NCBI RefSeq assembly: GCF_040436315.1
Contig: NZ_AP031572.1
Span: 1,550,001-1,614,000, forward strand
Direction: 5' to 3'
DNA from: Synechocystis sp. LKSZ1
Lineage (GTDB): Bacteria; Cyanobacteriota; Cyanobacteriia; Cyanobacteriales; Microcystaceae
Length of the DNA stretch: 64,000 bases
The stretch's first letter is position 1; the number at the start of each line of letters is the position of its first letter. Positions 1 through 64,000 of this stretch are shown here, one piece after another. The notes under the pieces were generated by a model. It ran no database searches. It was not told the DNA's origin and saw only the letters and a list, made by a program, of their open reading frames with translations. The position numbers were made by a program, and so were the translations under genes.

Positions 1-1007
1 TCGAGAGCGAGGATGATTGGTATTTTGGGGTGCACCAGGAGATGATGGCGGCCCGGAAACAGGAACCCATCCCTGGGGCCCAATGGACGGGGATTGTGAG
101 TAGTCTGGCCTGTGAAATGTTGACGCAAAACCTGGTAGAAGGGGTGGTCTGCGTTCAAAATACGCCGGAAGACCGCTTTCAGCCGCAGGTGGTGATTGCT
201 CGGACACCGGAAGAGGTCTTAGCGGCCAAAGTGAATAAACCGACGCTCTCACCCAATCTTTCGGTATTAGAGGCCGTGGAGCAGGCTGGTTTGAAACGCC
301 TATTGGTGATTGGGGTCGGCTGTCAAATTCAGGCCCTGCGGGCGGTGGAAAAGCAGTTGGGTCTAGAAAAATTGTACGTTTTGGGGACACCCTGCGTGGA
401 TAATGTTACCCGCGCTGGCTTGCAGAAGTTTTTGGAAACTACCAGTCGTTCCCCGGAAACCGTTGTTCACTACGAATTTATGCAGGATTTTCGGGTTCAC
501 TTTAAACACGAAGATGGCTCGACGGAATTAGTACCCTTCTTTGGCTTGAAAACCAATCAGCTCAAGGATGTCTTTGCCCCCTCCTGCATGAGTTGCTTTG
601 ACTACGTGAATTCCCTGGCAGATCTCGTTGTTGGCTACATGGGGGCCCCCTTTGGTTGGCAGTGGATTGTAGTACGCAATCAAACCGGCCAGGAAATGTT
701 AAACCTGGTGCGAGACCAGTTGGATGTCCAGCCGGTTCATAGTCAAGGCGACCGCCGCCAGGCGGTACAACAGAGTATTCCCGCCTACGACCAGGGCGTG
801 ACCCTCCCCATGTGGGCCGCTAAATTGATGGGGGTGGTAATCGAGAAAATTGGCCCCAAGGGCCTGGAATATGCCCGCTTTAGCATTGATTCCCACTTCA
901 CCCGCAACTATCTCTACCTGCGTCGCCAGTATCCCGAAAAACTGGAAGCCCAGGTGCCCGAGTACGCCAAGCGCATTGTGGCTCAGTACAAACTTCCGCC
1001 AACCTAA
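1..1007 (+). CDS. bciB: Divinyl (proto)chlorophyllide 8-vinyl reductase, ferredoxin type (5' truncated)
   Basis: This is the C-terminal part of a coenzyme F420 hydrogenase/dehydrogenase beta-subunit family protein. The family resemblance is to cyanobacterial BciB (slr1923 type), which reduces the 8-vinyl group of divinyl chlorophyll precursors with ferredoxin electrons. The reading frame is open to the left edge (frame from base 3, ESEDDWYFG before the GTG at 30), and that upstream stretch fits the family, so the real start lies outside the window. The two cysteines in APSCMSCFDY, about 190 residues in, suit Fe-S binding in this family; the remaining cysteine cluster would be in the missing N-terminus. 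The stop is 3 bases before the next gene, so the two are probably cotranscribed. A related chlorophyll-cycle reductase cannot be fully excluded. Confidence 0.85.
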   Translation, partial: ESEDDWYFGVHQEMMAARKQEPIPGAQWTGIVSSLACEMLTQNLVEGVVCVQNTPEDRFQPQVVIARTPEEVLAAKVNKPTLSPNLSVLEAVEQAGLKRLLVIGVGCQIQALRAVEKQLGLEKLYVLGTPCVDNVTRAGLQKFLETTSRSPETVVHYEFMQDFRVHFKHEDGSTELVPFFGLKTNQLKDVFAPSCMSCFDYVNSLADLVVGYMGAPFGWQWIVVRNQTGQEMLNLVRDQLDVQPVHSQGDRRQAVQQSIPAYDQGVTLPMWAAKLMGVVIEKIGPKGLEYARFSIDSHFTRNYLYLRRQYPEKLEAQVPEYAKRIVAQYKLPPT

Positions 1008-1010
1008 TCT

Positions 1011-2162
1011 ATGTTGGAACAGCCCCTTCATACGGGAGTGAGTCTGCCCATTCCCGTTAATCAGCCCCTCCTGGACGGCAATGAAAAACGCTACCTCAAT
1101 CAATGTATTGAGACGGGCTGGATCTCCTCGGAAGGGCCTTTTGTTCGCCAATTTGAACGGGCCCTAGCCAAACGAACCCAGCGACAGCAGGGCATTGCCG
1201 TGAGTAATGGTTCCGTGGCCCTGGAGGTGGCCCTAGCGGCCCTGGGCATTGGGCAGGGCTGCGAAGTGCTCCTGCCGACCTTTACGATTATTTCCTGTGC
1301 GACAGCGGTGATTCGGGCCGGGGCCATCCCCGTTGTAGTCGATGCCGATCCCCTCACCTGGAATATGGACGTTACCCAGGTCGAGGCCAAGATTACGCCC
1401 CAGACCAAAGCCATTATGGTAGTGCATATCTACGGTCTACCGGTGGATCTAGACCCGATTTTGGCCCTGGCCCAAAAGTACGGCCTGGCGGTGATTGAAG
1501 ATGCAGCGGAGGCCCACGGCCAGACCTATCGGGGACGGCCCTGTGGTAGTTTTGGCGATATTAGTACTTTTAGCTTCTATGCCAACAAGCTAATTACCAC
1601 CGGCGAAGGGGGGATGCTGATGACGGACGATCCCCATCTTGCTGACCGGTGTCGGGCCCTGCGTAATCTCTGTTTTCAACCCCAACAGCGATTTATCCAC
1701 GATGATTTGGGCTGGAACTTTCGCCTGACCAATCTCCAGGCTGCGGTGGGGGTGGCTCAACTAGAACGCTGGGACGAATTTATTCAACGCAAACGTCGTA
1801 TGGGGGCCCTGTACACCGAATTGTTGACCGGATTACCGGGATTACAGTTACCCCTGGCCAAAACCGACTATGCTGAAAATATTTACTGGGTTTACGGCGT
1901 TGTTCTTGAGGAGACGGTCTCCCTAACAGCTAGGGAGGTAATGGCCCGACTCGGGGAAGCCCAGATTGGCACCCGTCCCTTTTTTTGGGGCCTGCACGAG
2001 CAACCCATTCTCCATGACTTAGGCCTACTGACGGAGGTTGCCTGTCCTGTGGCCGAGAAGTTGGCCCGGCGTGGCTTCTATCTGCCCAGTGGCTTGGCCT
2101 TAACTGAAGCGCAAATCTTCACGGTGGCCCATACCCTCCAAACCATTTTGCGCCAGGACTAG
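1011..2162 (+). CDS. DegT/DnrJ/EryC1/StrS-family PLP aminotransferase
   Basis: A 383-residue type-I-fold aminotransferase of the family that makes amino sugars on nucleotide-linked keto-sugars. The PLP lysine is in SFYANKLITTGEGG (about residue 188), the cofactor aspartate in VIEDAAEAHG, and the N-terminal nucleotide-sugar region reads LPTFTIISCATA. The length is normal. It starts 3 bases after bciB and is followed by a methyltransferase and a glycosyltransferase on the same strand, so the inferred product is an amino sugar that is later methylated or transferred. The exact substrate cannot be read from the sequence. Confidence 0.88.
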   Translation: MLEQPLHTGVSLPIPVNQPLLDGNEKRYLNQCIETGWISSEGPFVRQFERALAKRTQRQQGIAVSNGSVALEVALAALGIGQGCEVLLPTFTIISCATAVIRAGAIPVVVDADPLTWNMDVTQVEAKITPQTKAIMVVHIYGLPVDLDPILALAQKYGLAVIEDAAEAHGQTYRGRPCGSFGDISTFSFYANKLITTGEGGMLMTDDPHLADRCRALRNLCFQPQQRFIHDDLGWNFRLTNLQAAVGVAQLERWDEFIQRKRRMGALYTELLTGLPGLQLPLAKTDYAENIYWVYGVVLEETVSLTAREVMARLGEAQIGTRPFFWGLHEQPILHDLGLLTEVACPVAEKLARRGFYLPSGLALTEAQIFTVAHTLQTILRQD

Positions 2163-2229
2163 ACTGTCAGCGACGTCGTCACCCACAAGGTTTTTTAGAA
2201 TCCCCGTTCAACCCTCTCCTTCCCAACCG

Positions 2230-3003
2230 ATGGCTATTTTTGCTGACTACGCCGACTACTACGATGTCCTGTATCAGGACAAGGATTATCCTGGTGAAGT
2301 GGATTTTATCCATGGCTTAATTCAGTCCCATCGGCCCCAAGCCCGTACTGTGCTAGACCTGGGCTGTGGCACCGGCCGCCATAGTTCTCTCCTCGTCCAA
2401 AAGGGTTATAGCGTTCAGGGCATTGACCAGAGTGTCGCGATGTTGGCGAAGGCCGAGGCCCGTCGTGCATCCCTTTCTCCGGCCCTGGCGGAAAACCTAC
2501 AATTTGAGGTGGGAGATATTCGCGAGCTGACCTTAGATCGAAAGTTTGATGTGGTGTTGCTCCTGTTCCACGTCTTGAGCTATCAAATTAGCCATCAGGA
2601 TTTGTTGGCCACCCTGACCACCGTGAGACAGCACCTCCAACCGGGAGGTATTCTCATTTTTGATTGTTGGTATGGCCCGGCAATTTTAACCGACCCGCCC
2701 CTGGTGCGGGTGAAGCGGGCCGAGACGGATTCCCTACAGATCACCCGCATTTCTGAACCCCAGTTAATGGTTAATGACAATTGCGTCGATGTCCACTATC
2801 AACTGTTCATCCACGACCAGAAAGCCAGTACAATCCAGATGGTTCAGGAAGTACATCAGATGCGCTACTTTTTTGCCCCGGAATTAAGCCTACTCCTCCA
2901 GCAATGCCATCTCCAGGAAATTGCGCGGGGGGAATGGATGACGGGCCTGCCCCTCAGCCAGCACAGTTGGAGTACCTATTTCATCGCCCAGGAGTGTAAC
3001 TAA
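2230..3003 (+). CDS. Class I SAM-dependent methyltransferase
   Basis: A 257-residue Rossmann-fold methyltransferase. Motif I is VLDLGCGTGRHS (residues about 40-51), followed by an acidic motif II region (GIDQSVAM) and motif III/IV (FDVVLLLFHVLSY). It most resembles small-molecule or sugar N,N-dimethyltransferases that accompany DegT aminotransferases, which fits its position 67 bases after one. The acceptor is inferred only. The downstream glycosyltransferase begins 3 bases after the stop, indicating translation from one transcript. Confidence 0.82.
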   Translation: MAIFADYADYYDVLYQDKDYPGEVDFIHGLIQSHRPQARTVLDLGCGTGRHSSLLVQKGYSVQGIDQSVAMLAKAEARRASLSPALAENLQFEVGDIRELTLDRKFDVVLLLFHVLSYQISHQDLLATLTTVRQHLQPGGILIFDCWYGPAILTDPPLVRVKRAETDSLQITRISEPQLMVNDNCVDVHYQLFIHDQKASTIQMVQEVHQMRYFFAPELSLLLQQCHLQEIARGEWMTGLPLSQHSWSTYFIAQECN

Positions 3004-3006
3004 TCC

Positions 3007-4149
3007 ATGCGGGTTGCCTTGTACCTAAGTGAGCAACCCCCGACGGTGGGCGGCGGCTATACCTTTGAATCTCAGATTTTAAAAGTTCTGTTAGATTCCC
3101 TAGCCCCGAGTCGGCACCAGTTTTTTCTCTACAGCCGCAGTCCTTTCCTTGGTACGGACAGCATCCCGGCAACGGTTCCCCTAATTCCCCTCCATACTGG
3201 CCCCGGCTCTGCAGGCCAGCCCTGGACAGAAGCACAAATTTTGGCTTCCCTCCAGGCTCATCAGATTGAATTAATTCTCTCCCTAGCCCCCCGGCATTTA
3301 ACCCTAGAAATTCCCTTCATCACCATCGTTTGGGATCTACAACACCGCCTCCAGCCCTATTTTCCAGAGGTAAGTAGTGGCGGTGAATGGGAGGCACGGG
3401 AACGTTTTTTTGCCCAATTACTGGCTCGGGCCGCCTATATTATTACGGGGACAGAGGTGGGCAAACAAGAAATTGAGCGCTTCTATAATATTGCCCCCAG
3501 TCGCATTCAAGTGATTCCGGCACCAACCCCTCCCTTTGTTTTCCATCCATCGCCCCAGCCAGAACCGATTCTGCAACGTCATGGTGTCCTAGGGCCCTAT
3601 CTGTTCTATCCGGCCCAATTCTGGCCCCATAAAAATCATGTCGGGGCCTTATTGGCTCTGCAAATTTTGCGGGAACAGTATCAACTGCCTCTCAGCCTGG
3701 TTTTTACCGGCTCGGACCAGGGGAATTTGGCCTTTGTGCAAGCGCAAGCCGCTCGCCTTGGTCTAACGGAGCAGGTACATTTCTTGGGCTTTATCCCCCA
3801 ACGGGATCTGGTGGCCCTTTACCAAAAGGCCTTTGCACTCCTGTTTATGACCTTTTTCGGGCCAGATAATTTGCCGCCCCTGGAGGCTATGGCCCTGGGG
3901 TGTCCGGTGATTGCCTCGGATGTCCCTGGCCACCGGGAACAGTTGGCCGAGGCGGCCCTGCTGGTGGATCCCAAATCCCCTGAGGCAATGACCGCAGCGA
4001 TTCTAAAACTTTGGCAAGACCGGAGCTTGCGTCAGACCTACATTCAACGCGGCTGGCAACGGGCCCGGCAATGGACGACCCAGGATTATGTTCAATCCCT
4101 GTTGGCCCTGCTGGATAACTTTGAGGCCATTCGTCGTTGTTGGCCCTAG
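3007..4149 (+). CDS. GT4-type (group 1) glycosyltransferase
   Basis: A 380-residue GT-B glycosyltransferase. The C-terminal nucleotide-sugar-binding domain shows PPLEAMALGCPVIASD (about residues 289-304), the usual E-x7-E region of GT4 enzymes, and FYPAQFWPHKNH marks the start of the C-terminal domain (about residue 200). It is the last gene of a four-gene run (bciB, aminotransferase, methyltransferase, this), with a 3-base gap upstream. It probably adds a sugar to a surface polysaccharide or lipid; donor and acceptor are unknown. Confidence 0.85.
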   Translation: MRVALYLSEQPPTVGGGYTFESQILKVLLDSLAPSRHQFFLYSRSPFLGTDSIPATVPLIPLHTGPGSAGQPWTEAQILASLQAHQIELILSLAPRHLTLEIPFITIVWDLQHRLQPYFPEVSSGGEWEARERFFAQLLARAAYIITGTEVGKQEIERFYNIAPSRIQVIPAPTPPFVFHPSPQPEPILQRHGVLGPYLFYPAQFWPHKNHVGALLALQILREQYQLPLSLVFTGSDQGNLAFVQAQAARLGLTEQVHFLGFIPQRDLVALYQKAFALLFMTFFGPDNLPPLEAMALGCPVIASDVPGHREQLAEAALLVDPKSPEAMTAAILKLWQDRSLRQTYIQRGWQRARQWTTQDYVQSLLALLDNFEAIRRCWP

Positions 4150-4165
4150 GGGCTAGGCCTGTCCT

Positions 4166-4174
4166 TGCTATGAT
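4166..4174 (+). promoter_or_regulatory. Possible extended -10 promoter for gltX
   Basis: The bases TGC followed by TATGAT form an extended -10 element 45 bases before the gltX GTG. No good -35 hexamer is visible, which is acceptable for extended -10 promoters. This is a motif call only. Confidence 0.3.
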
Positions 4175-4218
4175 GGAAGACCGTAAATCCCCACTTTCTG
4201 ACCCCCCAAGGAGACCCT

Positions 4219-5673
4219 GTGACCGTTCGTGTTCGTATTGCCCCGAGTCCTACGGGTAATTTACATATTGGTACTGCTCGGACAGCGGTATTTAACTGGC
4301 TCTATGCTCGCCGCCATGGGGGACAGTTCATTCTCCGCATTGAAGATACGGATCTAGAACGTTCCAAGGCCGAATACACCGAAAATATCCAAACCGGCCT
4401 GACCTGGTTGGGCTTGACCTGGGATGAAGGGCCCTTTTTCCAGACCCAACGCCTGGAGCACTACCGCCAAGCCATTCAAACCCTGCTCGACAAGGGCCTG
4501 GCCTACCGTTGCTACTGTACTCCCGAAGAATTAGAACAAATGCGGGAACAGCAAAAGGCCCAGAATTTGGCCCCCCGTTACGATAATCGCCACCGCCACC
4601 TCAGCCCAGAACAACAAGCCGCCTTTGAAGCCGAGGGCCGCCAAGCGGTGATTCGCTTCATCATCGACGACGAGCGCGAAATTCGTTGGCAAGACCAGAT
4701 CCGAGGACAAATGCTCTGGAAAGGGAGTGACCTAGGAGGCGATATGGTGATTGCCCGGACTCCTGATAATCCCATGGACAGCTTTGGCCAGCCCCTCTAC
4801 AACCTAGCGGTAGTGGTGGATGACATCGACATGGCCATTACCCACGTTATTCGTGGCGAAGACCACATTGCCAATACGGCGAAACAGATCCTGCTCTACG
4901 AGGCCCTGGAGGCCGCCGTGCCGGAATTTGCCCACACGCCCCTCATTTTGAACAAAGAGGGCCGTAAACTCTCGAAGCGGGATGGTGTCACCTCCATTGA
5001 TGACTTTAAAAACATGGGCTTTTTACCCCAGGCCCTGGCCAACTACATGACCCTGCTGGGCTGGACACCCCCGGATTCGACCCAGGAAATTTTTAGCCTG
5101 GCGGAAGCCGCTAGCCAATTTAGCCTCGAGCGGGTGAACAAGGCTGGGGCCAAATTCGATTGGGATAAACTGGACTGGATCAATAGCCAATACCTGCATC
5201 AACTACCGCCAGTGGAATTAGTCACCTTGCTGACTCCCTACTGGCAGGGCGCTGGCTATACCGTTGACCTCGAGCAAGACGGGGCCTGGTGGCAACAATT
5301 AGCGGCCCTGATTGGCCCCAGCCTGACTCGTTTAACGGATGGCGTCAAGGAAAGTCAACTGTTGCTCACAGAGGCCATCACGCTCAGCCCAGAGGGCCAG
5401 GAACAACTCCAGCAACCGGGAGCTAAGGCGGTTTTAACTGATATTTCTGACTGGCTGGCCACGGGAGAAGTGCTGACGGCTGAGAGCGCCAAGACCAAAA
5501 TTAATGAACTCACCAAGGCCCTGGGAGTGAAAAAAGGCGTGGTGATGAAATCCTTGCGGGTAGGTCTGATGGGAACCGTCCACGGCCCCGATTTAATCCA
5601 ATCCTGGCAACTTCTACACCAAAAAGGCTGGGATCAAAGCCGTCTGGCCCAGGCCCTGCAAACCCTCGCCTAA
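4219..5673 (+). CDS. gltX: Glutamyl-tRNA synthetase
   Basis: A 484-residue class Ic aminoacyl-tRNA synthetase that charges tRNA-Glu; Glu-tRNA also feeds tetrapyrrole synthesis in cyanobacteria. The HIGH-type motif is in [14 protein letters not shown] (residues 8-21) and the KMSKS-type motif is KLSKRDG near residue 250; the C-terminal anticodon-binding domain is complete. The start is a GTG with AAGGAG 5 bases upstream (4209-4214). With gatA in the same window and no other GluRS seen, it may be nondiscriminating and make Glu-tRNA(Gln) for GatCAB, as is usual in cyanobacteria (known for the group, not shown here). Confidence 0.96.
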
Positions 5674-5682
5674 GCGCAGCTC

Positions 5683-6081
5683 ATGCCCAAACCCTTGACC
5701 AAAGCCCAGCGCCAGGTACTGACCCGTTTACAGACGACTCCCACCGAGGTCAGCGCTCAGCAATTGCACCGGGAACTCCAGGCCCAGGGGTTTAGGATTG
5801 GTCTGGCAACGGTTTATCGGAGCCTCAAATCCCTCCACAGTGACGGCCTTGTTCAGGAACGCCTCACGCCCACTGGGGAAGCGATGTACCATATCATTGC
5901 CGATGCCCCTAGCCATTATCACCACCTCAACTGTGTGCGCTGTGGCCAGGCCATTCCCCTCGAAAGTTGTCCCCTTAATCACCAATTTATGGAATGGTGC
6001 CAGGCCCAGAATTTTAAACTGTACTATCATACCGTAGAGTTTTTTGGCCTGTGCCACCGTTGCCAGGGGGAAACCGCCTAG
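5683..6081 (+). CDS. Fur-family metalloregulator, probably Zur
   Basis: A 132-residue Fur-superfamily repressor. The N-terminal winged helix contains the conserved GLATVYRSLKSL recognition helix (residues about 43-54). The C-terminal metal domain has an HYHHLNC motif and two CxxC pairs (CVRC and CHRC), which hold the structural zinc. The short length and histidine pattern resemble cyanobacterial Zur more than Fur or PerR, but this is a resemblance, not proof. It starts 9 bases after gltX, so it probably shares that transcript. It ends just before the convergent terC gene. Confidence 0.8.
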   Translation: MPKPLTKAQRQVLTRLQTTPTEVSAQQLHRELQAQGFRIGLATVYRSLKSLHSDGLVQERLTPTGEAMYHIIADAPSHYHHLNCVRCGQAIPLESCPLNHQFMEWCQAQNFKLYYHTVEFFGLCHRCQGETA

Positions 6082-6086
6082 CGAAG

Positions 6087-6824
6087 TCAATCTTTTTTCG
6101 ACAAGGGAACGGTTTCAGGCTCCGTGGCGGCCGTTTCTGTCGCTTCTACCGTTGGGGGCCGGCGTTGGGAAAAGCCCCAGGTAAACACCAAGCCAATTAA
6201 CAGAAGCATTAACCATTCCGGCGGTACTAGGCTGGGATTGATCACCCGAATCAACAATCGCAGGCCCACCAGGCCCACGGTCAGAAAGCCCGCATCTTCC
6301 AAATGGGTAAAAATCTCTAGCCAACGGATAAATAACTCCGCTAAAAACCGCAGGGTAATCACACCAATGGTGCCGCCGGCCAGGATTAACCAAAGGTCGT
6401 CGGCAATGGCAATGGCTGTGGTCACGCTATCGAGGGAAAAGGCCAGATCCGTCACTGCAATGATGGGGATGGCCTGCCAAAGGGAGGTAAAGGGCAAGCT
6501 ACGGTGATGGGTTTCATCCTCTTCCGTTAGAAAATAATCTGCCACCAGCCAGAGGAGATACAGGGCCCCCAATAATTCAATTTGCCAAAAACGAACGACC
6601 CAAGTTGCCGCTAAAATCAGACTCATGCGGAGGACGTAGGCCACCAGCAGACCTAGGTTGAGGGCGTTTTTCTGTTGTTGCTTATCCGCCAATCCCTGAG
6701 CAATGGCCGCGAGGGCAATGGCATTGTCGGCGGATAGTACAGCTTCCAGCGCGATCAACACAATCAGAATGAGGGGCGTTTTGAGACTGAGGGCGAGGGA
6801 AGAGTCGAGTAACTGGTCTAACAT
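6087..6824 (-). CDS. TerC family integral membrane protein
   Basis: A 245-residue TerC-type membrane protein with about seven hydrophobic segments. The signature ALEAVLSADNAIALAAI lies in the first helix and a second acidic intramembrane motif is DLAFSLDSV. Family members export Mn2+ or Ca2+ or help membrane-protein insertion. The ATG at 6824 is chosen because family proteins begin just before the first helix; a TTG at 6857 would add 11 residues. It is convergent with the Fur-family gene (5-base gap), so a metal-homeostasis link is possible but only inferred. Confidence 0.85.
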   Translation of the reverse strand: MLDQLLDSSLALSLKTPLILIVLIALEAVLSADNAIALAAIAQGLADKQQQKNALNLGLLVAYVLRMSLILAATWVVRFWQIELLGALYLLWLVADYFLTEEDETHHRSLPFTSLWQAIPIIAVTDLAFSLDSVTTAIAIADDLWLILAGGTIGVITLRFLAELFIRWLEIFTHLEDAGFLTVGLVGLRLLIRVINPSLVPPEWLMLLLIGLVFTWGFSQRRPPTVEATETAATEPETVPLSKKD

Positions 6825-6944
6825 GAAGAATGGGTAAGATAGCCTGTCCAGCGGCAAAGACTGGATTACAGCAGAGTGGTACTTTCCATTATCGGGGAAG
6901 TCTGTGGATTTTGCCCCATACTATTCATTGTTCTATCAATCAAG

Positions 6945-8084
6945 ATGACTAAACGTGCTGTTGTCTTACTGTCCGGGGGCCTGGATTCGGCCACCTCAGC
7001 GGCCATCGCCCGCCAACAAGGCTATGAACTGATTGCCCTCTCCTTTAACTACGGCCAACGTCACCAACGGGAACTCCAGGCCGCCCTGGCCCTGGCCCAG
7101 CATTTGCAGATTACCCAGCACTACACCATCAACCTCGACTTGGCCCAATGGGGGGGCTCTTCCCTGACGGATACAAGCCAGGCCATTCCCACTAGCGGCG
7201 TTGATACTAGCGTGATTCCGTCTACCTACGTGCCGGGGCGAAATACCATTTTTATTGCCCTGGGCCTTTCTTTGGCCGAAGCCCAAGGGGCCGAAGCCAT
7301 TTTCCTGGGCATTAACGCCATCGACTATTCCGGTTATCCCGATTGTCGTCCCGACTATCTCCAGGCCTATCAGCACTTGGCGGCCCTCTCGTCTAAGGTT
7401 GGCATCGAGGGCCATCCCATCCAACTGATCGCGCCCCTAATCCAGGACAGTAAAGTCGATATCATCCAAAAAGCAGTGGCCCTGGGGGTTCCCATTGCCC
7501 AAACCTGGTCTTGTTATCAGGGAGACCTCCAGCCCTGCGGTCGCTGTGATGCTTGCCGAATACGTGACCAGGCTTTAATCGAAGTGGGTTACCCCGAATT
7601 GGCCAGTTCTAACCTTCCCAGGCTCTTTTTTGACTTTGAAGCGGAATTTGTGGATTCCCTGCGCTGCATCCCCATGGTCGTTCGCTACAAGCTCGATACC
7701 TGCGGCGTAAAGCTCAAACTCCAGCACTGGCATGGTTTTTCCCAAGACCAACGTCAACAATTGGTGACGGCCCCCTGCGGGACAGCCCTCGAGGTGGAGC
7801 AGTATCGTCAACAACTCCAGGCCTGGGTCGCGGCCCAGACGGGAACCCCGGCCAATACCCTGTCCATTGACCCTGCGCCCCCCTGGTTAGAGACGGAACA
7901 AATCCCCGCCACGGTGCTCCAACACATGCAGGAACGGCAACTACCTCTCCTTTCCACTACGGCCTGGGCCGACCTGAGTCCTCTGCAGCGTTTTGCCTTG
8001 ATCAAGCTCAGCCAACCGGGCCATGAAAACCGCAATTTTCTACCGGCCCTGCAAGAATTTGGCTTGGCAGGTCTTGAGGTCTAG
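6945..8084 (+). CDS. queC: Fusion of 7-cyano-7-deazaguanine synthase (QueC) and nitrate reductase-associated protein (NarM)
   Basis: A 379-residue protein in one open frame. Residues 1 to about 222 are QueC: the PP-loop SGGLDSAT near the N-terminus, [20 protein letters not shown], and the zinc cysteines in CGRCDAC. QueC makes preQ0, precursor of queuosine. From about residue 227 ([13 protein letters not shown]) to the end, the protein matches the conserved nitrate reductase-associated family (Nitr_red_assoc; cyanobacterial NarM), with [18 protein letters not shown] and a length of about 150 residues, close to the free-standing protein. There is almost no linker. The start is the ATG at 6945; an in-frame GTG at 6876 lacks support. 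In-frame GTG (7584) and TTG (7599) near the junction could give a separate NarM, but neither has a ribosome-binding site. See findings. Confidence 0.85.
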
Positions 8085-8088
8085 ACCC

Positions 8089-8119
8089 GGAGGGCCTACA
8101 TCAGGCCTCCTGGAGGCTG
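8089..8119. other. Two competing hairpins between queC-narM and gatA
   Basis: GGAGGGCCT can pair (one bulge) with AGGCCTCC after a 5-base loop; the same CCTCC can instead pair with the GGAGG immediately downstream. No T-run follows, so this is not a classical intrinsic terminator. It may be a weak attenuator or chance. Confidence 0.3.
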
Positions 8120-8156
8120 ATAGACTAGATAGCTGGAAACTGCGGGCTGATCTACT

Positions 8157-9605
8157 ATGACTTCTATTCGGACGCTTCATCAACAGTTAGTGACTAAGGA
8201 ACGCTCGGCGGTGGAAATCGCAACGGCCACCCTAGAGCGCATCCAGGCCTTGGAACCGAAACTCAAAAGTTTTCTCTGCGTTACCGCAGACCAGGCGCTG
8301 GCCACGGCCCAACAGGTTGATGCCAAGATTGCCCGCGGTGAAACCCTTGGCCTGTTGGAAGGTATTCCCATCGCCATTAAAGATAATCTCTGTACCCAGG
8401 GCGTGCCCACCACCTGCGCCTCTCGGATTTTAGAAGGGTTTATTCCGCCCTACGAATCGACCGTGACCCAGAAGCTCAAGGATGCCGGGGCCGTGATGGT
8501 GGGGAAAACCAATCTAGATGAATTTGCCATGGGCAGTTCGACGGAAAACTCCGGTTATCAAGTAACCGCCAACCCCTGGGATTTAAGCCGGGTGCCGGGG
8601 GGATCCTCCGGCGGATCCGCTGCCGCCGTGGCCGCTGATGAATGTGTCGTGGCCCTGGGGTCAGACACGGGGGGCTCGATTCGTCAGCCTGCATCTCTGT
8701 GTGGTGTGGTGGGTCTCAAGCCGACCTATGGCCTGGTGTCTCGTTTTGGTTTGGTGGCCTACGCTTCGTCTTTGGATCAAATTGGCCCCTTTGCCCGCAG
8801 CGTCGAAGATAGTGCTATTCTGCTTCAGGCCATTGCCGGTTACGATGCCAAGGATTCCACCAGCCTCAACGTCGAGATCCCCGACTATACCCAGTTCCTC
8901 AAACCGAGCCTCAAGGGCCTGAAGATTGGGGTGATTCGTGAAACCTTTGGCGAGGGCCTTGACTCGGTGGTGGCGGAAACCGTGCAAGCGGCCATCCAGC
9001 AATTACAGAAACTGGGGGCCGAGATCAAAGAAGTTTCCTGTCCCCGCTTTCGCTATGGCCTACCGGTTTATTACATCATTGCCCCCTCAGAAGCCTCGGC
9101 TAACCTAGCCCGCTACGATGCCGTTAAGTACGGTATCCGAGCCTCCAATCGCAACTTGATGGAAATGTACACCCAGACGCGGGCCCAGGGCTTTGGTCCT
9201 GAAGTCAAGCGGCGGATTATGTTAGGAACCTACGCTCTTTCCGCTGGTTACTACGATGCCTACTACCTCAAGGCCCAAAAGGTTCGTACCCTGATCAAAG
9301 AAGATTTTGACCAGGCTTTTTCCCAGGTGGATGTCCTTGTCTGCCCCACCGCCCCCACCACGGCCTTCCGCGCGGGGGAAAAAACCACCGACCCCTTGAG
9401 TATGTATCTGTCGGACTTGATGACCATTCCCGTCAATCTGGCGGGCCTGCCCTCCATGAGCCTCCCCTGTGGCTTTGATAGTCAGCATCTCCCCATTGGC
9501 CTGCAATTGATTGGCAACGTACTCCGAGAAGACCGACTCTTCCATGTCGGTTATGCCTACGAGCAGGCCACGACTTGGCACCAGCAGAAACCGCCCCTAG
9601 TTTAG
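8157..9605 (+). CDS. gatA: Glu-tRNA(Gln)/Asp-tRNA(Asn) amidotransferase subunit A
   Basis: A 482-residue amidase-signature enzyme that releases ammonia from glutamine so GatB can amidate mischarged tRNA. The Ser-cisSer-Lys triad is visible: lysine in AIKDNLCT (about residue 77), serines in [19 protein letters not shown] and [13 protein letters not shown]. The length is typical. The other Gat subunits are not in this window, which is usual for cyanobacteria where gat genes are dispersed. The ATG at 8157 begins a standard N-terminus (SIRTLHQQL). Confidence 0.95.
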
Positions 9606-9691
9606 CGATTGCTGAGGAGTCGCGGCAGAATTGGAGTAAATTGTTGTATCTTGATTGCAATCACTCGTTCTCCCTAATTGGTGTGAGGCCC

Positions 9692-11089
9692 ATGGCTTTG
9701 TCTGCAAAAACTTCCTCTCATAAACGTTCCTCGGCTTCTTCTCAGCGGTTAAATAAAGCCAAAAAAGGACGTTGGGGATGGATTACAGCGGGCTTTATGA
9801 TCATTGCCCTGGCCTCCGCCGCTGGTGGGGCCTGGTTGGCCATGGCCCTGGCTTCTGTTCCCTTGCGCCAAGCCAAGTTAACCCCCGCCCAAGCCGCTGT
9901 TTTTCGCCAAGATAAGGCTATTTCCTACCAAAGTCTCAATCTCCCCCAGTTGAGTCGCCCCATCAATGTCTTGGTTTTGGGTACAAAAGTGTTAACCAGC
10001 GATATAGGGAAGACATCCCCAGATCAGGGTTATCAGGCCTTAGTCAATTCCCTAGAGGGGTTGACTGACACAATGATGGTCGTTCGCCTCGATCCCAACC
10101 AAGGGAAGTTGACGCTCCTTTCCATTCCCCGAGATACCAAAGTCAAAATCCCTGGCCATGGAACCCAAAAAATTAATGCTGCTAATGTTTTCGGTGGGCC
10201 GGCCCTAGCCGCGAGTACGATAGAAGACTTGATGCCTGGGGTCGCCATTGACCGCTACCTGCGGGTGAATGTCCAAGCCGTCGAAAAGTTAATTGATGCC
10301 TTAGGCGGGGTTTCGGTTTATGTCCCCAAGGATATGAAATACCAGGATGATAGCCAGCATCTCTACATCAATTTAAAAGAGGGCCAACAGCATCTTAATG
10401 GGCAAGAGGCCCTCGGCTTACTCCGTTACCGCAAGGATGCCTTGGGGGATATTGGCCGCATCCAGCGCCAACAGTTGGTAACACGGGCCGTCATGGAACA
10501 GGCCCTGAAACCCCAAACTCTCCTGAAAATTCCTGATATCGTCGCTATTCTGCAATCCCATATTGATACCAACCTAACCATGGAAGAATTGGTGGCCATG
10601 GGGGGCTTTGCGGCCCAGCGTCAACGCAGTGACGTACAAATGATGTTACTGCCCGGTGATTTTAGTGGTCGCACGGGGACGAGTTACTGGCTGCCCCAGT
10701 CAAGCAAAATCAATGCCTTGGTGGCCCAACATTTTAGTTCTGAAACGGCAGATTCTCCCTGGGCTGAAACCACGTCGGCAGAGATGGCCTCGTCGGAGAA
10801 TCCGAGTCGTCTGCACATTGCCATCCAAGACAGTACCAATAATCCCAAGGCTGTCCGGGCCCTGGTGCGTCGTCTAAGCCAAGCCGGTTATCGTCGAATC
10901 ACGGTGGTGGAGGGCTGGCGGCAACCCCTCCGTCAAACCCGAATTTTGGCCCAGCAGGGGGATAGTCAAGGGGCGGCCCAAGTGCGCCAGGCCCTGGGAT
11001 TTGGGGAAGTCCTCGTCGATAGTAGTGGCTATCTGATTTCCGATGTCACTATTCAAATTGGCCAGGATTGGCAGGGCCCAGGACAATAG
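9692..11089 (+). CDS. LytR-CpsA-Psr (LCP) family protein with LytR_C domain
   Basis: A 465-residue membrane-anchored LCP protein; the family transfers polyprenyl-linked polymers onto peptidoglycan. There is a basic N-terminus, a transmembrane helix around residues 30-50 (TAGFMIIALASAAGGAWLA), and the LCP core with DTMMVVRLDP, SIPRDTKV and GLLRYRKDALGDIGRIQRQQ. The C-terminal 100 residues (LHIAIQDSTNNPKAVRALVRRL) match the LytR_C domain. The ATG at 9692 is chosen, with GAGG upstream; a start at 9575 would overlap gatA. In cyanobacteria the acceptor and polymer are not settled. Confidence 0.88.
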   Translation: MALSAKTSSHKRSSASSQRLNKAKKGRWGWITAGFMIIALASAAGGAWLAMALASVPLRQAKLTPAQAAVFRQDKAISYQSLNLPQLSRPINVLVLGTKVLTSDIGKTSPDQGYQALVNSLEGLTDTMMVVRLDPNQGKLTLLSIPRDTKVKIPGHGTQKINAANVFGGPALAASTIEDLMPGVAIDRYLRVNVQAVEKLIDALGGVSVYVPKDMKYQDDSQHLYINLKEGQQHLNGQEALGLLRYRKDALGDIGRIQRQQLVTRAVMEQALKPQTLLKIPDIVAILQSHIDTNLTMEELVAMGGFAAQRQRSDVQMMLLPGDFSGRTGTSYWLPQSSKINALVAQHFSSETADSPWAETTSAEMASSENPSRLHIAIQDSTNNPKAVRALVRRLSQAGYRRITVVEGWRQPLRQTRILAQQGDSQGAAQVRQALGFGEVLVDSSGYLISDVTIQIGQDWQGPGQ

Positions 11090-11196
11090 GCTCGGTTTTT
11101 CCTACAGCGGTGGCAGATAAGTTAAGCAAGTTAACCAGAACTATCTACCATTATCCATATGAACTGCGGGGATACTGGCCGCACATTCCACTGAAA

Positions 11197-11481
11197 CTAG
11201 CCCCCGGCTACTTCACTGAGTGCCCCTTGAATTACGTCATCACTGACACCGCGACGCTTTAGGCTTGCAACCAAAGCAGACACCGTATCGCCATCCAATC
11301 GCTCCAAATCAGCCCTTAACCCTTGGCCAACGTAAGCACGCACTAGAGGTTGATACCCAGAAAAACCCAGTAACGGCGCAACTCGTTTCAAATCCTCAAT
11401 GACATCTTCAGGCATACGAATGGTAATCGTGGTCATGGGACGGTTCCGATCCAACCGCTTTTTCAAGGCCTCAGTTTTCAT
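11197..11481 (-). CDS. BrnA-like antitoxin
   Basis: A 94-residue protein encoded directly after a BrnT-like toxin, overlapping it by 11 bases. The middle part (TTITIRMPEDVIEDLKRVAPLLGFSGY) reads as a ribbon-helix-helix or BrnA/CopG DNA-binding segment, and the tail is acidic or polar. The antitoxin presumably binds BrnT and represses the operon. The start at 11481 (MKTEALKKRL) is preferred over an upstream TTG/ATG frame that would run deep into brnT. The call rests mainly on gene context. Confidence 0.72.
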   Translation of the reverse strand: MKTEALKKRLDRNRPMTTITIRMPEDVIEDLKRVAPLLGFSGYQPLVRAYVGQGLRADLERLDGDTVSALVASLKRRGVSDDVIQGALSEVAGG

Positions 11482-11767
11482 AATATTCCCGCTCCTGGCG
11501 CGTTGCTTTACGGGCCGAAATAATCCGAATAGTGTCATTTTCGCGTTCAATAAAGACAACGTACAGCAGGTTCCAACGTCGATCTAAGCCAATAATGGCA
11601 TCTCGGGCTTCATCGTTGCGACTGGCATCAATGACCACCAGGAATGGGTCAAAGAAGGCTTCTGCCGCTTGCTGAAACGTAACACCATCGTAGTTTATCG
11701 GGTTAATCCTAGCTTTTTCATCGTTCCAGACGAAGGCAATACCATTGAGTGCGAAATACACATCCAT
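11471..11767 (-). CDS. brnT: BrnT family toxin (RelE-fold ribonuclease)
   Basis: A 98-residue protein with the BrnT pattern: FVWNDEKARINPINYDGVTF at the N-terminus, a central FFDP segment, LLYVVFIERENDTIRIISAR and the C-terminal RKATRQEREYYE. BrnT toxins cleave RNA and are neutralised by BrnA. It is the first gene of a two-gene operon. A sigma70-like promoter sits so close upstream that the transcript could be leaderless. Confidence 0.82.
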   Translation of the reverse strand: MDVYFALNGIAFVWNDEKARINPINYDGVTFQQAAEAFFDPFLVVIDASRNDEARDAIIGLDRRWNLLYVVFIERENDTIRIISARKATRQEREYYEN

Positions 11768-11773
11768 GCCTGT

Positions 11774-11803
11774 AGTGTAGGGGCAATGTATTTACATCGT
11801 CAA
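11774..11803 (-). promoter_or_regulatory. brnTA promoter with palindromic operator
   Basis: On the minus strand TTGACG (11798-11803) and TACACT (11774-11779) form -35 and -10 boxes separated by 18 bases. A perfect inverted repeat, ATGTA-AA-TACAT (11786-11797), fills the spacer, a classic place for autorepression by a ribbon-helix-helix antitoxin. The motif is seen directly; the role is inferred. Confidence 0.5.
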
Positions 11804-11866
11804 TACGGCTCAGTTTCCCCATATTGAGGGATTTAGGGAGCAAAATAAGACTTGACCAACAGGCTC

Positions 11867-12772
11867 TTAGCAAATGGGTCGAAAGCCCACGGCTCGTTGG
11901 GGATGGTTATAGCGCCGGGCCAGGGCCAGTACCTGACAACGGGCTACAGCAGTTTCCAACACGGAGGAGAATACAGCATCAAGGGGATGCGCTTCCAGCC
12001 ACTGGGCTAACGTTGTGGGAAACCCCATGATGGCGGCCTTGAGCACATAAACACCGGGCCAGCCTTGATCATAGGCCTGTTGCAATTGGGCCAAGCTAGA
12101 CACCGATTCATCCAGAGCCAGCACCGTCCGAAAATTCTGACCGAAGGCCTGCATCTCTGTTTCCTGGCCAGGGGGCAGGGGTTGTTCTAAAAATTCAATG
12201 GCCGGTAGCGTATCCAGTAGGGCCAGCCAACACTGGATGGTGGCGAAGTCCAGGCCCCCATTGGCATCCAAGCGGAGACGGCCCTGGGGCGGTAATTGAT
12301 CTAGAAGTCGCAGGAGTAGAGCGCTTTCCACCGCAAAGGATTGCACAGCGATTTTCCATTTAAACGTTGTCACGCCAGGCAGGAGACCCTGGGCCAAAAC
12401 GTCCAAGGCCGCCTCTCCCGTGGGCAGGAGCTGACAATAGGCTAGGGGATACTTAGAAGGCCCGGCGGCGGTTTCGGTGAGATCCGCCAGGGCCGAGCCG
12501 AAGGCAAACTGACAGCAGGGGAGTTGAGCCGGAATTATCTCAATTTGCTGGGCTGTGATCTGACCAGCCAAGGCCTGACAAAATTCCAGGGCCAGGGCCA
12601 GGGTTTCGGTACCAAACCAGGGGAGGGGGGCAATTTCTCCCCAACCAGTACGGCCCTCGTCATCGATTAACCGTAGGGTAATCCCTTCACGAATAGACCA
12701 ACAGCCATAGCGGGTTTGTAGGGGTGGATTGAGGAGATTGTGGTAGGGAAAATAATCAACGGAATAGGTCAT
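11867..12772 (-). CDS. menC: o-Succinylbenzoate synthase
   Basis: A 301-residue enolase-superfamily enzyme that dehydrates SHCHC to o-succinylbenzoate in phylloquinone (vitamin K1, the photosystem I quinone) synthesis. The catalytic KxK is in TFKWKIA (about residue 136), and metal ligands are in RLDANGG, EFLEQPL and LALDESVSS; the second base lysine is in VLKAAIMG. It is shorter than typical bacterial MenC by little. It is transcribed divergently from the phosphatase gene, with 88 bases between start codons. Confidence 0.9.
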   Translation of the reverse strand: MTYSVDYFPYHNLLNPPLQTRYGCWSIREGITLRLIDDEGRTGWGEIAPLPWFGTETLALALEFCQALAGQITAQQIEIIPAQLPCCQFAFGSALADLTETAAGPSKYPLAYCQLLPTGEAALDVLAQGLLPGVTTFKWKIAVQSFAVESALLLRLLDQLPPQGRLRLDANGGLDFATIQCWLALLDTLPAIEFLEQPLPPGQETEMQAFGQNFRTVLALDESVSSLAQLQQAYDQGWPGVYVLKAAIMGFPTTLAQWLEAHPLDAVFSSVLETAVARCQVLALARRYNHPQRAVGFRPIC

Positions 12773-12860
12773 GGAAATCGAGGGGCTTCAGCTTGCCGGA
12801 GCGACCCAAGGATGTGACAATGAACCCAGCAAAACAGTTCTTGAGGGGAGGCATCCTAGC

Positions 12861-14195
12861 TTGGCTACACGGGTTATTATCGTTCGTCACGGACAAAGTA
12901 GTTACAATGCGCAAAAACGTATCCAAGGCCGTAGCGATGAATCAGTGTTGACCCCCAAGGGCGAAACCGATGCTCAGCAAGTCGGTGCCGTGTTAGCCCA
13001 GTTGCCCATTGATGCCATCTATTGCAGTCCTCTCCAGCGGGCCCGACGCACCGCGGACATTATCCACGGCTGTTTTGATAATCCCCCCCCTCTGTCCTCG
13101 ACTCCAGACCTCCTGGAAATTGACCTTAAAATTTGGGAAAATTGGACAAAATCCGACGTTATCGCCCAGTTTCCCACAGAATACAAATGCTGGCATGAAC
13201 GGCCCCAGGATTTCAGCATGACCTTGGCCGATGGTCAGGAAATTTTTCCGGTGCAATCCCTTTACCAGCAAGCCCAACATTTTTGGCAAAAGCTGTTACC
13301 CCAGGCCGAAGGTAAAACCATCCTCGTCGTTGCCCACAATGGCATTAATCGTTGCTTAATTATGGCAGCCATTGGCATGCCGGTGTCCCACTACCATCGG
13401 CTCCAGCAGTCCAACTGTAATATTAATGTCTTGAATTTCACCGGGGCCTGGGGGGAGCCGGTACAGCTAGAATCCCTCAACCAAACCTCCCATTTAGGGG
13501 TTCCCTTGCCACCGCCTCGTTCAGAGAAAAATCGCTTACGTCTGTTGTTAATTCGTCACGGGGAAACCCAATGGAATAAGGAGTCCCGCTTCCAAGGCAT
13601 TCGAGATATTCCCCTCAATGATAATGGTCGCCTCCAGGCCCAAAAGGCCGCTGATTTTCTGCAAACCGTTCCTCTAGACTTTGCCATTAGTAGCCCGATG
13701 CTCCGGCCCAAGGAAACGGCCGAAATTATTCTGCTAAACCATGCCACGGTGTCCCTTGACCTTCAGCCCGACTTGATGGAAATCTGTCATGGTCTCTGGG
13801 AAGGCAAGCTAGAAAGTGAAATTGAAGCCGAGTTTCCTGGTTTACTCCAGGCCTGGAAAATAGCCCCGGAAACCGTGCAAATGCCGGAGGGCGAAAATCT
13901 ACAACAAGTGTGGGACAGGGCCGTAGCCTGCTGGAACGAGCGCGTCCAGTACTATTGTGAGCAGACCGATAAAACCGTTGGTATTGTTGTGGCCCACGAT
14001 GCAATTAACAAGGTGATCCTGGCGGATTTGCTAGGTCTGAGTCCGGCTAATTTCTGGAATATCAAGCAGGGCAATGGTGGCGTGAGCGTGATTGATTACC
14101 CCCATGGCCCGGATAGTCAACCCGTCCTCCAGGCCATTAATTTAACCACCCACCTCGGAGGCGTCTTGGATAAAACCGCCGCTGGGGCCCTCTAG
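12861..14195 (+). CDS. Tandem histidine-phosphatase (2-carboxy-D-arabinitol-1-phosphatase-like)
   Basis: A 444-residue protein with two phosphoglycerate-mutase-type domains. The catalytic RHG motif occurs twice: IIVRHGQSSYN (start of domain 1) and LLIRHGETQWN (about residue 234). The second catalytic histidine is also present twice (VVAHNGINR; VVAHDAINK), so both domains look active. The same tandem layout is found in plant CA1P phosphatase, which removes a RuBisCO inhibitor, and in cyanobacterial homologues annotated that way; the substrate here is not demonstrated. The TTG at 12861 is preferred because GGGGAGG lies about 9 bases upstream; an ATG at 12771 would overlap the menC start. Its 3' end overlaps the convergent thiO gene by 54 bases. 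Confidence 0.75.
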   Translation: MATRVIIVRHGQSSYNAQKRIQGRSDESVLTPKGETDAQQVGAVLAQLPIDAIYCSPLQRARRTADIIHGCFDNPPPLSSTPDLLEIDLKIWENWTKSDVIAQFPTEYKCWHERPQDFSMTLADGQEIFPVQSLYQQAQHFWQKLLPQAEGKTILVVAHNGINRCLIMAAIGMPVSHYHRLQQSNCNINVLNFTGAWGEPVQLESLNQTSHLGVPLPPPRSEKNRLRLLLIRHGETQWNKESRFQGIRDIPLNDNGRLQAQKAADFLQTVPLDFAISSPMLRPKETAEIILLNHATVSLDLQPDLMEICHGLWEGKLESEIEAEFPGLLQAWKIAPETVQMPEGENLQQVWDRAVACWNERVQYYCEQTDKTVGIVVAHDAINKVILADLLGLSPANFWNIKQGNGGVSVIDYPHGPDSQPVLQAINLTTHLGGVLDKTAAGAL

Positions 14196-15290
14196 GCCAG
14201 GATTGCCTTGGGACAAAACCCAATCGCGCACCTCCAGGGCCGTGGCCGGGGCCAGCAATACCCCATTGCGGTAATGGCCTGTGGCCAAAAGGACTCCCGC
14301 ATAACCGGGTAGTGGACGAATCACGGGGGCTGATTCCCCCAGGGGCCGGGGCCGTTGGCCGCTCCACTGTCGTAGAATCTCAGCCGTTTCCAAGGCCGGA
14401 CAGAAGCTAACGGCGGTTTGCCAGACCTGCTCTAGCCATTGGGCTGCCGTCGGTAGAGAAGCAGCTTCCTCTGCTGGAAATTCCACCGTTGCCCCCACCC
14501 AATACCGATTCTGGGTAAGGGGGACTATATGCACATCCTGATAACTCAGCACCGGCTGAAAATCGTCTCGACCCAGGGGATGGGCTACGCGTACCTCCAG
14601 GGCCTGGCCAATGACCGGTTGTAGAGAAAGGGCCTGCGGAGTAAGCGCACTGGAAGCAAGGCCAGCGGTCACAATCACGAGATCTGTTTCCAGAGGGCCT
14701 TGGGATGTCATAAGTGTAAGCCCCGATGTCGTTATGGCCGAAGGATCTAGGGGCTGACAGGCCACGCCAAAACGACAGTCCACGCCTTGCCGTTGGGCCG
14801 CGGTAATCAAGGCCTGAGTGAGCAGGGTTGGGGAAATTTGACAGTCTTGAGGCGAGTAGATAGCGCTCCCTCCCTTGTCCAGTACTACCTGGGGACAATG
14901 ATGCTCTAGGGTGAACTGATCCCACAGGTCGAGGCGATAACCTTGGCTTTGTCGCAGGGCCTGTAAACGTCGCCATGGTTCTAAATCCGCCTCCGGGCCC
15001 TGGAGTAGAACAATGCCCTGACGATTCACCCCTAGCGTCTGGCCCGTTAAGAGCTCCAGTTCCGGGATCAGGGTTTCAAAACGCTCTAAACTCCGTTGAC
15101 GTAACCGCCAGGCCCGGCCCTTGGTTTTGCGACTAATGGCCCCCATTAACACCCCCAGGGCTGCTCCCGTGGCCCCTTGGCCGGGTTGGGGGGCCGCATC
15201 CAGGAGCGTGGTCTGTAAGCCTGAGACAAGACTTAATTCGTAGGCAATGGCGGCCCCCACAACCCCCGCACCAATAATCGTTACCCGCAT
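14142..15290 (-). CDS. thiO: FAD-dependent glycine/D-amino acid oxidase, ThiO-like
   Basis: A 382-residue DAO-family flavoenzyme. The N-terminal dinucleotide-binding motif is VTIIGAGVVGAAIAYEL and the C-terminal FAD/substrate segment is GVLLATGHYRNGVLLAP, which is typical of ThiO, the glycine oxidase making iminoacetate for the thiamin thiazole. In many cyanobacteria ThiO is fused to ThiG; here it stands alone. The ATG at 15290 overlaps the stop of the upstream glycosyltransferase gene (TAATG), implying translational coupling. Another amino-acid oxidase specificity is possible. Confidence 0.75.
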   Translation of the reverse strand: MRVTIIGAGVVGAAIAYELSLVSGLQTTLLDAAPQPGQGATGAALGVLMGAISRKTKGRAWRLRQRSLERFETLIPELELLTGQTLGVNRQGIVLLQGPEADLEPWRRLQALRQSQGYRLDLWDQFTLEHHCPQVVLDKGGSAIYSPQDCQISPTLLTQALITAAQRQGVDCRFGVACQPLDPSAITTSGLTLMTSQGPLETDLVIVTAGLASSALTPQALSLQPVIGQALEVRVAHPLGRDDFQPVLSYQDVHIVPLTQNRYWVGATVEFPAEEAASLPTAAQWLEQVWQTAVSFCPALETAEILRQWSGQRPRPLGESAPVIRPLPGYAGVLLATGHYRNGVLLAPATALEVRDWVLSQGNPGLEGPSGGFIQDASEVGG

Positions 15291-16672
15291 TAGATCCAAC
15301 TCCTAAATAACATCCGCCAAGAAAAGGCCTGGGGTGTGAGGGGAAGCCCCAGAAAAATTGGCAACCAGTATAAAAAACCGACAAAAATCAGACCGAGGGT
15401 AGTCAGGGCCACGATCCGTCCAAAGGATTGGCGACTGGCCAAGAGATTATCCAGAATCAACGCCAAAGCAAACCAACTGAAGAGGTAGGCCGGCATGTAG
15501 TGATAGAAAAAGGTACAACGGCTGATTTTTAACCAAGGGAGGAGATTAACCAGATAATTAACAGCCAAAAATAGGCCCATGCCCCGGAGCCAGCGGTTAT
15601 GGAGCCGTCGAGAACGATAGGTACTCAGTAAGTTCGCGCCCAAAACAGCTAAGGCCCCCGTGGAAAACCAAAGCAAAATTGGGTTGGCCATGCTGTGGAC
15701 ATCGTAAACCACACCGTATTTACCCGTTTGATAATAGTAGGCTACGGGTCGCCAAAGAATGAGCCAACTGTACCAGGGAGAACAATAGGGATGGACATCC
15801 GGCGTGTTGCCGATGCGCTGGTGGTATTGCCAGGTTTCCACTTGAATCCGCCAAAATCCGGCCAGGGAACGATACTCCGGGTTCATCAGTAGATGGGGAA
15901 TCCAGAGCAGGCTATAGGTAAGTAGGGGAATCAGCACGAGGTAAAGTAGCACCTGCAACGGGGAAACTTGCTGGAAACGGTGCCATAACACTGGAATCCC
16001 AGGCTCTGGTTTTCCTCGCCAACGCTGCCAAAGGGCCAGACCCCAGGCCAAGGCCCATAGGCAGTAGATTCCCAACAAAAAGGCAAAGCCATTCCACTTC
16101 ACACTTCCGGCACAACCGAGAAAAATACCCGCCAGGATTAACTGCCAGCGTTGCTGTTGTCGGAGGTAGGTCAGGCAGGCAATCTGGCCCAGCAGGCCAA
16201 AAAAAATCAGGTAAATATTATTGAGGGCGTAGCGGGACTCCACCAAAAACAGGCCATCCAAGCTAGCCAAAAGAACCAGGAGAATCGTGAAACGTCGCCG
16301 TTGGGTCAGCAGATAGCCCAAGGCCCCAACCAGCAAGGGAATGGTTGACCCCACTAGGGCATTGAGCCAACGATAACTCCAGGTGGAACGCAGGGAACCA
16401 GTGAGTTCATTTAAGCTGTCTGGCCCTGCGGGAAATAACGATCCCAGACCCATACCCAGGGCGATTAGGTAGTGACTCAGGGGCGGGTGGGAGGGAAAAA
16501 AGGGCTTACCCAGCCAATAATCGTTGGCAAATTTAGCGTAATAAACTTCGTCAAAGACAAGGACATTAAACTGCTCTAGTTTCCAGAAACGGAGGATCAG
16601 GGCAACGATGAAAAGTACCCCTAGCATCCATTGAAACCAGGATAACTGGAGCTTAAGACGGGAATTCAGCAT
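15290..16672 (-). CDS. PMT-type (GT39) membrane glycosyltransferase
   Basis: A 460-residue polytopic protein with about 10-11 hydrophobic segments. The N-terminal half has the GT-C acidic motif in LVFDEVYYAKFANDYW (about residues 37-52) and HPPLSHYL in the first extracytoplasmic loop, as in protein O-mannosyltransferases. The C-terminal part (SRCTFFYHYMPAYLF) matches the PMT four-TM C-terminal domain. It likely uses a polyprenyl-phosphate sugar to glycosylate exported proteins or envelope sugars; the substrate is unknown. It is the first gene of a two-gene unit with the ThiO-like gene. Confidence 0.82.
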   Translation of the reverse strand: MLNSRLKLQLSWFQWMLGVLFIVALILRFWKLEQFNVLVFDEVYYAKFANDYWLGKPFFPSHPPLSHYLIALGMGLGSLFPAGPDSLNELTGSLRSTWSYRWLNALVGSTIPLLVGALGYLLTQRRRFTILLVLLASLDGLFLVESRYALNNIYLIFFGLLGQIACLTYLRQQQRWQLILAGIFLGCAGSVKWNGFAFLLGIYCLWALAWGLALWQRWRGKPEPGIPVLWHRFQQVSPLQVLLYLVLIPLLTYSLLWIPHLLMNPEYRSLAGFWRIQVETWQYHQRIGNTPDVHPYCSPWYSWLILWRPVAYYYQTGKYGVVYDVHSMANPILLWFSTGALAVLGANLLSTYRSRRLHNRWLRGMGLFLAVNYLVNLLPWLKISRCTFFYHYMPAYLFSWFALALILDNLLASRQSFGRIVALTTLGLIFVGFLYWLPIFLGLPLTPQAFSWRMLFRSWI

Positions 16673-16725
16673 TCTATTGAGGAAGGAACCGCTCTGAACA
16701 GAATACCGTTTTTTTACTTACTTAA

Positions 16726-16799
16726 CGGGTCTGACGGGGCTCGAACCCGCAACTTCCGCCGTGACAGGGCGGTGCTCTAACCAATTGAACTACAGACCC
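16726..16799 (-). tRNA. tRNA-Asp (anticodon GTC)
   Basis: A 74-base cloverleaf on the minus strand. The acceptor stem pairs GGGTCTG with CAGACCC, the D-arm contains AATTGGTTAGA, the anticodon stem CCGCC/GGCGG encloses CTGTCAC with anticodon GTC (plus-strand GAC at 16763-16765), and the T-arm has the TTCGAGC loop. CCA is not encoded; the discriminator base is G. Confidence 0.96.
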
Positions 16800-16890
16800 A
16801 GGTTTTTGAGACTTTTATTAGTCTAGGGAGATCTTGGGCATTTGTCAAGGCTGATCCCGTTATTTTTTGACCTAGGCTAGAAATCAACCG

Positions 16891-19035
16891 CTAGTGAATT
16901 TTTTGCACAGAGATATCGGTAATTTTCCACTGGTCTCCCTGGCGTTGGAGTTGATAGCGCACAGTCAGGTCATCCTTTTCCTGCCGTAGGGGCTGGTTGG
17001 CCCTTCCCACTTTATAGTACTTAGTTGCTTCTTTGACCCGAGCAATGACTTCAGCCTGCTGGGGATTGCGAGCATCCACCTGAAAAGAAAGAATGTCGGC
17101 TTGGTGCTGATACTCGCGATACTGTTTTTGGAGTTGGTCTTGGCGGACACGATTTTGTTGTTGGCTCAGAATCGGCTCGACCAGAATATCCGTTAGGGCC
17201 GCACTATTTTGGGATTGCCCAAAGGCCTGAGCCTTGCGGGCCAACCAGGTTTCTACCACTTGACGGGCTACGTCGGCATTGAGATCCCCTTGGGGCAGAA
17301 GCAGAACCTGAGCTTTATTGGGATCAGGAAGCTCGATGGGGGGGGCTAGCAAGCTCACATCCAACTGCTCCCCTTCTAGGCCATTGAGGGGAGAGCGACT
17401 TTGAGCCCAAAAAACACTGCCTAGGCCAATTACCGCTGCCACAACCGTTAAAAACAGGCCAAAGCGCAGGGGCTTAATCGTCACTTTGCGGCGTCGCTTC
17501 CGCCTTGGAGTAGTCTCAACTGCTTCTTCTGAACTTGAAATGGGCGTGGGAGCACTCTCTTCTGCTGGCACTATGGCCGGAGAGGATAACACCTGGGTAG
17601 AACCGCTAGGAGAGACCGGCGCTGGGGCAGTGCGGGAACGAGCGCTATTTCCTTTTCGTCTCTTGGTAGGGAGCTCGGAAATGTCATCTGAATACGTCGC
17701 AAAAGGGGTAGCCATGGTGGGTAGAGGATTCGTATCCAAAGAAGATGACACGGCAGAAGGAGTGGTGAGGGAGTTAGCGTCGTGCTCAATAAAATATTGA
17801 ACATCCGCATCAGCAAAATAATCAGTTAAGGAGAGATTGGCCGTCGTAATATCCCGAAAATAGGGACACAGTTCTGTGGTCAGCCACTTTTCTGTGTAAC
17901 GGTACAAGCCCAGGAATGCATCCGAGTCTTCCGAAGATGGGTCGCGGATTAAGGCCAATGCTTTTTGGTCTTGGCTTTTTTCAAGGGCCAGCATTGCTGT
18001 TTCCGTCTGACCTAATAATAATGCACAAATCGCTTCCTCTAGGGCTACATCTTGATGATTTGTTATGTTTTGCAAAAGAGTCTGAGCCTCTAGAAGTCGC
18101 TGGGGTTCTTTTTGACTGAGGCCCTGGGCAATCAAAATCTGAAACCGCAAGTAGCGACTAATCACTGAGGCCCGGGCCGACTCTGGGCTAAATAGTTGCT
18201 GTTGTTCTGGGAGGGTTAAGGTACTGCGGAGTTGTTGAATAAACTTTAAAAAGTCGTCGGTTGTCAGACCGGACTGGTCATCGCCCTTGCCATCAATACC
18301 CCCCCGGTCTTGGATCATGTCCTGGAGGAGAGCCAGCCCCCGTTGTCTCAACTCAAGGTCTGATGCGGTCATAGCCGCTGGTGTCAGCAGTTCAAGGATA
18401 CGGTAGGGGCGTAGCTTATAGAGCTCCTGGCGAATTTCCGCTTGCACCGAAAGAAAGTCATTGTGTTCCTGTAAGCGGGCCAGGGCTTTTAATCCTGAAG
18501 TAGCCGCTGCTTCATAGGTTTGTTGTTGCCATTGTTCTCGGCTTAATTCCAGGTAGGCCAGGGCAACGGTCAAAACAAGATCAAGGGATTTTTCTCCAGG
18601 AGAAGCTTCCAAAAGTAAGGGTTCAGCAAAGGCTAAAACTAGTTCGTATTCACCTAGATCCTGAAGCACTAAAAAGGCCCCCATCCATTGCTCTGGAGCT
18701 AGATCCAGGAAAGGGGCTGGGCTGAGGTCGTCTTCGTCGGCTGCTGGTAGTTCAGGATCGGCCTCCCGGCTCTCATCGACCAAGGCGTCCCAGGTGAGGG
18801 AAACGGCCTCCTCGTTCTGACCCCACCATTGTTGATCGTAGTAGCGGCGTTGATCAGGATTGCTTAGGACCGCGTAGGCCTCGGCGTAGAGTTCATTACG
18901 GGAGGTGATGGCGGCTTCACTGTATTCTCTACGCGGCAGTTGAACAAGTCGGTCTTGATAAGCCTGTTCGATTTGTTCTTCTAATGAATGTAATGGGATT
19001 CCTAAAACTCGGTAATAGTCGAGAGGGATTCGCAC
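16891..19035 (-). CDS. ftn2: Cell division protein Ftn2/ZipN (ARC6 homologue)
   Basis: A 714-residue membrane protein of the cyanobacterial/plastid divisome. The N-terminus is a J-like domain (PLDYYRVLGIPL to AVLSNPDQRRYYDQQW) lacking the HPD triplet, followed by a helical FtsZ-interacting region, a basic Ser/Pro-rich linker, one transmembrane helix around residue 530 (FGLFLTVVAAVIGLGSVFW) and the C-terminal IMS/ARC6-like domain, including VETWLARKAQAFG and a final KITDISVQKI. In the family it tethers FtsZ to the membrane and recruits other division proteins. The start is a GTG with GAGGAAG upstream. Confidence 0.92.
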   Translation of the reverse strand: MRIPLDYYRVLGIPLHSLEEQIEQAYQDRLVQLPRREYSEAAITSRNELYAEAYAVLSNPDQRRYYDQQWWGQNEEAVSLTWDALVDESREADPELPAADEDDLSPAPFLDLAPEQWMGAFLVLQDLGEYELVLAFAEPLLLEASPGEKSLDLVLTVALAYLELSREQWQQQTYEAAATSGLKALARLQEHNDFLSVQAEIRQELYKLRPYRILELLTPAAMTASDLELRQRGLALLQDMIQDRGGIDGKGDDQSGLTTDDFLKFIQQLRSTLTLPEQQQLFSPESARASVISRYLRFQILIAQGLSQKEPQRLLEAQTLLQNITNHQDVALEEAICALLLGQTETAMLALEKSQDQKALALIRDPSSEDSDAFLGLYRYTEKWLTTELCPYFRDITTANLSLTDYFADADVQYFIEHDANSLTTPSAVSSSLDTNPLPTMATPFATYSDDISELPTKRRKGNSARSRTAPAPVSPSGSTQVLSSPAIVPAEESAPTPISSSEEAVETTPRRKRRRKVTIKPLRFGLFLTVVAAVIGLGSVFWAQSRSPLNGLEGEQLDVSLLAPPIELPDPNKAQVLLLPQGDLNADVARQVVETWLARKAQAFGQSQNSAALTDILVEPILSQQQNRVRQDQLQKQYREYQHQADILSFQVDARNPQQAEVIARVKEATKYYKVGRANQPLRQEKDDLTVRYQLQRQGDQWKITDISVQKIH

Positions 19036-19392
19036 GGCGGGCTTCCTCAGCGGGTCGTCCTAAAAAGTTGCTTAAAGTTTACTACATTAACAGATTAGCT
19101 GAGCCGTAACTCTCTGGGGATGGGGTCTTCCTTAGTCCCACGGCAACCGGCTGGGGTATTCTGGTTAACTTTTCCTTGAAATAGGATCTCTATTGCTACT
19201 GGATTAACCCAGAGATTAAAGCTTAAATATGCCGCGTTTGGTTGTAGCTCTAACCCTTTGCCCAGGGCCTCTCCCCTACCCGACCGTTAACAAGACTACG
19301 GTAATCGCCTAGAATTTAAGCTGGGCTAGCCGTTAAGTTTCCGCAGATTTTAGCCAGCCTGTTCCATCATATTTTTATTTACCGACAAGACT
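19036..19392. other. Intergenic region between ftn2 and pdhA
   Basis: This 357-base gap separates divergent genes and must hold both promoters. I see no convincing -35/-10 pair, tRNA, hairpin or small gene with a ribosome-binding site. Confidence 0.6.
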
Positions 19393-20421
19393 ATGGTTGC
19401 AGAGCGCATCTTGCCCGAATTTAATACCGCTACCGTTTCCTTGAGCAAGGAACAAGGACTGATTCTCTACGAAGATATGGTTCTGGGCCGCTTTTTTGAA
19501 GATAAATGCGCTGAAATGTATTATCGGGGCAAGATGTTCGGCTTTGTCCATCTCTACAATGGTCAGGAAGCCGTCTCCTCTGGCGTGATCAAGGCCATGC
19601 GCCAAGATGAAGATTATGTTTGCAGTACCTACCGGGATCACGTCCATGCCCTGAGCGCAGGGGTGCCGGCACGGGAAGTGATGGCCGAGTTATTTGGTAA
19701 AGCAACCGGCTGTAGTCGAGGCCGGGGAGGCTCGATGCACCTCTTCTCGGAACAACACCATTTATTAGGCGGCTTTGCTTTCATTGGTGAAGGAATTCCC
19801 GTCGCCTTAGGAGCCGCTTTCCAAAGCAAGTATCGCCGGGAAGTGCTGGGGGATCCGCGTAGTGATACCGTAACGGCTTGTTTCTTTGGGGATGGTACTA
19901 CCAACAACGGCCAATTTTTTGAGTGTCTCAATATGGCGGCCCTCTGGAAATTACCGATCCTGTTTGTGGTGGAAAATAATAAATGGGCGATTGGGATGGC
20001 CCACGAACGGGCGACCTCTCAACCGGAAATCTATAAAAAGGCCAGTGTTTTTAATATGGCCGGCGTGGAAGTAGATGGTATGGATGTGGTCGCGGTTCAT
20101 AGTGTGGCCCAAGAAGCCGTAGCCCGTGCCCGTGCTGGTGAAGGGCCAACCTTGATCGAGGCTCTGACCTACCGTTTTCGTGGCCATTCCCTTGCTGATC
20201 CCGACGAACTTCGCTCCGCAGACGAAAAACAATTCTGGGGGGCCCGTGATCCCATCCGCAAGTTTGCTGCTTACCTCACGGAGAACAAGCTAGTCAAAGA
20301 CAAAGAACTCAAGGCCATTGACCAGAAAATCCAGAACATCATTGATGAGGCCCTGCAATTTGCAGAAAGCAGTCCTGAACCTGATCCCAGCGAACTTTAC
20401 CGCTATGTGTTTGCTGATTAG
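19393..20421 (+). CDS. pdhA: Pyruvate dehydrogenase E1 component, alpha subunit
   Basis: A 342-residue thiamin-diphosphate enzyme that, with the beta subunit, decarboxylates pyruvate. The TPP motif runs from [10 protein letters not shown] to [10 protein letters not shown] (about residues 160-200), and the phosphorylation-loop-like [15 protein letters not shown] is conserved. GRGGSMHLF at about residue 113 is diagnostic of E1 alpha. The length is standard. No other PDH subunit is adjacent, as is common in cyanobacteria, where pdh genes are scattered. Confidence 0.96.
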
Positions 20422-20447
20422 AGCTAGGATCATATGAACCCGAGGCC

Positions 20448-21632
20448 CTAGTTTAAAACAAACCCTTTGGCCGCTAATTGTTTGCGCAGGGCCTCGATCA
20501 TCACGACTTCTAGGGTATTGGCGGAGGCGGTTGAAGAGGCTTGCTGACGAAGATAGTCGGCGCGTTTTTGGCCAAGCTCGGTGATCTGGGCCTGGAGCCG
20601 GGCCCTCTCCGTTTGCTTGGTTTCTAGGTATTGTCGTTGTTCATTGGCACTCATGGAACGCATTGCCTCAGGCAATTCTTCCTTAGAAAGTTCATTCAGT
20701 TTAACGGTTTGATCGGCCAGGGCATCGAGTAAATCCCAGGAACTGTTGCGATAATAGGCCGAACTTTTGGCTTGGGCTCGATTCAGGGCGGCGCCGCTAC
20801 TGCCACGACTGGCAGCGTTCTGATCCTCTGCTAACTGGCGTTGTTGACCAGCTTCACCACTATGGCCGTAGGGAATATAGGTCTGATTGAGTTGTTGATT
20901 TAATTGCTCGATTTTTGGGTCGTAGGGAGTAGGAATGTCAACCACGGCTTGGTCTTGGTTGATATTAAAATAACTGCCTTGGCCACTGTCGGCTCCTTCG
21001 GCCCAAAGACGACTTTCAGAATTTTCCGCCGTGCCACAGTAGATCGTATTAATCACAATGTCCTTTTGACGGGCCTGGCCAATGGCCGTTTGCCACGAGA
21101 CTCGGCCTTGATCAAAGGGTTCGTTACCGGCAATAAACATAGCCCGGAAATTATCAGGATTGCGGTCCCAGTCGAGCTGAGCGGTTGCCGATTCGATCAC
21201 CCAGCCGGCATACTCCTGGCCCCCATCGGTAGTAATACTAAATAGCTTTTCAGACACTTGATCCAATTCTGGGCTGAGGGGATTCATCAAGCGATTAAAT
21301 CCTTCCGCCGAGGGCAGGGTATTGTTACCGTAGTGATAAAGGGCCACCTCCAGAACAGGCGTTTTGCCATCCTTGGTGACGTTAGCTAGGGCATTAACAA
21401 TTTTCCAAATCTGAGTGCGGGTTTGCTCAATCAACCCATCCATACTGTTGCTAGAGTCCAGCAAGATCGCAATCTGGATCGTTGGTCGGTCAGAAAAAGT
21501 GGCCACTGGCCCTGGGGGAGAGACGATGAGACTGGGGTCTTCAGGAACGGGAGATATTTCCTTGGCCACCAGCGGGAAGATAGCCAGGGCCAAACCAACG
21601 GGAATCAGCAGGGATAAGTAACGAATTTTCAT
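20448..21632 (-). CDS. Exported von Willebrand factor A domain protein
   Basis: A 394-residue protein with an N-terminal signal or anchor segment (SLLIPVGLALAIFPLVA). Residues about 50-240 form a VWA domain with a MIDAS motif DSSNSMDG and downstream FIAGNEPFDQG. The C-terminal third is Gln/Glu/Ala-rich and likely helical (LETKQTERARLQAQITELGQ). It presumably binds a protein ligand in the periplasm. It lies downstream of an SH3-domain gene on the same strand (60-base gap). No specific function is recognised. Confidence 0.75.
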   Translation of the reverse strand: MKIRYLSLLIPVGLALAIFPLVAKEISPVPEDPSLIVSPPGPVATFSDRPTIQIAILLDSSNSMDGLIEQTRTQIWKIVNALANVTKDGKTPVLEVALYHYGNNTLPSAEGFNRLMNPLSPELDQVSEKLFSITTDGGQEYAGWVIESATAQLDWDRNPDNFRAMFIAGNEPFDQGRVSWQTAIGQARQKDIVINTIYCGTAENSESRLWAEGADSGQGSYFNINQDQAVVDIPTPYDPKIEQLNQQLNQTYIPYGHSGEAGQQRQLAEDQNAASRGSSGAALNRAQAKSSAYYRNSSWDLLDALADQTVKLNELSKEELPEAMRSMSANEQRQYLETKQTERARLQAQITELGQKRADYLRQQASSTASANTLEVVMIEALRKQLAAKGFVLN

Positions 21633-21692
21633 CGTAGTGACCAGCAGAGGAAACTGCCTTTATCCTAGCGATGGCAGCAGATTTTTTAAGGA

Positions 21693-22187
21693 TTATTCCG
21701 TTTTTTCCAGGTTGCCCTGGCGCACCCAACCTTCCTGGTTTCCGGCCCGGATTTTGACCCATTCCCCGTCGGCGGATTTTTCTAGCACCATTACTTCATC
21801 GTTATAAGCCACCCCACCGGCCCGCTCAGAGGAACGACTGGGTTCACTGCGTAAACTTAACCCTCCGCTCCAAATAACCTTGGCTTTATAGGCTCCAGGG
21901 GGAAGGGTCGCTTCTGGGCTAGGAGAGGGACTGGGACTGGGACTGGGACTGGGAGACGGACTAGGACTGATGGTCGGTGAACTACTCGGACTGGGGGACG
22001 GCGAAGCCGTTACTGGGGAAGGTATCGGGCTTGCTTTTGGCTTTTCTTCACTAAATACAGGCTTGCTGGGAGGGGCCGTAAAGCGCGTCAAAATAACGTA
22101 GCCAATTAGAGCCGCTCCCCCCGTAAAGAGGGTAATACCGAGGATAAAGCCCAAGAGGAATTGTAAGAATCCAGATATTTTTTTCAT
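21693..22187 (-). CDS. Membrane-anchored SH3-type domain protein with Ser-Pro linker
   Basis: A 164-residue protein: an N-terminal transmembrane helix (FLLGFILGITLFTGGAALIGYVI), a low-complexity linker of repeated Ser-Pro dipeptides (about residues 55-92), and a C-terminal bacterial SH3 domain (GLSLRSEPSRSSERAGGV, GEWVKIRAGNQEGWVRQGNL). Such domains bind peptidoglycan or peptides, and the rigid Ser-Pro linker would hold it away from the membrane. It is upstream of the VWA gene and may act with it. Confidence 0.78.
   Translation of the reverse strand: MKKISGFLQFLLGFILGITLFTGGAALIGYVILTRFTAPPSKPVFSEEKPKASPIPSPVTASPSPSPSSSPTISPSPSPSPSPSPSPSPSPEATLPPGAYKAKVIWSGGLSLRSEPSRSSERAGGVAYNDEVMVLEKSADGEWVKIRAGNQEGWVRQGNLEKTE
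21927..21970. repeat. Hexanucleotide repeat coding for Ser-Pro
   Basis: Four consecutive near-identical copies of the hexamer GGGACT (21927-21954) followed by degenerate copies. On the coding (minus) strand they give alternating Ser and Pro codons in the SH3 protein linker. Such tracts can change length by slippage in steps of two residues without a frameshift. Confidence 0.8.
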
Positions 22188-22196
22188 AGGGAACTC

Positions 22197-22236
22197 AATA
22201 AAAAAACCCTAGCCATCGGAAGACATCCAGCTAGGG
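22197..22236 (-). terminator. Intrinsic terminator of gap2
   Basis: On the minus strand CCCTAGC pairs perfectly with GCTAGGG over a 16-base loop and is followed by an eight-T run. It lies just after the gap2 stop. Confidence 0.85.
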
Positions 22237-22258
22237 AAATTGTAGTTATGACCGGGGT

Positions 22259-23275
22259 TTATTGCCAGTTTTGGGCAACCACTTCAGCCAGGTCTACTAC
22301 CCGTTGGGAATAGCCCCACTCGTTGTCGTACCAAGCAACCACTTTCACCATGTCGCCGCCCATCACCATGGTCAGGCCAGCGTCCACTGTTGAGGAGCAA
22401 TCGGTGCCCCGGAAGTCACTGGACACTAAAGGCAGATCGGTGTAGTCCAAAATTCCCTTGAGGGGGCCTTCCGCCGCTGCCTGCAGGACTTCATTCACTT
22501 GTTCAGTGATGGTGTTCTTTTCTACTTGCACCACAAGGTCAACAATGGAAACGTTAGGAGTCGGAACCCGTAGCGCAATCCCATTTAGTTTGCCTTTTAA
22601 TTCGGGAATTACCAGAGCCACGGCTTTAGCAGCGCCCGTGGAAGTAGGAACAATGTTCACCGCGGCAGCCCGAGCCCGACGCAGATCTCGGTGGCTGGCA
22701 TCGAGAATCCGTTGATCCCCAGTGTAGCTGTGGGTCGTGGTCATCGTGCCTTTGATAATGCCAAAATTCTCGTGTAGTACCTTGGCAATGGGGGCCAGAC
22801 AGTTGGTGGTACAGCTCGCATTGCTGATGACATCGTAGTCACTGTGGCGGTATTCATGAGCATTGACCCCCACAACGTAGGTGCCAATATTGGCCCCTTT
22901 CCCAGGAGCAGTAATCAAAATCTTTTTAGCACCCGCGGCCAAATGCTTCGAGGCCCCTTCGTGATCGACAAAGACCCCGGTGGCTTCAATAATCAAATCA
23001 ACGTTCCATTCCGCCCAGGGAAGATTGAGGGGATTACGGTCAGAAACGCATTTAATGGTTTTGCCGTTGACGGTGATGGAGTTGTCATCGGCAGTGATAT
23101 CCACGTTGTTAAGTTTACCCAGCATGGAGTCGTATCTCAGCAAGTGGGCATTCGTTCTGGGGTCTGAAGTATCATTGATGCCGACGACTTCGATTTGGCT
23201 CGCGGCCCGCCCCAGCCAGCATCGTAGAAAATTACGCCCAATACGTCCGAAACCGTTGATTGCTACTCTAATCAC
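22259..23275 (-). CDS. gap2: Glyceraldehyde-3-phosphate dehydrogenase, NAD(P)-dependent
   Basis: A 338-residue GAPDH of the Gap2 type, the Calvin-cycle enzyme of cyanobacteria and chloroplasts. The Rossmann motif is [11 protein letters not shown] at the N-terminus, and the catalytic cysteine is in [12 protein letters not shown] (about residue 153). The cofactor region has [13 protein letters not shown] rather than the acidic residue typical of strictly NAD-dependent Gap1, in line with dual NADP use. The start is a GTG with GAGGG upstream; the gene ends at a strong terminator. Confidence 0.95.
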
Positions 23276-23407
23276 TGCGTCTTACCCTCTGTGTTTTAGC
23301 TCAATACATTAAAGAAGTATTAATTCAGACCAATAATATCCCATAAGGCCCAACACTTCGACGGCAACAGAAATTTTTTTTTGAATCCCTCAGCCCTTTT
23401 CTTTTGC

Positions 23408-23803
23408 CTAGGGTAGGCTACGGGCCAAGAGGGCCCCCAATTCGACGGCTACCACTCCCAGCACCAGGCTTCCCACCCCGTAGATTAAAGTTTGGCCAAA
23501 AAAACCGACCCGCAGGAGCAGGTGGGTATCGAGGGCATAGGTCGAAAAGGTGGTGTAGGAACCCAAGAAACCTACGGTTAACAGGAGTCGCAGTTCTGGG
23601 GTAATCAAGTTACGCGTCATGGCCAGGGTCACGATCAGGCCCATTAAAAAAGACCCACTCACATTCACCAGGAATGTCCCGAAGGGAAAACCTTCCCCCA
23701 GCCAACGGGCGGCCCATAGGCTAAGGTAGTAGCGACTCAATGCTCCCGGAATGGCCCCCAGGGTAACGGCTAGGGCCGATCTGAGATTAGGATCTAGGGC
23801 CAT
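23408..23803 (-). CDS. crcB: Fluoride ion channel CrcB/FluC
   Basis: A 131-residue, four-helix membrane protein of the Fluc/CrcB family, which exports fluoride as a dual-topology dimer. Diagnostic segments are GAIPGALSRYYLS, FPFGTFLVNVSGSFLMG and VGFLGSYTTFSTYALD, including the conserved Asn and Phe-box residues. The ATG at 23803 overlaps the preceding phosphorylase gene by 10 bases. No fluoride riboswitch was recognised upstream, as expected for a gene embedded in an operon. Confidence 0.9.
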   Translation of the reverse strand: MALDPNLRSALAVTLGAIPGALSRYYLSLWAARWLGEGFPFGTFLVNVSGSFLMGLIVTLAMTRNLITPELRLLLTVGFLGSYTTFSTYALDTHLLLRVGFFGQTLIYGVGSLVLGVVAVELGALLARSLP

Positions 23804-24669
23804 GGCAATCCCACCTGGGTCAGTAAGGTCAGGGGCGGTGTCGTGGTGGTTAACTGCTCCCACTGTTGACGGTTGCGGACTAGCAAGGCCCCGGCAAACC
23901 CCAGGGCATTCACCTCAATCCCTTGAAAACTGGCCTGGGAACGGGGAATGAGCAAAAGCCACTGGCGGGTTAGGAGCAGATTGTAGGGACGGGTAACGGT
24001 GTTAGCCGCTAGATTGAGTTGTTGCAGGGCCTGGCTGTAGACCTGGTGGAGTTGGTCAGCAGTTGGATTGGTTTCTAGGGGAATGAAGCAATGTTGAAAA
24101 GGTAAAGTTGTGAGATTCAGGGCCTGGTAGGGAGGAACAGAGAGGCCCACCTCTAGCCAAGGGGCTAAGGGAAAGGCTGGCCCTGAGGGCATTAGGGGAA
24201 AAGGCACCAATTGCAAATGCTTGTGGCGTTGGCTAGCACCAGCTAGGGGGCCACTATTGTAAAACACCAAACCATCGATGGCCTGGAGGGCTAGCAAGGC
24301 CGCGGCAAAATCCGCTAGGGTCAACGGACTTTCCTGAGCTTCAAAGGCCCGGGTGATCATCAATAGATGGTGTTTGACCGCATTGTATTTGTTGAGCAGG
24401 GCCCCGTGGGTCGGGGAAAGGTCACCGACATAGAGATCGGGATCGTAGGGCAGAAACGGATTAAAATCCTTGGGCTGGCTGGCGGTTTGCTGGCGCTTGC
24501 GTTCGAGGTTGGCCAGGATTCTCACCAAGAACGTCACATCTCCAGAGGTGAGGGTCTGGATCTCAGTGGCGATGGGCTCTAGGGCCCCACAGGCTAGGGC
24601 CCTTTGGGTCTGCTCACAAACCCGTGCCCAAAGCGTCTCCGGGGATAAGAGGAAATTAGTTGGCGCCAT
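23794..24669 (-). CDS. Ap4A phosphorylase (ATP adenylyltransferase)
   Basis: A 291-residue member of the ATP adenylyltransferase/Ap4A phosphorylase group of the HIT superfamily, which splits Ap4A with phosphate to ATP and ADP. The HIT-like motif is QRHKHLQLVPFP (about residue 150-161), with upstream PFLPYDPDLYVGDLSPTH and the substrate-binding KYNAVKHHLLMITR. The ATG at 24669 overlaps the end of the upstream gene by 14 bases. It is the middle gene of a tightly overlapping trio. Confidence 0.85.
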   Translation of the reverse strand: MAPTNFLLSPETLWARVCEQTQRALACGALEPIATEIQTLTSGDVTFLVRILANLERKRQQTASQPKDFNPFLPYDPDLYVGDLSPTHGALLNKYNAVKHHLLMITRAFEAQESPLTLADFAAALLALQAIDGLVFYNSGPLAGASQRHKHLQLVPFPLMPSGPAFPLAPWLEVGLSVPPYQALNLTTLPFQHCFIPLETNPTADQLHQVYSQALQQLNLAANTVTRPYNLLLTRQWLLLIPRSQASFQGIEVNALGFAGALLVRNRQQWEQLTTTTPPLTLLTQVGLPWP

Positions 24670-25375
24670 GGCTAGGGGAGTCAACCTGGAGGATGACCTC
24701 ATTATTATTTAACTGAAGGTTACGCAAATTGAGCTGGCCCATGGGCAAGGCCAAACCCTTTTGGAGTCGTTCGGGGGGGATCTGCAATTGCTGAGCCATC
24801 TCGGCTAGGGTAAAACGGAGTTGGCCAACTTTAATGGTGCTATCTACCGGTAGGATAAGGGTATTTTGTTGCACCTGGGGCTTACCTGCAATACCGAGAT
24901 AGAGGTCTTGGGTTTGCAGTTGAGGAAATTGCTGGCGGAGCTTTTCGAGCAGGGCCTGTTCCCGTGGCCCGAGGTTCAAACCTTGCAAAGATTGGGGGCT
25001 AATGACGGTTCCCACTTCCAGTTGATCGGCTTTAACCTGGGTCTTGAGCTGGGGCAGGAGGGCTGTGGGGAGGTGGCGGGGGGCTGAGATTTGCGCTAAC
25101 TCGGCTTGAAGGACTTGATTCAGTTCCTGGGGCTTCAAGCGGATATCCAGTTGGGTCGGGACAGAGCCTGGGTTCTGAGACGATTGTTCCTTCGCGGCTT
25201 GGAGTTTTTGCTGGAGCAGGGTCTCGGGATTGATCGGACTAGCTAGGCTACTGGGAAGGGCCATCTCCCGCTGGTACCAATCCGGGATCGTCGTGGCCTG
25301 TCGCCAAAAATAATAGATGATAGCGGCGCTGACGAGGAGTAGCCCCCCAGCTAAAAGCAATAGTTTTTTCCCCAT
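24656..25375 (-). CDS. Conserved membrane-anchored protein of unknown function
   Basis: A 239-residue protein with one N-terminal hydrophobic helix (LLLLAGGLLLVSAAIIYYFW) followed by a polar, Gln/Leu-rich domain that would face the periplasm or lumen. No catalytic motif is recognised; alternating strands such as QLDIRLKPQELNQVLQ suggest a small beta/alpha binding fold. It resembles conserved cyanobacterial hypothetical proteins. It heads an overlapping operon with Ap4A phosphorylase and CrcB. Confidence 0.65.
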   Translation of the reverse strand: MGKKLLLLAGGLLLVSAAIIYYFWRQATTIPDWYQREMALPSSLASPINPETLLQQKLQAAKEQSSQNPGSVPTQLDIRLKPQELNQVLQAELAQISAPRHLPTALLPQLKTQVKADQLEVGTVISPQSLQGLNLGPREQALLEKLRQQFPQLQTQDLYLGIAGKPQVQQNTLILPVDSTIKVGQLRFTLAEMAQQLQIPPERLQKGLALPMGQLNLRNLQLNNNEVILQVDSPSHGAN

Positions 25376-25418
25376 GGCATCCCTACCAAAGATTTTCGCA
25401 GTACTCCGCTAGGTCAGA

Positions 25419-25470
25419 ATCTCCGAGGGGCTAGAGGAGAGCACTGAATGCGGCCGAGCCCCTCGGAGAT
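25419..25470. other. 14-bp perfect inverted repeat downstream of psaK
   Basis: ATCTCCGAGGGGCT (25419-25432) pairs perfectly with AGCCCCTCGGAGAT (25457-25470), separated by 24 bases. It lies 18 bases after the psaK stop on the minus strand. There is no T-tract, so it may protect or process the 3' end of the psaK transcript, or terminate weakly. Confidence 0.7.
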
Positions 25471-25487
25471 TGAAAAGAGAGGTAAGA

Positions 25488-25757
25488 CTACAGAACTCCT
25501 GTGCTAGCTAGCCCAAGTACCATGCCTGCACCGAGGATATGGCCGAAGCTCATGGTAGCGAGTAATTCCGGCAGGCCAAAGGTTTTTTTCGAAGCCAGTT
25601 GGGGCAAGGGTAGGCCCGTTCCTTGACCCGTTTTTTGAATGGCAAAATAGCCAATGACGAAGGCAAACAGATTGCAAAAACTCATGATCAGGCCAATGGA
25701 CAGGCTCCACTGCGCAGTGGTCGGGGTCACTTGGGCCAGCAAGAAGAGGCTAGACAT
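25488..25757 (-). CDS. psaK: Photosystem I subunit PsaK
   Basis: An 89-residue thylakoid protein with two hydrophobic helices joined by a basic/Gly-Pro loop (QKTGQGTGLPLPQLASKK). The C-terminal helix SFGHILGAGMVLGLASTGVL is the PsaK/PsaG signature. PsaK sits at the edge of photosystem I and binds chlorophyll. The sequence is closer in feel to PsaK2-type proteins than to PsaK1, but I cannot settle this by eye. Confidence 0.93.
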   Translation of the reverse strand: MSSLFLLAQVTPTTAQWSLSIGLIMSFCNLFAFVIGYFAIQKTGQGTGLPLPQLASKKTFGLPELLATMSFGHILGAGMVLGLASTGVL

Positions 25758-25878
25758 TGTTGAGCGTTCTCCTAATTAAGTATTGTTTTCAAAAAGAGTT
25801 GAATCATCCCAAATTATAGGGAGCCTCTTTCCAAAACCCGATCTTTTGTGGCAATACTTAACATTGCCAATACCCTGT

Positions 25879-27708
25879 CTAGGCTGGTTTCAGACCATAG
25901 AGCAAAATCGTAAACAAGGGGGTTAATAAAGCTAACATGATCGTCAAAGGTGCACCCACGCGGGTAAAGTCAAAGAACTTATAGCCCCCTGGCCCGTAAA
26001 CCATGGTGTTCGTCTGATAGCCAATGGGGGTCATGTAGCTATTGGAGGCGGCAAAGGTGACCACAAACATAAAAGCCAGGGGATTGAGGGCCAGGCTTTT
26101 CGCCACTTCAAAGGCAATGGGCAACATCAACACCACTGTGGCATTGTTCGACAAAATTTCCGTCAACAGGGCCGTCGCCGCGTAGAAGAGCAAAAGAATC
26201 CAGTAGCCGGAGAGATGACCACCGAAACTGACCAGGCCCTCCGCCAGCCAGCGGGTCGTCCCCGAATTGTCCATGGCCGTTCCCAGCGGAATTAGGCCCG
26301 CCAGCAGAAAAATAATGTCCCAACGAATGGCCCCGTAAACTTCTCCGGGTTTAAGGCAACCCGTGATCACCATCAACAACACCCCCATTAAACTGCTGAC
26401 CAGGATCGGCATCCAATCAACGGCCGCTACGACCACCACGGCAACAATAATAGCCAGAGCAATCCAAGCCTTTTCTAAACGTAGATTTTCCCAACTTTTC
26501 TCTTCTAAAACCAATAGTTCCCGCGTTGTTTGTAAGCCTAAAAAGCTTTCCTTAGGGCCTTGTACCAGCAGCAGATCCCCAAATTTGAGTTTGACCTTCC
26601 CCAGTCGTTGCCGCAGAATTTCTTCTCCCCGTCGGACGGCAATCACCGTGGCATTGTAGCGTTGGCGAAAGCGCAGTTCCTTGAGAGTCGAGCCGATTAA
26701 ACGGGAGTTGGAAAGAATAAGTACCTCGGCAATTTTTTCCTCTCCTTCCTTGAGGGTTTCTTCAATATCGGCTTCGGAAAATTTAATATCCGCCAAAATT
26801 TCGATGCCACGCTCCGCCTTAATTTTTAAAAGATCATCCCGACTTCCTCGAACAATGAGAATATCTCCCAAAGAAAGTACTTTATCCGCTAGGGGTTGGG
26901 GAAAATGGGTCTCATTGTGAATAATTTCCAGTACATCAATGTCAAATTTTCGCTGAATTTCACTCTGCCGCAGGGTTTGGCCAATCAGACTAGAACGGGG
27001 TGGAATAATAATTTCACTAACGTAATCCTTCAGTTGGTACTCTTCAGTAATTTTGCCAACAACAGCGGGTTTACGGTCAGGTAAGAGCCGGGGGGCCAGG
27101 CAAACCAAGTACAGCAAACCCAAACCAAAGGTGAGCAGGCCAAGGGGCGTAAATTGAAACAGACTGAATTCCTGGCCTGTGAGTTTTTTGGCCAGACCGC
27201 TGGCCAAAATATTGGTCGAAGTACCAATGACAGTAATCATGCCCCCCAAAACCGTGGCGTAGGATAGGGGAATCATTAGCTTGGAGACAGAAATCTTCCG
27301 TTGCCGGGCCCATTCCTCCACAATTGGCAAAAAGACCGCCACCACCGCTGTATTGTTGATAAACGCTGTAATTGGCCCCACCACTAGGCCCAATACCATA
27401 ATTTGTTGCCCGGCGCTTTTGCCACCCCAACGCACCAAAAAATCCCGCACAATTTGGATAATCCCTGTTCGGGTGATGCCGTAACTGAGGATAAACATAG
27501 CCATTACGGTAATGGTGGCAGAATTGCCAAAACCGGCAATGCCTTCCTCTGGACTCACCAGACCCAAGACGATTAGCACCACCGTCACCAAAAGGGCTGT
27601 GAGGTCAATGGGCAACCATTCCCCTACAAACATGACCAGAGCGCATCCAATCACCACGAGGGTCAAGAGGATTTGGTGGGAATTGAGCCAGCTTTGTACA
27701 AGGGTCAT
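25879..27708 (-). CDS. SLC13/DASS-family anion permease with two TrkA_C domains
   Basis: A 609-residue transporter of the divalent anion:Na+ symporter group. Two half-repeats of transmembrane helices carry the family SNT-like motifs (PITAFINNTAVVAVFLP and TEILSNNATVVLMLP). Between them are two RCK/TrkA_C regulatory domains (SSLIGQTLRQSEIQ and SRLIGSTLKELRFR). Cyanobacterial relatives are linked to sulfate uptake or sulfur sensing; here the anion is not known. The start is the ATG at 27708, directly after a GTG. Confidence 0.88.
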   Translation of the reverse strand: MTLVQSWLNSHQILLTLVVIGCALVMFVGEWLPIDLTALLVTVVLIVLGLVSPEEGIAGFGNSATITVMAMFILSYGITRTGIIQIVRDFLVRWGGKSAGQQIMVLGLVVGPITAFINNTAVVAVFLPIVEEWARQRKISVSKLMIPLSYATVLGGMITVIGTSTNILASGLAKKLTGQEFSLFQFTPLGLLTFGLGLLYLVCLAPRLLPDRKPAVVGKITEEYQLKDYVSEIIIPPRSSLIGQTLRQSEIQRKFDIDVLEIIHNETHFPQPLADKVLSLGDILIVRGSRDDLLKIKAERGIEILADIKFSEADIEETLKEGEEKIAEVLILSNSRLIGSTLKELRFRQRYNATVIAVRRGEEILRQRLGKVKLKFGDLLLVQGPKESFLGLQTTRELLVLEEKSWENLRLEKAWIALAIIVAVVVVAAVDWMPILVSSLMGVLLMVITGCLKPGEVYGAIRWDIIFLLAGLIPLGTAMDNSGTTRWLAEGLVSFGGHLSGYWILLLFYAATALLTEILSNNATVVLMLPIAFEVAKSLALNPLAFMFVVTFAASNSYMTPIGYQTNTMVYGPGGYKFFDFTRVGAPLTIMLALLTPLFTILLYGLKPA

Positions 27709-27780
27709 CACAGTATCGTTATCCAGTATTCCTACCAGAATAGCGGATATTATCCCCTGTATTCTCTCCTGACTGAAAAC

Positions 27781-27807
27781 AAAAAATTCTCCCCGCAGGA
27801 AGAATTC
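27781..27807 (-). terminator. Intrinsic terminator of the first pst operon
   Basis: On the minus strand AATTCTTCC pairs (one bulge) with GGAGAATT over a short GC loop and is followed by a TTTTTTGTTTTC tract, about 27 bases after the pstB stop. Confidence 0.75.
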
Positions 27808-27834
27808 TGGAGGGCCTGGTAAAAGAAATGAAGC

Positions 27835-28635
27835 TTACCCAAAACGGCCAGAAACGTAGTCCCGAGTCTGCTGTTTGACTGGCTGTTCAAAGACCTGGTG
27901 AGTCGCACCAAACTCCATCATTTCCCCTAGGTACATAAAGGCGGTGTAGTCGGAGATGCGAGCGGCCTGTTGCATACTGTGGGTCACAATCAGAATCGTG
28001 ACCTGTTCCCGCAGTGTCCGCATCAATTCCTCAATACTGCCGGTGGCAATGGGATCTAGGGCCGACGTGGGCTCGTCAAAGAGCACAATTTCGGGATCGG
28101 AGACGAGGGCCCGGGCAATGCAGAGACGTTGCTGTTGTCCCCCGGAAAGGTCGTAGGCTAGGCCATGGAGACGGTCTTTAACTTCATCCCACAGAGCCGC
28201 TCCCCGCAGGGCATGTTCGACTTTTTCGTCGATGATGCTGGCGGATTTAATCCCCTTGACTCGCAGGCCGTAGGCCACGTTTTCGTAAATGGATTTAGGG
28301 AAGGGATTGGGTTTCTGGAACACCATGCTAATCCGCATCCGCACTTCGATAGGATCCACCTTGCGGCTGAGAATGTTAACCCCGTCCATCATGATGCCAC
28401 CTTCATAGCGGTTATTAGGATAGAGGTCATGCATGCGGTTAAAGCAACGCAGGAGGGTGGTTTTACCGCAACCAGAGGGGCCAATCAGAGCCGTTACCTG
28501 ATTTTCAAAAACCTTTAAGTTAATGTGTTTAAGGGCCTGGGCCTGGCCACCGTAGTAAAAGTTCAGGTCTTGAACCTCGGCTTTGATAGCAGCCTGTTGT
28601 TTGGTGGTTTGGGATTCGGAGCGATTGTTTACCAT
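27835..28635 (-). CDS. pstB: Phosphate ABC transporter ATP-binding protein, system 1
   Basis: A 266-residue ABC ATPase that powers phosphate import. Walker A is [11 protein letters not shown], the signature is [15 protein letters not shown] and Walker B is [12 protein letters not shown]; the PstB-specific [18 protein letters not shown] and the C-terminal [10 protein letters not shown] are present. Its start overlaps the pstA stop by 7 bases. Only one pstB is found in this operon, whereas the Synechocystis 6803 pst1 operon is known to carry two. Confidence 0.96.
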
Positions 28636-29558
28636 TTGATTCCTTTACGAAAATGATAGCGGAGGTAAATAGCAAGGCCATTCATACTGAGGGTCATCAC
28701 CGTTAGCACTGTCCCCGCCGCCGCTGCGTTGACCTCGAATTCAGGTTCAGGACGAGAGACCCAGTTAAACATCTGGATCGGCATCACCGTGAAGGGCGCA
28801 AAGAGCCAAGCAAAAACATTTTTGGGAAAATCCTGGAAGGGGGAATCGGGTAAGAAGGCAATAAAGGTCAAAGCCCCGATGGTGATTACCGGTGCCGTTT
28901 CACCAATCGCCCGAGACAGACCGATAATAATCCCCGTCATGATACTGCCCAGGGAGTAGGGCAAGATGTGATCCCAAATCATTTGCCATTTGCTGGCTCC
29001 CAGCGCGTAGGCAGCTTCCCGCAGGCTGGAGGGAATGGCCCGTAGGGATTCTCGGGTGGTCACAATCACGATGGGTAAAATCAGTAACGCCAGGGTCAAC
29101 CCCGCGGCTAGTATGCTCTGACCAAGCTTGAATTGGTAAACAAACAGGCCTAGGGCCAAGAGACCATAGACAATGGAAGGAACCCCGGCTAGGTTGGTGA
29201 CATTAATTTCAATCACATCCGCTAGCCAGTTCTTACGAGCGTACTCCTCCAGATAAATCCCCGAAGCAATGCCCACTGGCACGGAAATAATAGCCGTGAC
29301 TGACATCACTAAAATCGTGCCGACCCAGGCGGAGAGAATACCAGCTTCTTCAGGATTACGACTAGGAAAGTTCAGAAAAAATTGGGGAGTGAGTCGGCCA
29401 ATACCCTGGAAGAACATGCCCAACACCAGGAGCAATAAAATCAGGACAGAAACGACGATAATCCCCAGGCCAGCAATGGCAAACCCTTTATTAAGGCGTT
29501 CTCGAAATTTAACGTTGGCCTGAACAGCCATCAAGGACTCAGACTGATAATTTGTCAT
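28629..29558 (-). CDS. pstA: Phosphate ABC transporter permease PstA, system 1
   Basis: A 309-residue inner-membrane permease with six main hydrophobic helices and the EAA-loop segment [21 protein letters not shown], followed by [16 protein letters not shown], typical of PstA. It works with PstC as the channel. The ATG at 29558 gives a cytoplasmic leader; a start at 29531 (MAVQANV) is also possible. A 123-base gap separates it from pstC. Confidence 0.95.
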
Positions 29559-29681
29559 GATTTAGCCAACATGTAGTGAAATTTTTATGGTGGAGTGTTC
29601 TTGGTTGTTTCCTTCGTCACTCAGGCAACGAATTTTGGTGTATTACACCAAGCCCAGGACATCCTAGAACCTTCCCCGGGC

Positions 29682-30611
29682 CTAGTAAATCTCCCGAAAA
29701 CGTCGGGATAGAAAATAGCCAATAATATTTAAAATCAAGGTCATTACTAGCAGAGATAAGCCTGCCACAAAAATGGTCTGGTACTCTAAACTCCCGTGGG
29801 GTAAATCCCCGAGACTGACCTGAACGATATAGGCGGTAATCGTTGCTGCCTCACTGAAGGGGTTAAAGGTCAAGTTGGGCTGGAGACCGGCCGCTACAGC
29901 CACGATCATTGTTTCACCCACGGCTCGTGAAGCCCCAAGAATATAGGCCGAAATGACCCCCGAAAAGGCCGCTGGAAAAACTACATTTAAGGCAGTTTGT
30001 AAACGTGTGGCCCCGGTGGCATAGGAACCTTCCCGCAGATTGAGGGGCACCGCCCGCATGGCATCCTCACTAATGGAGCTAATGGACGGAATAATCATTA
30101 GGCCCATAACCAGACCGGCGCTGAGCATATTAAAACCGGGTAAATTAGGGAAAATCACCTGCAGGGCCGGCGTCACAAACAGCAGGGCAAAGTAACCGTA
30201 AACCACGGTGGGAATCGCCGCTAAAAGCTCCAGGGCCGGTTTAACCACCTCTCTAAATTTCGGGTTAGCAAATTCGCTCAAGTAGAGGGCCACAATTGTT
30301 CCCAGGGGAACCGCTAGGGCCAGAGCCACGACACTGGTGGTCAGAGTTCCCGACAGTAGGGGCCAGATACCGTACTGGGGGTCTTGAAACAGGGGTGTCC
30401 ATTCCGTTCCCGTTAAAAATTCCAGCACCGGCACTTGTTGGAAGAATTGCCAAGACTCTTCCAACAGAATGTAAACAATGCCAATGGTCGTTGCCACGGA
30501 GGAAAAAGCCGCAAGGAAAAGGACAGCGGCAATGATTCGTTCCCGCAAAACTCTAGCTTGCTTAAAGGTATAAATCTGACTCGCAGATGATGATATAGGG
30601 GTTTCAGACAT
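29682..30611 (-). CDS. pstC: Phosphate ABC transporter permease PstC, system 1
   Basis: A 309-residue permease with six or seven hydrophobic helices. PstC features include FLTGTEWTPLF in the large periplasmic loop, the EAA loop LNLREGSYATGATRLQTALN and GASRAVGETMIVAVAAG. It lies between the binding-protein genes and pstA. Confidence 0.95.
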   Translation of the reverse strand: MSETPISSSASQIYTFKQARVLRERIIAAVLFLAAFSSVATTIGIVYILLEESWQFFQQVPVLEFLTGTEWTPLFQDPQYGIWPLLSGTLTTSVVALALAVPLGTIVALYLSEFANPKFREVVKPALELLAAIPTVVYGYFALLFVTPALQVIFPNLPGFNMLSAGLVMGLMIIPSISSISEDAMRAVPLNLREGSYATGATRLQTALNVVFPAAFSGVISAYILGASRAVGETMIVAVAAGLQPNLTFNPFSEAATITAYIVQVSLGDLPHGSLEYQTIFVAGLSLLVMTLILNIIGYFLSRRFREIY

Positions 30612-30691
30612 AAATTTTTGTTGAGATGGGGAGAAGGCCGGAGTACTCGTCCCCGGCCTGGCGTTAGTGAGCGGTTACAACTAGGACAAGC

Positions 30692-31747
30692 CTAGTCCAC
30701 CCCTTCTAACTTAAGTAGTTCGTTGATGGTGACTCCCACAGTATCTTTCCCGACAAACACACTACCAAACTTGTTGTTATTGAAGTGGTCTAAAGCTGTG
30801 GTGTAAGCATCAGTAGGTAAGGGGACATATTTGACGGATTTAGATAGCCGAGCGCCATTTTTTAGATAGAAGCTTACAAATTTCCTCACTTCCGGTTTTT
30901 TGGCAGATTTGTCGCTGATGTAGATGAAAAGAGGACGAGACAAGGGTTGATAAGAATTATTCATCACCGTTTGCATTGAAGGCATAACCTGCTTGCCGTT
31001 GTTCACAATGGGAACCGCTTTGACTTTGCTCTTGTTGGCATCGTAGTAAGCATAGCCGAAGTAACCCAAGGCGTTTTTGTCACGGCTGATTCCTTGCACG
31101 ATGACGTTGTCATCTTCACTGGGGGTGAAGTCCGTACGGCTGGCTTTGGCCTTACCGTTGATGGCTTCAGTGAAGTAATCAAAAGTACCAGAATCCGCAC
31201 CGGGGCCATAGAGCTTGAGGGGAGCATTGGGGAATTTGGGATCAATCTGATTCCAGTTGGTGATTTTACCCTTGGCATCGGGTTCCCACATTTTCTTGAG
31301 TTGCTCAGGAGTCAGATTCTTCACCCAGGTATTTTTGGGGTTCACCACTACAGTGAGAGCATCGAAGGCGACGGGCAGTTCAATGTAGCGAATGCCAGCT
31401 TTTTTGCAAGCTTCCCGTTCTTTAGCACTGATGGGACGAGAGGCGTTGGAAATATCGGTTTCACCAGCACAGAATTTTTTGAAACCACCGCCCGTCCCGG
31501 AAATACCGACGGTTACACGGGTTTTACCTTTCTCCGCTTTTTGGAACTCTTCGGCAACGGCTTCTGTGATCGGATAAACGGTACTAGAACCATCAATCTG
31601 AATAGTGGGCACACCTTGGGACTGGACGGGAAACTGGCCCAAACCGAGAGATAAGGTGGTGAAAGCTGCTGTTGTGACTAGAGCACCTTTGCGTACAGCA
31701 GTGTTACCAGCAACCTTTCTAAGGGATTCAAAGGATTGAGTTAACAT
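30692..31747 (-). CDS. pstS: Phosphate-binding protein PstS/SphX type (second in operon 1)
   Basis: A 351-residue periplasmic binding protein. The N-terminus ([27 protein letters not shown]) acts as an export signal, and mature motifs are [30 protein letters not shown] and [13 protein letters not shown], which contact phosphate in the PBP-like family. It is clearly paralogous to the gene just upstream. The ATG at 31747 is chosen over an upstream frame to 31792. Its own Pho box lies about 70 bases upstream. Confidence 0.9.
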
Positions 31748-31816
31748 AATCGTGAAATTTGAAACATTAAGACACAGGCTATCGTTGCACATCCTTCCTA
31801 TTCATAGTCAATCTTT

Positions 31817-31846
31817 GAATTAAGTGATGGGAAAGCTTTGGTTAAG
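31817..31846 (-). promoter_or_regulatory. Pho box (three 8-bp repeats) upstream of pstS
   Basis: On the minus strand three 8-base units, CTTAACCA, CTTTCCCA and CTTAATTC, are separated by exactly 3 bases (AAG, TCA). This matches the cyanobacterial PhoB/SphR box architecture of tandem PyTTAACC-like repeats with 11-base period. Confidence 0.8.
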
Positions 31847-31874
31847 GAATTTATTGGGTCAGGAAATCTTGGCT

Positions 31875-32897
31875 TTAAAATTTAGCTTTCTTACGTAGTA
31901 ATTCACTGATAGTCAAGCCAATTTGGGAATGGCCCTCAAAAACTGTTCCGACTTCGCCATTGTGAAACGTTACCGAAGCTAGATGATAGCCTTCTTTGGG
32001 TAAGGGAATATAGCCAACCTGGGGCACAACTTCCGGGGCCTTGGTCAGATAAAACTCCATAAAGTCCTTCAAGTTGTCATTCTTCTGAGCGGCTTCTAAG
32101 TTAGCGTAAACCAGTAACGGCCGAGAGAGGGGATTATACTGGCCCTTCTCCACGGTTTCCCTGGAGGGCAAAATTGGCCCTTTGCCACTATCAATCGCTA
32201 CAGGCTTAAGCTGTTTAGCCGCTTTTTCGTAGTAGGCCAATCCGAAGTAACCAATCGCATTGGGGTCTTGTTCGACACCTTGCACCGTGATTTGATCGTC
32301 TTCAGTTTTAACGTAGTCCATGCGACTGGCCCCAGCTTTCCCGACAATGGCCTCGGTAAAGTAATCAAAGGTTCCCGAATCTGTGCCAGCGCCGAAGAGC
32401 GTGAGGGGCTTATCAGGAAAATTAGGCTGGATCTGATTCCATTTTTTAATGGTATTTTCGGCACTCGGCTGCCACATTTTTTTGAGGTCGGCCACCGTTA
32501 AACTCGTGACCCAGGTATTTTGGGGATTCACGACCAAAGTCAGCGCATCAAAGGCAACAGGTAATTCAATAAACCGAATATTATTTTTATTACAGTGGTC
32601 GATCTCGGCCTGGGTGATCGGCCGGGAGGCATCACTCACTTGGGTTTTGCCTTCACAAAACTGACGAAAGCCGCCGGTCGTTCCGGAAAATTTTACCTCT
32701 ACCGCTGGGGCCTCAGGATTTTCCTTTTGGTAGGCTTCAGCCATCGCTTTGCTAATAGGATAAACAGTACTAGAACCATCAATGGTAATTGGCTCTTTAG
32801 TGGGGCCACTACAGGCGAAGAGACTCAAGCCAAGGCCAAGCAGTAGGCCGGGTTTACACCAAGCCCTTAGGCGAGAATTGACGAAGAACATAGCCAT
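31875..32897 (-). CDS. sphX: Phosphate-binding lipoprotein SphX-like (first in operon 1)
   Basis: A 340-residue binding protein with a lipoprotein signal: basic start, hydrophobic GLLLGLGLSL and lipobox LFAC with the cysteine near residue 29. The mature protein has [30 protein letters not shown] and [13 protein letters not shown], paralogous to the next gene. The two-binding-protein order matches the sphX-pstS1 start of the Synechocystis pst1 operon. Its role may be high-affinity capture or regulation of phosphate uptake. Confidence 0.82.
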   Translation of the reverse strand: MAMFFVNSRLRAWCKPGLLLGLGLSLFACSGPTKEPITIDGSSTVYPISKAMAEAYQKENPEAPAVEVKFSGTTGGFRQFCEGKTQVSDASRPITQAEIDHCNKNNIRFIELPVAFDALTLVVNPQNTWVTSLTVADLKKMWQPSAENTIKKWNQIQPNFPDKPLTLFGAGTDSGTFDYFTEAIVGKAGASRMDYVKTEDDQITVQGVEQDPNAIGYFGLAYYEKAAKQLKPVAIDSGKGPILPSRETVEKGQYNPLSRPLLVYANLEAAQKNDNLKDFMEFYLTKAPEVVPQVGYIPLPKEGYHLASVTFHNGEVGTVFEGHSQIGLTISELLRKKAKF

Positions 32898-32958
32898 AAT
32901 CGGGGGGGCTGATACAGGAGGTTTTGCTCTTCATTATTTCAATAAAGCTTGATGGGGG

Positions 32959-32977
32959 AGGTTAACAAAAAATTAAG
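32959..32977 (-). promoter_or_regulatory. Pho box (two clear repeats) upstream of sphX
   Basis: On the minus strand CTTAATTT and GTTAACCT are separated by 3 bases, with the 11-base period of SphR boxes, about 60 bases before the sphX start. Flanking third units are weak. Confidence 0.6.
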
Positions 32978-33136
32978 CTATGTTCGGAAAGTTTTCCTGA
33001 TTCCTTAATATTTCAAGAACTCTCTCTGATCATTTGCGCTCTGGTAGCCCCCTATCGCCCCAGCATTAATCAATAAAATTTGTTTTAAAAAAGGAGCAAC
33101 GGCTCAGAAAAGCGTGGGGTAGAGACTCTGGCCAAC

Positions 33137-33142
33137 TATAAT
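33137..33142 (+). promoter_or_regulatory. Consensus -10 element before the ABC-2 permease gene
   Basis: A perfect TATAAT lies 41 bases before the ATG at 33183. The -35 position is not conserved. Confidence 0.35.
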
Positions 33143-33182
33143 ATCGAGATAATACCGTTGTTGTGAATCGGGTAAACCTGCC

Positions 33183-33956
33183 ATGAATCTACTCCGGGTA
33201 TGGGTGATCGCCGCCAATGGTTTTCGAGAGGTGATCCGCGACCGCATTTTATATGTCATTGGCTTTTTTGCCATTTTGATGGCCCTGGCTCTACGCATCT
33301 TGCCAGAAATTTCCGTTGGGGCCGATGGCAAAATTTTTCTAGATCTGGGCCTAGCCGCGACCTCCCTATTGGGGGCCATTGTGGCGATTTTTGTCGGCAC
33401 CGGCCTGATCAATAAGGAAATTGAAAAACGCACGGTGTTGGTACTCATCCCCAAGCCGATTAGTCGCACGGAGTTTTTGGTGGGAAAACATCTGGGACTG
33501 TCGGCGGTTTTAGCTGTCATGATTGGCGTAATGACGGTGATTTACCTGGGAATGTTGGTATGGGCCAAAATTCCCTTTTCCTTAACCAGTCTGCTAATTT
33601 CCCAGGCTTTTCTATTATTGGAATGTGCAGTACTGACCGCCGTAGCTATTCTCTTTGGGGTTTTTACCAGCTCTATTCTGGCTACCCTATTCAGTTTCGG
33701 AGTTTACTTCATGGGTCACATTAGTCGTGACTTACTGAAATTGGGGGAAATTGCCAAAAATGAAAGTATTGCCGAAATCACCCGCTCCCTGTACCTGGTT
33801 CTGCCCAATTTAGAACGCTTTAATCTCAAAAATGAAGCCGTCTATGGCATCCTACCTACGAGTATCGAGCTATGGAGTAATCTGCTCTACGGGGTATTAT
33901 ATATTGTGCTGTTATTGACCCTGGCGAACCTGATATTCGCTCGGCGACAATTTTAA
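33183..33956 (+). CDS. ABC-2 type transporter permease
   Basis: A 257-residue membrane protein with six hydrophobic helices and the ABC-2 family feature KEIEKRTVLVLIPKPISRTEFLVGK (about residues 78-102), a coupling segment seen in NosY-like permeases. No ATPase gene is adjacent; a lone ABC ATPase at 56837 is a possible but unproven partner. The substrate is unknown. It is followed 28 bases later by hemJ on the same strand. Confidence 0.78.
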   Translation: MNLLRVWVIAANGFREVIRDRILYVIGFFAILMALALRILPEISVGADGKIFLDLGLAATSLLGAIVAIFVGTGLINKEIEKRTVLVLIPKPISRTEFLVGKHLGLSAVLAVMIGVMTVIYLGMLVWAKIPFSLTSLLISQAFLLLECAVLTAVAILFGVFTSSILATLFSFGVYFMGHISRDLLKLGEIAKNESIAEITRSLYLVLPNLERFNLKNEAVYGILPTSIELWSNLLYGVLYIVLLLTLANLIFARRQF

Positions 33957-33984
33957 ACTTCCTTATTTTTTCATCTCCACTGCC

Positions 33985-34557
33985 ATGGCCTACTATTGGT
34001 TTAAAGCTTTTCATATTATTGGTTTTGTTGTCTGGTTTGCAGGCCTCTTTTATTTAGTTCGCTTGTTTGTTTATCATGCTGAAGCCAAGCAGGAAGGGGA
34101 ACCCGTCCAAACCATTTTGGCCAAGCAATATACCTTGATGGAAAAGCGTCTCTATAACATCATTACCACGCCCGGAATGGCCGTGACGGTCGCAATGGCC
34201 ATCGGCCTAATTTCCACGGAGCCGGAGATCCTTAAGTCGGGTTGGCTCCATATCAAGTTAACCTTTGTTGCTCTCCTGCTGGTTTATCACTTTTACTGTG
34301 GTCGAGTGATGAAACAATTGGAACAGGGTACGTCTACCTGGACAGGACAACAGTTCCGGGCCTTGAATGAGGCCCCTACTCTGCTGTTAGTGGTGATTGT
34401 GCTCTTGGCTGTTTTTAAAAACAACTTGCCCCTAGACGCAACAACTTGGTTAATTGTGGCCCTGGTCGTTGCGATGGCGGCGTCGATCCAACTCTATGCC
34501 AAAAAACGTCGCCGCGATCAAGAAAGCCTGGCCCTGCAGGAAAGTTTGCCAGAATAA
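33985..34557 (+). CDS. hemJ: Protoporphyrinogen IX oxidase HemJ
   Basis: A 190-residue, four-helix membrane protein of the HemJ family (slr1790 type), the cyanobacterial enzyme oxidising protoporphyrinogen IX to protoporphyrin IX for heme and chlorophyll. Conserved residues include the histidine in KAFHIIGFVVWFAGLFY, the EKRLYNIITTPGM segment and WLHIKLTFV. The C-terminus has the typical RALNEAPTLLL. It lies between the two pst clusters on the opposite strand. Confidence 0.92.
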   Translation: MAYYWFKAFHIIGFVVWFAGLFYLVRLFVYHAEAKQEGEPVQTILAKQYTLMEKRLYNIITTPGMAVTVAMAIGLISTEPEILKSGWLHIKLTFVALLLVYHFYCGRVMKQLEQGTSTWTGQQFRALNEAPTLLLVVIVLLAVFKNNLPLDATTWLIVALVVAMAASIQLYAKKRRRDQESLALQESLPE

Positions 34558-34630
34558 ATAAGATGAAGATTGGTTCTGCCAAGTTTGTCCAGGAAAAACC
34601 TGACTTGGGGTTATTGGCCCACCAATCGAC

Positions 34631-35455
34631 TTAACCAAAACGACCTGCAACGTAATCCCGAGTCTTTTCATTGCTGGGATCGGTAAAGATCTTTTCAGTG
34701 TAATCGAATTCCACCAATTGTCCAATCCGGCTTTCATCAGTATTGAAGAAGGCGGTATAGTCAGATACTCGCGACGCCTGCTGCATGTTGTGGGTCACAA
34801 TGGCAATGGTTAGTTGATCCCGCAGGGTTTTGATCAGTTCTTCGACTTTAAGAGTGGAAATGGGGTCAAGGGCTGAACAGGGTTCGTCCATCAATAGCAC
34901 TTTGGGTTTCACTGCCAAGGCGCGGGCGATGCAAAGTCGCTGTTGTTGTCCCCCAGATAGCCCAAGGGCAGATTTTTGTAAGCTGTCTTTGACTTCATCC
35001 CAAATGGCTGCGCCTTGCAATGCCATTTCAACAATTTCATCTAGCTCAGCGCGAGTCTTCTTTTGGAAAATTTTAACCCCATAGACAATATTGTCGTAAA
35101 TACTGGCCGGGAAAGGATTGGGACGCTGGAATACCATGCCAATCTGACGACGAAGGGTATTAAGATTGACGTTCTGGGCGTAAATATCTTGACCTAAAAA
35201 CTCTACCTTGCCGGTGACTTTGACGGCTCCCTCCAGTTCACCGATACGATTGAGGGATTTGAGGAAAGTTGATTTACCGCACCCCGACGGGCCAATCATG
35301 GCAGTGACTTTATATTGGGGGATGATCATGGAGACCCCTTCCAAAACTTTTTTGGTTCCATAATAAAATCCCATGCCCGTTGCTTGGATAGCCGGAATGA
35401 GGTTTTCTCCAGAAGACATGGAGTTTTCGGTGTTCATAGCAGTTTGGTTTTCCAT
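34631..35455 (-). CDS. pstB: Phosphate ABC transporter ATP-binding protein, system 2
   Basis: A 274-residue PstB with Walker A GPSGCGKSTFL, signature [15 protein letters not shown], Walker B VLLMDEPCSALDP and C-terminal TRDYVAGRFG. The N-terminus carries an extra 20 polar residues; an internal ATG could shorten it. It differs clearly from the system-1 PstB, so this is not a recent duplication. Confidence 0.95.
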   Translation of the reverse strand: MENQTAMNTENSMSSGENLIPAIQATGMGFYYGTKKVLEGVSMIIPQYKVTAMIGPSGCGKSTFLKSLNRIGELEGAVKVTGKVEFLGQDIYAQNVNLNTLRRQIGMVFQRPNPFPASIYDNIVYGVKIFQKKTRAELDEIVEMALQGAAIWDEVKDSLQKSALGLSGGQQQRLCIARALAVKPKVLLMDEPCSALDPISTLKVEELIKTLRDQLTIAIVTHNMQQASRVSDYTAFFNTDESRIGQLVEFDYTEKIFTDPSNEKTRDYVAGRFG

Positions 35456-35583
35456 GATAGACCCTGTGATAAGTGATAGTAATACGCTAAACGTTAGCTG
35501 ATTTTAAACCGTTGGCGGGTAGTACTGTGTCGCTAGGCCAAGCCCGAGCAACACGGAAATAGAAAAATTGACATCGGTCTACC

Positions 35584-36483
35584 CTATTGATGTTTACGTC
35601 GTGTAAGCAAGCGAGATAATAGGCTTGTAATTAATACCAGTAGTAGCAACACCAAGGAGGCCGTCCAAGCAATTTTATTTTGCTCTGGGAAGGGAGAACT
35701 GGCATAGTTATAGATGAGTACAGGAAGCGAGGGCGTTGGTGACATCAGCCCTTCTTGCCAGAATTGGCTAAAGAGCGCAGTAAACATCAGCGGTGCCGTC
35801 TCCCCTGCCGCCCGAGCAACCGCTAGCAGAACGCCCGTGGTAATCCCCGGAATAGCGGTAGGGACAATGATTTTGAGGGTGGTTTGAAACTTGTTGCCCC
35901 CTAGGGCGGCTGACCCCAAACGGTAGGAAACAGGAACAAGCTTGAGGGCCTCTTCCGTTGTCAGAGAGATAATGGGGATCATGATGACCCCTAAGGCAAA
36001 TCCGCCGGCGATCGCCGAAAATTGTTTAGTGGTGACCACCAAAACCCCGTAAGCAAATACCCCGACGATGACGGAAGGAACACTACTGAGAATCACCGTC
36101 ACAAAACGGATACTATTGGCGATCGTCGAACCGGCCGCAAACTCACACAGAAAAATTCCGGTTAAAATACCGATGGGAATACTGATAATTGCTCCAATCC
36201 CCACCATGGTCAGCGTACCGACAATGGCATTAGCAAACCCATTGGGGCCTCCTTCCACACCGACCGGTGCCGGTAAAGCGATAAACACCTCTAAGGACAA
36301 TCCGGAAATGCCTTGGCTAGTAATAGACCAAATGATGGCAAAAAGGGGCAATAGAGCAATACCCGTTAGCACAAAGGCCACGACCGTCATGCCAACGCTA
36401 AAAAAATTGCGATTCCAAGCAAGGGGAAGGTGGAGTTCCTTCTCTAGATTGCTATCCGGTGAATTGGGATTGAATACGGTCAT
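35584..36483 (-). CDS. pstA: Phosphate ABC transporter permease PstA, system 2
   Basis: A 299-residue permease with the PstA pattern: PVSYRLGSAALGGNKFQTTLKI as the EAA loop and ARAAGETAPLMFTALFSQFW near the C-terminus. A HIP1 octamer GCGATCGC lies inside the gene at 36008. A 128-base gap separates it from pstB. Confidence 0.94.
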   Translation of the reverse strand: MTVFNPNSPDSNLEKELHLPLAWNRNFFSVGMTVVAFVLTGIALLPLFAIIWSITSQGISGLSLEVFIALPAPVGVEGGPNGFANAIVGTLTMVGIGAIISIPIGILTGIFLCEFAAGSTIANSIRFVTVILSSVPSVIVGVFAYGVLVVTTKQFSAIAGGFALGVIMIPIISLTTEEALKLVPVSYRLGSAALGGNKFQTTLKIIVPTAIPGITTGVLLAVARAAGETAPLMFTALFSQFWQEGLMSPTPSLPVLIYNYASSPFPEQNKIAWTASLVLLLLVLITSLLSRLLTRRKHQ

Positions 36484-36537
36484 AGCGAAGTTGAGGTGCC
36501 TATAAAATAAGAAAGCGAAAATGGGCTCAAAACAAAG

Positions 36538-37503
36538 TTATGCGCCTTGGGTTCGACGCTGGATAGTTTGCACTAACAAAATCGCGAGGCTATTGACCCC
36601 AAGGGTGATAACAAAAAGGACTAATGCCAAGTACATCAAGGCACCAATGTGCAGTTCCCCCGTTGCTTCGGCAAATTGGTTTACCATCACCGCCGGAATC
36701 GTATAGCCTGGGGCCAATAACGAAATATTGATAATGTCGGAATTTCCGATGACCATCGTGACGGCCATGGTTTCTCCCAAAGCGCGACCCAAGGCCAAGA
36801 TCGTGGCCCCTACGATCCCAGAGCTAGCCGTTGGCAGTAAGGTCAGCCAAATGGTTTCCCATCGGGTTGCCCCCAAGGCCATCGAAGCACTCCGCAATTG
36901 GGGGGGAACGGCTAACAGAACATCGCGACTGATGGCGCCAATGGTGGGTAAGATCATCACAGATAAAATAAGCCCGGCCATTAACATACTGGGGCCAAAG
37001 GGCTCTGAGCTAAATAGGGGAATCCAGCCAAAAGCTTTAAAGAGGAACTGCTGCAGGGGCATTAACACCGGAATGAAAACGAAAATCCCCCATAAACCAA
37101 TGATGACACTCGGAATGGAGGCAATGAGTTCCACCATGAATCCGATGGGAGTCCGAATGGATTGGGGCAGAAAATTTTCACTGGTGAGGATTGCCACCGC
37201 GAGGCCCAAAGGGACGGCAAAAATTAGTGCAATGAAGGAACTCACAATCGAGCCATAGATATAGGGAAGTCCCCCAAATTTCTCTTCTGAGACATTCCAG
37301 TCTTTGCTAAATAAAAAGCCAATCCCAAAATCATGGATAGCCAACTGGGCATCCTGAAAGACAATCCAAGCAATCCACAATAAAATAAGGGCCACTAAAA
37401 AAGCACAGCCCCAGACTAATTGCTTGAAGATGAAATCAAAAATCTTCGCGTAGCCCGTGGAAACGGTAATATCAACATCTGATACGGGAGAAGGATTCAC
37501 CAT
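36538..37503 (-). CDS. pstC: Phosphate ABC transporter permease PstC, system 2
   Basis: A 321-residue permease. PstC features are the large periplasmic loop with FGIGFLFSKDWNVSEEKFGGLPYIYGS, the EAA loop PQLRSASMALGATRWETIWLT and LGRALGETMAVTMVIGNS. Two ATGs are possible: 37503 (MVNPSP), used here, and 37530; neither has a strong ribosome-binding site. Confidence 0.94.
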   Translation of the reverse strand: MVNPSPVSDVDITVSTGYAKIFDFIFKQLVWGCAFLVALILLWIAWIVFQDAQLAIHDFGIGFLFSKDWNVSEEKFGGLPYIYGSIVSSFIALIFAVPLGLAVAILTSENFLPQSIRTPIGFMVELIASIPSVIIGLWGIFVFIPVLMPLQQFLFKAFGWIPLFSSEPFGPSMLMAGLILSVMILPTIGAISRDVLLAVPPQLRSASMALGATRWETIWLTLLPTASSGIVGATILALGRALGETMAVTMVIGNSDIINISLLAPGYTIPAVMVNQFAEATGELHIGALMYLALVLFVITLGVNSLAILLVQTIQRRTQGA

Positions 37504-37588
37504 AATTTGTTTAGGTATAAAAAGGGGCATTATGAAAATACCCCATAATGTTGATCTAATCGCTGAGATTGAGGTCTTCAGCCAAACC

Positions 37589-38599
37589 CTATTTGATTTT
37601 GTTCACTTCAGCTATTACTTTTTTGGTAACAGCCGCGGGAATTTGGGTAAATTCGAGTTGGGGATTGATGGCTTGGCCCTTGGTCATGATCCAGTTGATT
37701 AACGCCTTCATATCTTTAGCGGTTCCAGGATCTTTATAGTCTTTGTAAACCAACAACCAGGTAATCCCAACGATGGGGTAACCACTTGGGGGGTCGTTAA
37801 CATCTGCCACAAAATTGGCATCAAACTTCGCATTGGCGATCGCCTTGTTGGCCTGGGCTAGGCTGGGCTCAACGTACTGTCCCGCTTTGTTTTGAACTTT
37901 AGCGGTTTGCATCGTAGGGCCTTCATTTTTACGAGCGTAGGTATCCTGAACGTAGCCGATAGCACCATCGGTTTGCTTGACGAGGGCCGCAACGCCATCA
38001 TTTTTGGGGCCTTTTAGAACTTGGAAACCCCAGTTGGGTTCTTTGTTGGCCCCAACTTTGCTCTTAAAGTCAGAGCTGATGGTTGCTAGGTGGCTGGTAA
38101 AGATTTCCGTGGTACCACTACCATCTGCTCGGACAACAACGCGGATGGGCTTACTGGGAAGTTTAGGGTCAACTTGATTCCAGTTGGTGATTTGACCCAT
38201 GAAAATTTTAGGAAGGACATCTCTAGAGAGCTGAACCTTTTTGCCGGCTAAGTTGTAGACGACGGCAACGGCACCACCGGCGGTGGGAACGGTGATGACC
38301 CCCCGCTTCATTTGGGATTTATCTTTGTCGGTTAAAGGCGCATCAGAGGCACCAAAGTCAACGGTTTCACCGATGAATTGGCGAATACCAGCACCACTTC
38401 CCACAGAGTTATAGTTAACGGTCGTTCCAGTTTGTGCCTTGTAGTCGGCGAAGTAGCGTTGGTACAAAGGAGCAGGGAAGCTAGCGCCTGCACCGTTGAG
38501 TGTCCCCGCATAAGCGGCCTGACCAACAGCGCCCAAAGATAGAACGGCAACCGTAGATAGGGTTACGGTTTTAGTGAAGGATGGAGAAAGTAACGCCAT
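37589..38599 (-). CDS. pstS: Phosphate-binding protein PstS, system 2
   Basis: A 336-residue periplasmic protein with a Sec signal ending AYA before GTLNGAGASFPAPLYQRYF. This is the classical PstS type, unlike the two SphX-type proteins of system 1; phosphate ligands are in GAGASFP, SGAGIRQF, GASDAPL and RADGSGTTEIFTSHL. The ATG at 38599 is chosen because it begins the signal peptide. A HIP1 octamer is at 37836. A Pho box lies upstream. Confidence 0.94.
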   Translation of the reverse strand: MALLSPSFTKTVTLSTVAVLSLGAVGQAAYAGTLNGAGASFPAPLYQRYFADYKAQTGTTVNYNSVGSGAGIRQFIGETVDFGASDAPLTDKDKSQMKRGVITVPTAGGAVAVVYNLAGKKVQLSRDVLPKIFMGQITNWNQVDPKLPSKPIRVVVRADGSGTTEIFTSHLATISSDFKSKVGANKEPNWGFQVLKGPKNDGVAALVKQTDGAIGYVQDTYARKNEGPTMQTAKVQNKAGQYVEPSLAQANKAIANAKFDANFVADVNDPPSGYPIVGITWLLVYKDYKDPGTAKDMKALINWIMTKGQAINPQLEFTQIPAAVTKKVIAEVNKIK

Positions 38600-38723
38600 A
38601 GGTTTTTTGCCTGATGTAGATAACGTATGCTTAAGCAACGTTGACGTTGAAAACACCTTAATCCTTGACAATAACCTTCCCTGAATCAAGAGAGGGCCGA
38701 GAAATTAAATTGAGATTTATCTT

Positions 38724-38751
38724 TGATTAAGTCGTGGTTAACTTTGTTAAG
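38724..38751 (-). promoter_or_regulatory. Pho box upstream of pstS (system 2)
   Basis: On the plus strand TGATTAAG and TGGTTAAC are separated by 3 bases, and a third TTAAG follows 9 bases on. Read on the minus strand these are the CTTAATCA and GTTAACCA half-sites of an SphR box, about 125 bases before the start codon. Confidence 0.6.
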
Positions 38752-38991
38752 AAATTGAAACGAGCCGTTGTTGTCGTTGCCTGAACTAGTCGTCTATCTC
38801 GGTGACTTTGCTGGGTTGGGATGGATTAAAAATCTTGCTATTAAAGGCATCAGGAAAGTCTTGACCTATCACAATTATAAAGTTGATGAACTATTCGTTA
38901 GGGCTCTGGGAATTACCATGGTGGCCTCAATCCAGGCTCTATGCTAAAAACATTGCTGCGACTAGGCGCGTTTGGCTCTCCGGGAAAGCGT
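38752..38991. other. Intergenic remainder between pstS2 and ilvC
   Basis: Besides the Pho box and the ilvC terminator nothing convincing is seen here. An open frame on the plus strand in this area runs into ilvC antisense and lacks gene-like features. Confidence 0.5.
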
Positions 38992-39036
38992 GCCAAAATA
39001 AATTCCTCTTCCACAAGCATCAGCAGAAGAGGAATT
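38992..39036 (-). terminator. Intrinsic terminator of ilvC
   Basis: On the minus strand AATTCCTCTTC pairs perfectly with GAAGAGGAATT over a 14-base loop and is followed by TTATTTT. Confidence 0.8.
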
Positions 39037-39056
39037 CAGAGCCTTTAGAAATGGGT

Positions 39057-40094
<1,038 letters not shown>

Positions 40095-40119
40095 TTAATT
40101 TTACCAGCAAGGCGCAGGG

Positions 40120-41523
40120 CTAACGGCGCTTTTTCTCGGGCTGATTGCGGGGCGGGATGGGTTTGCCTTGGTAGAAGGATTTTTCCAATTGGCCCAGGCC
40201 AAACCAGAGGCCAGCCGTTAGGGCTAGTAAACTACTTAGCCCCAGGCCCAGAAAGAGGTTGGATAAACCACTGAGTACCAGCAAGGGCAGAAGGCTCAGA
40301 ACGATAGTTACAATCAACACTGCAACCTGTCGGGCCCGTTGGATAGTTTTAAGGGCCTGGCGACAACTGGCACAGTGCTGGGTGTGGGCATGGTAGCGAT
40401 CCAACAATAGCTCTGTGCTCAGGGCTGGAGAGAGAGACTGGCCAGGGAAGGATTCAGCTTGATAGCGGTTCACCCATTGGCGCAATTGGGATACAAAAAG
40501 GTCGGCCTTGGTGGGTAGGTAAAAGGCCTGATTAAAACACTCACTACCGCCCTTTTGTTCTAGATACCGCTCCTGCCAATGGAGAAAAATTTGATCATCT
40601 TCTAGGACACGGTTTTGGCCCAGGTGGGAATACCAACGGGGGGTTAATTTAATCGCTAGACGGGGAAATTTAGACGGAAATTTGAAGGGAAAGCGGGCAA
40701 ATAGACGGCAATAGCCCTTGCGGATCGGGGTGGCATAGACCACGGTGAGGGTACGGCCAAATTGCTTGGAGGTAAGGTCGTGCCACATTAGGTTGGGGGC
40801 GATAAAGGTCGTTTCCTGACGGCCCAGGGTGCCCCGTCTAGGCCCTTCTTCCCAAACCCCTTTAAAGCCCTGGCGGTCTGCCTGAACCACTTCTAACTCT
40901 ACCGGCCCGACATTGGCCCGATTGCCCACGGTGCGGTGGTGAGTGTAGGGAATATGGCTCGAATCCAACACATTTTCCAACAAAGTCAGGGCATCGTAGG
41001 GAATATCTCGAAAGGTATTGAGGCAGACCCATTCCCCAGAATCGTCATCGAGCACATCAATGGTGGGAACCGTGGTTTTCTCCGCTCGTTCCGGATTGCC
41101 GGGAAAGATAAATAGCAATCCCTGGTGAACGCAGGTGGCCAGGGCCTTCGCACAGGCCCGTTGACTGGTGTGGGCCTGGCCTCCGTCGGCCTGTTGGGGA
41201 ATAGTTTCACAGGCCCCTTCTCCCGAAAAAGCCCAGCCGTGGTAGGGACATTCCAGTAATCCCTGTTCATTCAAGCGGCCCTCCGAGAGCGGGGCCAAAC
41301 GGTGGGGACATTGATCAACAAAGGCCCGCCAAGTGCTAGCGGCTTGCTCCCACCAGATCACCAAGTTCTGACCGAGCAACGTGAAGGTCGTCAGCTTTGT
41401 TTTGTCGAGATCTTCAACATAAAAAACGGGATACCAGGCCATCTGCCAGTCGAAACGGTCAGGGTCATTCCCCCCTGCTGGGAGTAGATCAGAGGATAAT
41501 GGGGGCTCAAGCAGAGTGGTCAT
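40120..41523 (-). CDS. PaO/Lls1-like Rieske non-heme iron oxygenase
   Basis: A 467-residue protein. The Rieske cluster ligands are CPHR and CPYHGW (about residues 68 and 88); the mononuclear iron site is in LLENVLDSSHIPYTHH. The C-terminal part has a CASC redox pair (about residue 390) and two hydrophobic helices, the layout of pheophorbide a oxygenase, Tic55 and related thylakoid or envelope oxygenases. Cyanobacterial homologues (slr1747-like) are annotated as cell-death suppressor; the substrate is not known here. The length is standard. Confidence 0.85.
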   Translation of the reverse strand: MTTLLEPPLSSDLLPAGGNDPDRFDWQMAWYPVFYVEDLDKTKLTTFTLLGQNLVIWWEQAASTWRAFVDQCPHRLAPLSEGRLNEQGLLECPYHGWAFSGEGACETIPQQADGGQAHTSQRACAKALATCVHQGLLFIFPGNPERAEKTTVPTIDVLDDDSGEWVCLNTFRDIPYDALTLLENVLDSSHIPYTHHRTVGNRANVGPVELEVVQADRQGFKGVWEEGPRRGTLGRQETTFIAPNLMWHDLTSKQFGRTLTVVYATPIRKGYCRLFARFPFKFPSKFPRLAIKLTPRWYSHLGQNRVLEDDQIFLHWQERYLEQKGGSECFNQAFYLPTKADLFVSQLRQWVNRYQAESFPGQSLSPALSTELLLDRYHAHTQHCASCRQALKTIQRARQVAVLIVTIVLSLLPLLVLSGLSNLFLGLGLSSLLALTAGLWFGLGQLEKSFYQGKPIPPRNQPEKKRR

Positions 41524-41660
41524 GGGGAAAAAGGGATTTCGCTAGGCTTTATTGTTAAGAATTGTAACAAGTTCAGGATTTTTTCAGGGCCAGAAAAAGT
41601 TGGCCCCAAAACCCTTTTTGGATAGGATTTGGGAGGTGACGACCCTTGAGGAAAACAACC

Positions 41661-43316
41661 ATGGCCGCAAAACTCCATCCCCTGGCAGGACAGCCCGCTC
41701 CCGCGGATAGTCTGATCAATGTGCCACAGCTCTTAGACGACTATTACCGACTCCAGCCTGACCCCGACAATTCCCTGCAACAGGTGAGTTTTGGTACTTC
41801 CGGCCACCGGGGTTCGTCCGCCAACGCCACCTTTAATGAGGCCCATATTCTGGCAGTCTCTCAAGCCGTAGCCGAATACCGCGCCAGTCAAGGCATTAAT
41901 GGCCCGCTTTTTCTGGGGATGGATAGCCATGCGCTTTCGGAACCTGCCCAAAAAACGGCCCTGGAAGTGCTAGCGGCCCATGGGGTTGAAGTTTGTTTGA
42001 CCACCGTTAACGATCACCGTCGCTTTACCCCGACTCCCGCCGTCTCCCACGCCATCCTGAGCTACAACCAGGGCAAAACCTCCGGCCTGGCCGATGGCAT
42101 TATCATCACCCCCTCCCACAACCCCCCTGGCGATGGCGGTTTTAAATACAATCCCCCCAGTGGCGGGCCAGCGGAACCGGAAATTACCAAATGGGTGCAG
42201 AATCGGGCTAACGAACTACTCAAGCAAGGCAACCAAGGGGTTAAGCGTCTCAGCTACGAAAAGGCCCTGCAAGCCAGCACCACCCACGAATTTGACTTTG
42301 TCACACCCTACGTTAACGACCTCGACAAAATTTTAGACCTGGAGGTGATTCGGGCCTCGGGTATTCACCTTGGTGTTGATCCCCTGGGGGGGTCCAATGT
42401 GGGCTACTGGGCAAGCATTGCCGAACGCTATGGTTTAAATTTGACGGTGATCAACCCCACCGTTGACCCCACCTTTGGCTTTATGACTCTGGACTGGGAT
42501 GGCAAAATCCGCATGGATTGCTCCTCTCCCTACGCCATGGCTAGTTTAGTGAGATTAAAAGATGACTATGCTGTTGCTTTTGGCAATGATACTGATTCTG
42601 ATCGTCATGGCATTGTTACTCCGAGCGTCGGATTAATGAATCCCAACCATTTCCTCTCGGTAGCAATTTGGTATCTCTTTACCCATCGACAACAATGGTC
42701 TGGCCTGAGTGCCATTGGCAAAACATTGGTAAGCAGTAGCATGATTGACCGGGTAGGCAAGGAAATTGGCCGCAAGGTTTACGAAGTACCTGTGGGCTTC
42801 AAATGGTTTGTGGGGGGACTGTTGGATGGTTCCTTTGGCTTTGGCGGAGAAGAAAGTGCCGGTGCGTCCTTCCTGAAGAAAAATGGCACTGTCTGGACAA
42901 CCGATAAGGACGGCATCATTATGGATCTGCTAGCGGCGGAAATTACGGCCCAGACGGGCAAAGACCCTGGTCAACATTACCAAGACCTCACCGCTCGTTT
43001 GGGGAACCCCATTTATCAACGGGTGGATGCCCCAGCAACACCGGAGCAAAAGGCTAAATTGAGCAAGCTGTCCCCTGAAGCTGTCACGGCTACGATCCTG
43101 GCGGGAGACCCAATTACGGCCAAGCTGACCCAGGCCCCTGGCAATCAGGCCCCCATTGGCGGACTAAAAGTCACCACCGATGCGGGTTGGTTCGCGGCCC
43201 GGCCCTCGGGGACAGAAAATGTCTATAAAATCTATGCCGAAAGCTTTAAAGACGAAGCCCATCTCCAGCAAATTTTCACCGAAGCCGAGGCCATTGTCAC
43301 CGCTTCCATTGCCTAA
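41661..43316 (+). CDS. pgm: Phosphoglucomutase (alpha-D-glucose specific)
   Basis: A 551-residue enzyme interconverting glucose 1- and 6-phosphate for glycogen metabolism. The substrate-phosphate and metal sites are visible: the phosphoserine in [13 protein letters not shown] (about residue 151), the metal loop [10 protein letters not shown] (about residue 311) and the sugar-binding [26 protein letters not shown] is the phosphate-binding C-terminal domain. The ATG at 41661 with TGAGG upstream is chosen over a TTG at 41646. rnc follows 26 bases later. Confidence 0.95.
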
Positions 43317-43342
43317 ACGGCCAATAAATCAAGAAGGGTGCC

Positions 43343-44050
43343 ATGAGTAACGCGAAACCACTGCCCCGGAGCCTATCCTTGCCGTCCTTCAAGAATCAAG
43401 ACCTCTGGCAACGGGCCCTGACCCATCGTTCCTATGCCAATGAACATCCACCGATGTTGCACAATGAACGGCTGGAGTTTTTAGGGGATGCTCTGCTGGG
43501 TTTTGTGGTCGGGGAATTCCTGTATCAGCACTACCCCACCTTTCGGGAATCGAAGCTCACTCAGTTACGGGCCCAGTTGGTGAATGAATCCCAATTGGCC
43601 CGCCTGGCCCTGGAACTGGGAATTGATAATTTGATGTTGCTGGGGAAAGGGGCCGAAAATAATGGGGAACGCCAAAATCCTTCCCTACTGAGCGATACCC
43701 TAGAGGCGATTATCGGGGCCTACTATCTGGATGCGGGTTTTGAGGCCTGCCGTCAATTTATCCAGACGCTCCTCCAGTCGGCCCTGGGCCAAGGGGCCAC
43801 CCCAGAAAAACCCCTGCTTAAAAAAGGCCTGGTAGATGTGAAGAATCAACTCCAGCAATGGGCCTTGGAACACCACGGCCAGCTACCGGAGTACGTGTTA
43901 CTTGATGAAACCGGCCCGCCCCACGCCCGCGAATTTACCTTTGCCGTCAAGATCCAGCATCAAGTCTATGGCCAGGGTAAAGGACTAAGTAAGCAACTCG
44001 CTACGAAGGCCGCCGCCACTGCCGCCCTCCAATCCCTCGGTTTACTCTGA
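43343..44050 (+). CDS. rnc: Ribonuclease III
   Basis: A 235-residue endonuclease for double-stranded RNA. The RNase III signature NERLEFLGDALLGFVVGEFL is near residue 40, and SDTLEAIIGAYYLDAG supplies the second acidic cluster. A C-terminal double-stranded RNA-binding domain starts near DVKNQLQQWAL and ends KAAATAALQSLG. It probably shares a transcript with pgm. The 3' end overlaps the convergent gene by 9 bases. Confidence 0.94.
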   Translation: MSNAKPLPRSLSLPSFKNQDLWQRALTHRSYANEHPPMLHNERLEFLGDALLGFVVGEFLYQHYPTFRESKLTQLRAQLVNESQLARLALELGIDNLMLLGKGAENNGERQNPSLLSDTLEAIIGAYYLDAGFEACRQFIQTLLQSALGQGATPEKPLLKKGLVDVKNQLQQWALEHHGQLPEYVLLDETGPPHAREFTFAVKIQHQVYGQGKGLSKQLATKAAATAALQSLGLL

Positions 44051-44437
44051 AGGGGAAGCGCATTGATCCATCAATTGTTCTAAGTATTGTCCATAGTCCC
44101 GGAGACGCTGAATATGGCCCTGCAAGCGGGCCTGGTGTTGAAAAGGACGCCGGGCCTTGACCGCCGCTCGCCAAAAATGGCTATCCGTCAATAGAAGTTG
44201 CCAGGATCGCTGGATTTCTGTCTGTAAAGAAAGCCAAGACAAGCTCAAGGGTTTCGGCAAGGCCTCCGGGGAAAGATTGGCCCATTGGTTTTTGATCAGA
44301 CTTTGTAGAGAATCGAGATAGCCCTGGACTTGCACCCAATCTGGTTCTGGGGCCTGGCTCTGCTGTTCTAGGCCCTCTAGGTCTAAACGGAAAGTTTGAG
44401 CCGATTTGCGGAGACTCGTCAGTATCAAAAATGACAT
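44042..44437 (-). CDS. Small helical protein, PatD-like
   Basis: A 131-residue, all-helical soluble protein rich in Leu, Gln and Trp. The segment SWLSLQTEIQRSWQLLLTDSHFWRAA followed by basic QARLQGHIQRLRDYGQYL resembles the cyanobacterial PatD (heterocyst frequency control) family, which is also found outside heterocyst formers. This is recognition by pattern only. No cysteine-based or enzymatic motif is seen. Confidence 0.55.
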   Translation of the reverse strand: MSFLILTSLRKSAQTFRLDLEGLEQQSQAPEPDWVQVQGYLDSLQSLIKNQWANLSPEALPKPLSLSWLSLQTEIQRSWQLLLTDSHFWRAAVKARRPFQHQARLQGHIQRLRDYGQYLEQLMDQCASPSE

Positions 44438-44772
44438 CTAAGTTAAAAACTAGACTAGATTACGTTAAAATTTAGTTAAATTTTTATTTCTTGCCCCTGG
44501 TTCCTGCCAACAGCACCGTCTTTTTTGGGGGCTTCAGCCGACTAACGCTGAACAATTATATAAATTCTTCCTATTTTATCTTCTCCTTAACCTGGTATTT
44601 GCTAGAACATTAAGAGAAGCCGTCTCTGCTGTAAACCGGCAACCGGTCTGGCCCTGGTGCCTACCCTCACACTTAACCATTTTCTGGGTTAAATAAGCTC
44701 ATTAGTCCTAGGGGCCCTGTCCTACTAAGGAGCGGATGGCCCTATCCCGTTTTATTTTTTCTCTAAACCACC
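44438..44772. other. Leader region of the (p)ppGpp synthetase gene
   Basis: A 335-base AT-rich gap between divergent genes. TATATAAAT near 44556 could serve as a -10, but no matching -35 is clear. No hairpin followed by T-run, tRNA or small gene was recognised. Confidence 0.4.
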
Positions 44773-47031
44773 ATGAATGTGACAGCCCCCCTCTCACCTG
44801 TGGAGATTTCTCCAGAAGCTCCTTTACTGCCTGCTGATGTCGAGCTTCCCGCCTGGTTAAAGGCCTGTCTAGAGGATATGTCTAGGGATCGGGCCAGCCA
44901 AGGAGAATGTTTAATTTGTCGGGCCTTTCGCTTTGCCTATGACCTGCACGGGGGCCAATACCGTAAATCGGGAGAACCCTACATTGCCCATCCTGTGGCG
45001 GTGGCGGGCCTATTGCGGGATCTCGGGGGAGATGAGTCTATGATTGCGGCCGGTTTTCTCCATGATGTGGTGGAAGATACAGCAGTAACGGTGGCGGAAA
45101 TCGAACAACTCTTCGGGGGGGAGGTGGCCCGTCTGGTGGAGGGGGTTACGAAACTCTCTAAATTTAATTTTTCGAGTAAAACCGAGCACCAAGCCGAAAA
45201 CTTCCGACGGATGTTCCTGGCCATGGCCCAGGATATTCGGGTGATTGTGGTCAAATTGGCCGACCGCCTCCACAATATGCGGACTCTGGAAGCCCTGGGC
45301 GAAGAAAAGCAACGACGCATCGCCCGTGAGACCCGTGAAATTTTTGCTCCTCTGGCCAATCGCCTCGGGATTTGGCGTTTTAAATGGGAATTGGAAGATC
45401 TGGCCTTTAAATACCTGGAAAGCGAGGATTATCGACAGATTCAGATCCTGGTGGCTGAAAAGCGGGGAGACCGGGAATCGCGTTTAGAACTAGTTAAGGA
45501 TATTCTGCGCAGACGCTTAGAAGAGATTGGCGTGAATTTGCTAGAACTCCAGGCTAGGCCTAAGCATCTCTACGGCATTTACTACAAAATGGTAAGCCAG
45601 AAAAAAGAGTTTGAAGAAATTTATGATATAGCGGCCCTGCGCGTCATTGTTGATAGTAAAGATGACTGCTATCGGGCCCTGGCCATTGTCCACGATGCCT
45701 TCAAACCCATTCCCGGCCGCTTCAAGGACTACATTGGCCTGCCGAAGCCCAACCGCTATCAATCTCTGCATACAACGGTGGTGGGCTTAAATGGTCGGCC
45801 CTTGGAGGTACAAATTCGGACTTTGGAAATGCACCATATTGCAGAATATGGGATCGCCGCCCACTGGAAATACAAAGAAACCGGCGGGTCGAATACGACA
45901 CAATTGTCCTCCTCCGACGAAAAATTTACCTGGCTCCGGCAACTGCTGGACTGGCAAAACGACCTCAAGGATGCCCAGGAATACGTGGAGCATCTCAAGG
46001 AAAATTTATTCGATGATGATGTCTATGTGTTCACGCCCCAGGGGGATGTCGTTTCCCTGGCTCGGGGGGCCACGCCGGTGGATTTTGCCTACCGCATTCA
46101 TACCGAAGTCGGTCATCACATGAAGGGGGCCCGCATCAATGGCCAATGGTTAGGGGTGGATACCCCCCTCAAAAACGGCGATATTGTGGAAATTATCACC
46201 CAAAAGAACTCCCATCCCAGTCTTGATTGGCTTAATTTTGTGGTGACACCCAGCGCTCGCCATCGTATCCGCCAATGGTTTAAGCGGTCACGTCGGGATG
46301 AAAATGTCCTGCGGGGTCGGGAACTCCTGGAAAAAGAGTTGGGCAAGAGCGGACTGGAGTCCTTATTGAAATCGGCCCCGATGCAAACCGTCGCTGAACG
46401 GTGTAATTATCAATCTGTGGAGGATCTCCTGGCCGGCCTGGGTTATGGCGAAGTCACCCTAAACTTGGTGGTTAATCGCCTACGGGAAACCACCGTCAAA
46501 ACCCAGCAAACCGAAGTTACCCTCTCCTCTTCTCCCTATATTGCCAGCCCTGGCCACCCAACTGACAAGGGCAGTAAATCCCCCATTGCCGGCATCGAGG
46601 GCCTTTTGTATCACATTGCGGGCTGTTGCCATCCCCTGCCGGGAGAACCGATTATTGGGATTGTTACTCGCGGGGCCAAGGGAATTTCTATCCATCGCCA
46701 GGGCTGTCCCAATGTCGGCCATGTAGAGGGAGAACGTCTCATTCCGGTACGATGGAATCCCCTCAATGGCAGTGCCCAAACCTACCCTGTAGACATCATG
46801 ATCGAGGCCATCGACCGCGTCGGGGTCCTCAAGGATATTTTGTCTCGCCTGAGTGATCACAATATCAATGTCAGGAATGCGGGGGTCAAGACCAGTTTTG
46901 GTAAGCCGGCCCTGATTAGTTTACAAATTGATATTCGTGACCACGAACAACTCAACAGTATCTTGGCCAAGATTAAAAACATGACAGATATTATTGACCT
47001 GCGGCGAGTAAATGCCGTCGAAACCCCCTGA
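44773..47031 (+). CDS. spoT: Bifunctional (p)ppGpp synthetase/hydrolase (RSH)
   Basis: A 752-residue long RSH enzyme that makes and degrades the stringent-response alarmone. The HD hydrolase domain has HPVAVAGLL and GFLHDVVEDT (about residue 95); the synthetase domain has GLPKPNRYQSLHTTV (about residue 325); a TGS domain starts at DDVYVFTPQGDVV and an ACT domain ends the protein (DRVGVLKDILSRLSDHNINV). Both catalytic halves look intact, as expected for a sole cyanobacterial RSH. The rskA-like gene ends 19 bases away, convergent. Confidence 0.95.
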   Translation: MNVTAPLSPVEISPEAPLLPADVELPAWLKACLEDMSRDRASQGECLICRAFRFAYDLHGGQYRKSGEPYIAHPVAVAGLLRDLGGDESMIAAGFLHDVVEDTAVTVAEIEQLFGGEVARLVEGVTKLSKFNFSSKTEHQAENFRRMFLAMAQDIRVIVVKLADRLHNMRTLEALGEEKQRRIARETREIFAPLANRLGIWRFKWELEDLAFKYLESEDYRQIQILVAEKRGDRESRLELVKDILRRRLEEIGVNLLELQARPKHLYGIYYKMVSQKKEFEEIYDIAALRVIVDSKDDCYRALAIVHDAFKPIPGRFKDYIGLPKPNRYQSLHTTVVGLNGRPLEVQIRTLEMHHIAEYGIAAHWKYKETGGSNTTQLSSSDEKFTWLRQLLDWQNDLKDAQEYVEHLKENLFDDDVYVFTPQGDVVSLARGATPVDFAYRIHTEVGHHMKGARINGQWLGVDTPLKNGDIVEIITQKNSHPSLDWLNFVVTPSARHRIRQWFKRSRRDENVLRGRELLEKELGKSGLESLLKSAPMQTVAERCNYQSVEDLLAGLGYGEVTLNLVVNRLRETTVKTQQTEVTLSSSPYIASPGHPTDKGSKSPIAGIEGLLYHIAGCCHPLPGEPIIGIVTRGAKGISIHRQGCPNVGHVEGERLIPVRWNPLNGSAQTYPVDIMIEAIDRVGVLKDILSRLSDHNINVRNAGVKTSFGKPALISLQIDIRDHEQLNSILAKIKNMTDIIDLRRVNAVETP

Positions 47032-47049
47032 GGGCCAATTAGTTGATCT

Positions 47050-47814
47050 CTATAAACGACTGGTCATGACCATCGGGCCAGGAGACGGGTCTGTTTGGGA
47101 ATCCTTTTCGAGGGTAATTACAATACCGGTTACGTCATCGGCCGAGGGGGTCGGAAGTTTAGCCAGGACAGTCCCATTTTTGCCAGCGTTAAAGGACTCT
47201 GACGGAATTTTTTTTCCCTGGCTCACACACCACAGCTTATAAAATTGGCCGGGAGGTAGGGGCGGTAGGTTTTGAATAATCAACACCGACTGCGGCTCGC
47301 CGGGGGTCATCACGACCCGGCCCGTGGCCTGGGGGGCCGACTCCATCCCCTGGAGGGAAACGAGATGGGTCTGGGGATTCTGCAGCATTGCTACGACATC
47401 TTTTTGGTAGGCCGTTTCGGCTTGGGCCAATTGCAGATCTTGGTGCAAACGATAGTTACTCCAGGCTAGGGCCGCGACTAAGCCAGCTAGAGCCAGACTG
47501 ACTTTTCTTTGCCAGAGATGGCGGACTATCCCGATTTGAGGCCAGCGCTTGGGCCGTTGCTGAGGAATCTGGGCAATGGCGGCGTGAAGACTCTCGGGTA
47601 AGGGTACGGGGGGGAGGGCGTAGGGAAGCATTTCCAGGGTCTCCTGCAAACCCTGAATTTCCTGACGCTTTTCGGGATGAGCGTCTAGGTACCGTTGCAG
47701 TGCTTCGGCTTCTTCCGCACTGAGATTGCCGAGAACATAGCCCGCGAGCAGTTCATCTAATTGATCCGGCAGTTCGGGTTCATGCATGGCCATTGTGCTA
47801 GGAGCGTTAATCAA
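47050..47814 (-). CDS. Anti-sigma factor, RskA-like
   Basis: A 254-residue single-pass membrane protein. The N-terminal sigma-binding part (DELLAGYVLGNLSAEEAEALQRYL) is followed by a transmembrane helix around residues 108-122 and a periplasmic RskA domain with LPPLPPGQFYKLWCV. There is no HxxxCxxC zinc motif. It overlaps the sigma gene by 8 bases, so it almost certainly controls that sigma factor, probably by regulated proteolysis as known for RskA. Confidence 0.85.
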   Translation of the reverse strand: MINAPSTMAMHEPELPDQLDELLAGYVLGNLSAEEAEALQRYLDAHPEKRQEIQGLQETLEMLPYALPPVPLPESLHAAIAQIPQQRPKRWPQIGIVRHLWQRKVSLALAGLVAALAWSNYRLHQDLQLAQAETAYQKDVVAMLQNPQTHLVSLQGMESAPQATGRVVMTPGEPQSVLIIQNLPPLPPGQFYKLWCVSQGKKIPSESFNAGKNGTVLAKLPTPSADDVTGIVITLEKDSQTDPSPGPMVMTSRL

Positions 47815-48454
47815 TAAAAGGTTGTAACTGTTTTCTGAGGCTTAGCAGGCCCTGGCGCGACCAACTTTTCACTGTTCCCAGGGGAGCCGCCAACTGTTTG
47901 GCAATTTCGGACTGGGACAGGCCATCAAAATAGGCCATTTCCAAGACTTGGCGTTGGTGGTCGGGCAATTGGGCCAGGGCCTGTTTCACTTGCTCGGAAC
48001 GTTGACTCAGGGATGCCACTTCAAAGGGAGACAGGGCTGATGATTCCGCGGTTACGGTTCGTTGCCAACGCTGGAGAAATTTGAGACGAGTGGTGCGGCC
48101 CCGCAGCTTGTCAATGGCCCGGGAGCGTGTCAACGTGGTCAAAAAACTACTAAGGGAACCCCGATTCGGATTGTAGGTGCGTGTCCGCCAGAGGGTCAGA
48201 AAAATATCCTGGGTCAAGTCTTCCGCTTCTTGGGGATGGGTCAAAACCCGCAGGGCCAAACGATAAACCAGCGTTCCATAGCGTTCATACAAGAGCTGGA
48301 GCGAGCGGGGGTCATCCTGCTGGAGAGCCTGCCAAATATCCACATCCGTTGCCTCCGTCGTCAGGGGGTGTTGGGCCAGTCGAGGGTTAACGGGTTTAAG
48401 ATCCATTGGTGTTGGGCTGGCAGGGGCAATCCCCAGGGACATCATGGCTTCCAT
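47807..48454 (-). CDS. ECF RNA polymerase sigma factor
   Basis: A 215-residue group 4 sigma factor. Region 2 is LLYERYGTLVYRLALRVL and AEDLTQDIFLTLWR; region 4 is LPDHQRQVLEMAYFDGLSQSEIAKQL with GTVKSWSRQGLLSLRKQL. A flexible N-terminal extension of about 35 residues precedes region 2; an internal ATG (MDLKPVN) could be the real start. The cotranscribed membrane anti-sigma factor suggests a response to an envelope or light/oxidative signal. Confidence 0.92.
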   Translation of the reverse strand: MEAMMSLGIAPASPTPMDLKPVNPRLAQHPLTTEATDVDIWQALQQDDPRSLQLLYERYGTLVYRLALRVLTHPQEAEDLTQDIFLTLWRTRTYNPNRGSLSSFLTTLTRSRAIDKLRGRTTRLKFLQRWQRTVTAESSALSPFEVASLSQRSEQVKQALAQLPDHQRQVLEMAYFDGLSQSEIAKQLAAPLGTVKSWSRQGLLSLRKQLQPFID

Positions 48455-48543
48455 AGTCTAACATCGCCTGATCAAAGGTAAACTATCGTCTTTTCTTTCC
48501 TTTGATCTACGGCCAAATCTGCCCCTTGGATGGGGAATGTCCC

Positions 48544-48566
48544 AAAAAAACCCGCCGTAGCGGGTT
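48544..48566 (-). terminator. Intrinsic terminator of the rbc operon
   Basis: On the minus strand AACCCGC pairs perfectly with GCGGGTT over a 4-base loop, followed directly by TTTTTTT, 39 bases after the rbcS stop. Confidence 0.9.
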
Positions 48567-48604
48567 AGCCATTTAGTTCACACTGACTGATTTAGCCTGA
48601 GCTC

Positions 48605-48946
48605 TTAGTAGCGGCCTTGGCCTTGGTTGGGTTTGTGAACAATGAAGCTAATGGTTTGACATTGTTTAATATTGTCAAAACCAATCACACGGATATAGGA
48701 ACTGGGATACTCAGAACGACATTCCCGGACTTCTGCCAAAATTTCCTGGGCCGAGGCTCCCCCAAAGAAGGGCAGTTTCCACATCGTCCAGAAGTGGGTT
48801 TCGGGCTCAGGATTTTCTTCAAATTCCACACCCGCAATAAAGCCTTGGTCAATCAGATATTGAACCTGCTTAACAATTTGTTGGTCGGTGAGGGGAGGAA
48901 GGTAGGAAAGGGTTTCGTAACGGCGCTCTTTCGATAGAGTTTTCAT
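48605..48946 (-). CDS. rbcS: RuBisCO small subunit
   Basis: A 113-residue form IB small subunit. It has the typical [15 protein letters not shown] start, [12 protein letters not shown] and [21 protein letters not shown]. It caps the L8 core and raises catalytic rate. It follows rbcX by 27 bases and is the last gene of the operon. Confidence 0.97.
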
Positions 48947-48973
48947 GGGTAAACGTCCTGTCTGATTACAACT

Positions 48974-49354
48974 TTAAGGAGAAGGAAAATCTGGAAGCTC
49001 GGACTCCGGCGGGGGAACGGCACGGGTTAAGCGCTCTAGCAAGTGACGACGATGCTCGGTATTGGAGTGACCGATACTTTGGCGAACCATACCAGGCAGA
49101 AAATCTAGCACGGTATCGGCCAAGACTTCGCGGACAGTCAGAATACGCAGAACCAATTCTTTGTTGTCGTTGAGCAGTTCCTCTAAAAAGGCTTCACCAT
49201 CTTGAATACCATGAGTAGCCATGTACTGGTTGAGCCAGAGGGCCTGGGGAGGGTTCGTTTCTCCCAACTCCATCAGAATGGTTTTGACTGCTTGATAGGT
49301 CAAGTAGCTTTGCAGTACTTTAGCTGTCGCTTCGGCAACTTGCTTCGTTCCCAT
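48974..49354 (-). CDS. rbcX: RuBisCO assembly chaperone RbcX
   Basis: A 126-residue helical chaperone that binds the RbcL C-terminal tail to promote L8 core assembly. The family features YLTYQAVKTILMELGETNPPQALWLNQY and HRRHLLERLTR are present. Placement between rbcL and rbcS is the classical beta-cyanobacterial order. The ATG at 49354 (MGTKQVAEATAKVL) is chosen. Confidence 0.95.
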   Translation of the reverse strand: MGTKQVAEATAKVLQSYLTYQAVKTILMELGETNPPQALWLNQYMATHGIQDGEAFLEELLNDNKELVLRILTVREVLADTVLDFLPGMVRQSIGHSNTEHRRHLLERLTRAVPPPESELPDFPSP

Positions 49355-49466
49355 GGCTGGCCTCATTCCTGAGCGGTTCAAAGTCTGGATTAATTGGCTA
49401 TCAACCTATCCTAGGGACTGGCTGATAGCTGTTCACCGTTAACGTCTCACCGCCTAGGGCTGGCGT

Positions 49467-50885
49467 TTAGAGGGTGTCCATGGCCTCAAATTCAAACTTG
49501 ATTTCTTTCCAGAGTTCGCAAGCAGCGGCCAATTCTGGAGACCAACGACAAGCTTCACGGATAACGTCATTACCTTCGCGAGCTAAGCTACGGCCTTCGT
49601 TACGGGCTTGGATACAAGCTTCGAGGGCCACCCGGTTTGCGGTTGCCCCAGGCGCATTACCCCAGGGGTGACCGAGGGTACCACCACCAAACTGTAGACA
49701 AGAATCATCCCCAAAGATTTCTACCAGCGCGGGCATGTGCCAAACGTGGATACCACCGGAAGCTACGGGCATGGTGCCAGGCATGGAAGCGTAGTCCTGG
49801 GTGAAGAAAATACCGCGAGAGCGGTCTTCCTCAACGTAGTCTTCACGCATCAGGTCAACGAAGCCCATGGTGATACCGCGTTCCCCTTCGAGTTTACCGA
49901 CAACGGTACCGGAGTGGAGGTGGTCACCGCCGGAGAGGCGCAGACACTTAGCCAAGACGCGGAAGTGAATCCCGTGGTTTTTCTGACGGTCGATAACAGC
50001 GTGCATGGCTCGGTGGATGTGGAGCAACAGGCCGTTGTCGCGGCAGTATTTAGCCAAAGTCGTGTTAGCCGTAAAACCTCCGGTGAGGAAGTCATGCATG
50101 ATAATGGGGGTCTTGATTTCCTTGGCGAACTCAGCCCGTTTCATCATTTCTTCACAGGTGCCAGCGGTGACGTTTAGGTAGTGACCTTTAACTTCGTTGG
50201 TTTCCGCTTGGGCTTTCTCGATGGCTTCTTGTACAAACAGGAAGCGGTCGCGCCAGCGCATGAAGGGCTGGGAGTTGATGTTTTCGTCATCCTTGGTGAA
50301 GTCGAGACCACCGCGCAGACACTCATAAACGGCACGACCATAGTTCTTGGCCGACAGACCGAGTTTGGGTTTAATGGTACAACCCAACAGAGGACGACCG
50401 TACTTGTTCAGTTTGTCCCGTTCCACCGTAATCCCGTGGGGAGGGCCTTGGAAGGTTTTGATCAGAGCGACGGGGAAGCGAATATCTTCTAGACGCAGGG
50501 CACGGAGCGCTTTAAAGCCAAAAACGTTCCCTACTAGAGAGGTCAGTACGTTGGTAACGGACCCTTCTTCAAATAGATCTAAAGGATAGGCAATGAAGCA
50601 AAAATATTGATTATCTTCGTTGGGGACGGGCTCGATATCATAACAACGACCTTTGTAACGGTCTAGGTCAGTCAGATTATCAGTCCAAACAGTGGTCCAG
50701 GTTCCGGTGGAAGATTCCGCTGCTACCGCCGCCCCGGCTTCTTCGGGAGGAACACCCGGCTGGGGAGTCATACGGAAGCAGGCCAGTAGGTCAGTATCTT
50801 TGGGGGTATAGTCGGGGGTATAGTAAGTCAGGCGGTAGTCTTTTACACCTGCCTCAAACCCAGCTTTGGATTTGGCTTGTACCAT
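49467..50885 (-). CDS. rbcL: RuBisCO large subunit (form IB)
   Basis: A 472-residue catalytic subunit of CO2 fixation. Active-site residues are all present: the lysine in TIKPKLGLS, the carbamylated lysine and metal ligands in [12 protein letters not shown], the mobile loop 6 lysine in [12 protein letters not shown] and the RbcX-binding tail [18 protein letters not shown] lies 9 bases before the ATG (50895-50900). Confidence 0.99.
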
Positions 50886-51041
50886 TTAGGTTATTCCTCC
50901 ATAAACATTAAAGGCGCATCAGTCTCCGAGAAAAGCTGGATTAGGCCCGGCTTTTTCCCTAGAGATCGGAAAATTTATTAAGTTATTCGGTGACGAGAAA
51001 GCTCTGCGACAACCCAGCAACTATCTGTTTTCTGAGACCTA

Positions 51042-51047
51042 ATCTTA
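51042..51047 (-). promoter_or_regulatory. Possible rbc operon -10 box
   Basis: TAAGAT on the minus strand about 155 bases before rbcL, implying a long leader. A clear -35 hexamer is not seen. Confidence 0.35.
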
Positions 51048-51153
51048 TCACGGGGCGGAAACCTTAACGACACCCTATGCTCTGCATTCACTGATTTTTC
51101 GATTACAATTCTTGGCGAGTCTGATTAATTTCCCTGATAAATTCAGCAAAGCT

Positions 51154-52722
51154 TTAGACCTCGGGCGTTTCATCTTCCTTTTCGGAGGTTGCAGTTATCT
51201 GAGCTTTTAATAAAGGAAAGGCAATCACATCCCGAATACTGGGGGAATTGGTTAATAACATCACCAATCGGTCAATGCCAATACCCAGGCCCCCCGTCGG
51301 GGGCATCCCATACTCCAGGGCCGTTAAAAAATCTTCATCCACATCCTGGGCTTCCAGGTCTCCCGCTGCTTTTTTCTGGGCCTGGGCCTCCAGACGCCGG
51401 CGTTGATCCAGGGGATCGGTTAATTCAGAAAAACTATTGGCCAGTTCTCGGCCAACGACGAATAACTCAAAGCGTTCTACCAAACCCGGTTTACTGCGGT
51501 GGGGCTTGGCCAGGGGAGAAATTTCCACCGGAAAATCCAGAATAAAGGTGGGCTGGATCAGGGTAGCCTCTACCGTCTGCTCAAAGGCGGCATTGAGCAG
51601 TTTGCCGATGGAGTCGCAATCTTCGGGAACCCCGATCCCCGCCGCTTCAGCGGCCTGTTTGGCCTGGTCGAGATCCGTCAATTGACTAAAGTCCAGTCCC
51701 GTTTGTTCTTTAACGGCATCGTGCATGGTGATCCGTTTCCAGGGCGGTGTGAGGTCAATTTCCTGGCCCTGATAAGTACAGGTCAGTTGGCCCAAGACGG
51801 TTTGGGCCGATTCCGTCACCAGGGCTTCCGTCAGGGCCATCATGTCTTCGTAGTCGGCGTAGGCCTGGTAAACCTCAATGGAGGTAAATTCGGGGTTGTG
51901 GCGGGTGGAAATGCCCTCATTGCGGAAGATGCGGCCCAATTCAAAGACTTTCTCAAAGCCACCCACCACTAAGCGTTTTAAATGCAGTTCGGTGGCAATG
52001 CGGAGGTAGAGGTCCATCCCCAGAGCGTTGTGATGGGTAATAAAGGGCCGGGCATCAGCTCCCCCCGCTTCACTTTGTAGGGTTGGCGTTTCGATTTCAA
52101 TAAAGCCCTGGTCATCGAGGTAGCGACGAATGGCCGCTGTAATTTGGGCCCGACGCCGAAAGGTCTGCCGCACATCAGGATTGACGATGAGATCAACGTA
52201 GCGTTGACGGTAACGCTTTTCCGTATCCGTTAGGCCATGCCATTTATCGGGCAGGGGCAAGAGGGCCTTGGTGAGGATCTGGTAATTCTGCACGTAGACT
52301 GAGAGTTCTCCCTTTTCCGTGCGCTTAATTGTCCCTTTAACCCCCAAAATGTCACCGCTATCGGTGAGTTTGGTCAGGGTGGTAAAGACGTTGACCCCCT
52401 CTGGTAACGGGGCCATACAGTCCGTTAAACGTTTTTTTTCGAGATAAAGCTGAATGGTTCCCGTCTCATCCTGCAGGCTGAAAAAGGCCAATTTCCCCAT
52501 GATGCGCCGGGCCAAGATACGACCGGCAACGGCCACCTCAACGCTGACTTCCTCCCCTGGTGCTAGATCCACGTACTTCGCCTGGAGTTCTGCAGCGGTG
52601 TGGGTACTGTGCCATTGATAAGCGTAGGGATTGAGCCCTAACTGTTTAAGCTGTTCCGCTTTTTCTAGGCGAGTGGCGCGAATTTCTTCAAGGCTAGAAT
52701 GGGGCTGGGGAGAAGAGGACAT
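51154..52722 (-). CDS. lysS: Lysyl-tRNA synthetase (class II)
   Basis: A 522-residue class II synthetase. The N-terminal OB-fold anticodon domain covers about residues 55-165; motif 2 includes [15 protein letters not shown] and motif 3 is [14 protein letters not shown] near residue 490. The acidic C-terminal tail is normal. It ends about 268 bases from rbcL. Confidence 0.96.
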
Positions 52723-52777
52723 TAGAAAACTGATTGATAGGATCTAGATAATTCAGAGAAAAAATAAGTAGGAGAAG

Positions 52778-52975
52778 CTACTTCATATTGGCTCGGGTAT
52801 CTTGGACGGCGGCCCAAAAGAGGAGCCCCGTTAGGGGCAGACTACCCAGTAAAATTCCCGTTGTTAGGGATTGACCTAGTTCCGGCTGACCCGAAGACAG
52901 TTCAAAAATACAACCCACGGCCGCGATAGCCGCAATGCAGGAGCCCAGCAGAAAAATACCACTTTTGGGAGTCAC
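52778..52975 (-). CDS. Small two-helix membrane protein, unknown
   Basis: A 65-residue protein with two hydrophobic helices (SCIAAIAAVGCIF and GSLPLTGLLFWAAV) joined by a short polar loop. The start is GTG, with AGAGG upstream. No family is recognised; similar small hypothetical proteins occur in cyanobacteria. It lies 55 bases upstream of lysS on the same strand. Confidence 0.5.
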   Translation of the reverse strand: MTPKSGIFLLGSCIAAIAAVGCIFELSSGQPELGQSLTTGILLGSLPLTGLLFWAAVQDTRANMK

Positions 52976-53035
52976 AGATAATACGCCTCTAGTTAGGTTA
53001 GCTAGAAGTTTATTGTACTTGGTCTCACTGCTGGC

Positions 53036-53599
53036 TTAGGTAATTGGGCGGACAGCTTGGACGGAAAAGCCTTCTTTTTTTAGAGATTCCGCCAGGGCCA
53101 GGGCATTGTCCACTCGATCCACAAAGACCACCCCATTGAGATGGTCAATTTCGTGCTGAATCACCCGAGCCAGCAAACCTGCGACCTGGCGTTTCTGGGG
53201 CCGGCCAAATTCATCTTTATAGCTGACTTCAATGGCCTTGGGGCGCGTGACCTCAAAGTAGATATTGGGAATACTTAAACAGCCTTCTTCTACCACGCAG
53301 AGGTCTTGGCTGGTGCGGGTAATCTGGGGATTGATCAGGATTAGGGGCTGATTTTCAGGTTTATCGGGTTCACAATCCACTACGATCAGTTGCTTATTAA
53401 TGCCCACCTGAGGGGCGGCTAGGCCGATGCCATTGGCACTATACATGGTTTGCAACATTTCCTTCGCCAATTGACGCACCGCATCATCCACCTTGGCAAT
53501 GCGTTTAGCCGGCTGACGCAGAACCTTGTCCCCAAGATAGTGGAGTTGCAGGGGCGGGGTTTCTAGTTTTTGCTTTTCAACAACGAGAGTAGCGGTCAT
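53036..53599 (-). CDS. def: Peptide deformylase
   Basis: A 187-residue Fe/Zn hydrolase removing the N-formyl group from new proteins. The three signatures are intact: GIGLAAPQVG, EGCLSIP with the metal cysteine, and QHEIDHLNG with the two metal histidines and catalytic glutamate. The ATG at 53599 (MTATLVVEK) is chosen over 53623. Confidence 0.95.
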   Translation of the reverse strand: MTATLVVEKQKLETPPLQLHYLGDKVLRQPAKRIAKVDDAVRQLAKEMLQTMYSANGIGLAAPQVGINKQLIVVDCEPDKPENQPLILINPQITRTSQDLCVVEEGCLSIPNIYFEVTRPKAIEVSYKDEFGRPQKRQVAGLLARVIQHEIDHLNGVVFVDRVDNALALAESLKKEGFSVQAVRPIT

Positions 53600-53713
53600 G
53601 GCATCCAGAAATGAAATGAGCAACGAGTAGGCAAAGCTTAGCTAATCGTAACATATTGCTTTTAAGCCCTTCTCTCCAGGGCCAGTCAGTATTCTAGCCC
53701 TGGAGAAAAACGT

Positions 53714-55882
53714 CTAATCAACCCGTGTGCTGGCCCCCAAGGCCCGGCGGGCGGCGGCGGCTTCATCGGGATGAATCCCCAGGCGGGTGAGATTGAGACG
53801 GCCTTTGCTATCAATTTCGCGGACTTTGACCACGACTTCATCGCCAACGGCAACTTCATCTTCCACCCGGCCCACTCGGCCTTCAGCCAACTGGGAAATG
53901 TGGATCATGCCTTCTTTCCCTGGCAGAACCTCCACAAAGGCCCCAATTTGGATAATGCGGGTGACACGGCCCACATAGACTTCGCCTTCGTTGAGCTTGC
54001 GGGTCATGTTGAAGATGATCTGCCGTGCCCGTTCGGCCCGTTCCCCTTCACTGGAGGCAATGGTGACGGTACCATCGTCGGCAATGTCGATTTTACAGCC
54101 CGTTTGTTCGGTAATCCCCTTAACGGTTTTACCCCCAGGGCCAATCAGTAAACCAATCAAATCTGGATCGATTTTGAGGGTTAGGAGGCGCGGCGCAAAG
54201 GGAGAGAGTTCCGGGCGTGGCTGGCTGAGGGTCGCCAACATTTTTTCAAGGATATGCAGACGGGCCGGCCGGGCCTGTTGAATGGCCTTGGCCACCACAT
54301 CCATGCTCAATCCTGTAATTTTCATATCCATCTGCAGGGCCGTAATGCCGCTGTCGGTACCCGCAACCTTGAAGTCCATATCGCCCAAAAAGTCCTCAAT
54401 ACCTTGAATATCGGTGAGGATGCGCACTTCATTACCTTCCTTGATCAGGCCCATGGCGGCCCCACTGACGGGTTTTTGAATGGGTACACCAGCATCCATC
54501 AGAGCCAGGGTCGAGCCACAGACCGAGCCCATGGAAGTGGAACCATTGGAGGACAGTACCTCGGAAACCACCCGCACCACGTAGGGAAAGGCTTCCTGGG
54601 GAGGAAGTACGGGAAGAATGGCCCGCTCCGCCAAGGCACCGTGGCCAATCTCACGGCGGCCAGGAGACCGCATTGGCCGGGTTTCTCCCACGGAAAAGGG
54701 CGGGAAATTGTAGTGGTGTAGATAGCGTTTTTCGTCTTCGGGATGGAGGTCATCCGCCAGATCCTGGGCATCTCCAGGAGAACCCAGGGTGGCAATGGAC
54801 AACACCTGGGTCAAGCCCCGGTTAAAGAGGGCACTCCCGTGGACTCGTCGCGGCAAAATACTCACATCACAGCTAATCGGCCGGACTTCATCAAGTTTGC
54901 GGCCATCTACACGCACCCCATCTTCGATAATTTGGCGGCGCATCAGTTTTTTGGTCAGGCCTTTGTAGTAATTACCGAGCAGTTTGCTATCTTCGGCAAC
55001 GGCAACTTTAACCGGATCTTCTTCGGGCAGTTCGGCCAGGGCCACTTCCACTTGGGTGGCTTTGATCTCATCCAAGGCCGCATCCCGTTTGTCTTTACCG
55101 AGATCAAACTGGCTAAGCACCTGGGTGATAGACTGGGCGGCTCGCTCTTCAATAAACTTAGCCACGACTTCATTAATCGGAGGCGGATCTAAACTGACCA
55201 ACTCTAGACCGAGGTCTTTCATTAATTCCCGTTGGGCCGTAATTAGATCGCGCACGGCCTCGTAGCCAAAATCAATGGCCTCAATAATGTCCTGTTCTGG
55301 CAGTTGGTTGGCACCGGCTTCCACCATCACGACGCCGTCGGGGGTTCCGGCTACGACTAAATCTAAGTCTCCGTGGTTAATTTCTCGGTAGGTCGGATTA
55401 ATGATAAAGTCATCCCCGATCAGACCCACCCGAACGGCGGCCATTGGCCCCATGAAAGGAATTTGAGCCAAAATGACTGCCACCGAGGCCCCAGTTACGG
55501 CCAACACATCCGGCGGCACTTCTTCATCCATGGACAGGGTTGTACCCACGACTTGCAGATCGTCGCGTAACCAACTGGGGAAGAGAGGACGCAAGGGCCG
55601 GTCAATTAAACGACTGATCAGGGTTGCCTTTTCTGGGGGTCGGCCCTCTCGTCGTAGGAAGCCTCCTGGAATCCGGCCTGCAGCGTAAAGCCGTTCTTCG
55701 TAGTCAACCGTTAGGGGAAGAAAATCAATGCCTTCTCTAGCTTTTGCTCTCGTTGCTGTTACCAAAACTGCCGTATCACCGGACTGGATCAGGACGGCTC
55801 CTCCTGCTTGGGGAGCGAGGGTCCCAATCTTGAGCCGAATATCCCGTCCATCGAAGGATATCGACTTAACAAACTCTTGCAT
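53714..55882 (-). CDS. pnp: Polyribonucleotide nucleotidyltransferase (PNPase)
   Basis: A 722-residue phosphorolytic exoribonuclease that also adds heteropolymeric tails in cyanobacteria, which lack a separate poly(A) polymerase (known for the group). Two RNase PH domains flank a helical linker; the second has [22 protein letters not shown] domain ([18 protein letters not shown]) and an S1 domain ([18 protein letters not shown]) follow. The ATG at 55882 ([10 protein letters not shown]) is chosen over 55951. Confidence 0.95.
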
Positions 55883-55988
55883 GTAGCGTTTTTCCTTATG
55901 TATCACGTTTCTTCTTCTAGGAGCGATCCTAACACTTTTGTTATCCCCCATTGCAGAGAATCCCTCTCCCCCCAGTCCTTGACCCCAT

Positions 55989-56014
55989 AAAAAACCACCC
56001 CTCGGAAGGCGTGG
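55989..56014 (-). terminator. Intrinsic terminator of psbU
   Basis: On the minus strand CCACGCCT pairs with AGGGGTGG (one mismatch) over a 4-base loop, followed by TTTTTTATGG. It lies about 75 bases after the psbU stop. Confidence 0.75.
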
Positions 56015-56089
56015 CTATTGGAGTGATTGGAGCTAGTACCTAACAATGGATTTTTAAGGCGGAGGACAAGGGATCTTGTCTTTCAATCC

Positions 56090-56494
56090 CTAGTAAACAC
56101 CGGGGTTAATCCGGTCATCCCCTTCGGTGAGTTCACTGCTGACTTCCGTCACCACAAAGTTATCGAGGTTAGCCTGCAAGCGAGCTTGCTGAGTTTCGCT
56201 CAGACCAGGAATATTAAGAACATCTTCAACCTTTTCGTAGGGAGCGTTTTTAATGATTTTGCTGGCTAGGTTAGGATAAAAACCCCGTAGGTCGCGGAAA
56301 TCCCGGATATCACTATTGTTAAGATCAATTTTTTGGCCAAACTCAGTAGTTAGTTTCGCATCCACTGCATTGAGGGCCGCTAGGAGGGGCGTACCGGAGG
56401 TTAGGGGAAGGGCCTGGGCCAATTCACTGCCGATAAAACCAAAGAGGCTAACCACGAGGGTAATGAGCACAACAACACGGGATAGGGTTTTCAT
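56090..56494 (-). CDS. psbU: Photosystem II extrinsic protein PsbU (12 kDa)
   Basis: A 134-residue precursor with a signal peptide ending near AQA, exported to the thylakoid lumen, where PsbU stabilises the oxygen-evolving complex. The mature protein has helix-hairpin-helix-like DLNNSDIRDFRDLRGFYPNLA and KIIKNAPYEKVEDVLNIPGLSETQ, typical of PsbU. AGGAG lies 7 bases before the ATG. Confidence 0.94.
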   Translation of the reverse strand: MKTLSRVVVLITLVVSLFGFIGSELAQALPLTSGTPLLAALNAVDAKLTTEFGQKIDLNNSDIRDFRDLRGFYPNLASKIIKNAPYEKVEDVLNIPGLSETQQARLQANLDNFVVTEVSSELTEGDDRINPGVY

Positions 56495-56836
56495 GGAGGT
56501 TCTCCTAAAAAGGTATCAAGTAAAAGAAAAAATGCCGGATGAATCGTCGAATTACGAATTTACGGACGCGATGGCGCAAAGTTATTTTAGATTGTAATGT
56601 TTTCGGGGAACGCTGACCAGAGTCAGGGCTAAGGATTGACTGGGTAGAATCCCTAGAGACCACCAAGGCCGTAGAAAGCTACCTCAGGGCCTAAAGCAAA
56701 TCCTTTCGCTTGCCTAAAAATCCTTCCGTTAAGGGCTGGTTCACCGCCTGACCCACGAGGGGAAAGACTTCTCCAGCTCCTGCCGGGGAAACCGATCCCG
56801 GATGCTAAGCTATCGCTATACTATGCAGAACAAGCC
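56495..56836. other. Divergent intergenic region psbU / ABC ATPase
   Basis: A 342-base gap. On the minus strand a TAAAAT sits about 95 bases before psbU and could be a -10, without a good -35. Nothing else supportable is seen. Confidence 0.4.
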
Positions 56837-57733
56837 ATGCTGAGCTTCGATCAGGTCAGTAAGACCTATGGTTCATACCGTGCCCTAGACCAGGTGAGTT
56901 TTCAGCTCCAACCGGGAGAAATTTATGGCCTATTGGGGCCGAATGGTGCGGGAAAAACCACCATCATGAACTTGATTTGTCAGCTATTGGAACCAGACCA
57001 TGGCCATATTACCCTTAACGGCCAACCTCTATCGACCCAGACAAAGCAGTGGCTAGGCATGGCCCCCCAAGAAAATATCCTGTATCGTAGTCTGACCTGT
57101 GAGCAGAACCTGAATTTTTTTGGTAAACTCTACGGCCTCGGGCCAAAATTACGCCAGCGTCGTACTCGTTTTTGCCTGCAGGCGGTGCATCTTCTTGACC
57201 GTGCCCAGGATTCTGTAGATACCCTGAGCGGGGGGATGCAACGGCGCCTGAACGTGGCCATTGCCCTGATGCACCGCCCCAAGCTCTTGATTCTTGATGA
57301 ACCCACCACGGGACTAGATCTGGAAACGCGCCAGGCCCTGTGGCGATTAATTCAGTACCTGCAAGGGCAGGGGATGACTATTTTATTAACGACCCATCTG
57401 CTAGAAGAAGCGGAACACCTCTGCCATCGCCTCGGTATTCTCCAGCAGGGCCAATTGCGTTATGAAGGAAGCCTGGCAGACTTACGGGCCCTAATCCCAG
57501 CCCAGGAAATTTTGCTTCTGACGACTCCGGCGGAACAACAGGCCATTGCGCGAGCCCAGGCCTTGGGATGGCAACACCGTCGCTATGGCCAGGAGTTGGC
57601 TTTTTGGCTACCCCAGGCCCTGGAATTGCGAGAGATTTTGCCCCTATTGGACGCCATTCCTCTAGAGTCCGTCCGTCGCCAGGCGATTCAACTAGAACAT
57701 ATTTATTTGGAAATTCTTAATCCGCCTGGTTAG
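56837..57733 (+). CDS. ABC transporter ATP-binding protein (stand-alone)
   Basis: A 298-residue ATPase of the CcmA/NatA/DRA type. Walker A GPNGAGKTTIM, signature LSGGMQRRLNVAIAL and Walker B LLILDEPTTGLD are present; the last 80 residues form the usual C-terminal extension of ABC-2 ATPases. No permease is adjacent, so the partner and substrate are unknown. Confidence 0.88.
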   Translation: MLSFDQVSKTYGSYRALDQVSFQLQPGEIYGLLGPNGAGKTTIMNLICQLLEPDHGHITLNGQPLSTQTKQWLGMAPQENILYRSLTCEQNLNFFGKLYGLGPKLRQRRTRFCLQAVHLLDRAQDSVDTLSGGMQRRLNVAIALMHRPKLLILDEPTTGLDLETRQALWRLIQYLQGQGMTILLTTHLLEEAEHLCHRLGILQQGQLRYEGSLADLRALIPAQEILLLTTPAEQQAIARAQALGWQHRRYGQELAFWLPQALELREILPLLDAIPLESVRRQAIQLEHIYLEILNPPG

Positions 57734-57762
57734 AAATCTTTGAGTCGAGAAGAGTGAGGAGC

Positions 57763-58758
57763 TTAAGGTCTGCGAACATAGCCCTGCTGGTAAAACCACT
57801 CCACGGCATCGGCCAGGGCTTGATCAATGCTTGATTGGGGTAGACCCAGTTCTTGGACGGCTCTACGAGCGTCGTAATACATGCTTTGGGCGGACATGCG
57901 CACGCCTTCAATGGGAACCGAAGGGGATCTACCGAAGGGGGCCAGCAGTTTTTCTTCAATCCAGGCCACGGTTAGGGGCAGCCAGAGAGGAACAGTAGTT
58001 CTGGGCGCCTCGTGACCTGTGATCTGGGCCAATTTCTCAAGGATTTCTTTCAGGCTCAGGTTTTGATGACCCAGAATATAGCGCTCTCCCGACTGACCGT
58101 GCTGATAGGCCAAGAGATGACCCCAGGCCACATCCCGCACATCGATCAGATTCAGACCGGTATCGACGTAGGCGGGCATCCGTCGTCGCAAAAAGCGGAG
58201 GATCAAGTCCCCCGTAGGAGTTGGTTTAACATCCCAAGGGCCAATAGGAGTACTGGGATTGACGATAACAATGTCTTGCCCGGCCTGAGCCGCTTGCTGG
58301 GCTTCCTGTTCAGCCCAATATTTGGATTGCTTATAGGCCCCGATCAGCCGCTCGACGGGACTCTGGTAGGTTTCATTCGCCGGTTGACCATCAGCTCGTA
58401 CCCCAATGGCGGCCACAGAACTAGTATAAACGGTGCGTTGGATGCCGGCTTGGCGAGCACAGGCCAATAGATTGCGAGTGCCCAAGACGTTACTGCGATG
58501 GAGTTGGTCGCGGTCTTTTTGCCAGAGGGAATAATGGGCCGCCACATGGAACAGACCGGTACAACCCTGCATTTTTTGTGCCAACTGGGAATCATTAAGA
58601 TCACCGGTGACCCATTCAATAGCTAGGCCGTGGAGATTACGGACAGAACTCTGAGGACGCACTAAGGCTCGTACTTGATGGCCCTGGTCTAATAACAAAC
58701 GAATTAGGTTGGCCCCGACAAAGCCGGTTCCTCCAGTAACAAAAAAACGCTCTGCCAT
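57763..58758 (-). CDS. hpnA: NAD-dependent epimerase/reductase, HpnA-like
   Basis: A 331-residue extended short-chain dehydrogenase. The N-terminal VTGGTGFVGANLIRLLL binds the cofactor, and the catalytic Tyr-Lys pair is in YKQSKYWAEQEA. VNPSTPIGPWDVKPTPTG and LIDVRDVAWGHLLA resemble hopanoid-associated sugar epimerases and dihydroflavonol reductases. No other hopanoid gene is nearby, so the pathway is an inference. The ATG at 58758 is chosen. Confidence 0.78.
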   Translation of the reverse strand: MAERFFVTGGTGFVGANLIRLLLDQGHQVRALVRPQSSVRNLHGLAIEWVTGDLNDSQLAQKMQGCTGLFHVAAHYSLWQKDRDQLHRSNVLGTRNLLACARQAGIQRTVYTSSVAAIGVRADGQPANETYQSPVERLIGAYKQSKYWAEQEAQQAAQAGQDIVIVNPSTPIGPWDVKPTPTGDLILRFLRRRMPAYVDTGLNLIDVRDVAWGHLLAYQHGQSGERYILGHQNLSLKEILEKLAQITGHEAPRTTVPLWLPLTVAWIEEKLLAPFGRSPSVPIEGVRMSAQSMYYDARRAVQELGLPQSSIDQALADAVEWFYQQGYVRRP

Positions 58759-58873
58759 ACTGACTGAATCAATCAACTCAATAAGCTTTCCCTGCTAAAG
58801 GTTGCGTACCATAGCATAATGCTAAATGAAATACTCAGACTGATTTTGTCAAGTTTCAGTAGCAAGTGTCTCT

Positions 58874-60598
58874 ATGAAAACTTTTCCCTCTCCTGAAGTC
58901 TTGCGGCGCTTTCCCTTCGGACTAGCCGATGTTGCGGTCATGCTGGGTACTTTGGTTCTATTAACGTTGATTGGACGGATTGGGGCTGGAGCATTGGCCA
59001 GCTTTAAACCACCGGACATCGTACCAGCCATTGATCTCGACCCTCGTAGTTTACCCTACTATGCGGGACGGTCAACTCTACGCATGTTTATTGCGCTTTT
59101 TTTTTCTACCGTGTTCACACTGGCCTACGGGTACATTGCTGCCAATAGTCGTCGGGCGGCACGGGTAATGATTCCCCTATTGGATGTTTTGCAATCGGTT
59201 CCAGTTCTGGGTTTTTTGTCTATTACCGTGACGGGCTTTATTGCCTTATTTCCGGGGAGTTTGCTTGGCCTGGAAGCGGCTTCGATTTTTGCCATCTTCA
59301 CTAGTCAGGTCTGGAATATGACCTTTTCGTTTTATCAATCTCTACGCATGGTTCCTCAGGAACTCAATGAAGCGGCTAACCTCTACCAATTATCCCGCTG
59401 GCAACGGTTTACTAAGCTAGAAGTTCCCTCCGCGACTATTGGGCTGTTATGGAATGCCATGATGAGTTTTGGAGGAGGATGGTTTTTTGTAGCAGCCAGT
59501 GAAGCCATTAGTGTATTAAACCAAGACTATACGTTGCCAGGGATTGGTTCGTATGTAGCAGAGGCGATTGCCAAAGAGAATTTAGCCGCCCTAGGCTGGG
59601 CTTTAGTCACCATCGCGACTGTTATTGTATTAGTTGATCAACTCTTTTGGCGGCCATTGATTGCCTGGTCTGATAAGTTTCGCCTAGAACAAAGCGCTTC
59701 AGCCGAAAACCCGGAATCCTGGGTCTATGATCTTCTGCAAACGGCCCGTATTCCCCGGATGCTCGGTAAAATGCTGGCCCCTATCCAGGAAAGCATTAAC
59801 TATTTCCTGTCTCGCTTAACCCGAACCCAGTTCACCTTCACCCCAGACACTCCCCAACAACAGGGGGATCGCCTCTATAACTCAATTTTATGGGTGACCA
59901 TTGGCTTTTTAATCGCCTGGGCCCTGCACTTCATCCTAGGTACAGTAGGCATTGGCGAAGTTTTTAAAACCTTTGGCTTAGGACTGCTTACCTTGGCGCG
60001 AGTCACCATCCTTCTGCTATTGGCAACCGTCATTTGGACGCCGATCGGGGTTGCCATCGGGTTTAACCCCAAGCTAGCAAGTACACTACAACCCATCGTC
60101 CAATTTCTAGCGTCCTTTCCGGCTAACTTCATTTTCCCCTTTGCCACCCTCTTTTTTCTCCGTACCCACATCAGCATTGAAGGGGGGAGTATCCTACTCA
60201 TGGCCCTGGGGGCTCAATGGTATATTCTGTTTAACTCCATTGCTGGGGCTCAGAGTATTCCTACGGACTTGCGGGAAATGGCCAGCAATCTTGGCTTGCG
60301 AGGCTGGAAACACTGGCAAAAGTTAATTATTCCCGGTATTTTCTCGGCTTGGGTAACCGGAGGGGTAACGGCCAGTGGAGGAGCCTGGAACGCCAGCATC
60401 GTCTCCGAAATTGTTGCCTGGGGTTCAAGTACTCTAGCTGCAACGGGTCTAGGTGCCTATATTGCTGAAGCAACTACAGTGGGAGACTGGCCCCGTATTA
60501 CCCTAGGCATCGGCATGATGAGTTTGTTTGTGGTTGGGCTCAATCGTCTGCTGTGGCGCCGGCTTTACCAATTGGCAGAAACCAAATATCATCTGTGA
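58874..60598 (+). CDS. Duplicated ABC anion-type permease (two permease domains in one chain)
   Basis: A 574-residue membrane protein with two binding-protein-dependent permease domains. Each half has about six helices and an EAA loop: VPQELNEAANLYQLSRWQRF (first) and IPTDLREMASNLGLRGWKHW (second). Fusion of the two half-channels is the COG4986 layout, distantly related to nitrate, sulfonate and bicarbonate transporters. The likely ATPase is encoded at 61187, after an opposite-strand gene. No substrate-binding protein gene is seen nearby. Confidence 0.85.
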   Translation: MKTFPSPEVLRRFPFGLADVAVMLGTLVLLTLIGRIGAGALASFKPPDIVPAIDLDPRSLPYYAGRSTLRMFIALFFSTVFTLAYGYIAANSRRAARVMIPLLDVLQSVPVLGFLSITVTGFIALFPGSLLGLEAASIFAIFTSQVWNMTFSFYQSLRMVPQELNEAANLYQLSRWQRFTKLEVPSATIGLLWNAMMSFGGGWFFVAASEAISVLNQDYTLPGIGSYVAEAIAKENLAALGWALVTIATVIVLVDQLFWRPLIAWSDKFRLEQSASAENPESWVYDLLQTARIPRMLGKMLAPIQESINYFLSRLTRTQFTFTPDTPQQQGDRLYNSILWVTIGFLIAWALHFILGTVGIGEVFKTFGLGLLTLARVTILLLLATVIWTPIGVAIGFNPKLASTLQPIVQFLASFPANFIFPFATLFFLRTHISIEGGSILLMALGAQWYILFNSIAGAQSIPTDLREMASNLGLRGWKHWQKLIIPGIFSAWVTGGVTASGGAWNASIVSEIVAWGSSTLAATGLGAYIAEATTVGDWPRITLGIGMMSLFVVGLNRLLWRRLYQLAETKYHL

Positions 60599-60620
60599 TC
60601 TTTTCATCGAACTCATTTCC

Positions 60621-60941
60621 CTAGCCCTCCCCGCAGGCTTGATCGGCAAGGTAGGAAAGGGCACGAAATCGTAAAATCATCAGATCGTCGTAGAGAGGAT
60701 TTAGCTTACACAAAGGGGGAATTACCATCACAACCTGCCCCCGCCAGTTAACGGTTCGAGCAAAGGGGCATTGGGCTGGAATCAAGTGACAAATCGCTTG
60801 GGCAATCACTGCATTGGGAATTTCCCATTGGCCGAGCCAGCGACGCATTGGAGACCATACCTCACCCCACCGCTGACGACGTTGACCGTTGCTTGGGGAC
60901 AATGGATATTGAGGAAATGAATAATTGCTTAGGGTGTTCAT
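60621..60941 (-). CDS. Mo-dependent nitrogenase C-terminal domain (Mo-nitro_C) protein
   Basis: A 106-residue protein whose second half matches the Mo-nitro_C domain: AICHLIPAQCPFART, IPPLCKLNPLYDDLMILRFRALSYLAD. The two cysteines (in QCPF and PLCKLNP) are conserved in the family. Despite the name, such proteins are common in cyanobacteria without nitrogenase, and their function is unknown. The gene lies on the opposite strand between the two parts of an ABC transporter. Confidence 0.75.
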   Translation of the reverse strand: MNTLSNYSFPQYPLSPSNGQRRQRWGEVWSPMRRWLGQWEIPNAVIAQAICHLIPAQCPFARTVNWRGQVVMVIPPLCKLNPLYDDLMILRFRALSYLADQACGEG

Positions 60942-61186
60942 CGCTGCAATGTATTGCTTGTTTCAAATCGATGTCCTTAGCATAAACATAATCTCCAGGA
61001 ATATAAACACCTTTTTGATATAAATTTAGTTTATGAATGATAAGCAAGACTTAAGGGCTACTCCCGTCCTATCCTAAGGTGCGGTATGTTGAGGGAGATG
61101 GTGCGAACCCATGCTAAAAAGACACAATAGCAAGTCCCACAAGAAGTTGCGAGCCAACCGCTCATTTTTGTTAAAAACAATGTCCT
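60942..61186. other. AT-rich intergenic region before the ABC ATPase gene
   Basis: 245 bases, richer in A+T than the surroundings. It must hold the divergent promoters of the Mo-nitro_C gene and the ATPase. A minus-strand frame inside is not convincing as a gene. Confidence 0.4.
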
Positions 61187-62542
61187 ATGGTAGCTAATAT
61201 GGCTCAAGACATCCTGATTGCAGTTGAGAATGTTCACAAACGCTTTCCGTTGCCCGACGGGAAAGAGGAATTCACCGTCTTAAAGGGGGTCAGCTTAACG
61301 GTTAAGGCGGGCGAGGTGCTGGCCCTGCTAGGACGTAGCGGTAGTGGTAAAAGTACATTGTTGCGCATCATGGCCGGATTAATTCCACCGAGTCAGGGTC
61401 GAGTCTTGAGCGAGGGAAAACCCCTGCGGGGAGCCAACGACAAAGTAGCCATGGTGTTCCAAAATTTTGCCCTGTTACCTTGGCTTACTGTTCAAGAGAA
61501 TGTGGAATTAGGACTAGAAGCTAGGGGAATTCGGCGAGAACAACGCCGGCAACGGGCTCTCAAAGCCATTGATATTGTGGGCTTGGATGGGTTTGAGAGT
61601 GCCTATCCCAAGGAATTATCAGGAGGCATGAAGCAAAGGGTGGGCTTTGCTCGTGCCTTTGTGCTAGAACCCCAAGCTTTATTTATGGATGAGCCCTTTA
61701 GCGCATTAGATGTTTTAACTTCTGAAAACCTACGGGGGGAAATTGACGATCTTTGGAATGCGAAAATGTTTCCCTCCCAAAGTATTCTGATCGTCACTCA
61801 TAATATTGAAGAAGCCGTCTTTCTGGCTGATCGTGTGATCATTTTAGGCTCCAATCCAGGACACATCCGAGGGGAAGTCGTGATTGACCTACCACGCCCC
61901 CACGACCGAAACCATCCTCGCTTTGCAGCTCTGGTTGATTATATCTACACCGTGATGACTAATCCTGAAATTAAGGTGACTAGCCAAGTATCTACTCAGT
62001 ACGAACCAGAGACTATTTCAGTTACTTCTTCCCCCTACGCTAAGGCGTTACCCCACGTTCGTGTTGGAGGAATTAGTGGTTTATTAGAACTCATTGTCGA
62101 TCAGCCAAAAGGAACTGATGATATTCCTCGATTAGCGGATCGTCTTCAGCTTGCAGTCGATGACCTTCTACCTAGTTTGGATGCTGCTGTCCTTTTGGGA
62201 TTTGCAGAAGTAGCCCAAGGCGATGTACGGCTCACTGAAATAGGGCAAGACTTTGCGACAACCACTATTCTGCGCAGTAAAGATCTCTTTCGGCAGCAAG
62301 CCCTAACGCATGTTTCTGTTCTAAATAGTATTGTCCAAACTCTACGAGAAAAGCGAAACAGTTCCATGCGAGCAGACTTTTTTTTAGACCTCTGGGGTGA
62401 GCATTTTCCGCAGGAGGAAGCAGAACGCCAGTTTGCAACGGCCGTAGACTGGGGACGTTATGCTGAGTTATTTGAGTATGATGCCAGTGAAGATCGCCTC
62501 TATCTCCCAGAGGTAAAAACAGAAACCCTAGTTGAATGTTGA
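61187..62542 (+). CDS. ABC ATPase of nitrate/sulfonate type with AAA-associated C-terminal domain
   Basis: A 451-residue protein. Residues 1 to about 255 are an ABC ATPase of the NrtD/SsuB/TauB group: Walker A GRSGSGKSTLL, signature LSGGMKQRVGFARAF, Walker B ALFMDEPFSALD. The C-terminal 160 residues (GGISGLLELIVDQPKGTDDI to RYAELFEYDASEDRLYLPE) match the AAA_assoc_C domain, a winged-helix-like element of unknown role always paired with duplicated permeases. It is probably the motor for the permease at 58874. Confidence 0.86.
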   Translation: MVANMAQDILIAVENVHKRFPLPDGKEEFTVLKGVSLTVKAGEVLALLGRSGSGKSTLLRIMAGLIPPSQGRVLSEGKPLRGANDKVAMVFQNFALLPWLTVQENVELGLEARGIRREQRRQRALKAIDIVGLDGFESAYPKELSGGMKQRVGFARAFVLEPQALFMDEPFSALDVLTSENLRGEIDDLWNAKMFPSQSILIVTHNIEEAVFLADRVIILGSNPGHIRGEVVIDLPRPHDRNHPRFAALVDYIYTVMTNPEIKVTSQVSTQYEPETISVTSSPYAKALPHVRVGGISGLLELIVDQPKGTDDIPRLADRLQLAVDDLLPSLDAAVLLGFAEVAQGDVRLTEIGQDFATTTILRSKDLFRQQALTHVSVLNSIVQTLREKRNSSMRADFFLDLWGEHFPQEEAERQFATAVDWGRYAELFEYDASEDRLYLPEVKTETLVEC

Positions 62543-62655
62543 ATAGGAAGAAAAATGGTTAAATATTGGCACTGGCAATCAGGGCAAAAGGCGTTAAAAT
62601 GAGCCGGAAATCCCAATCAATGAGGGATACAGCGTTCCCTTGTCCGGGAGAAACC

Positions 62656-63246
62656 ATGGACTCTTGTGTCTCCAGTTCTGAATCCATTACTTTTGTTCCT
62701 CTAGCGCATCATGGGGCGGCCCCCATGGGAGTTACGATTCGTTGTGCCAAGCTCCAGGATATTCAAGGCCTGACGGAGGTCTTACTGCAAAGCTTTCACC
62801 CGCCTCGGCGTTGGTCAGCCTGGTTTCACCCCCTCCTGCGGTTGGGCATTTACGAAGATTTGCGTTCTCGTCTGCGGGCTTCCTCCCCTCACTACACCTG
62901 TCTGATTGCCCTCAGGGCCCCCGACGAAGAAATCATTGGTACTGCTGAGATTTCCCTACGGGGTTGGTTCTATCCCCAGGCTCGTACCGGCTATATTTCT
63001 AATTTGGCAGTGAGCCCGGCCCACCGTCGTCATGGCGTTGCCCGTCAGCTATTGCTCAAATGTGAGCAGGTTGCCAGGGATTGGAACTGTCATACGCTGG
63101 CCCTCCATGTTCTTGACAACAATCACAGTGCCAAGTCCCTGTATGATGATTTGGGTTATCAGACCCAGGGGACGGATTTTCAGTGGCCCACCGGACTGTT
63201 TCATTGGCCCCGGCGCTTGCTCCTAGAAAAATCCCTTGCGGTCTAG
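62656..63246 (+). CDS. GNAT-family N-acetyltransferase
   Basis: A 196-residue acetyltransferase. The acetyl-CoA loop is in SNLAVSPAHRRHGVARQLL (about residue 117-135), and LALHVLDNNHSAKSLYDDLGY is the C-terminal motif B. The substrate is unknown; RimI-like or small-molecule acceptors are possible. The ATG at 62656 has GGGAG 5 bases upstream; earlier ATG/TTG codons (62566, 62599) are possible. Confidence 0.82.
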   Translation: MDSCVSSSESITFVPLAHHGAAPMGVTIRCAKLQDIQGLTEVLLQSFHPPRRWSAWFHPLLRLGIYEDLRSRLRASSPHYTCLIALRAPDEEIIGTAEISLRGWFYPQARTGYISNLAVSPAHRRHGVARQLLLKCEQVARDWNCHTLALHVLDNNHSAKSLYDDLGYQTQGTDFQWPTGLFHWPRRLLLEKSLAV

Positions 63247-63257
63247 CTCAGTCTCGT

Positions 63258-63716
63258 CTAGTTATCCTCAAAGTCGTCAAACATTAAATCCCGGTGACGA
63301 GTGCCTACGGGCCAGTCTTCATTAACGCCCCCAATAATCATTTGCTTGATCGCCACATACTCCTGACTCAGTTGGTGCAGGGCATTGATCAAAATATCGA
63401 GGGCAATTAAATCACTTGTACCCAGATCAAACCAACACCGGCCCCAGGCACCTTGGTACTGAAAATCCGCCATATTGTGCATCGGGGCCATTAGGCTATT
63501 CTCTAAAGCTGCGTTATCGTACTCCAAATAACTGATTTCAATACCCGTGTCCTGTACTTGAAGATTTTCGGCATTAAAGGCGCTCAGTTTGCCCAGATAG
63601 AACCAGGAATTAAACACCTCTTCGACGTATTGTTGTTCCATGGCTGAGGGGACAGCTTCAAACTCCAGCCAGATCCAGAGGTCAAAGGGGTTAAATTCTC
63701 GAAATTGAATATCCAT
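63258..63716 (-). CDS. DUF3531 family protein
   Basis: A 152-residue acidic protein matching DUF3531, conserved in cyanobacteria and plastid-bearing plants. Recognisable segments are REFNPFDLWIWLEF, QQYVEEVFNSWFYLGKLSAFN and YQGAWGRCWFDLGTSD. It has no signal peptide or membrane segment, and the function is unknown. It overlaps no neighbour and lies 45 bases from the CPBP gene end. Confidence 0.8.
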   Translation of the reverse strand: MDIQFREFNPFDLWIWLEFEAVPSAMEQQYVEEVFNSWFYLGKLSAFNAENLQVQDTGIEISYLEYDNAALENSLMAPMHNMADFQYQGAWGRCWFDLGTSDLIALDILINALHQLSQEYVAIKQMIIGGVNEDWPVGTRHRDLMFDDFEDN

Positions 63717-63761
63717 GGGCAGGGAAACAGAAAGGACAGAAGCGATGATGAAGAGAGGAAG

Positions 63762-64000
63762 CTACAGGGCCGGATGATTCCATTTCCAGAGGCTACTGGA
63801 GACCCAATTGGTGACAATATGGGCCAGGACAGGAACGGCTAAATTGCCCGTCACCAGGGCCGCATAACCCAGGGCAAGGCCTACGATAGTGGCCCACACC
63901 ACATAGGGCCATTGTTGCAGACTACTCAGATGCAAAACCCCAAAAACCAAACTGGAAAGGAGCACGGCTCCAAGGTTGAGGCCTAGGGCCGGTAGCATGA
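63762..64000 (-). CDS. CPBP family intramembrane protease (5' truncated)
   Basis: The C-terminal 79 or so residues of a CAAX-protease/bacteriocin-processing (CPBP) family membrane protein. Two family motifs are visible: SSLVFGVLHLSS, with the second catalytic histidine, and VPVLAHIVTNWVSS, with the third. The EExxxR motif would lie beyond the right edge; LLPALGLNLG before these helices follows that motif in full-length proteins, so the ATG at 63998 is not the true start. Confidence 0.8.
   Translation of the reverse strand, partial: MLPALGLNLGAVLLSSLVFGVLHLSSLQQWPYVVWATIVGLALGYAALVTGNLAVPVLAHIVTNWVSSSLWKWNHPAL

Follow-up and report, generated by a model that had tools for sequence, protein, structure and literature searches.

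A rare queC-narM fusion gene pairs two known protein families in the Synechocystis sp. LKSZ1 lineage

The closest described systems are canonical QueC (7-cyano-7-deazaguanine synthase) and stand-alone NarM, the nitrate reductase-associated protein that is reportedly needed for active nitrate reductase, according to work on Synechococcus elongatus. For the canonical QueC cluster, PMC13329287 lists the motifs SGGxDS, YxQxHxxE, VPxRN and YPDC and a zinc motif, C(x)8CxxCxxC. In its main text, the terms "fused," "nitrate" and "cyanobacteri" are absent, and "fusion" occurs once, for GMP synthase with a GATase domain. In a published co-occurrence module, a nitrate reductase-associated protein stands together with genes for nitrate reductase and the Mo cofactor, and queuosine genes go unmentioned in the passages describing it (PMC5862535). 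Our own literature search returned no paper holding both narM and QueC, a statement that applies to that search.

Unlike canonical QueC, the QueC of Synechocystis sp. LKSZ1 carries NarM at its C-terminus. The gene lies in a stretch of 64,000 nucleotides (the window) within a single 3.67 Mb contig that is rated 100% complete. The features on which the following comparison draws are:

6090..6857, minus strand: divergent neighbour, which we take to be a TerC-family membrane protein gene; the TerC-queC pair also occurs in genome G009.
6945..8084, plus strand: queC-narM fusion gene, 379 aa plus stop, a single ORF with both families above curated cut-offs.
6945..7622, plus strand: QueC part, residues 1-226, with the QueC motifs, the four-Cys site and the tail ELASSNLPR.
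7584..7586, plus strand: GTG codon (Val214), with TTG at 7599-7601 a possible internal NarM start, as suggested by sequence and alignment.
7623..7625, plus strand: junction codon CTC (Leu227), at the site of the queC stop of genus mate G003 and of the narM start, from a codon comparison with four genus mates.
7626..8081, plus strand: NarM part, residues 228-379, covering PF09655 positions 1-144/144, above the TIGR02664 cut-off and keeping 59/61 conserved columns.
8157..9605, plus strand: downstream gene, presumably gatA-like.

The frame is open from ATG 6945 to TAG 8082-8084 and contains both families essentially end to end. The Pfam QueC profile (PF06508) matches residues 4-214 with 243.8 bits against a cut-off of 22, spanning profile positions 1-209/210, while Nitr_red_assoc (NarM, PF09655) matches residues 228-372 with 209.7 bits against 25 over the whole of its 144 positions. 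The corresponding NCBIfam models agree, with 230 bits for TIGR00364 (QueC; cut-off of 150.3) and 188.3 bits for TIGR02664 (NarM; cut-off of 110), and both matches lie far above chance. All of the canonical QueC motifs are present, namely SGGLDS (residue 10), YGQRHQRE (36), VPGRN (96), YPDC (131) and a four-Cys site at residues 190-204. The first spacing of the zinc motif is 7 both in the fusion and in aligned cyanobacterial relatives, versus 8 as written in PMC13329287. The QueC half keeps 111 of the 114 columns that are conserved at ≥90% in 50 unfused rows, and the NarM half keeps 59 of 61 such columns in 37 unfused rows, the two losses being the start Met and one Arg, which is now Gln. Thus, the description in an earlier note of a one-frame fusion joining a full-length QueC, zinc cysteines included, to a full-length nitrate reductase-associated domain is borne out by the profile coverage. 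In the 37 aligned relatives, NarM stands alone with its own start, whereas the fused NarM sits behind QueC without a start codon; being a stand-alone small protein with its own start is a feature that lies outside the profile definition of the family.

Within this genome, NarM matches nowhere but in the fusion, and no other locus gives a full-length QueC match. A further match to PF06508 (26.6 bits over 63 positions) probably belongs to another ATP-pyrophosphatase. A TGT gene is present. About 412 kb from the fusion lies an intact pair made up of the ferredoxin-nitrite reductase gene nirA, which scores above its cut-off, and a gene for a NarB-like molybdoenzyme; NarM and NarB thus occur in the same genome, as is expected of the family. 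The NarB-like ORF lies directly behind nirA and is 70% identical to the G003 protein adjoining narM. For this ORF, all of the 25 NCBIfam rows shown stay below their cut-offs, and the name NarB is therefore based on homology and genomic position. The two genes overlap by one base (TAATG; G000:C1:1141262-1144965, L147:5263-8966), and narM is absent there, unlike in G003. In the 14 kb around nirA-narB, there is no significant NarM match, the two hits of 27 and 29 aa being at chance level (E of 0.046 and 0.48). Since a second narM match is absent from the genome, there is no candidate for NarM function other than the fusion, and the fused copy must serve if the organism uses nitrate with NarM.

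Among relatives, the joined architecture was found in one genome only, in the near, family and order sets alike. In the near set, 49 of the 58 genomes have a NarM match, which is joined to QueC in LKSZ1 alone; the nearest separate queC and narM seen on a shared contig (G040) lie on opposite strands with about 8.6 kb between them. All four genus mates (G001-G004) carry the two genes as separate non-neighbours: the distance is about 211 kb in G003 and about 2.8 Mb on the contig in G002, and the G001 and G004 copies lie on separate contigs. NarM occurs in 40/50 genomes of the family set, where the largest open frame besides our own is 194 aa. From an even draw of 388 genomes of the order, 346 match the fusion at E ≤ 1e-60, the remaining 42 falling outside this fusion-span test. 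Among the matches listed (to about 5e-69), LKSZ1 is the only one spanning both halves, none of the others passes residue 264, and its own E-value of 5.9e-258 is followed by 3.2e-114 for the next best. For the genomes with NarM in the phylum set (155/386) and in the set of 388 (358/388), open frames come from among the matches listed; in the phylum set, our own frame is the longest of these (413 aa), and other long NarM frames are those of G371 (315 aa), within which the usual NarM start is found, and G403 (300 aa). We considered G403 as a further fusion and set it aside, as the part ahead of its NarM start looks by eye like a chance reading. In a contig search, none of 51 loci covers both halves, with our own or near records possibly left out, and no plasmid record covers 80% of the query. 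The earlier note had named a combination that would count against the fusion, namely its absence from every other genome together with a separate intact narM in this one; the first half is what we observe, while the second does not hold, as no second narM match exists.

The junction can be placed to the codon by comparison with G003. Residue 226 of the fusion is the counterpart of the final residue of stand-alone G003 QueC, residue 227 (CTC) occupies the place of both the G003 queC TGA stop and the ATG of NarM, whose second residue corresponds to residue 228. The direct run from QueC into NarM was thus described correctly, while "almost no linker" understates the case, as there is no linker at all. 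QueC is conserved into its variable tail (the G003 protein ends ELASAQGPR-stop), and because tail length differs among the four genus mates, the exact match of QueC ends is to G003 only. Both other reading frames contain stops across the junction. In the predicted structure of NarM, a helical core is preceded by start residues (227-239) with pLDDT under 50, which makes a flexible joint at this position plausible; as the model was built from a shallow alignment of 7 rows, the low pLDDT may also stem from that alignment. The PDB copy that we searched contains no sequence match to NarM. The first NarM residues are strongly conserved in relatives, with a possible role in binding NarB, and a bulky QueC placed ahead of them could therefore disturb them.

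The NarM half clusters with the four genus mates at supports of 92/86, and the QueC half does so at 82/41; neither half therefore looks imported, although the QueC support is weak. The ratio of NarM to QueC mean tree distance to outgroups is 1.39 for LKSZ1, inside the range of the genus mates at its upper end (1.42, 1.30, 1.24 and 1.28); the outgroups are hand-picked family members, and the comparison is not a formal test. The surroundings of narM vary within the genus: in G003, it starts 6-12 bp after narB, depending on the start codon; in G004, the gene has a 736-aa ORF upstream in the same orientation; and in G002, it is preceded by an unrelated ORF. The divergent TerC-queC pair is common to the window and G009, and it recurs nowhere else among 85 QueC-matching loci, some of which come from the same genome and most of which have flanks of 1.5-5 kb. 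From these few loci and this one shared neighbour pair, we infer that queC may have stayed in place and narM moved. Since the two genes are non-neighbours in the relatives compared, a rearrangement or deletion must either have preceded the fusion or have produced it in a single event. The simpler origin proposed earlier, a stop codon lost between two adjacent genes, is right in that the queC stop is gone, and it falls short in that the narM start is also gone and the relatives compared have the two genes apart.

No retrieved locus except our own combines a GatA match with a QueC or NarM match. The exact box GTA-N8-TAC, which we take to be NtcA-type, is absent from 6850-6945; one copy with one mismatch at 6879 was judged uninformative, such matches being common by chance. 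A promoter and terminator scan of 6800-8250 found nothing exceeding shuffles. Elsewhere in the window, two small overlapping ORFs at 11197-11767 (minus strand) look like a pair that we presume to be a BrnT/BrnA-type toxin-antitoxin.

Taken together, these observations make it likely that this is a real, lineage-specific fusion whose two domains work independently on one chain. By this account, narM would in this lineage have come to lie 3′ of queC, and the queC stop and narM start would have been lost such that QueC runs without a linker into NarM. The N-terminal half would convert CDG to preQ0, using ATP and ammonia, as a step towards queuosine, while the C-terminal half would help NarB maturation, as is reported for stand-alone NarM. 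The opening residues of NarM may provide a hinge, and the two activities would be uncoupled beyond their shared transcript, chain and QueC oligomer.

Among the alternatives, the one that survives best, while still unlikely, is that NarM is also or mainly produced separately, either by initiation within the ORF (at GTG 7584 or TTG 7599) or by a protease cut. The GTG codon gives Val214 at a position where 45/50 aligned QueC rows have Ala, with the TTG further along, and the low predicted confidence in the NarM start region fits such a product as well. However, the usual narM ATG has been replaced by CTC, and by eye, neither internal start has a strong ribosome site.

Less probable is a functional coupling in which queuosine precursor synthesis is tied to nitrate reductase maturation, either by regulation or through a scaffold for NarB. 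Fusions often join partners, and in this genome, neither queC nor narM has another full-length copy, both of which favour a link. Nevertheless, the fusion is seen in one genome only, queC and narM share no neighbourhood in the genus mates, and narB lies about 412 kb away. Furthermore, the published module places a nitrate reductase-associated protein with nitrate reductase and Mo-cofactor genes (PMC5862535), and QueC continues into a different sequence in another genus, g12. The earlier suggestions that the fusion ties deazaguanine synthesis to nitrogen status, or that it supplies a scaffold near nitrate reductase, both find no support, given its restriction to one genome, the distance to narB and the different QueC extension in g12. 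A slightly more doubtful variant is a bifunctional chain in which the QueC oligomer multiplies and positions NarM, with queuosine supply and NarB maturation held in fixed proportion; if true, it would connect queuosine synthesis physically with nitrate assimilation for the first time.

A further instance of an extended QueC comes from the g12 genome G022. Like the fusion, its QueC is extended in frame at the C-terminus, but unlike the fusion, the extension is not NarM and has no Pfam or NCBIfam match. The ORF (L149:864-3074, minus strand) encodes QueC plus about 500 more residues, for a total of 737 aa, and in G015, of the same genus, a similar layout (L150:708-2923, minus strand) is interrupted within QueC. 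An ORF that we presume to be QueE-like lies directly upstream of the extended QueC in both genomes. As g12 is a different genus, its extension is probably an independent event, and by analogy, it suggests that the QueC tail may be a permissive site for joins. In G009 (L151:1229-3292), about 1.4 kb of DNA with ORFs of its own, possibly a mobile element, interrupts QueC after about residue 187.

Least probable of all is an assembly or base-calling artefact joining two separate genes, which the restriction of the fusion to a single genome would allow, but which is at odds with the completeness of the single-contig genome, the conservation of both halves and the absence of a second full copy of queC or narM, and which, with the genes apart in genus mates, would need a false join to meet in frame exactly at the queC end and the second codon of narM.

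The queC-narM gene is a new pairing of two known families that is rare and found in one lineage, and the reading that we prefer, a real fusion with independently working domains, would make it probably a tolerated evolutionary accident with two working halves. As such, it provides a natural test of NarM function when NarM is tied to a larger partner: given that no other NarM was found in the genome, a strain growing on nitrate would demonstrate that NarM can do without a free N-terminus. More broadly, the fusion suggests that a lineage can join two conserved and apparently unrelated genes, neither of which has a second copy, without visible loss in either, and it is a caution against inferring function from every fusion.
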